A stretch of DNA of 25,809 nt from a virus, in the IMG/VR virus record IMGVR_UViG_3300023276_000880, positions 1-25,809 of that record; one strand, given 5' to 3'. This document shows positions 1-25,809 of this stretch, in pieces; the stretch's first letter is position 1; each line of letters opens with the position of its first letter. The notes under the pieces are model-generated. The model saw only the letters and a list, made by a program, of their open reading frames with translations. It searched no databases and was not told where the DNA came from. The position numbers were made by a program, and so were the translations under genes.

Positions 1-40
1 TTTCTTTTATCTGAATTAACAAGTGAGGAGAATGGAGAGA

Positions 41-613
41 ATGGATATTAAAATAGCCTTTGATATAGATGGTACTATTGGTGATTTATACACACCTCTT
101 AAGGAATTATTAGAGGATGATTTAGGCCATCTATTACCACCAGCAGAACAATGGTCATTAGAAAATGCTTGGAATCTCGATAAAGATTACCTATGGCAAT
201 TTATTGAACATGTAATGATGAATCCACATTTAATACAACATTTTGTGGGTGTTCCTACAATAATGTCATTGTTAACATATTTTAATGATGATCCAGTACA
301 GTTTGTAACTTACAGATCAGAAAGGTATGCTAAATATACAAAGGATTTTCTCAATGGCATATTATATGATATACCCTACAATGTGGTACATGTTTCTGAT
401 AAGTCAGATTTTCTATTGGAAAATGGGTTTACACATTATGTGGAAGATAGAAGATCAGAATGTTTAAAACTTGCTGGTAATGGTATCATAACATTCATGC
501 CTTGTTTTTCATATAATCAGATAGATGGACATGTTGACAATCTGATACAGCTTGAGGATGGCATTATAGAGCTTTTAACATATAAAGAGTTATTTACAGG
601 AGGATTAAATTGA
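41..613 (+). CDS. HAD-superfamily phosphatase, possibly a 5'(3')-deoxyribonucleotidase
   Basis: A 190-residue protein with the HAD motif I signature FDIDGT at residues 7-12, in which D8 would be the nucleophile and D10 the acid/base. An acidic motif, VEDRR, near residue 136 could be the metal-binding motif IV, and VTYRSE in between could supply motif II. Family members remove phosphate from small molecules, and phage copies often resemble cytosolic deoxyribonucleotidases, which would fit nucleotide recycling; the substrate cannot be read from the sequence. In-frame starts also exist at 23 (GTG) and 32 (ATG). ATG 41 is preferred because GAGGAG at 25-30 lies 10 bases upstream and the HAD motif then sits at the very N-terminus, as is usual. 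The stop overlaps the next start. Confidence 0.7.
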   Translation: MDIKIAFDIDGTIGDLYTPLKELLEDDLGHLLPPAEQWSLENAWNLDKDYLWQFIEHVMMNPHLIQHFVGVPTIMSLLTYFNDDPVQFVTYRSERYAKYTKDFLNGILYDIPYNVVHVSDKSDFLLENGFTHYVEDRRSECLKLAGNGIITFMPCFSYNQIDGHVDNLIQLEDGIIELLTYKELFTGGLN

Positions 614-843
614 CAGAATTAGATGATATGATGGATTTTGTGGAAAAATATGTTCAGGAATTGGAAATTACTGATGATCCAAAGACATATATATTTAAGG
701 TCAAGGAAGTAACACCAAAGAGAGTTGTGGATAAACTAGTTCCTGCACTTAGTGGATTTTTCAAAACTATCAATCCAAAAAACAGAGTGTTGGTACTACC
801 ACATTGTATAGATAGTCTAGAGGTCAAATCTAATGACAGATGA
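610..843 (+). CDS. Small protein of unknown function
   Basis: A 77-residue protein that I do not recognise. It starts at TTG 610, which overlaps the stop of the upstream phosphatase gene and has a good AGGAGG ribosome site about six bases upstream. The first third is acidic (TELDDMMDFVEKYVQELEI) and probably helical, and the rest is mixed with two proline-centred turns. No signal peptide or membrane segment is visible. It overlaps the next gene by 11 bases, so it is probably translated as part of the same operon leading to the gp47/gp46 nuclease genes. Confidence 0.6.
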   Translation: MTELDDMMDFVEKYVQELEITDDPKTYIFKVKEVTPKRVVDKLVPALSGFFKTINPKNRVLVLPHCIDSLEVKSNDR

Positions 844-1207
844 ACCTAAAGTGATGATTGTTGATGATGTTGGTGAGGGTACAAGTTTAGCGGTACGAAA
901 AGCCTTGATTGATAATGGATATGATGTTATAATAGCAGATACACAAAAATTAAAGGAGAATAAATTTATGGACGCAAATCCAATTGCGATTGATGAGATT
1001 ACAGAAGATGAGATTGTCTCAGAAGAGGAAACTAAGACCATGATTTCCAAGGCACTTGGCACAAAAAGCCTTGGTAGAATGGAAGGTGAGAGTTTTGAAG
1101 ATTATAAAGAAAGAAGAAAGATATCCAAAATAATCACAAAATTCAAACTCAGGGGTAATGTTGCATGGAATTCATATAATAAAGGCACATATAGGAAACT
1201 CAAATAA
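833..1207 (+). CDS. Unknown protein with acidic centre and basic C-terminus
   Basis: A 124-residue protein without a family I can name. The N-terminal 45 residues look like a small alpha/beta unit: a hydrophobic strand (KVMIVDDVGEG), a helix (SLAVRKALIDNGY), then a second strand (DVIIADT). This superficially resembles a response-regulator or Rossmann start, but the fold is too short to be convincing. A strongly acidic stretch (ITEDEIVSEEET) follows, and then a basic C-terminal third (KERRKISKIITKFKLRG) that could contact nucleic acid. AGAGG lies eight bases before ATG 833. The stop is one base before the preferred gp47 start, suggesting translational coupling. Confidence 0.6.
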   Translation: MTDEPKVMIVDDVGEGTSLAVRKALIDNGYDVIIADTQKLKENKFMDANPIAIDEITEDEIVSEEETKTMISKALGTKSLGRMEGESFEDYKERRKISKIITKFKLRGNVAWNSYNKGTYRKLK

Positions 1208-1208
1208 T

Positions 1209-2231
1209 ATGGATAATGAAAGTTTTGCAGTTATAGGTGATTTACATTTTGGACATAAAGAGGACCATGATACATTTGTCAAGTATCAGGTCCATTCCTA
1301 TTTGAAGGTCATTGATGATATCAAGTCTAAGGGTATTAAAACAGTCATAATTTTAGGTGATTCTACCAACAATAGAAAATCCATTACATGGACAACAATG
1401 GAGTTGGTTAAAGATAATCTAATTGACCCTGATTTACACTATATAATCATTGTTGGTAATCATGATGCATATTACAAGAACACCAATAAATTGAGTTCTA
1501 TTAGGCAGTTGTTTAAGGATCATGAAAATGTTGATATAATAGATACTGATGCCATAGAAATGACTGTAGATAGTAATAAATGTCTTTTTGTACCTTGGAT
1601 GACAGATGATAATATAGATACATGTATGTCTAAAATAGAGGCTTCAGATGCAACATATTGCTTTGGTCACTTTCCTATAAATGGTGCTTTGATGACCAAA
1701 GGAATTGTGTGTGGGGGAACTTTAAAATCAAAGATGTTCAAGAAATTTAAAAAAGTCATCTCTGGTCATTTTCATCTCAAGCAGAAAATAGGTAGCAATA
1801 TTATCTATATTGGGTCAATGTGTCAATTGGATTGGAATGATTATGGTGACTCTAAGGTATATCTGACAGTAGAAAAGAATGTCAAATCACACCAGATTGT
1901 GGATGATATTTTTGTTAAGATCAGCATTGATAAAGATTTCAAATTTGATGATCTTGCTCAATACAAAGACAAATTCCTGAAGATATATGTAAACCGGAAA
2001 ATGAAAGGTGTTGAAGAATCTGCTCTTATTGAGATTATTGAAAACTGTATTAAACATGAGATTATTGATAATACCATAATTCTTGATGAGGCTCTTGTAG
2101 ATGTTAAGGATCAGGATTTTGATAAGATGGTTTCAGAATATCTTGATACTGTTGATAGTCCAAAAAAGATAAAAAAGAAGTGTTATGAGATTATTATTAA
2201 TGAATATGATACAATACAGGCAGGAGAATAA
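1209..2231 (+). CDS. 47: Recombination endonuclease subunit, gp47/SbcD/Mre11-like
   Basis: A 340-residue calcineurin-like metallophosphoesterase, close to the 339 residues of T4 gp47. The conserved metal-site motifs appear in order: GDLHFG, GDSTNN, GNHDAY, GHFPI and GHFHL. In the T4 and SbcCD/Mre11-Rad50 families this subunit is the nuclease, which works with the ATPase subunit to resect DNA ends for recombination and recombination-dependent replication. Its partner gp46 follows immediately, one base after the stop, supporting the assignment. An in-frame ATG exists at 1158, but ATG 1209 is preferred: it starts one base after the upstream gene, has AGGA at 1193-1196, and puts the first metal motif about 12 residues from the N-terminus. 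Confidence 0.93.
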   Translation: MDNESFAVIGDLHFGHKEDHDTFVKYQVHSYLKVIDDIKSKGIKTVIILGDSTNNRKSITWTTMELVKDNLIDPDLHYIIIVGNHDAYYKNTNKLSSIRQLFKDHENVDIIDTDAIEMTVDSNKCLFVPWMTDDNIDTCMSKIEASDATYCFGHFPINGALMTKGIVCGGTLKSKMFKKFKKVISGHFHLKQKIGSNIIYIGSMCQLDWNDYGDSKVYLTVEKNVKSHQIVDDIFVKISIDKDFKFDDLAQYKDKFLKIYVNRKMKGVEESALIEIIENCIKHEIIDNTIILDEALVDVKDQDFDKMVSEYLDTVDSPKKIKKKCYEIIINEYDTIQAGE

Positions 2232-2232
2232 A

Positions 2233-4062
2233 ATGAGATATAAAAAATTAACCTGGAAGAATATATTGTCATATGGCAACAAACTAACATCTTTAAATCT
2301 TGATTCTAACAATACGGTTGGAATCACAGGCATTAATGGGCATGGTAAGTCCACACTATTAGATATTTTCCATTTTGTACTGACAGGTAAACCATACAGA
2401 AAGGTTAATAAAAGTCAGTTAGTCAATACCACAAACAAGAAAAATTGTCTGGTTATACTAGAAATAGAGCATAAGAACAAGAAAATTGTTATTGAAAGGG
2501 GTATTAAACCTGATATTTTCAAGATAACTGTAAATGGTATTGATCTTGATCAAGATTCCAAGTCATTGGATCAGCAGAAATGGATGTCTCAATTTCTCAA
2601 TATCAATCCAAAGACATTGAGAAACACACATTTCATTTCATCTACTAATTATAGTCCATTCCTTCAAATGACTGCATTGGAGAAAAGAACTTTCATTGAG
2701 GATATCCTGAATATTGAGATATTTTCAAATGTACAGAAGAATCTCAAAGCAAAACATTCTGTAATTATTGAATCTATCAGGGATTGTCAAACCAAGATTA
2801 ATCAATATGAGTCAAATCTTAAACTAGTTAAAGATATGATAGAAAACCAGAATAAAGATGATTCAGAGAAAATCAAAAATATTGAGGTTGAAATCTCTAC
2901 TATTAAGACTGAAATCAAAGCTCTTGAAGGTGAAGAGGTTGGTATAAATGAACAAATTCAGGAACTAACTGATATTATTAAGGATTTATCTGTTGAGAGA
3001 AATAAACTTTCAACTAAGAGAGATGCACAACAGAAAAAATATGATTCCCATATGAAAAAACTCAATGAAATAAAGAGAACTGGGTGTAATCATGTACTCC
3101 TCAATAATCAAGATATGAGTGGAAAGAAAGATTCACTAAAATTTTACAATGATAATAACACATGTCCAACATGTACACAGTTGATTGACCCTACTTTCAA
3201 AGATAATATGGTTAATAATCTTAATGAGAGTATATCAGAACTAAAAGCAAAGGATGATGAATATCAGGAGAAGCTGAAAAAGCTGGATCTTAAGATGAAA
3301 AAGTTGGATGGTGTCTTTGAGAAAATCACCATAGTATCTGATAAGATTACTAAAATGGGTAATGATATTTCCAGTAAACAGAATGAACAGTATGTTTTAC
3401 AAGAGAAATTATCAGGCAGCAAGAGAATGATAAACTCAAAACTCAATACTATCACCAATAGAGAAAATGATATTACTGAGTTGAAGAAACCAAAGGAAGA
3501 TGTAGTTGATAATACAGAAAAACTTACAGGTCAGTTAGATGAACAGAATAGATATCTGAATAGATATAATGACACTTCTGAGGCTTATGATTTGGCTTTT
3601 AAACTCTTATCTGATAAGGGTATCAAGCAATATATCATCAAAAACTATATCCCTCTACTGAATAGATACGTGAATCAATTCTTAGAAATATTTCAGGCTC
3701 ATTATAGGATTCAGTTTGATGAGAATATGAAAGAAACCATTGCAGTTAAGGGTTATGAAAAATTATCATACAATTCATTATCTGCTGGTGAAAGGGCAAG
3801 GGTTGACCTAAGTCTTTTATTTGCATTCCTGAACGTATCTAAGAGCCGTGAGTATGTTACATCTAATATCTTGATACTTGATGAGGTAGCAGACGCAAAC
3901 CTTGATTCTGATGGACTTGAGGGGTTGATAGAGATCCTTGAGAAGTTAAAACAGATGGGGTATACCACATTTACCATATCACATAGAAAAGAACTTTCTG
4001 GTAGATTTGATGAATCATATGTTGCACTCAAAAAGAAATTTTCACAACTAATATTACAATAG
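2233..4062 (+). CDS. 46: Recombination endonuclease ATPase subunit, gp46/SbcC/Rad50-like
   Basis: A 609-residue SMC-like ATPase, slightly longer than T4 gp46 (560). Walker A is GINGHGKST at residues 33-41. Two long charged coiled-coil arms flank a zinc-hook CPTC at residues 311-314, which dimerises partners through Zn. An ABC-type signature SLSAGERAR comes near the C-terminus, followed by Walker B LILDEVAD and a SHRKE switch histidine. With gp47 it forms the complex that opens and resects DNA ends. AGGAG at 2222-2226 lies six bases before ATG 2233; an in-frame ATG at 2185 would overlap gp47 by 47 bases and is less likely. Gene order 47 then 46, directly adjacent, differs from T4, where other genes lie between them. 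Confidence 0.95.
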   Translation: MRYKKLTWKNILSYGNKLTSLNLDSNNTVGITGINGHGKSTLLDIFHFVLTGKPYRKVNKSQLVNTTNKKNCLVILEIEHKNKKIVIERGIKPDIFKITVNGIDLDQDSKSLDQQKWMSQFLNINPKTLRNTHFISSTNYSPFLQMTALEKRTFIEDILNIEIFSNVQKNLKAKHSVIIESIRDCQTKINQYESNLKLVKDMIENQNKDDSEKIKNIEVEISTIKTEIKALEGEEVGINEQIQELTDIIKDLSVERNKLSTKRDAQQKKYDSHMKKLNEIKRTGCNHVLLNNQDMSGKKDSLKFYNDNNTCPTCTQLIDPTFKDNMVNNLNESISELKAKDDEYQEKLKKLDLKMKKLDGVFEKITIVSDKITKMGNDISSKQNEQYVLQEKLSGSKRMINSKLNTITNRENDITELKKPKEDVVDNTEKLTGQLDEQNRYLNRYNDTSEAYDLAFKLLSDKGIKQYIIKNYIPLLNRYVNQFLEIFQAHYRIQFDENMKETIAVKGYEKLSYNSLSAGERARVDLSLLFAFLNVSKSREYVTSNILILDEVADANLDSDGLEGLIEILEKLKQMGYTTFTISHRKELSGRFDESYVALKKKFSQLILQ

Positions 4063-4073
4063 GTAAATTGTGC

Positions 4074-4095
4074 GGAGATTATTGATTTAATCTCT
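4074..4095 (+). other. Small hairpin between gp46 and the resolvase gene
   Basis: GGAGATTA (4074-4081) can pair with TAATCTCT (4088-4095) around a six-base loop: seven Watson-Crick pairs and one G-U at the base. It is followed by ACATATTTT, a poor U-tract. It could be a weak terminator or an RNA-processing or stability element in the 54-base gap between the two genes. The AAGGAG ribosome site of the next gene is just downstream and stays unpaired. Confidence 0.35.
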
Positions 4096-4116
4096 ACATA
4101 TTTTAAGGAGATAAAT

Positions 4117-4656
4117 TTGGAACATGAATTTTTATTGTCTGTAGATCCTTCATTGAGATCTACAGGATGGTGTTTATTTAATCAAAAAACAAAAGAACTA
4201 AAGGATTTTGGTATAGTTAAAACAGATCATCTTGATACTGTATATGAAGAGGATAGACTATACCATATTGCTGATTGTATATCCTCAAAAGGAAGTCATG
4301 ATACAGATCTTGTGATAGAAGGATTATCTTTTATGGCACAATCTGCTAAAAGGGATGTCATTGATGGTATGCATTGGATAATCAGAACCATATATTATGT
4401 CTGTTATCAAGAAACTTGGATAGGTGTTGTTCCCGTCACTGAATGGAGAAATTCAATCACTACAAAAGAAGATAGGGACTATGCTAAAAAGAATTATGAT
4501 AAGAAAATTTATCTGAAGGAAATTGTGGTTGATATGTTGCCTAGTGATATATTGGTAAAGTTTGATACATATATAAAGGAGAATTGTTATGATTATGAAA
4601 CTCTATATGATCTTACAGATGCATATTTTATTGGACAATATAGATTAACTTTATAA
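4117..4656 (+). CDS. RuvC-like Holliday junction resolvase
   Basis: A 179-residue RNase H-fold protein with a RuvC-type acidic site: D10 in LLSVDPSLRSTGW, E68 in DLVIEGLSF, and D165/D168 in the C-terminal helix YDLTDAYFIG. The SVDPSxxxTGW opening is typical of the family. RuvC-like enzymes cut four-way junctions, which here would resolve the branched DNA made by the gp46/47 and UvsX pathways before packaging. T4 itself uses an unrelated enzyme, endonuclease VII (gp49). TTG 4117 is chosen as start because AAGGAG sits seven bases upstream and the first catalytic aspartate falls at residue 10. It could instead be a more general RNase H-fold nuclease. Confidence 0.8.
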   Translation: MEHEFLLSVDPSLRSTGWCLFNQKTKELKDFGIVKTDHLDTVYEEDRLYHIADCISSKGSHDTDLVIEGLSFMAQSAKRDVIDGMHWIIRTIYYVCYQETWIGVVPVTEWRNSITTKEDRDYAKKNYDKKIYLKEIVVDMLPSDILVKFDTYIKENCYDYETLYDLTDAYFIGQYRLTL

Positions 4657-4662
4657 TGTGTC

Positions 4663-4704
4663 TTGACTTTAAGACAGAATTGAGTTAAACTGTCTTAAAG
4701 TTAA
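4663..4704 (+). promoter_or_regulatory. Inverted repeat containing a possible sigma70-type promoter
   Basis: Arms 4663-4677 and 4690-4704 form a 15-pair stem, all Watson-Crick except one G-T, around a 12-base loop. No U-run follows, so a simple terminator is unlikely. The same bases read as a promoter: TTGACT (4663-4668), a 17-base spacer, then TAAACT (4686-4691), matching 5/6 and 4/6 of the sigma70 boxes. It stands in one of the few gaps of the early region, 23 bases before the start at 4727, so it may drive the dUTPase-uvsX-helicase genes. The palindrome would suit a dimeric regulator or an RNA processing site. Confidence 0.4.
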
Positions 4705-4726
4705 TATAAAAATTGGAGGTAGTTAT

Positions 4727-4918
4727 ATGAAATACAGGGTAACAGAAGTTAGAACAGCAATTGTAACATTAAATCCAGAAAATTATCCAGAAGGGTGGTC
4801 AGAAGAAAACATGTTGGAATATGAAAAGGATCAGGCTGTAGGTACTATTGAATATATGGATATTATAGGTGCTGATTCAAAGTTTACCTTTCAAAGGATT
4901 ATCAATGAAGATTCCTGA
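4727..4918 (+). CDS. Small protein of unknown function
   Basis: A 63-residue protein that I do not recognise. It starts at ATG 4727 behind a strong GGAGG at 4715-4719 and is the first gene after the inverted repeat at 4663-4704. The sequence alternates short beta-like stretches (YRVTEVRTAIVTL, AVGTIEYMDII, SKFTFQRII) with an acidic middle containing a PEGW turn, suggesting a small beta-rich fold. There is no membrane segment or cysteine pair. Its last 14 bases overlap the start of the next gene. Confidence 0.6.
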   Translation: MKYRVTEVRTAIVTLNPENYPEGWSEENMLEYEKDQAVGTIEYMDIIGADSKFTFQRIINEDS

Positions 4919-5279
4919 TAAATATCGTAATGTAACAGAATTTAGTATTGTTGTTGAAATTATTATTGATGAAATTGCTATTGAAACTGAACTCTCTATT
5001 GAAATGATACTCTCATTATTATCAGATTATTATGATATGTCTATTGATGAAATTGAAACTTGTCTGAGTAAGATAGGTTCAAAATATACAGAATATAATA
5101 GGGTGGTTGGGTATATTGATGGTAAACCAATGAAAAGAACAGCAGAGATAATGTCAGTAACAAAAATTATTCAAACTATAGGGAGGAAGGTAAATAGTGT
5201 AATTGAGATTGAAACAAATGATGAAATATCGGCAGTAGTAGAGGCAATTCACGAAAAATATAAACAAAGGAGTAAATAG
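4905..5279 (+). CDS. Unknown protein
   Basis: A 124-residue protein of no family I can name. An in-frame ATG lies at 4869, but ATG 4905 is preferred because AAGGA at 4894-4898 is six bases upstream, giving a 14-base overlap with the gene before. The N-terminal half is unusually rich in isoleucine and glutamate (EIIIDEIAIETELSIEMIL) and should be strongly helical. The C-terminal half is more basic and ends KYKQRSK. Its position next to dUTPase and the recombinase suggests an accessory role in DNA metabolism, but nothing in the sequence shows one. Confidence 0.6.
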   Translation: MKIPDKYRNVTEFSIVVEIIIDEIAIETELSIEMILSLLSDYYDMSIDEIETCLSKIGSKYTEYNRVVGYIDGKPMKRTAEIMSVTKIIQTIGRKVNSVIEIETNDEISAVVEAIHEKYKQRSK

Positions 5280-5284
5280 AACAA

Positions 5285-5788
5285 ATGAATGATAATACTT
5301 ATATAGGAACACCAGTTTATTTATCAAATAATCCATTCCATCAATTTAATATGGATGTTGAACTAGTACATAATGATGCTATTATGCCTCAAAGGGCAAA
5401 TAATAGTGATGCTGGTTATGATGTATTTGCATTGGAGACAGTTGATATCTATCCGAACAAGGATATTTTGATTGATCTTGGATGGAGATGTCAGTTTTCA
5501 GAAGGTTTTGCTATGATTATGAAAAATAAGTCAGGTAGAGCTGTAAAGGATAAGTTGGTTTTGGGTGCCTGTGTTATTGACTCAGGGTATAGGGGAAATA
5601 TCATGTTACACCTATTTAATCATGGTAATCATGCTATAACTATCAGAAAGGGTGAGAAAATATCACAGTTTATTATAACACCAGTATGGACCGGAACAAT
5701 AAATCAGGTTGAAAATATTGATATGGATTCTGATAGAGGTGAAGGTGGTTTTGGTAGTACTGGATTAATAAATGAGGAGACTGTTTAA
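5285..5788 (+). CDS. dut: dUTP diphosphatase (dUTPase), trimeric type
   Basis: A 167-residue protein carrying all five dUTPase motifs in order: motif 1 NSDAGYDVFA, motif 2 NKSGRAVKD, motif 3 GACVIDSGYRGNI (uracil pocket, catalytic Asp), motif 4 RKGEKISQFIITP, and the C-terminal motif 5 RGEGGFGSTG that closes over the nucleotide in the trimer. It converts dUTP to dUMP and pyrophosphate, keeping uracil out of phage DNA and supplying dUMP for thymidylate synthesis. About 25 residues precede motif 1, somewhat longer than the shortest family members. AAGGAG at 5267-5272 lies 12 bases before the start. The stop overlaps the first base of the recombinase gene. Confidence 0.95.
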   Translation: MNDNTYIGTPVYLSNNPFHQFNMDVELVHNDAIMPQRANNSDAGYDVFALETVDIYPNKDILIDLGWRCQFSEGFAMIMKNKSGRAVKDKLVLGACVIDSGYRGNIMLHLFNHGNHAITIRKGEKISQFIITPVWTGTINQVENIDMDSDRGEGGFGSTGLINEETV

Positions 5789-6984
5789 TGGCAAAAAAAG
5801 ATACACTGTTTGATAAGTTGGTGAAGACTGCTAGAAAGAACAATGATTTTGCATTTAAGATGAATGAGGAAAATCCATATGAGGTCAAGGAGTGGATTGA
5901 TTCAGGGTGTTATGTATTGAATGCAATGTTATCTGATGGTGATATGTTCAAGGGATTTCCTGCTGGTAAGAGAATTACCATGTCAGGTGCTGAATCCACA
6001 GGAAAATCACTATTGACAATATTGATGATCAAGATGTATTTGAAATCAAAACCAAATGCAAAGGCAATATTTTTTGAGTCTGAAGGTTCTAGTACGGTTG
6101 ATATGGCTAGAAAGGCAAAGATACCAGAAGAGAGTATGATTATCTTACCTGTATCTACTGTAGAGGAAACTAGGAATCAGATGGTCCAGTTACTTGATAT
6201 GATCAATGATACAAAATATGGTTATACTAGAACAAAGTCAGAGAAAACAAAAAAGATTGTAAGAACAAAGATCAAAGATTTTAAACCAGTACCAGAAGAT
6301 GAGCAAGAACATTTCATTTTTGTCCTTGATTCTTTGGGTATGCTTGGTACTGAGAAAGAAACAGAGGATGCTGGCAATAGTAAAAATACAGTAGATATGA
6401 CCAAGGCAAAGATGATTAAGAGTTTTGCAAGAGTGGTTTCGTTAAAATTATCCATGTCTCAATGTCCATTTGTCATTGTTAATCATATATATGCATCATT
6501 AGATCAATATAAACCACCTGTTGAAAGTGGTGGATCTGGTGTGGCATACATGAAAGATGTATCTTTATTGATTAATAAGAAGAAACAGAAAGATGGTACT
6601 GAACATATTGGTTCATTGCTCCAATTGACTGCTGGTAAGTCAAGATTTATGCAAGAGGGAAAATCTGTTGTAGTTGCACTAAATTTCAAGAAGGGTATTA
6701 ACAAATATTCGTATCTATATGATCTTGCTAATGAACTTAAAGTATTTAAGAAAGATGGATATTCTTGGATTCTTGCAGATGGAACCAAGGCAACAATGAA
6801 ATCTATCAGGGAAAATCAGTCAAAGTATTTTAAGAATGAACAAAATTTACAGGCTGTCAGAGATGCAGTGTATGAGAATTTTACATTTGGTGGAGATACA
6901 TTCATGGATGATATAGATGATGAAATGGAGGATTCAGATGATAGTATCATTATGGAAGATGATAAAGATGAGATTATGGAATAA
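5788..6984 (+). CDS. uvsX: UvsX/RecA-like recombinase
   Basis: A 398-residue RecA-family ATPase, similar in length to T4 UvsX (391). It has Walker A GAESTGKS at residues 67-74 (K73), the FFESEGS stretch that in the family carries the catalytic glutamate, Walker B FVLDSLGML, and the SRFMQEGKSVVVAL region with DNA-binding-loop character. The C-terminal 30 residues are highly acidic (DDIDDEMEDSDDS), as is common in RecA and UvsX tails. It would form the filament that pairs single-stranded ends with homologous DNA. It starts on the last base of dUTPase, with GAGGAG about 11 bases upstream, and sits before the helicase gene. Confidence 0.9.
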   Translation: MAKKDTLFDKLVKTARKNNDFAFKMNEENPYEVKEWIDSGCYVLNAMLSDGDMFKGFPAGKRITMSGAESTGKSLLTILMIKMYLKSKPNAKAIFFESEGSSTVDMARKAKIPEESMIILPVSTVEETRNQMVQLLDMINDTKYGYTRTKSEKTKKIVRTKIKDFKPVPEDEQEHFIFVLDSLGMLGTEKETEDAGNSKNTVDMTKAKMIKSFARVVSLKLSMSQCPFVIVNHIYASLDQYKPPVESGGSGVAYMKDVSLLINKKKQKDGTEHIGSLLQLTAGKSRFMQEGKSVVVALNFKKGINKYSYLYDLANELKVFKKDGYSWILADGTKATMKSIRENQSKYFKNEQNLQAVRDAVYENFTFGGDTFMDDIDDEMEDSDDSIIMEDDKDEIME

Positions 6985-7159
6985 AAAGAAAGATCCTGAA
7001 TTGACTGCTTTTCACTTGCAAAAATACGACATTATTGTTATGATAGGGGTTAAGGATAATAAGCTCATTTGTAAATTTGAAGAATCAGAGAATTATACAG
7101 ATGAGGAGGTAAGGGAAGAGGTTCAAAGAAATATTAAAGAAATTTTAGAAGAGGATTAG
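6968..7159 (+). CDS. Small protein of unknown function
   Basis: A basic-then-acidic 63-residue protein that I do not recognise (MRLWNKKKDPELTAF at the N-terminus, EEVREEVQRNIKEILEED at the C-terminus). The start is uncertain. ATG 6968 follows GGAAG at nine bases and gives a natural-looking N-terminus with a 17-base overlap with uvsX. ATG 6938 follows a stronger GGAGGA at five bases and would add 10 residues. ATG 6917 is also in frame. It lies where T4-like phages may carry small recombination accessory genes, but there is no similarity to UvsY that I can see. Confidence 0.5.
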   Translation: MRLWNKKKDPELTAFHLQKYDIIVMIGVKDNKLICKFEESENYTDEEVREEVQRNIKEILEED

Positions 7160-7160
7160 A

Positions 7161-7370
7161 ATGCCGATATATGAATATAAGTGTCAGAAATGCGATAATG
7201 AATTTGAGTATTTGGTTGTCAAATCAACAGATGTTGTTGTTTGTCAGAAATGTAATGACCCAAATTTAACTCAAATACCCTCATTATCAACATTTGAGCT
7301 TAAGGGCCAGTGTTGGGAAAAGGATGGTTATACTAGAGAATATAATGTTTTAACAGATGCGGTGAAATAG
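7161..7370 (+). CDS. FmdB-type zinc-ribbon protein
   Basis: A 69-residue protein opening MPIYEYKCQKC, the hallmark of the FmdB/CxxC_CxxC zinc-ribbon family, with a second CQKC at residues 28-31; C8, C11, C28 and C31 would hold one zinc. Family members are annotated as putative regulatory proteins, but their biochemical role is poorly known. The gene begins one base after its upstream neighbour and its stop overlaps the GTG start of the helicase gene, so it is probably co-translated with the helicase. A role in transcription or in zinc-dependent protein contacts is possible, but nothing here decides it. Confidence 0.75.
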   Translation: MPIYEYKCQKCDNEFEYLVVKSTDVVVCQKCNDPNLTQIPSLSTFELKGQCWEKDGYTREYNVLTDAVK

Positions 7371-8776
7371 TGGATAATATAGTATTAAAACAACTGATTG
7401 AAAATCAAGAGTACCTTGTAAAAGTCCTTCCACATCTGAGGAAGGACTTTTTTGGGACGTATTCAGGGAAACTAATATACAAAATAATCAAAACTTTGGT
7501 TAATAAATACCATAGGAAACCAACATATACAGCAATTATGAATGCTGTTCAAAAGATTGATAATATTAACGAATCTGCTTTTAATGAAGTCAAAGAGGAT
7601 CTATCGGACATTCAATCAAATTATGATGAAGAGTTAGATTTTGAATGGTTGATGGATGAAACAGAGCAATTTTGCAAAGATAAGGCAATGGAAAATGCAA
7701 TTTTTAGTTCTGTTTCAATATATGAAGATAAAGAGAAACCAAATACTAAGATTGAAGAGTTGATAAGAGATGCACTTAGTATATCATTCAAAAATAATAT
7801 AGGTATAAATTATTTCAAGGATGATGATATCAAAAGAAGATATGAGTCTATGACAAGTGTCAAGAAAAAGTTTAAATCTCATCTCAGTGAGTTTAATTTG
7901 GTATGTGGTGGAGGAATAGAACCAAAGGCATTATCATTGTTGGTTGGTGATACTCATAGTGGTAAAACTATGTCTATGGTGTCATTAGGTGCATCTTATG
8001 TGAGAAATGGGTATAATGTACTATATGTCACTCTTGAAATGAGTGAGGAAAAGATAAGTCAATTATTTGATGCTAATTTTATTGACATGGAAATCAATGA
8101 TATTCCATCTCTAACATATGATAATTTCCATAGTAGTGTCAAATCATCTTGGCAGGATGGACATGGTGATTTATTTATTAGAGAATTTCCAACTGCCGGA
8201 GCGGGAACAAATGATATCAGGAATCTTTGTAATGAGTTAAAGATTAAGGAAGGATTTGAACCTGACATTCTTATAGTTGATTATGTTAATCTCATGAGAT
8301 CAGACAGGTATTCAAATGCGGACTCATACACCATGATTAAGTCCATAGCAGAAGAGTTAAGGGGTTTGATGGTTGATATGGGTTATGCTGGTTTAACAGC
8401 CACACAGCTAAATAGAGGTGGTGCTGATAGTGCTAATCCTACCATGAGAGATACTGCTGAATCATATGGTTTACCTGCAACTGTTGATTTATTGGTTGCA
8501 ATGTATACTAATGAGGATCTTCAAGCACAAAATGTTATCATATGGAAATATCTCAAAAATAGGTTTGGTGGCATTACTGGACATAAAACACCTTTTACTA
8601 CACTTTTTGAAATGGCAATGTTATGTGATATAAAGAAAGAACATGATGATGTTCCATTTATTAAAAACTCAGAAAAGACTATTGCATTGATAGAAAAGAT
8701 GAAAAGAAGGTCAGATGCAGGAGTTGCAGATACATGTGTATCTTCGGATATTAATGAACTTTTTGATGAGGGCTAA
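7370..8776 (+). CDS. 41: Replicative DNA helicase, gp41/DnaB-like
   Basis: A 468-residue DnaB-family hexameric helicase, close to T4 gp41 (about 460-475). The N-terminal 60 residues follow the gp41 pattern (LKQLIENQEYLVKVLPHL...). The RecA-like core carries Walker A GDTHSGKT at residues 193-200 (K199), ETMS-like LEMSEEK, Walker B ILIVDYVNLM, and the TATQLNR sensor motif. It would unwind the replication fork 5'-3' with a primase and loader encoded elsewhere. The start is GTG 7370, overlapping the upstream stop; the conserved N-terminus supports it. Codons 17-28 contain an intrinsic-terminator-like hairpin, described separately. Confidence 0.9.
   Translation: MDNIVLKQLIENQEYLVKVLPHLRKDFFGTYSGKLIYKIIKTLVNKYHRKPTYTAIMNAVQKIDNINESAFNEVKEDLSDIQSNYDEELDFEWLMDETEQFCKDKAMENAIFSSVSIYEDKEKPNTKIEELIRDALSISFKNNIGINYFKDDDIKRRYESMTSVKKKFKSHLSEFNLVCGGGIEPKALSLLVGDTHSGKTMSMVSLGASYVRNGYNVLYVTLEMSEEKISQLFDANFIDMEINDIPSLTYDNFHSSVKSSWQDGHGDLFIREFPTAGAGTNDIRNLCNELKIKEGFEPDILIVDYVNLMRSDRYSNADSYTMIKSIAEELRGLMVDMGYAGLTATQLNRGGADSANPTMRDTAESYGLPATVDLLVAMYTNEDLQAQNVIIWKYLKNRFGGITGHKTPFTTLFEMAMLCDIKKEHDDVPFIKNSEKTIALIEKMKRRSDAGVADTCVSSDINELFDEG
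7420..7453 (+). terminator. Terminator-like hairpin inside the helicase coding sequence
   Basis: A perfect 12-pair stem (7420-7431 with 7440-7451) around the eight-base loop ACATCTGA. It has a GC-rich core, GTCCTTCC/GGAAGGAC, and the 3' arm runs into six T residues (7448-7453). This is the full architecture of an intrinsic terminator. It lies 50-84 bases into the gp41-like gene, within a part of the protein that follows the T4 gp41 N-terminus, so the reading frame through it is real. While ribosomes translate this region the hairpin should be masked; when translation fails, transcription could stop. Confidence 0.65.
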
Positions 8777-8777
8777 A

Positions 8778-8978
8778 ATGGTTGAAAAATATGAGGTTGT
8801 CTTATTGAGAAAATGTGTTATTTATGATGATCCTTTTTTTGAAATGCTCAAAGTAGGATATATTCATGATGAAGAGGAATTATTTGTAATATTGAAAGAT
8901 TCTGAAAAATTTTGGTACGCAAATGAATTTTTTGATATAACAGGAGTTAAAAATTTTTATTGTGGAGATTTAAAATGA
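8778..8978 (+). CDS. Small protein of unknown function
   Basis: A 66-residue protein that I do not recognise. ATG 8778 starts one base after the helicase stop, with GAGGG at 8768-8772 five bases upstream; an in-frame ATG at 8715 would overlap the helicase by 62 bases and is unlikely. The sequence is rich in aromatic and acidic residues (VLLRKCVIYDDPFFEML, SEKFWYANEFFDI) and reads like a small beta-rich globular domain. There is no membrane span, and the two cysteines are far apart. Its stop overlaps the next start in an ATGA arrangement, indicating coupled translation. Confidence 0.55.
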   Translation: MVEKYEVVLLRKCVIYDDPFFEMLKVGYIHDEEELFVILKDSEKFWYANEFFDITGVKNFYCGDLK

Positions 8979-9208
8979 TTAAAAATGATACCAAAATAGA
9001 ACATATCTGTAGAAATGGAACACATATATCATGTGATAGAGCTGATCTTAAATGTAATGTTGTGATATTATCAGATTCACTCCATCTAAAAGGTGAACTT
9101 ATGGCAGACATGGCAGAATTTGGTGCATGGCATAGATCTGAGGTATGGGAACACTTATCATCATTTGCTGGTTATGATACAATTAGATATGATATAGAAT
9201 ATGTTTAA
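8975..9208 (+). CDS. Small protein of unknown function
   Basis: A 77-residue protein with no recognised family. It starts at ATG 8975, overlapping the upstream stop by four bases (ATGA), with GGAG seven bases upstream. The sequence has two cysteines near the N-terminus (HICRNGTHISC) and a His/Trp-rich middle (AEFGAWHRSEVWEHL). It is the last gene of the DNA-metabolism block: the next gap carries a copy of the putative late promoter motif, and no terminator is visible between them. Confidence 0.55.
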   Translation: MIKNDTKIEHICRNGTHISCDRADLKCNVVILSDSLHLKGELMADMAEFGAWHRSEVWEHLSSFAGYDTIRYDIEYV

Positions 9209-9210
9209 AT

Positions 9211-9225
9211 AGTAAATAGTTAAAA
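9211..9225 (+). promoter_or_regulatory. Putative late promoter motif, copy 1
   Basis: AGTAAATAGTTAAAA, one of four copies of AGTAAATANTTAAAA in gaps between gene blocks. The TAAATA core matches the end of the T4 late promoter TATAAATA. The core ends 21 bases before ATG 9240, which leaves room for a short leader with its AAAGGA ribosome site. Promoter identity is inferred from recurrence and position. Confidence 0.5.
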
Positions 9226-9239
9226 CAAAGGATATTATT

Positions 9240-9530
9240 ATGGATTTCAATAAGATGTTTCTGGAGGCAGGTGTGAAAGATAGTGTAAAAAAAGTTGATT
9301 ATGATTGTCCTATTTTTGAGGCATCAGATAGTTTAAAGGGTGAAATATCAGAATTGATTGAAGGTAATACTGTCCTATCAGAGTTAAAAACAAAGGCTAT
9401 TGAAGATATGGATATGGTTAATGAATACTTAGATTATATCCATAGTGCATATCAAAAACAAATTATTGCATTGTCAGAGATATTTAATATTGGTTTTGAT
9501 GATGTTGCAAATACATTTATGGAGATTTAA
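9240..9530 (+). CDS. Unknown protein, first gene of a probable late unit
   Basis: A 96-residue protein of unknown function, starting at ATG 9240 behind AAAGGA (9227-9232) and just downstream of a putative late promoter motif. The sequence is acidic and mostly helical (SDSLKGEISELIEGN, SELKTKAIEDMDMVNEYLDYIHSAYQKQ) and ends with a hydrophobic turn (IFNIGFDDVANTFMEI). No transmembrane segment or enzymatic motif is visible. The promoter context suggests expression with structural genes rather than with the replication genes upstream. Confidence 0.6.
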   Translation: MDFNKMFLEAGVKDSVKKVDYDCPIFEASDSLKGEISELIEGNTVLSELKTKAIEDMDMVNEYLDYIHSAYQKQIIALSEIFNIGFDDVANTFMEI

Positions 9531-9532
9531 TA

Positions 9533-9895
9533 ATGGGTGCATTTGGTAAACTACAGGCAATTATGTTTGTTACCCTTTTATCTAAACCCTTTAAGGATTG
9601 GAAAGCCTACAAATTAGGGCTTATTGATCTAAAGGGTAAGAAGTTAAGAGAACCAAAAACAAATGAAGAGAAGAAATCATTGGGACTGTTTGAAAATTTG
9701 GTTAGGAAAATCAAGTCTATCATATTGAAATTCCTACCAAGTTCAAACTATTTACAGTTTATTCTTGCAGCATTTCTATTAAAAGAAAATGTGTCAGATG
9801 AGGAAAATGAAGCTAAAAAGGCTATTGATGAGGTATTGACAGAGGAAGAAAATGAACTTCTTATGAAAATCATCTCAAATAAAATCATTCAATAA
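9533..9895 (+). CDS. Conserved phage protein of unknown function (KDWKAYKLGLID type)
   Basis: A 120-residue protein. The segment PFKDWKAYKLGLIDLKGKKL, followed by EPKTNEEKK and a basic helix LVRKIKSII, resembles a small protein that I recall recurring in T4-like phages of environmental origin, usually annotated hypothetical; that recollection is from memory, not a search. The middle (NYLQFILAAFLLKEN) is hydrophobic and may be a buried helix or a weak membrane segment. The acidic C-terminus follows. It begins two bases after its neighbour's stop and shares the putative late promoter, so a structural or assembly role is possible but unproven. Confidence 0.6.
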   Translation: MGAFGKLQAIMFVTLLSKPFKDWKAYKLGLIDLKGKKLREPKTNEEKKSLGLFENLVRKIKSIILKFLPSSNYLQFILAAFLLKENVSDEENEAKKAIDEVLTEEENELLMKIISNKIIQ

Positions 9896-9906
9896 AAAGG
9901 ATATTT

Positions 9907-11148
9907 ATGGATAAAGGCAAAATTTTAACTCAACTACAAAGGGATATTTTACAACTAAAAGAAGAAAACCCAACATATTCATCAAGAGATATTGCAGTTG
10001 TACTTTCTTGTAATGATCGGTATGTTAGGAAGGTAATATCACATTTTTATGATCCAGAACCAGAAGTGTTAAATGAAGATAATGTTGGTGAAATTTTAGT
10101 TCATTCTTTAGATCTTGAAAAGAAAAATCAGAGACTGAAAGATCAACAGAGAATTGAGAGAAAAATTAGAGAAGAATATAGGTATGATAATGCTGTAAAT
10201 GTATATACTAAAGAGTTAGTTAAAATCTTTGAAAATAGACCCAAACATGATATACCAACACATCATAGTTATAACATAGATACACATGCAGGTATTTTTC
10301 ATATCACAGATACACATTTCAATGAATTGATCAATATAAGAAATAATCAATATGATTTCAAAATAGCATCTAAAAGGCTTAGGAAGATGGTTGTTGAGGC
10401 CAAAAGAATATTTGATGCATATCATATAGATAAGGTTTTGATTGCATTCACAGGTGATTTAATCAATTCTGACAGGAGATTAGATGAGCTTTTGAATCAG
10501 GCTACCAACAGGGCAAAAGCATCATCTCTATCAGCTATTCTACTTGAGCAGGTTATTTTAGATCTATCCTACGAATATGATGTGTCTGTTGCATCTGTAT
10601 CGGGAAATGAGGGTAGAGTTAAAGATGAATATGGTTCATCTGAGGTAATGTTGACTGATAATTATGATTATAATGTCAATGAAATGTTGAAGTTGATGTT
10701 TAGACATGATTCAGAAGTAAATTTTATTGATGGTTCTGCTGGTGAAAATGTTGTCAATCTCAATGGAAAAAACATTCTTCTATTACATGGAAACCAGATA
10801 AAAGCTAATCATATGAAATCCATGCAGAGTATTAGAGGAAAATACTCAGATATGGGTATCAAGATTGATTTTGCATTATATGGTCATTTACATGCTACTC
10901 TTATCACAGATTTCTATGCAAGATCAGCTAGTTTATGTGGTGCAAACTCATATTCTGACAATGATTTACAGTTTTCGTCAAAAGCTAGTCAAAATATACA
11001 TATAATAAGTGATACAGATATTCACTCATTTAAGCTAGATTTACAAAATGTAGATGGTATTGAAGGATATAAGATTGATGAGGATCTTATAGCATATAAC
11101 GCCAAATCACACGAAAAAATATCATGGATAGAGCCTAAAAAGATCTAA
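9907..11148 (+). CDS. Metallophosphoesterase with N-terminal helix-turn-helix
   Basis: A 413-residue protein. Residues 1-45 look like a DNA-binding helix-turn-helix (SSRDIAVVLSCNDRYVRKVI). After a charged linker comes a calcineurin-type phosphoesterase domain: DTH (D135, H137), GD (D184), GN (N234), H294 in LLHGN, and GHLH (H327, H329). The family motif GNH[DE] reads GNEG here, so the usual histidine after Asn is replaced by glutamate. These folds cut phosphodiesters or phosphomonoesters; with a DNA-binding domain, a sequence-directed nuclease is plausible. It is distinct from the gp47 gene, lies in the unit behind late motif 1, and is followed by a strong terminator. Confidence 0.75.
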   Translation: MDKGKILTQLQRDILQLKEENPTYSSRDIAVVLSCNDRYVRKVISHFYDPEPEVLNEDNVGEILVHSLDLEKKNQRLKDQQRIERKIREEYRYDNAVNVYTKELVKIFENRPKHDIPTHHSYNIDTHAGIFHITDTHFNELINIRNNQYDFKIASKRLRKMVVEAKRIFDAYHIDKVLIAFTGDLINSDRRLDELLNQATNRAKASSLSAILLEQVILDLSYEYDVSVASVSGNEGRVKDEYGSSEVMLTDNYDYNVNEMLKLMFRHDSEVNFIDGSAGENVVNLNGKNILLLHGNQIKANHMKSMQSIRGKYSDMGIKIDFALYGHLHATLITDFYARSASLCGANSYSDNDLQFSSKASQNIHIISDTDIHSFKLDLQNVDGIEGYKIDEDLIAYNAKSHEKISWIEPKKI

Positions 11149-11175
11149 TCTTACCAAAAAACCCCACCAAAAAAT

Positions 11176-11211
11176 AAAAAAGGCAACATATTAATTTATG
11201 TTGCCTTTTTT
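11176..11211 (+). terminator. Intrinsic terminator after the phosphoesterase gene
   Basis: The stem has GGCAACATA (11182-11190) paired with TATGTTGCC (11197-11205), extended by an A-run upstream pairing with a T-run downstream, around a six-base loop, TTAATT. The T-run ends at 11211. The A-rich upstream side could also support termination from the opposite strand. It separates the unit ending at 11148 from the structural genes beginning at 11275. Confidence 0.9.
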
Positions 11212-11223
11212 CGTTCCCTTAAA

Positions 11224-11238
11224 AGTAAATAATTAAAA
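11224..11238 (+). promoter_or_regulatory. Putative late promoter motif, copy 2
   Basis: AGTAAATAATTAAAA, identical to copy 4. It sits 12 bases after a strong terminator and 36 bases before ATG 11275, where a new promoter is needed to transcribe the portal-to-protease genes. Confidence 0.6.
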
Positions 11239-11274
11239 ATTGTATTATTAATCAATAAATTTAGGAGATCAATA

Positions 11275-11541
11275 ATGGATGTAAAAGAGAAAATTAATGG
11301 AATTTTCATGGATATTCTTACAGAAGATAGCACATATTACAATGTAGGAGATGGAGTTAAATTCACCCCTGAAGACGTAGCACAATATAATGTTGGTAAG
11401 GAGATTGGTTTTGATTATGGCAAGATTGTATCTCTGAAGGGTATGGATTATGTTGTAGAGCTTGATAGTGGTGTTAAAATCACTGTTAAGAATCAAAATG
11501 CATATGCATTTGGTAATGCAGATGGTGATGCTAATCCATAA
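11275..11541 (+). CDS. Small structural or internal head protein with scaffold-like N-terminus
   Basis: An 88-residue protein. Its first 18 residues match the scaffold gp22 start residue for residue in key places: MD(V/I)KE at 1-5, F11, D13, and LTED at 15-18. LTE fits the T4 prohead protease rule (Leu/Ile-x-Glu then cut), so residues 1-17 may be a removable targeting peptide. The remaining 71 residues include a KOW-like beta stretch (GKIVSLKGMDYVVELDSGVKI). It could be a head-packaged internal protein, analogous in logic to the T4 internal proteins, or a minor core component. GGAG lies about nine bases upstream. Function is inferred only. Confidence 0.6.
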   Translation: MDVKEKINGIFMDILTEDSTYYNVGDGVKFTPEDVAQYNVGKEIGFDYGKIVSLKGMDYVVELDSGVKITVKNQNAYAFGNADGDANP

Positions 11542-11556
11542 TAGGAGAGTCATATT

Positions 11557-11919
11557 ATGACTATAAGCTCAGAAACAGGAACAGTAAATGGTTCTGATGT
11601 AACATATAATATCCCAGGAAGAGGATCAGCTAGAGGTGAGGGTGTAATTGCATACATTGATTATACTTTAGCTGGTTCTGATGCCCTTATCCTTACAATG
11701 TCTTTTCAAAATACTGAAATTAATAGTGATGACTATTTTAAACAGATTGTTGTGGATACAGGGATATTAGAGTTAGCATCTATTAGTGTTACGGCTACAG
11801 GTCTTTATAGATTACCTATAGCAACTGCACTAAATGAAGAATCTGTGACATTAACATTTAGTGGTTTAGATACAGGTGTGGTTAATGTTGAATTCTCTGT
11901 AGATAATGGATTCGTTTAA
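11557..11919 (+). CDS. Probable virion structural protein, beta-rich
   Basis: A 120-residue protein rich in Thr, Ser, Gly and Val with alternating beta-strand patterns throughout (DALILTMSFQNTEI, ESVTLTFSGLDTGVVNVEFSVDNGFV). This is the look of a small tail-fibre, fibre-adaptor or head-decoration domain, but I recognise no specific family. There are no cysteines and no membrane segment. GGAGAG lies just upstream. Its stop overlaps the start of the fibre-like gene in TAATG, so the two are probably co-translated and may act together. Confidence 0.55.
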   Translation: MTISSETGTVNGSDVTYNIPGRGSARGEGVIAYIDYTLAGSDALILTMSFQNTEINSDDYFKQIVVDTGILELASISVTATGLYRLPIATALNEESVTLTFSGLDTGVVNVEFSVDNGFV

Positions 11920-12380
11920 TGACAATTAAAAATAAAAGCAGATATGATATATTTAGAGATGGATTGACTTTAGGTGAAATTAATTCGCTTAAAAATATTG
12001 CTAATGGACTTTGTGGATTAGATGAAAATGCAAAAGTACCAATAGCACAACTTCCAGATAGTATTACTGGTGCTATATATTATTTAGGCACTTGGGATTG
12101 TTCCACAGGTTCATACCCTGTTGGACCTAATCAGGGTGATTATTATATTTGTAATGTTGAAGGTACAATAGGAGCTGTTGATTATCTTGTTGCTGATTGG
12201 CTAGTCTATAATGGTTCTACATGGGATAAAATTGATAATTCATATGGACATGATCACGATTATAGATACTATACTCTAACTGAAATTGATACATTTTTGG
12301 TTCAAGATGATATGCAAGTGTTCCTTCAGGTTTTCCAAACAGAGATGATTCTGTTATTAGCTTTGATGATGGAACACTAA
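11919..12380 (+). CDS. Tail-fibre-like protein, N-terminal part (frame breaks near 12311)
   Basis: A 153-residue open frame whose first about 130 residues are typical of phage fibre proteins: KVPIAQLPDSITGAIYYLG, then GNWD-like GTWDCSTGSYPV, GDYYIC, and DWLVYNGSTWDKIDNS. After DTFLVQDD the frame turns into an unlikely hydrophobic tail (ILLLALMMEH) and stops. From 12311 the -1 frame reads on as fibre-type sequence (YASVPSGFPNRDDSVISF) without a stop down to 14578. So this is probably the 5' part of one longer gene, split by a single missing base, a programmed -1 shift or a sequence error. Confidence 0.7.
   Translation: MTIKNKSRYDIFRDGLTLGEINSLKNIANGLCGLDENAKVPIAQLPDSITGAIYYLGTWDCSTGSYPVGPNQGDYYICNVEGTIGAVDYLVADWLVYNGSTWDKIDNSYGHDHDYRYYTLTEIDTFLVQDDMQVFLQVFQTEMILLLALMMEH
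12309..12380 (+). other. Frame break or possible -1 frameshift window in the fibre gene
   Basis: The upstream frame is open to 12380. The -1 frame has a TGA at 12308-12310 and is open from 12311, so a -1 shift must occur within this interval. The change of protein character points to its 5' end: GATGATATG here would read through as ...DDYASV if one more T were present (GATGATTATG). No standard slippery heptamer is obvious; TTTTCC at 12331-12336 is the nearest slippable run. Confidence 0.6.
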
Positions 12381-12484
12381 CCTTTAGTATTACACCTTCT
12401 GGAGCTGATTTTGATGTATATAGTGATAGAATTTTATATACATTTGATGAAGCACAAACAGCAACAATAACTGACACTGAAGGA

Positions 12485-14578
12485 ATGTGGCATTTCTATT
12501 TTGATACAGATGGTGTTTTACAATCAACACAAACACTTGCAGAATCACTAATATTAAAATATGCATATATATCTAATGGTTATTGGGATGCAGATGCTAA
12601 TACTTTAATATTGGTAGCAGATGAGAGACATGGGCTAACAATGAACCCTATGACTCATCTATATCTTCATGATACTGTAGGAACAAGATTTCAAGAAGGT
12701 TTAGGTCTAGTCAGTATTGTTTCTGATGGTGATGGAAATCTTGATGCTTCTGCTCAATTTGGATATGGTACGGGTATTATATGGGATGAAGATATCAAAT
12801 TTGATTTTTCTGGGGTAGCATCTCCAGCACAAATTCCAGTATTTTATAAAACTGGTACATTTGGGTATTGGAGAAAAGATACTGCAACAAATTTCCCAGT
12901 TAAAAATTTTGTTGGTGGTGATTCTAGATTAGCATACAATGAATGGACAGGGACAACTTGGCAACAAACAGAAATAACTAATAATGATTTTGGTTTATGT
13001 CATTTATTTGCAACTAATGATTCAAATCAACCAATTATATCTATTCAAGGTCAAGGTGATTTTACAAGACTAAATCAAGCTAGAGAGGCAGCAGCAACAG
13101 AAATTAATAATCTTATTACTACCGGAATGCCATTTCAAGAATTTTTAGCTATAGCATCAGTTATATACCAAACATCTAATGGATATACAAATGATGTAAA
13201 ATCAAGAATTAGAACTACTGATACTGGTGATGATTATATTGATTTCAGATATTCATTTGGTGGTGGAACTGCTGGATCTGTAAATGATCATGGTTCATTA
13301 TCAGGATTAGATGATGATGACCATACCCAATATATGCTAAGAACCGACCTTGCAGAAACAACTCAAGGTGATACTGCTGGTATGTATGATGTTGGCTTTC
13401 CGGTTATTAATACTCCTGTATGTGATAGTTTAGGTTGTATAATTAATAAAAGTCTTTCTGCTGGAGTATTAACAGGTGGATCAATAACAGATGCAGGATC
13501 AAATACTATTGATGTTGCTGCTGGTACAGGATTAATAAAAGCATTAGATCTTGAAGATGCTGAACTTTTAGCCTTTGAATGGCCTGAACTAACAGGATAT
13601 GTAGTACCTAGTGATAGTGTTAGATATGTAGGTGTTGAATATAATGCAGGAACACCACAAATTGTAATTAAAACAACAGATACGTGGGATTTAGATACAG
13701 ATTTTCCATTAGGTAAAGTAGTGAGAAATGATAATCTCCATACTCTAAATGATCCTTGGTGGGTTGGTGATATCCATACAAATATTCTAGAAAGATTTCA
13801 AGGAATAGGTAAATTCACTAGAGATGCTTTTATTGGTGGATTAATGATATCTGTACCAGGGACTAGAAATCTTGCTATAACTGCTGGTAGTGTTTGGACG
13901 CATATTAATGAGTTTGAAATATCATCATTAGATACAAGTATATCTGGAACATTTGCTATATCTTGGGTAGATACTATTGGAAATCACACAGAATCAAGTG
14001 TATCTCAATATCCAATAGGCCAGTGGAATGATCTAACCGAAGATACATTACAAACAATATCAAACAATGATTATGCAAATTGGTGGGTATATGCTGAAGT
14101 TGAGCATGATGTTTTACATTTGGTATATCCTCAAAATGTATATTCTAATTCTGCTAGTGCTGAAGTTGAAACTGCACCAGTAAATATACCATTACATGTA
14201 CAAGAAACAGCTATATTGGTTGGTAGAATTCTTTTTCAGCAAGGTAATGATACTCCTATAGCTGTTCAATCTGCATTTGAAACATCATTTTCTGCCTCTT
14301 TAGTTGCAGATCATGGGAATTTAGCCGGATTATCTGGTAATGATCATCCACAATATGCTTTAGTTTCTGATAGATTTGTTTCAACTGAACAAACTGGAAC
14401 TGCATCTCAACAAACAATAGCTCATGGGTTATCAGGTACACCAACAGGGGTTTTAGTATCTGTTACTGATGACAATTCTGGTGGTGGTTTTGTAATCACA
14501 GAAGGAACCCATGATAGTACAAATGTATATGTCACATGTACAACTGATGTTAAATATAAAGTTTTGGCTTTTCTATAA
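12485..14578 (+). CDS. Tail-fibre-like protein, C-terminal part
   Basis: A 697-residue frame from ATG 12485. Fibre-like coding is continuous from 12311 (about 58 extra residues including SGFPNRDD and DTEGMWHFYFDTDGVL), and 12485 has no good ribosome site, so its true 5' end probably lies in the gene before. Two copies of the fibre motif H-x-x-L-x-G-L-x-x-D-D-H-x-Q-Y occur: DHGSLSGLDDDDHTQY in the middle and DHGNLAGLSGNDHPQY near the C-terminus. The end (GTASQQTIAHGLSGTP) resembles phage fibre or spike C-terminal domains. It probably binds host surface or forms a trimeric fibre shaft. Its place directly before the portal gene is unlike T4. Confidence 0.7.
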   Translation: MWHFYFDTDGVLQSTQTLAESLILKYAYISNGYWDADANTLILVADERHGLTMNPMTHLYLHDTVGTRFQEGLGLVSIVSDGDGNLDASAQFGYGTGIIWDEDIKFDFSGVASPAQIPVFYKTGTFGYWRKDTATNFPVKNFVGGDSRLAYNEWTGTTWQQTEITNNDFGLCHLFATNDSNQPIISIQGQGDFTRLNQAREAAATEINNLITTGMPFQEFLAIASVIYQTSNGYTNDVKSRIRTTDTGDDYIDFRYSFGGGTAGSVNDHGSLSGLDDDDHTQYMLRTDLAETTQGDTAGMYDVGFPVINTPVCDSLGCIINKSLSAGVLTGGSITDAGSNTIDVAAGTGLIKALDLEDAELLAFEWPELTGYVVPSDSVRYVGVEYNAGTPQIVIKTTDTWDLDTDFPLGKVVRNDNLHTLNDPWWVGDIHTNILERFQGIGKFTRDAFIGGLMISVPGTRNLAITAGSVWTHINEFEISSLDTSISGTFAISWVDTIGNHTESSVSQYPIGQWNDLTEDTLQTISNNDYANWWVYAEVEHDVLHLVYPQNVYSNSASAEVETAPVNIPLHVQETAILVGRILFQQGNDTPIAVQSAFETSFSASLVADHGNLAGLSGNDHPQYALVSDRFVSTEQTGTASQQTIAHGLSGTPTGVLVSVTDDNSGGGFVITEGTHDSTNVYVTCTTDVKYKVLAFL

Positions 14579-14588
14579 AGGATAATAC

Positions 14589-16094
14589 ATGTTTATTGAT
14601 AAACTAACAGAACCTATAAAAAAATGGCTCACTAAAGAAGAGGAAGATATTCAAAATGATAAGAATATTGTTGAATTACCTCCTAATTCTGAAGTTGAAT
14701 CTGTAGAAGTTGAAGAAAATCTTGTCTCGTGGGGATTTTCCTATGAGATGACTATAAAAAATATTAAGCAATTAGTATTACAATATAGAGATTTAGCAAC
14801 TAATTTTGAAATTGATCAGGCTATTGAAGATATTGTTAACCAATCCATCATATATAATGATGATAATGTTGTCAATATAAATCTAGATAAAACAAAATTT
14901 TCTGACTCTATAAAGACTAAAATACAAGATGAATTTGCTAATATAATCCAACTTTTGGATTTTAACAATACAGCAGATGAGACATTTAAAAAATGGTATA
15001 TAGATGGTAGATTATATTTACAAGATATAGTCAATGATAAAAAACCAAAAGATGGAATATTGAAGATGAATATTCTATCACCATTAGATATTAGTAGATA
15101 TAAAGATCCAGAAACAAAGAAATATTATTATATCTGGAAACAAGATGAAACAGATAAAGTTAACAAAAATAATTACATGTATTCTGACCATAATAAAGAA
15201 GGTGAGAAGATATGGAAAATTCCTGAACAGCTTATAACTTTTGTTCCATCTGGTATATCAGATAAAAATGATAAATTTTATATATCACACCTACAAAAAT
15301 CAGTCAAACCTTTTAATCAGTTAAAATTGATTGAAGACTCTGCTGTTATTTATAGGATAACAAGGGCACCAGAAAGAAGGGTATTTTATGTTGATGTTGG
15401 TAAATTACCTAAGAAAAAGGCAGAAGCATATTTACAGAAACTGATTAATAAGTTCAAGAATAAAATTTCTTATGATTCTAGTACAGGTAAGGTAAATCAG
15501 AATAAAAAGTCTATGACCCTTTTAGAGGATTTTTATATTCCTAGATCCTCTGATCAAAAAGGTACTCAGATTGAAACATTACAGAATGGTAATCTTATTG
15601 ATAAGGTTGAGGATATCAACTATTTCAAAAAGAAGCTGAATAAATCTCTTGGTGTGCCTACATCTAGACTAGATACTGATGATAATCCTGTTGTAAATCT
15701 TGGCCAAAGTGGAGAAATTACAAGAGAGGAGCTTAAATTTAGCAGGTTTTGTAACAAATTACAGAAAAAATTCTCTGTAATTCTTCTTGATCCACTAAAG
15801 AAACAACTTTTATTGAAAAATATTATCACCATTCAGGATTGGAAAGATAACAGGCAGTTAATCAATCTATTATGGGAAAAGGATTCATATTTTGAGGAAT
15901 TGAAAGATTCTGAAATTCTTACTGGTCAGGTTGAATTGGCTGATTCTATGGAACAATACATTGGTAAATATTTTTCACATGATACCATCAGGAAACAAAT
16001 ATTTAAACAATCTGATGAAGATATTAAAAGTGAAGATAAACAGATACTTGCAGAAAAAGACCTCTTCAAAGACGAAGAGGAAGAAGATATATAA
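14589..16094 (+). CDS. 20: Portal vertex protein, gp20
   Basis: A 501-residue portal protein, near T4 gp20 (524). Recognisable parts are the YRITRAPERRVFYVDVGKLP stretch, the SMTLLEDFYIPR segment, the ETLQNGNLIDKVEDINYFKKKL motif and SLGVPTSRL, all hallmark regions of T4-type portals. Twelve copies form the ring at one capsid vertex, start prohead assembly, and act as the DNA channel and tail-docking site. AAAGGA lies about nine bases upstream. It is followed by core, protease, scaffold and capsid genes in the standard T4 order (20-67-21-22-23, gp68 not seen). Confidence 0.95.
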   Translation: MFIDKLTEPIKKWLTKEEEDIQNDKNIVELPPNSEVESVEVEENLVSWGFSYEMTIKNIKQLVLQYRDLATNFEIDQAIEDIVNQSIIYNDDNVVNINLDKTKFSDSIKTKIQDEFANIIQLLDFNNTADETFKKWYIDGRLYLQDIVNDKKPKDGILKMNILSPLDISRYKDPETKKYYYIWKQDETDKVNKNNYMYSDHNKEGEKIWKIPEQLITFVPSGISDKNDKFYISHLQKSVKPFNQLKLIEDSAVIYRITRAPERRVFYVDVGKLPKKKAEAYLQKLINKFKNKISYDSSTGKVNQNKKSMTLLEDFYIPRSSDQKGTQIETLQNGNLIDKVEDINYFKKKLNKSLGVPTSRLDTDDNPVVNLGQSGEITREELKFSRFCNKLQKKFSVILLDPLKKQLLLKNIITIQDWKDNRQLINLLWEKDSYFEELKDSEILTGQVELADSMEQYIGKYFSHDTIRKQIFKQSDEDIKSEDKQILAEKDLFKDEEEEDI

Positions 16095-16117
16095 CAATTA
16101 AAATAAGGAGAATACAA

Positions 16118-16381
16118 ATGACAGAAAGACTATTAAAACATGCAGTTGAAGGCAATGTTACAGCATTTAAGGGTGAATTAAAGGAAACTTTCAATAAAAC
16201 TCTTGGGGAAAAACTCAGAAAGATTGAGTCAGAGATATATAAGACTGATTTGACAGAAGAGAAAGATGATTCTGAAGATGATAAAGAGTCTGATGATTCA
16301 GATGAGAAAGACGACAAGAAGAAAAAGAAAAAGAAAGATGATTCTGAAGATGATTCTGAAGATGATAAGGATGATGAATAG
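16118..16381 (+). CDS. 67: Acidic prohead core protein, gp67-like
   Basis: An 87-residue protein between portal and protease, the place of gp67 in T4 (about 80 residues). The N-terminal half is a helical, mixed-charge segment (ERLLKHAVEGNVTAFKGEL). The C-terminal half is a low-complexity run of Asp, Glu, Ser and Lys with DDSEDD repeated at the nucleotide level, just as T4 gp67 has an acidic tail. A LTE at residues 45-47 would fit the prohead protease cut rule. It would form part of the temporary inner core of the prohead. The call rests on position, size and composition. Confidence 0.75.
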   Translation: MTERLLKHAVEGNVTAFKGELKETFNKTLGEKLRKIESEIYKTDLTEEKDDSEDDKESDDSDEKDDKKKKKKKDDSEDDSEDDKDDE

Positions 16382-16390
16382 GAGAGTCAA

Positions 16391-17059
16391 ATGAAACTAT
16401 TAATTGAATCATATGATGAGTTGAATATCCTCACAGAGGGTAAAGACGAATCAAAAAATTATTTCATAGAAGGTATAACCTTACAGGGCAATATCAAAAA
16501 TGGAAATAATAGGATATATCCTACAGAGATGTTATCTGAATCTGTTGGTAAACATATTTCCTCATATCTTGATAAAAATAGGGCTGTTGGTGAATTAGGT
16601 CATCCTGTCCAGACACCACAGAAGATAAATTATGATAATGTATCTCATAAGTTTGTCAAAGTTATTCAAGAGGGTGACAGTTTTAGAACAAAGGCAAAGG
16701 TTTTAGATACACCAAAAGGCCAAATCCTTAAGAATCTAATCAAAGAGGAAATTAGTTTTGGTATATCCTCAAGAGGTTTTGGTGGTACTAAAACATCAGA
16801 TAATGGTGTTGCTGTAGTTCAAAATCTTCATCTTGTATCACTAGGTGATATAGAACATGAACCATCTGCACCAGATGCATTTATGACAGCTATGATGGAA
16901 AATAAGGAATGGGTTTTTGAAAATGGTGTTCTAATTGGCAAAGATTTGTCTGAAGAAATAGATAATTATCAGTCAATTATGGAAAATTGTAATAAAAAAG
17001 ACATAAATAAAGCTATTTTGCATATTTTTACAGATTATTTTGAAAAATTAGGGTGTTAA
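16391..17059 (+). CDS. 21: Prohead core scaffold protease, gp21
   Basis: A 222-residue serine protease of the T4/herpes assemblin-like fold (T4 gp21 is 212). The family pattern is clear: FIEGITLQGNIKNGNNRIYP near the start, the catalytic His in VGELGHP (H71), and the catalytic Ser in GISSRG (S126 or S127), followed by SLGDIEHEPSAPDAF. It processes core, scaffold and capsid proteins after Leu/Ile-x-Glu during head maturation. Its own N-terminus contains LNILTEG at residues 11-17, a candidate self-cleavage site. GGAGAG lies seven bases before the ATG. Confidence 0.93.
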   Translation: MKLLIESYDELNILTEGKDESKNYFIEGITLQGNIKNGNNRIYPTEMLSESVGKHISSYLDKNRAVGELGHPVQTPQKINYDNVSHKFVKVIQEGDSFRTKAKVLDTPKGQILKNLIKEEISFGISSRGFGGTKTSDNGVAVVQNLHLVSLGDIEHEPSAPDAFMTAMMENKEWVFENGVLIGKDLSEEIDNYQSIMENCNKKDINKAILHIFTDYFEKLGC

Positions 17060-17061
17060 AT

Positions 17062-17076
17062 AGTAAATATTTAAAA
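17062..17076 (+). promoter_or_regulatory. Putative late promoter motif, copy 3
   Basis: AGTAAATATTTAAAA, in the 52-base gap between protease and scaffold genes; the core ends 42 bases before ATG 17112. It would give the scaffold and capsid genes, the most heavily needed products, their own late transcript. Confidence 0.55.
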
Positions 17077-17111
17077 ACATAAAAACATTTTTAATATATA
17101 AGGAGAAAATA

Positions 17112-17828
17112 ATGGATATAAAGGAAATTCTAAGCAAACACTTTAGTGATCTTTTGACTGAAGATGTAAGTACAGAAGTTGAAACAATGTTTGAAGCTCT
17201 TGTTGAGTCAAAGGTTGCTGAAAAGGTTTCAGAGCAGGTTGAGGCAAAGGAAAAGGAACTTACAGAATCTTGTTCTGCTGATCTTGCAGAGTGGAAGAGT
17301 GAGCTGGTTGAAAAGCTTAATGATTATGTCTCTTTGACAGTTGATGATTTTCTTGTTGAGAATGAAGCTGTTGTTACAGAGAATATCAAGGCACACACTG
17401 CTGATAAGATTATGTCAGGTATGATGGATCTGTTCAAAGAATGCCATATTGAGATTCCAGAAACAGAAATCAATGTTGTTGCTGATCTTAAAGAATCTGT
17501 TGATAGTCTTACATCAGAACTTAATGATGTTACTAACAGTAAGATTGAATCTGACAAGCAGATTGTTGAGTATGAAAAGGCCATTGAATTTAAGAAACTT
17601 ACAGAAGGTCTTGCAGATACAGAATCTGAAAAGGTTATGTCGCTTGTTGAGAATATGACATTTGATGGTGTTGAGGATATGACAACTAAGGTTGGAATAA
17701 TCATAGAGAATGTCAAAACTGATAAGTCAGATGATACAGATGATACCATACTCAATGAGTCTTTTGATGGTCAGGAAGATGAAGAGCCTGTTGTCAGTGA
17801 AATAGATAAATACATCCCACAGGGATAA
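17112..17828 (+). CDS. 22: Prohead core scaffold protein, gp22
   Basis: A 238-residue, highly charged, helix-rich protein (T4 gp22 is 269) in the fixed position between protease and major capsid gene. It has long Glu/Lys/Asp-rich coiled-coil-like stretches (EALVESKVAEKVSEQVEAK) and no globular motif, as expected of a scaffold that is degraded before packaging. Many Leu-x-Glu sites are present, including LTE at 15-17. The N-terminus (MDIKEILSKHF...LLTED) is shared with the small protein at 11275. AAGGAG lies close upstream of ATG 17112. Confidence 0.85.
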   Translation: MDIKEILSKHFSDLLTEDVSTEVETMFEALVESKVAEKVSEQVEAKEKELTESCSADLAEWKSELVEKLNDYVSLTVDDFLVENEAVVTENIKAHTADKIMSGMMDLFKECHIEIPETEINVVADLKESVDSLTSELNDVTNSKIESDKQIVEYEKAIEFKKLTEGLADTESEKVMSLVENMTFDGVEDMTTKVGIIIENVKTDKSDDTDDTILNESFDGQEDEEPVVSEIDKYIPQG

Positions 17829-17878
17829 TAACATAAAATTTATAAACAATAAAACTTTAAATAAGGAGAAAATATACA

Positions 17879-19246
17879 ATGTTAAAGAAAGTTGATGAAA
17901 AGATAGTTGACAAGTGGATGCCACTTATTGAGGGAAAGGGAAAGTGGAGTCAGTTTGTCTCTGCGTGTCCAAAGATTCAGGAAAAAGATTATGCATCTAA
18001 TGCTGATCTGTTTGAAACCCTTGAGCAGTCTTGTAGGGGTACACTTACAGATGATAATGGTAAGCTGATAGAGTCTACACAGGCAAGTGCTATTGGTGAT
18101 TATAGTCCAATTTTGATACCAATGCTTAGAAGGGTTATGCCTGCTATGATTGGACCTCAGATTTTTGGACACCAGCCTCTTAATGGACCATCTGGTCTGA
18201 TTTTTGCACTTAGAGCAACATTCCAGAATGATTCCGTAAACACACTCACAAGAGCTACTTCAGTTATTCTTACTGTTGCATCTGGAACCAATTTTACAGT
18301 TGGTGGTGATATCACTGGTGATAGTGATAATGGTAATGATGGTGTTGGTGTTGTTCGTCACAAAGAAGGGAATAATCTTCTTGTAGAAGTTGTTTCTGGA
18401 ACATTTGTTGTTGCAAATGGTGTTGATAATGCTAATCCTTATAGTGCAGATGATACCACAATTTCTGCTGTATATGAGAATGAAGCACTATTTAACGTGA
18501 TTTTCAGTAATTATAGTGGATCTTATGCTACTGCTACTGGTGAGGCTCTTTCAACTAACATGAAGGAAGTTGGTTTTGAGATTGAGACTAGTACAGCTAC
18601 TGCCAAGACTCGTAAGCTGAAAGCTAAGTGGACCAATGAGCTTGAAGAAGATCTTAGGGCAGTTCATAACATGAATGCTGAAGCTCTTCTGTCTACTATT
18701 GCATCTGATGAGATTGTAATGGAAATGAACAGAGAGTTTATTGATAAGGTAATTGCAAATGTTGGTTCTACTACTGCATATAATTATACATCTGCTGATG
18801 GTCGCTGGGAGCTTGAGAAGTATCAGAATCTTATGACCATGATTGCTAGGGTCAAGAGACAAGTTGCTGTTGCTAATAAGCGTGGACAGGCTACCTTTGC
18901 TATAGTTTCTCCTGCTGTTCTCTCAGTTCTTGAGTCATCTGGAAAGCTTGACACTAATGGTGTTGATCCTATCCAGACTGTTTATGCTGGTAAGGCTATG
19001 GGACTGTCAATATTTGTTGACCTCTATGCCGCTAGTGATTCTATCTATCTTGGATATAAGGGATCTACAGAAGTTGATGCAGGTGTTTTCTATAGTCCAT
19101 ATGTACCACTACAGGTAAGAAAGGGACAGGGTGAGGAAGACGCACAGCCAAGAACTTTCTTCAGTACAAGGTATGCAGTAACTGATAATCCTTATGGTGC
19201 TACTAACTACTATAAGGAAATTTCTGTTGCAAATCTACCTTCTTAA
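17879..19246 (+). CDS. 23: Major capsid protein, gp23
   Basis: A 455-residue major capsid protein (T4 gp23 is 521). Hallmarks are IPMLRRVMPAMIGPQIFGHQPLNGPSGLIFALRA, the YxYTSADGRW-like segment, and the C-terminal FVDLYAASDSIYLGYKG and VRKGQGEEDAQPRTFFSTRYA. L63-I64-E65 followed by S66 places a prohead-protease site exactly where T4 gp23 is cut (after residue 65). Residues about 122-208 form a beta-rich inserted domain also found in the gp6-like protein, with 57 identical bases. Codon use looks more selective than in the neighbours, fitting high expression. Upstream AAGGAG is eight bases away, and TATAAACA at 17841 is a weak extra promoter candidate. Confidence 0.97.
   Translation: MLKKVDEKIVDKWMPLIEGKGKWSQFVSACPKIQEKDYASNADLFETLEQSCRGTLTDDNGKLIESTQASAIGDYSPILIPMLRRVMPAMIGPQIFGHQPLNGPSGLIFALRATFQNDSVNTLTRATSVILTVASGTNFTVGGDITGDSDNGNDGVGVVRHKEGNNLLVEVVSGTFVVANGVDNANPYSADDTTISAVYENEALFNVIFSNYSGSYATATGEALSTNMKEVGFEIETSTATAKTRKLKAKWTNELEEDLRAVHNMNAEALLSTIASDEIVMEMNREFIDKVIANVGSTTAYNYTSADGRWELEKYQNLMTMIARVKRQVAVANKRGQATFAIVSPAVLSVLESSGKLDTNGVDPIQTVYAGKAMGLSIFVDLYAASDSIYLGYKGSTEVDAGVFYSPYVPLQVRKGQGEEDAQPRTFFSTRYAVTDNPYGATNYYKEISVANLPS
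18293..18349 (+). repeat. 57-base perfect direct repeat, copy in capsid gene
   Basis: Identical base for base to 24229-24285 in the gp6-like gene. Both copies are in frame and codon-aligned (19 codons, beginning FTVGGDITG and ending DGVG), with no synonymous difference, while the surrounding domain is only similar at protein level. Confidence 0.97.
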
Positions 19247-19279
19247 GTCTAACTTAGGAAAATAAATTTCCATTGTAAC

Positions 19280-19313
19280 TTGTGACCCACATTGTGTGGG
19301 TTGCAATCTTTTT
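19280..19313 (+). terminator. Intrinsic terminator 1 after the capsid gene
   Basis: TTGTGACCCACA (19280-19291) pairs with TGTGGGTTGCAA (19295-19306), twelve pairs including two G-U, around a three-base TTG loop, followed by TCTTTTT. It lies 34 bases after the capsid stop. Confidence 0.85.
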
Positions 19314-19355
19314 AAGGGGTATCTAATTTATTTTAGATGCCCCTTTTTATTTTTC
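19314..19355 (+). terminator. Intrinsic terminator 2 after the capsid gene
   Basis: AAGGGGTATCTAA (19314-19326) pairs with TTAGATGCCCCTT (19333-19345), thirteen pairs including one U-G, around TTTATT, followed by TTTATTTTT. It directly follows terminator 1, so the strong capsid transcript is stopped twice before the baseplate unit. Confidence 0.88.
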
Positions 19356-19361
19356 CTCAAA

Positions 19362-19376
19362 AGTAAATAATTAAAA
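19362..19376 (+). promoter_or_regulatory. Putative late promoter motif, copy 4
   Basis: AGTAAATAATTAAAA, identical to copy 2, preceded by CAAA. It sits just after the tandem terminators and 22 bases before the TTG start at 19399, where a new promoter is required for the baseplate genes. Confidence 0.6.
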
Positions 19377-19398
19377 TAATAAAAAAGAGGCATAAAAA

Positions 19399-20076
19399 TT
19401 GACAATATATACATTTCCCAAAAAACTTGATAGTGCAATAGAACCATACATTATGTTTCAGTCGTTTGAATGGACCACCATAGGCAAAAAAACTCAAGAA
19501 GTTGAGGTTAATAGAAATCCTATTGATACTATTGCCCTTCCCATGTCTTCCAATGGCATAATATCCAGTATTAGTAATAAATGGGAAGAGTCTGATATCA
19601 AAAAAACTGAAAATTTAACAGAAAGTCTAAAGGCTTATGGTGCATCTAAGGCAAAGGATCTTGGGGGTATAGCAATTAATAGATATTTTTATGATGAAGG
19701 TATAGCTATTAATGATTTTATGGGCCTTGTATATGATGGTGTAAATTTAAGACAATTCAGTTTTACATATGAGTTAATTCCCGAATCTGCTGAAGAGTCA
19801 GAAATTATAAAAGAAATTATAAAATCATTCAAAAGAAATTCTATTGGGACATATACTAAAGAATGGCAAGTATTTTATCCAAAATTCTGGACAATAAGAG
19901 TTATTTTTCCACAAGATAAAAGTAATATACAGATTAAGGATTGTGTATGTACTTCTATAACAGATGCATATTTTACTGATTCTAAAATGCCTTTTAATGA
20001 TGGTTCACCACCAAAAGTTGATTTTGATATTACTTTTAAGGAATTAGATAAATTATCTGGTGAGGATTACGAATAA
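19399..20076 (+). CDS. 48: Baseplate tail-tube cap protein, gp48-like
   Basis: A 225-residue protein that resembles T4 gp48 over its second half: NLRQFSFTYELIPESAEES parallels the RTKVFTWDLTPRSTEDL region, then a WTIRVIF strand, CVCTSITDAYF and the final VDFDITFKEL. gp48 sits on top of the baseplate hub and caps or nucleates the tail tube. It is much shorter than T4 gp48 (364), mostly missing N-terminal sequence; gp54 is the alternative equivalent. The start is TTG 19399, with AGAGG eight bases upstream. It leads a run of baseplate genes with overlapping ends and is preceded by late motif copy 4. Confidence 0.7.
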   Translation: MTIYTFPKKLDSAIEPYIMFQSFEWTTIGKKTQEVEVNRNPIDTIALPMSSNGIISSISNKWEESDIKKTENLTESLKAYGASKAKDLGGIAINRYFYDEGIAINDFMGLVYDGVNLRQFSFTYELIPESAEESEIIKEIIKSFKRNSIGTYTKEWQVFYPKFWTIRVIFPQDKSNIQIKDCVCTSITDAYFTDSKMPFNDGSPPKVDFDITFKELDKLSGEDYE

Positions 20077-20513
20077 TGAAATATTTTACACTTTTACCCA
20101 AAATAGAATATGGAAATGATATAAAGGCTAGAAATCTAAACTGGAAATACTATTTTGAAACTGAAATAGATCCTTCATATCTGACAACATATAGAATTAG
20201 TGATGGTGAAAATTTAGAATCAATATGTAATGATCTATACAAAGATACTACATTGTGGTGGTTGATATCAATTTTAAATGATATTAGGGATGTTATATTT
20301 GATTTACCATTGACAGAAGAGGCTTTACAAAGATTTGCATCAGATCTTGCATCTGAAACTTATGATGAGGTAACAGAAGAGGAAGATTGGTTAACAGAAT
20401 ATACGACACAGTATGACCTCTTGGTGGTGGCTAATGATGGAAAAAGATCTATTAGGATTATAAAACCTGCATTTATTCAACCTATTTTAAGACAAATTGT
20501 AAGGCAAACATAA
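20076..20513 (+). CDS. 53: Baseplate wedge protein, gp53
   Basis: A 145-residue protein with the gp53 signature YRISDGENLESICNDLYKDTTLWWLISILNDI, a LysM-like segment, followed by DLPLTEEAL. T4 gp53 (196 residues) links neighbouring wedges in the baseplate. The opening FTLLPKIEYGN and NLNWKYYF also fit the family. It starts on the last base of the gp48-like gene and ends on the first base of the hub gene, so the three are translationally linked. Confidence 0.85.
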   Translation: MKYFTLLPKIEYGNDIKARNLNWKYYFETEIDPSYLTTYRISDGENLESICNDLYKDTTLWWLISILNDIRDVIFDLPLTEEALQRFASDLASETYDEVTEEEDWLTEYTTQYDLLVVANDGKRSIRIIKPAFIQPILRQIVRQT

Positions 20514-21715
20514 TGCCAGTATTATCAACTCCATTATCTACAGTTGAATCATTAACAATAACGTTAATAGATAATTTTGGTAATGAAATAAATCTAACCA
20601 AAATGTTTCTAGAATTAGATATTTTTGAATCTATATTTGAACAATTTATGACAGGTAAACTTATCATATTGGATTCACTTGATATGATAGCAAATGTTCC
20701 TATAATAGGAAATGAAACATTGCAACTTGATATAGATACAAATCAATATGATGCTCCAATAAAACTAAATTTTACCATATATAAGATTGATAAAGATGTT
20801 CAGGTGCAGAAGAGAAATGTAAAAAATAAGATGTATATTGTTTATTTTTGTTCAGATGAGCTTATTAAAAACTTTTTACATCCAATTAGCAGAAAGTTTA
20901 GTGATTTTCCAGAAAATGTGTTACAATGGATATTGACCAATGCTATGGAGTCAGAAAAGACATTAACATCTACAGCAACAGCAGAATCTATAGATTTCCA
21001 TAGTAATTTTTGGAAATCTTCTGATATTATAAAATATCTGTCTGTTAATTCTTCAACATCAGAATATTCAGATTATATTTTCTATGAGGATTTTAGTGGT
21101 TTTAATTTTAAACCAGTTTCAGAATTATTGTCAGAATCCTCTTTACAGACATTGACATATGAAACAACATCTGAGTCATTTATCAAACTGAACAATATAA
21201 GGTCATTTAAGTTTGAAACATATTTTGATTTATTGACACTTTTAAAGGTTGGGTTTTTTGGTTCAACATTATTCAAACATGATGTATCAAATTATGAATA
21301 TACTAAAACAGAATCAGTTTTTTCTGATAGAGAGAATGATATAACATCTCTCGGTAAATATAGCTTTTTTCAATCATCTTTATCAAATGCAACAAATAAA
21401 GTTGATGTTAATTATATGGATCATGATATCATAAACATTAACTCAACACAACAAAAATTATTAAATCAATATAATATTGTTGCTAAGATGAATGGTGATT
21501 TCTCAAGAAAATGTGGAATGGTGGTTGATTTCTCCTTTCCTAATACAGACAATGAAAGTCCTACAAATGATCAGTTTGATGGAAATTGGTTAATAAATGG
21601 TATAAAGCACATATTTTTTCAAAATACATCATATGAACAGAATGTTTTATTATCAAAAAATTCTGCATTTGACAATGATAAACTTGAGTCAATAACATCT
21701 TTAAAGAATATATAA
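20513..21715 (+). CDS. 27: Baseplate hub protein, gp27-like
   Basis: A 400-residue protein, matching T4 gp27 in length (391) and in standing directly before the gp5-like spike gene. Sequence similarity is low; visible features are an N-terminal beta domain (VESLTITLIDNFG, GKLIILDSLDMIANVPIIGNETLQL) of the kind seen in phage hub and gpD-like proteins, a central domain (FPENVLQWILTN) and a C-terminal beta segment (GMVVDFSFPN, GNWLINGIKHIF). gp27 trimers join the tail tube to the spike. A more general tail hub protein cannot be excluded by sequence alone. Confidence 0.65.
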   Translation: MPVLSTPLSTVESLTITLIDNFGNEINLTKMFLELDIFESIFEQFMTGKLIILDSLDMIANVPIIGNETLQLDIDTNQYDAPIKLNFTIYKIDKDVQVQKRNVKNKMYIVYFCSDELIKNFLHPISRKFSDFPENVLQWILTNAMESEKTLTSTATAESIDFHSNFWKSSDIIKYLSVNSSTSEYSDYIFYEDFSGFNFKPVSELLSESSLQTLTYETTSESFIKLNNIRSFKFETYFDLLTLLKVGFFGSTLFKHDVSNYEYTKTESVFSDRENDITSLGKYSFFQSSLSNATNKVDVNYMDHDIININSTQQKLLNQYNIVAKMNGDFSRKCGMVVDFSFPNTDNESPTNDQFDGNWLINGIKHIFFQNTSYEQNVLLSKNSAFDNDKLESITSLKNI

Positions 21716-21716
21716 C

Positions 21717-22733
21717 ATGAAAACTTTTTATTGTATAGTAGAAAATAATGTTGATACTGAAAAATTAGGTAAAGTTCAGGTCAGAATATTTGGTGATCAT
21801 CCAGAAAATAGAGATGATGATACAGCATTATCATATATTCCTACAGAAGATTTGCCTTGGGCTGAATGTTTATCTCCTACAACATCAGAAAATATATCAG
21901 GTATGGGTGAATTTAATGTTCCTGCAAATGGTTCATTATGTATAGGTACATATTTAGACAAAGAAGAGCAAAGACCATTAATTTTAGGAACATTGCCAAA
22001 AATTGTTGAGGCTCTTCCAGATTTCACCAAAGGTTTCTCAGATCCAAATGAAATTAATCCACCTGCTGATATGGTTGGTGAATCTCAGATATCCAGACTT
22101 GCAAGGAATGAAAATATTGATCAAACCATAATCCAGACCAAAACAGATAATGTTGAAACATCTGTTGATTGTAATGGTACATCATGGAGTGAACCTGTAA
22201 CACAATATGCAACAGTATATCCAAAAAATAGGGTAATAGAGACTGAAGCAGGGCATGTCATAGAGATTGATAATACCACTGGTGCGGAGAGAATTCATAT
22301 TTATCATATGTCAGGTACATCTGATGAAATGCATCCTAATGGTGATAAGGTAGAGCTGGTTAAAAATGATAGTTATAAGGTGGTTGTATCTGATGAAAAT
22401 GTTCTGGTTCAGGGGAACAAGAATGTTCGTGTTGAGGGTAGTGAGAATGTTGAAATAGTGGTTGACCAAAAAACTAGGGTTGAGGGTGCAAGAACAACAG
22501 ATGTTGTTGGGGTTTCTACTGAAAATGTTGGTGGAAATATAATCATAAACTCTACAGGTGGAAAACTAAACATTAAAAATGGATCATATAGCCTATATAC
22601 CCTTTTAACAGAACTAATTACCAAAACAAAGGCAATAACAACTTTTGGAGGACCAACAAATCAGGCCGTTGATGGTGCAAGCCAAACAGCTTTGGCAGGT
22701 GTTCAAACAAAAGTGGATGCAACATTATATTAA
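21717..22733 (+). CDS. 5: Baseplate central spike, gp5-like without lysozyme domain
   Basis: A 338-residue spike. The N-terminus is an OB-fold domain (FYCIVENNVDTEKLGKVQVR, then LPWAECLSP, GSLCIGTYLDKEEQRPLILG), as in gp5 and VgrG. After a linker of roughly 100 residues come ETEAGHVIEIDNTTGAERIHI and octad-type beta-helix repeats (VLVQGNKNVRVEGSENVEI). T4 gp5 is 575 residues because a lysozyme domain lies between these parts; here no lysozyme-like sequence is present. It would pierce the outer membrane at contraction. It follows the gp27-like gene by one base. Confidence 0.85.
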   Translation: MKTFYCIVENNVDTEKLGKVQVRIFGDHPENRDDDTALSYIPTEDLPWAECLSPTTSENISGMGEFNVPANGSLCIGTYLDKEEQRPLILGTLPKIVEALPDFTKGFSDPNEINPPADMVGESQISRLARNENIDQTIIQTKTDNVETSVDCNGTSWSEPVTQYATVYPKNRVIETEAGHVIEIDNTTGAERIHIYHMSGTSDEMHPNGDKVELVKNDSYKVVVSDENVLVQGNKNVRVEGSENVEIVVDQKTRVEGARTTDVVGVSTENVGGNIIINSTGGKLNIKNGSYSLYTLLTELITKTKAITTFGGPTNQAVDGASQTALAGVQTKVDATLY

Positions 22734-22745
22734 AAGGAGAAATTT

Positions 22746-22967
22746 ATGACAGTTGTACAGGCAGACATAAAAAGTGATTTAGAGGATATGATTGATACCA
22801 TGAATGCAACAGCAGAAGGGAGTGTAAAGAGTGTATATGCTGATACATTAGCAACAATAATTTATGATGCAATACTATCCCAGACAGTAACACTCACAAC
22901 ATTGACAGCAACTGGTTATGCTAGTACACCAATATCATTAACAACTGGTGATAGTACAGTATCATAG
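22746..22967 (+). CDS. Small baseplate-region protein of unknown function
   Basis: A 73-residue protein between the spike and gp25 genes, with AAAGGAG about seven bases upstream. The first half is helical (DIKSDLEDMIDTMNATAEG) and the second is Thr-rich and beta-like (TVTLTTLTATGYASTPISLTTG). It is in the place where a spike-tip protein might be encoded, but it lacks the PAAR motif and cysteines, so no role is assigned. Confidence 0.6.
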   Translation: MTVVQADIKSDLEDMIDTMNATAEGSVKSVYADTLATIIYDAILSQTVTLTTLTATGYASTPISLTTGDSTVS

Positions 22968-22978
22968 GATAGGAAATT

Positions 22979-23371
22979 ATGGCAACAGCATATACATATA
23001 AAGATTTTGATTTGAATTTCACCACAGATGAATTTGGTGATATTGATACACTAGAAGATGAGGCGGCAATAAAACAATCTATAAGAACCATTGTTTTTAC
23101 AATCATTGGTGAAGATGCAAGATTTCAAAACCCAAAATTTGGAAGTAAGGTTTTTAATTCATTAGGTGAAAAAATAAATAGTATAACAGCAATTGATTTA
23201 AGTAGCAAGATTGAATCTAGCCTTTTGAACTGGGAAACAAGAATATCAATTATTGATATAGTTGCAGAACCAGATTATATAAAAAATTCTTATGTAGTTA
23301 CTATAAAATATAAGATTAAGAACTTGAATATCAATGATGTAATAACAATTGATTTAGGAATAATAAAATAA
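22979..23371 (+). CDS. 25: Baseplate wedge protein, gp25
   Basis: A 130-residue protein, essentially the size of T4 gp25 (132). It shows the family pattern: YKDFDLNFTTDEFGDIDTLEDEAAIKQSIRTIVFTIIGEDARFQNPKFGS, including the EDARFQNPKFGS-type core motif, and an end typical of the lysozyme-like gp25/TssE wedge fold. It bonds with gp6 and gp53 to trigger sheath assembly. It stands immediately before gp6, as expected. Confidence 0.95.
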   Translation: MATAYTYKDFDLNFTTDEFGDIDTLEDEAAIKQSIRTIVFTIIGEDARFQNPKFGSKVFNSLGEKINSITAIDLSSKIESSLLNWETRISIIDIVAEPDYIKNSYVVTIKYKIKNLNINDVITIDLGIIK

Positions 23372-23382
23372 GGATATAACCA

Positions 23383-25299
23383 ATGGCATTAACAGAATAC
23401 TATAATTTAGATTTTGATGATATAAAGGCAGAATTGAAAACATTTTTTGAATCTCAGGATGAGTTTACAGATTATAATTTTTCTGGTTCTGGTCTTTCAT
23501 CCCTCCTTGATGTTTTAGCATATGCGACACAATACCAAGCTTTTGTTGTTAATCAGTCAGTAAATGATTTGACTTTAGCAAATGCTGAACTAGATTTACA
23601 GATTAAAAAGTTGTCTAATATGTTGAATTATCTACCAAATAGGAAATCGGCACCATTTATAAGTGTTGATTTACAGACAGATACATTTCCAATTGTAATA
23701 CCAGCATTTTCAACATGGTCATTAGGATCATTGGTATTGTCAAATGTTGAGGCAATAACTCTATCAGATGCAAATACACAAACAGTCAATTTATATGAGG
23801 GTGTCCCAACAACAGAATATTTTGTATCAGATGGAACTGATTTTCAAGAATATGAGTTAGATTATGATTCAAATATAGATAATACATATTTTGAAGTGTA
23901 TGTTGATACTCCTGATGGTAGTGGAGGATATACAGAAGATACCACACCTTGGATAAATGTTAATACAGGTCAATTTGAACTACAGGAAAATAGTTACTAT
24001 CTGAAATATTTTGAAAAGTTAATTGTCAAATTTGATAATGGAAACCTTTTCAGTATACCTACATTAGATCAGAGGGTGAGGGTAGAATATTTATATACTA
24101 ATGGTACAACATATAATAATTCCTCTGGAACTGTTCTATTGACAGAAACAGGAATAACAAATTCTGAACATCTGAACATTGAAAGAACATTAAACACAGT
24201 ATCTTTGACACTTGCCTCTAGTACAGGGTTTACAGTTGGTGGTGATATCACTGGTGATAGTGATAATGGTAATGATGGTGTTGGTATAATCACAGCAATC
24301 TCAGGTAATATTGTAACAACATCAATAACAACTGGTGATTTTGTTGTTGATAATGGGGTTGATAATGTAAATCCATATGTTTCAGATGAAACAACCATAA
24401 CAACCATTGTTGAAAATAGAGATCTACTTTCAAGTGGAACTGATGAAGAGACTAATGAAGAGATAAAAGCAAGGGCACCACTATTCTATACAACTCAAAA
24501 TAGAGGTGTAACAGAGGATGATTACAATATAATTGTTCAAAAATGGTCACAATATGCGACTTTAGATTCTGCTGTTGTGTGGGGAGGAGAAAAAGAATTT
24601 ATTGATGGTTCAAACCAAATAATAGAATCACCAGAAACAACAAGAGATTTAGGATATATTTATGTGACTGCTTTAGGATCAGATCTTGATTATATTGATA
24701 CTATTGGAACCACAACAAATTGGGAATTATTAGAGGCCCATTTAGAAAAATATAAATTCTTGGCAATATTCTTCAAATTTTTAGATCCTACATTTATTAC
24801 TGTGAAACCTACTGTCAATGTTGAGTATCAAGCTTTGGTTGGTGTTAGTGTGGATATTGAAACAACAATAAATACATATTTGAACACTCTTCAGGGATTT
24901 AATAACACATTTTATTTACAGGAACTGAATGCATATATACAAGAGCTTGCAAATGTTGAATATCACACAACAACATATACCACTTCCTACACCGCAAGAC
25001 ATGAAGATTATAAAGTGGTCAGGTTAAATGGTGCAATAGATGCAAATAGTATTGCATCACCTGCAACTATTAATGGGTTTACCCTTGCAGATGATGGTGC
25101 AGGTAATATGACATGGAACTCAGGAACAGTTGGAAGTGTTAACTATACCACAGGATTTATCATTATTGATAGTTCTCTAGGTGGGTTGGCAGAAGGTACA
25201 GCTTATGAGGTAGATTTTGATTATGCCGATCAAAACACATTCTCATTAGAAAAGGAATCATATTTAATGTTTGAAGATATCATTTATAATCTTTTATAG
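23383..25299 (+). CDS. 6: Baseplate wedge protein, gp6 (J-like), with inserted domain
   Basis: A 638-residue protein, near T4 gp6 (660). Gp6 features include the start DFDDIKAELKTFFESQDEFTDYNFSGSGLSSLLDVLAYATQYQ, the SNMLNYLPNRKSAP segment, and the J-like motif EEIKARAPLFYTTQNRGVTEDDYNIIV. Gp6 dimers form the inner ring holding the baseplate wedges together. Residues about 267-346 are a beta-rich domain homologous to the one in the major capsid protein, including a 57-base perfect copy; it splits the region just before the J-like motif. AAGGATA is the likely ribosome site. Confidence 0.93.
   Translation: MALTEYYNLDFDDIKAELKTFFESQDEFTDYNFSGSGLSSLLDVLAYATQYQAFVVNQSVNDLTLANAELDLQIKKLSNMLNYLPNRKSAPFISVDLQTDTFPIVIPAFSTWSLGSLVLSNVEAITLSDANTQTVNLYEGVPTTEYFVSDGTDFQEYELDYDSNIDNTYFEVYVDTPDGSGGYTEDTTPWINVNTGQFELQENSYYLKYFEKLIVKFDNGNLFSIPTLDQRVRVEYLYTNGTTYNNSSGTVLLTETGITNSEHLNIERTLNTVSLTLASSTGFTVGGDITGDSDNGNDGVGIITAISGNIVTTSITTGDFVVDNGVDNVNPYVSDETTITTIVENRDLLSSGTDEETNEEIKARAPLFYTTQNRGVTEDDYNIIVQKWSQYATLDSAVVWGGEKEFIDGSNQIIESPETTRDLGYIYVTALGSDLDYIDTIGTTTNWELLEAHLEKYKFLAIFFKFLDPTFITVKPTVNVEYQALVGVSVDIETTINTYLNTLQGFNNTFYLQELNAYIQELANVEYHTTTYTTSYTARHEDYKVVRLNGAIDANSIASPATINGFTLADDGAGNMTWNSGTVGSVNYTTGFIIIDSSLGGLAEGTAYEVDFDYADQNTFSLEKESYLMFEDIIYNLL
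24229..24285 (+). repeat. 57-base perfect direct repeat, copy in gp6-like gene
   Basis: Identical to 18293-18349 in the capsid gene, 5936 bases upstream, in the same codon phase. Homology extends at protein level on both sides, e.g. FVVDNGVDNVNPY here against FVVANGVDNANPY in the capsid protein. Confidence 0.97.
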
Positions 25300-25309
25300 G
25301 AATTGAAAA

Positions 25310-25809
25310 TTGACTGATTTATTCACAAAAAAATTAGAATATATTGCAGAGAATTTGATACCTGATCATATTACTGACAAATATCCAAAATATCTTGATT
25401 TTATTAAGGTATATTTAAGATATTTAGACCAAAATCAGCTCAATAAATCTTTATATATCACAGATAACAATGATACAGATACTGTATTTACAGAGCTTTT
25501 AGATGACTATCTAAATAACTATTTCAAGGATGTTGTCAATCTAGATAAATATGGCCTTACAGATGATAATAAAAGAATATATCTGGCACTACATAAATTA
25601 ATAACAAACCTTAAGGGAAATAAGCAGGTTTTTGATTTCTTGTTTAAATCCCTTACAGATTTTGAAATTGTTGATGATGGATCTGAAATTGGATCATTAG
25701 ACATTGCATATAGTGAAACTGAGGGTGTTGATTATACATACACATTTCAAGCAGATGTTGAATATGAGTTAATTAGGGATCTTGTTGAAAGGGTTCATCC
25801 AGCAGGATT
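25310..25809 (+). CDS. Partial tail or baseplate protein, 3' end outside window
   Basis: An open frame from TTG 25310 to the window end (166 residues visible), starting ten bases after the gp6 stop with AGGAATTG-type weak ribosome sequence (AGGA at 25298-25301). The visible protein begins MTDLFTKKLEYIAENLIPDHI, has a FIKVYLRYLDQ helix, and reaches a RDLVERVHPAG segment. An ending like VHPAGF is, from memory, frequent in structural proteins of T4-like environmental phages. I cannot give it a T4 equivalent; gp7 or gp8 position is possible, but the sequence does not show it. Confidence 0.6.
   Translation, partial: MTDLFTKKLEYIAENLIPDHITDKYPKYLDFIKVYLRYLDQNQLNKSLYITDNNDTDTVFTELLDDYLNNYFKDVVNLDKYGLTDDNKRIYLALHKLITNLKGNKQVFDFLFKSLTDFEIVDDGSEIGSLDIAYSETEGVDYTYTFQADVEYELIRDLVERVHPAG

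Follow-up and report, generated by a model that had tools for sequence, protein, structure and literature searches.

The gene for the gp41-like replicative helicase of this uncultured T4-like phage contains, about 54-84 nt into its cistron, an RNA hairpin that stands an even chance, judged from its sequence, of being an intrinsic-terminator-like attenuator that selection maintains in a small clade of such phages, and that probably limits how much of the helicase gene is read. A putative terminator within a gene is usually taken for an accident; this one lies in a gene of the replication core and has persisted, pair by pair, across a divergence that erased most other silent similarity. If it does terminate, T4-like phages would have a simple, cis-encoded means of setting replisome stoichiometry that needs no regulator. 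The features discussed below are listed in Table 1; the window denotes the whole stretch of 25,809 nucleotides that was analysed (IMGVR_UViG_3300023276_000880).

Table 1. Features of the window referred to in the text (positions are those of the window unless preceded by L102, the corresponding sequence of the sister phage G002)
Feature	Position	Strand	Details
UvsX-like recombinase gene	5788-6984	+	Upstream of the helicase gene, same direction; PHROG 97, E=4.5e-57
FmdB-like zinc-ribbon ORF	7161-7370	+	Pfam Zn_ribbon_8; its TAG overlaps the helicase GTG
gp41-like (DnaB-type) replicative helicase	7370-8776	+	GTG start overlaps the upstream stop; PHROG 19, Pfam DnaB_C
Extended 16-pair hairpin	7415-7456	+	Codons 16-29; lower stem 7415-7418/7453-7456 plus U.U mismatch
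12-pair hairpin	7420-7451	+	Arms 7420-7431/7440-7451; 8-nt loop 7432-7439
8-pair terminator-type core stem, GTCCTTCC/GGAAGGAC	7424-7447	+	d score +11.0 with T6 tail
T6 tract	7448-7453	+	Encodes Phe27-Phe28 (TTT TTT); kept in L102
Hairpin in the gp47-like gene (start about 1209)	1262-1293		GGACC A UGAUAC ... GUAUCA GGUCC
Hairpin in the gp46-like gene, UGAUUCUAAC/GUUGGAAUCA	2301-2326		L102 1202-1227
Intergenic terminator-like hairpin	11176-11211		Strong, bidirectional, 15 pairs; between ORFs 9907-11148 and 11275-11541, both + strand
Tail-fibre-like genes	11919-14578		L102 9265-10899
Tandem terminator-like hairpins	19280-19345		Directly after the major capsid gene

Direct reading of the sequence confirmed the perfect 12-pair stem with a GC core, an 8-base loop and six Ts that a sequence-only reading had placed at codons 17-28 of this ORF. 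From position 7420 onward the sequence runs AAAAGTCCTTCC - ACATCTGA - GGAAGGACTTTT - TTGGG; all 12 pairs are Watson-Crick, five of them are G-C, and the six Ts occupy 7448-7453. The core stem, with eight pairs (five G-C), a loop of eight and a stability of -12.6 kcal/mol, has the stem and loop of an intrinsic terminator, for which some 5-12 pairs including G+C and a short loop are expected, and the U-rich tract that belongs to such an element, TTTTTTGGG, is found directly 3' of it. When the stem closes fully, four of these Ts are taken up by pairing with the A-run, and for this reason the pattern scan missed the hairpin. Perfect stems of at least 10 pairs with short loops occur twice in the window, here and in the intergenic hairpin. 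No Rfam match was obtained anywhere in the window, and no known RNA family or tRNA was found for the hairpin. The idea that it masks an internal start, preceded by the Shine-Dalgarno-like GAGGAAGG, was rejected, since no in-frame start lies at a suitable distance and the motif is absent in L102.

The helicase matched PHROG 19 over residues 1-405 (E=1.3e-88), and its N-terminus, including the codons of the hairpin, aligned with T4-like gp41 proteins, the motif KV.P being conserved in relatives. Because of this alignment the start is not mis-called, which bears out what had been proposed about the gp41-like N-terminus. The gene order in the window is uvsX-like, small ORF, FmdB-like ORF and helicase; the core stem begins 54 nt into the helicase gene and 54 nt beyond the upstream stop codon.

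Putative terminators were evaluated with a d'Aubenton-type score (threshold >0). On the + strand of the window three sites were positive: one after the capsid gene (33.6), one in the intergenic region at 11182 (15.8) and the helicase hairpin (11.0). The helicase hairpin was the sole positive coding site on this strand, the next coding site scoring about -24, and none of 40 recoded CDS sets reached +11.0. The earlier description of a terminator-like architecture inside a correctly called helicase gene is upheld. Terminator-like hairpins also trail the capsid gene in L090, L094, L096 and L098, as they do in the window.

A second contig, IMGVR 3300027861_000479, is 99.985% identical to the window over 6.7 kb and carries the same hairpin bases, so an assembly error is unlikely. 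The sole closer relative found was the sister phage G002 (L099/L102), a 60-kb contig reached by capsid-based linking; a blastn search against the phage collection gave no match, and viral scans and a genome scan for more clade members yielded, besides the window phage itself and G002, no one but G008, which is more distant. The L102 helicase is 63% identical to that of the window, and the four-fold sites of the gene are 36% identical. At the same codons the L102 sequence, AAAGGTCTTTC...GAAAGACTTTTTT, folds alike, and the extended stem retains 15 of its 16 pairs (L102:5046-5087). Relative to the window, two pairs differ in both partners (C-G to U-A inside the stem and, at its base, C-G to A-U), and four differ in a single partner; in this comparison of two aligned rows, window phage and L102, sliding the arms by one column lowered the pairing to 66%. 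The same structure with paired changes, as expected of a conserved RNA, is therefore present in this one relative. The helicase of G002 is preceded by the C-terminal part of a family-B polymerase, unlike that of the window phage; since the upstream gene differs, the hairpin travels with the helicase gene. That upstream region (L102 3911-4990) encodes a stand-alone C-terminal polymerase part, which suggests a split polymerase. Elsewhere in the two genomes, the tail-fibre-like genes are 90-98% identical in DNA whereas their neighbours are about 60-70% identical, which suggests a recent exchange between the window phage and G002; the G002 gene looks as though two window ORFs had been fused and shortened internally.

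The evidence for selection on this hairpin comes from comparing the two species that bear it with synonymous and simulated sequences. In L102 its stability exceeded that of synonymous variants (p=2.7e-4), departed from a simple divergence null (p=1.5e-3) and was reached by one of 40,000 codon-substitution simulations started from the window (p=2.5e-5, under a null with heavy tails). A joint scan of the window and L102, which covered 21 genes in 2,312 aligned segments, placed this site first. These values make coding chance alone unlikely as the origin of the hairpin, and we consider selection on it likely.

What has been selected is less evident, because total hairpin stability gives a clearer signal than terminator strength does. 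The terminator score of the L102 hairpin is -11.2, below the threshold and only marginally above synonymous chance (p=0.056), and its core stem is weak (-5.4 kcal/mol, three G-C pairs). Selection may thus act on hairpin stability as such, and a credible though doubtful alternative is a conserved RNA structure that does not terminate, whether a start-proximal hairpin that slows the first ribosomes, one that protects the message from RNase or exposes it, or one bound by a phage protein; the U-tract would then be merely two Phe codons within the stem. This alternative draws on the pairs beyond the U-tract, in the lower stem, which still form with changed bases, and on another hairpin, some 50 nt from the start of the gp47-like gene, which has no U-tract and recurs at these codons in L102 with compensatory changes on both sides of two pairs. 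Against it, the lower-stem pairs in L102 are largely dictated by the amino acids, Rfam offered no match, and in each of the two phages the core with its T6 tract surpasses every other coding site as a putative terminator; in the 11.4 kb of L102 it is the most terminator-like site of all, with a score close to that of the post-capsid terminator of G002 (-3.8). A further hairpin, in the gp46-like gene, keeps 9 of its 10 pairs in the same register in L102, with two double changes by eye, but the stability of the L102 hairpin is not significant. From these observations one may tentatively, and with low confidence, propose that the clade carries selected start-proximal RNA hairpins in the gp47-like, perhaps the gp46-like and the gp41-like genes, the last of which would be an attenuator fixing helicase dose relative to the upstream genes. 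Across all genes, a general hairpin peak at codons 16-30 was not clear once the gp41-like and gp47-like genes were removed.

Another explanation, which we regard as unlikely, is that the hairpin is a by-product of coding: the codons of the conserved peptide K-V-x-P-x-x-K/R-K-D-F-F would be self-complementary by luck, the window being an extreme case, and L102 would have inherited or repeated the stem. The peptide does favor pairing, as recoded variants of it average 9 of 12 pairs, and the T6 tract follows from TTT being a common Phe codon. When the hairpin codons were recoded synonymously with the phage's own codon usage, a stem of at least 12 pairs arose in about 6 of 100,000 variants, and 0.015% of them matched its folding energy; however, when all genes of the window were recoded, such a stem appeared somewhere in 2 of 60 runs. 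The hairpin is striking at its own site, yet a window searched throughout holds one by chance about 3% of the time, and many windows were scanned. The difficulty for this explanation lies in the sister phage and in the null tests and joint scan described above: four-fold sites are near saturation, yet the mutually pairing rare codons GTC (V19) and GAC (D26) are both retained in L102, whereas elsewhere at orthologous positions GTC was retained in 1 of 9 cases and GAC in 1 of 21.

Distant relatives bear on the same question. Among about 140 gp41 homologues (about 35-41% identity) none had a comparable terminator-like element, apart from a weak case in L012. In 84 distant relatives sharing the motif (~37-40% identity) the hairpin site showed no excess stability (mean z -0.24, vs -0.15 in control segments), which favors a coding by-product, and the stem was not found in further [DE]FF-motif homologues; conservation of the hairpin across the family is thereby ruled out. 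The sequence-only reading had proposed to look for compensatory silent changes in relatives, and had held that relatives lacking the hairpin would speak against it. The nearest relative has both the hairpin and the compensatory changes, which are partly silent, whereas the distant ones have neither. Terminator-like hairpins near gp41 were found upstream in 3 of 143 cases, in the first 130 nt in 2 of 143, and in none in two control intervals. In the next relative, G008 (41%), the order is uvsX-like, small ORF, a GGGGGTTTTTAACCCCC-TTT hairpin and then the helicase, and in Pseudomonas phage pf16 (KU873925) an annotated terminator follows the uvsX-like gene and precedes gp41. The gp41 entry is therefore a rare place for a putative terminator, though the window phage is not alone in having one there.

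Under the attenuator reading, part of the transcription arriving from upstream would end at about 7450-7454, before a ribosome reaches the RNA polymerase, and the helicase and the downstream genes would receive a fixed fraction of the upstream message. The hairpin would set the dose and not sense translation. A message ending here would carry, after the upstream genes, about 28 codons of the helicase but no stop codon, and would need ribosome rescue; because of this cost, termination is probably only partial. Measurements in E. coli are consistent with a constant effect (PMC4824070). There, translation lowers the efficiency of a terminator 30 bp past the start codon by no more than about 10%, the first ribosome catches the RNA polymerase only after 100-200 nt, and repression of termination by a ribosome finishing the upstream gene fades beyond about 30 bp, so that a terminator placed in the first 100 bp of a gene still works, with translation making little difference. 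With its core 54 nt into the gene, the helicase hairpin would be a constant partial terminator and no translation sensor, if the host behaves like E. coli. No open paper on the T4 uvsX-40-41 transcripts was found.

The sequence-only reading had instead favored translation-dependent attenuation, in which the hairpin would fold and transcription would end whenever ribosomes initiate poorly at the GTG, tying helicase dose to the state of translation. Non-ATG starts in both phages and the tight spacing behind the upstream ORF (stop overlap in the window, a gap of 10 nt in L102) agree with this proposal, which is nonetheless improbable, since the position effects measured in E. coli oppose it: the hairpin is too near the start for ribosome protection, and 54 nt past the upstream stop exceeds the range of repression. 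No competing pairing for the left arm was detected within 150 nt upstream in either phage, and neither the mutually exclusive antiterminator nor the leader peptide of a translation-coupled attenuator was found. Finally, stem-loop-mediated transcriptional slippage at T6 giving an alternative product, suggested by the position of the hairpin directly 5' of the U-run, was ruled out as extremely improbable, because a shift of frame runs into a stop within 6-16 codons in the window, or 0-6 codons in L102, and yields no usable or conserved product.

Several known systems share parts of this arrangement. The slippage site of the Roseiflexus IS630 transposase (PMC5009743) likewise has a hairpin 5' of a U-run in a coding gene, whereas the helicase site has no useful alternative frame. 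Translation-linked attenuators of the pyrBI type (discussed in PMC4824070) also have a terminator hairpin inside an open frame; unlike in them, no leader peptide, antiterminator or pause system was seen with the helicase hairpin, and the frame is the structural gene itself. The predicted terminator of pf16 is also located at the entry to the gp41 cistron, but just upstream of the gene and not within it. In E. coli, Term-seq revealed premature 3' ends inside ORFs and in 5' UTRs, some with intrinsic-terminator signatures (PMC7815308); those within coding genes were mapped on RNA, whereas termination at the helicase hairpin, here as in the next comparison, is predicted from sequence. The tR2 constructs studied in E. 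coli (PMC4824070) likewise place a hairpin and U-tract soon after a start codon in an operon; those constructs were engineered, whereas the helicase hairpin of this phage is natural.
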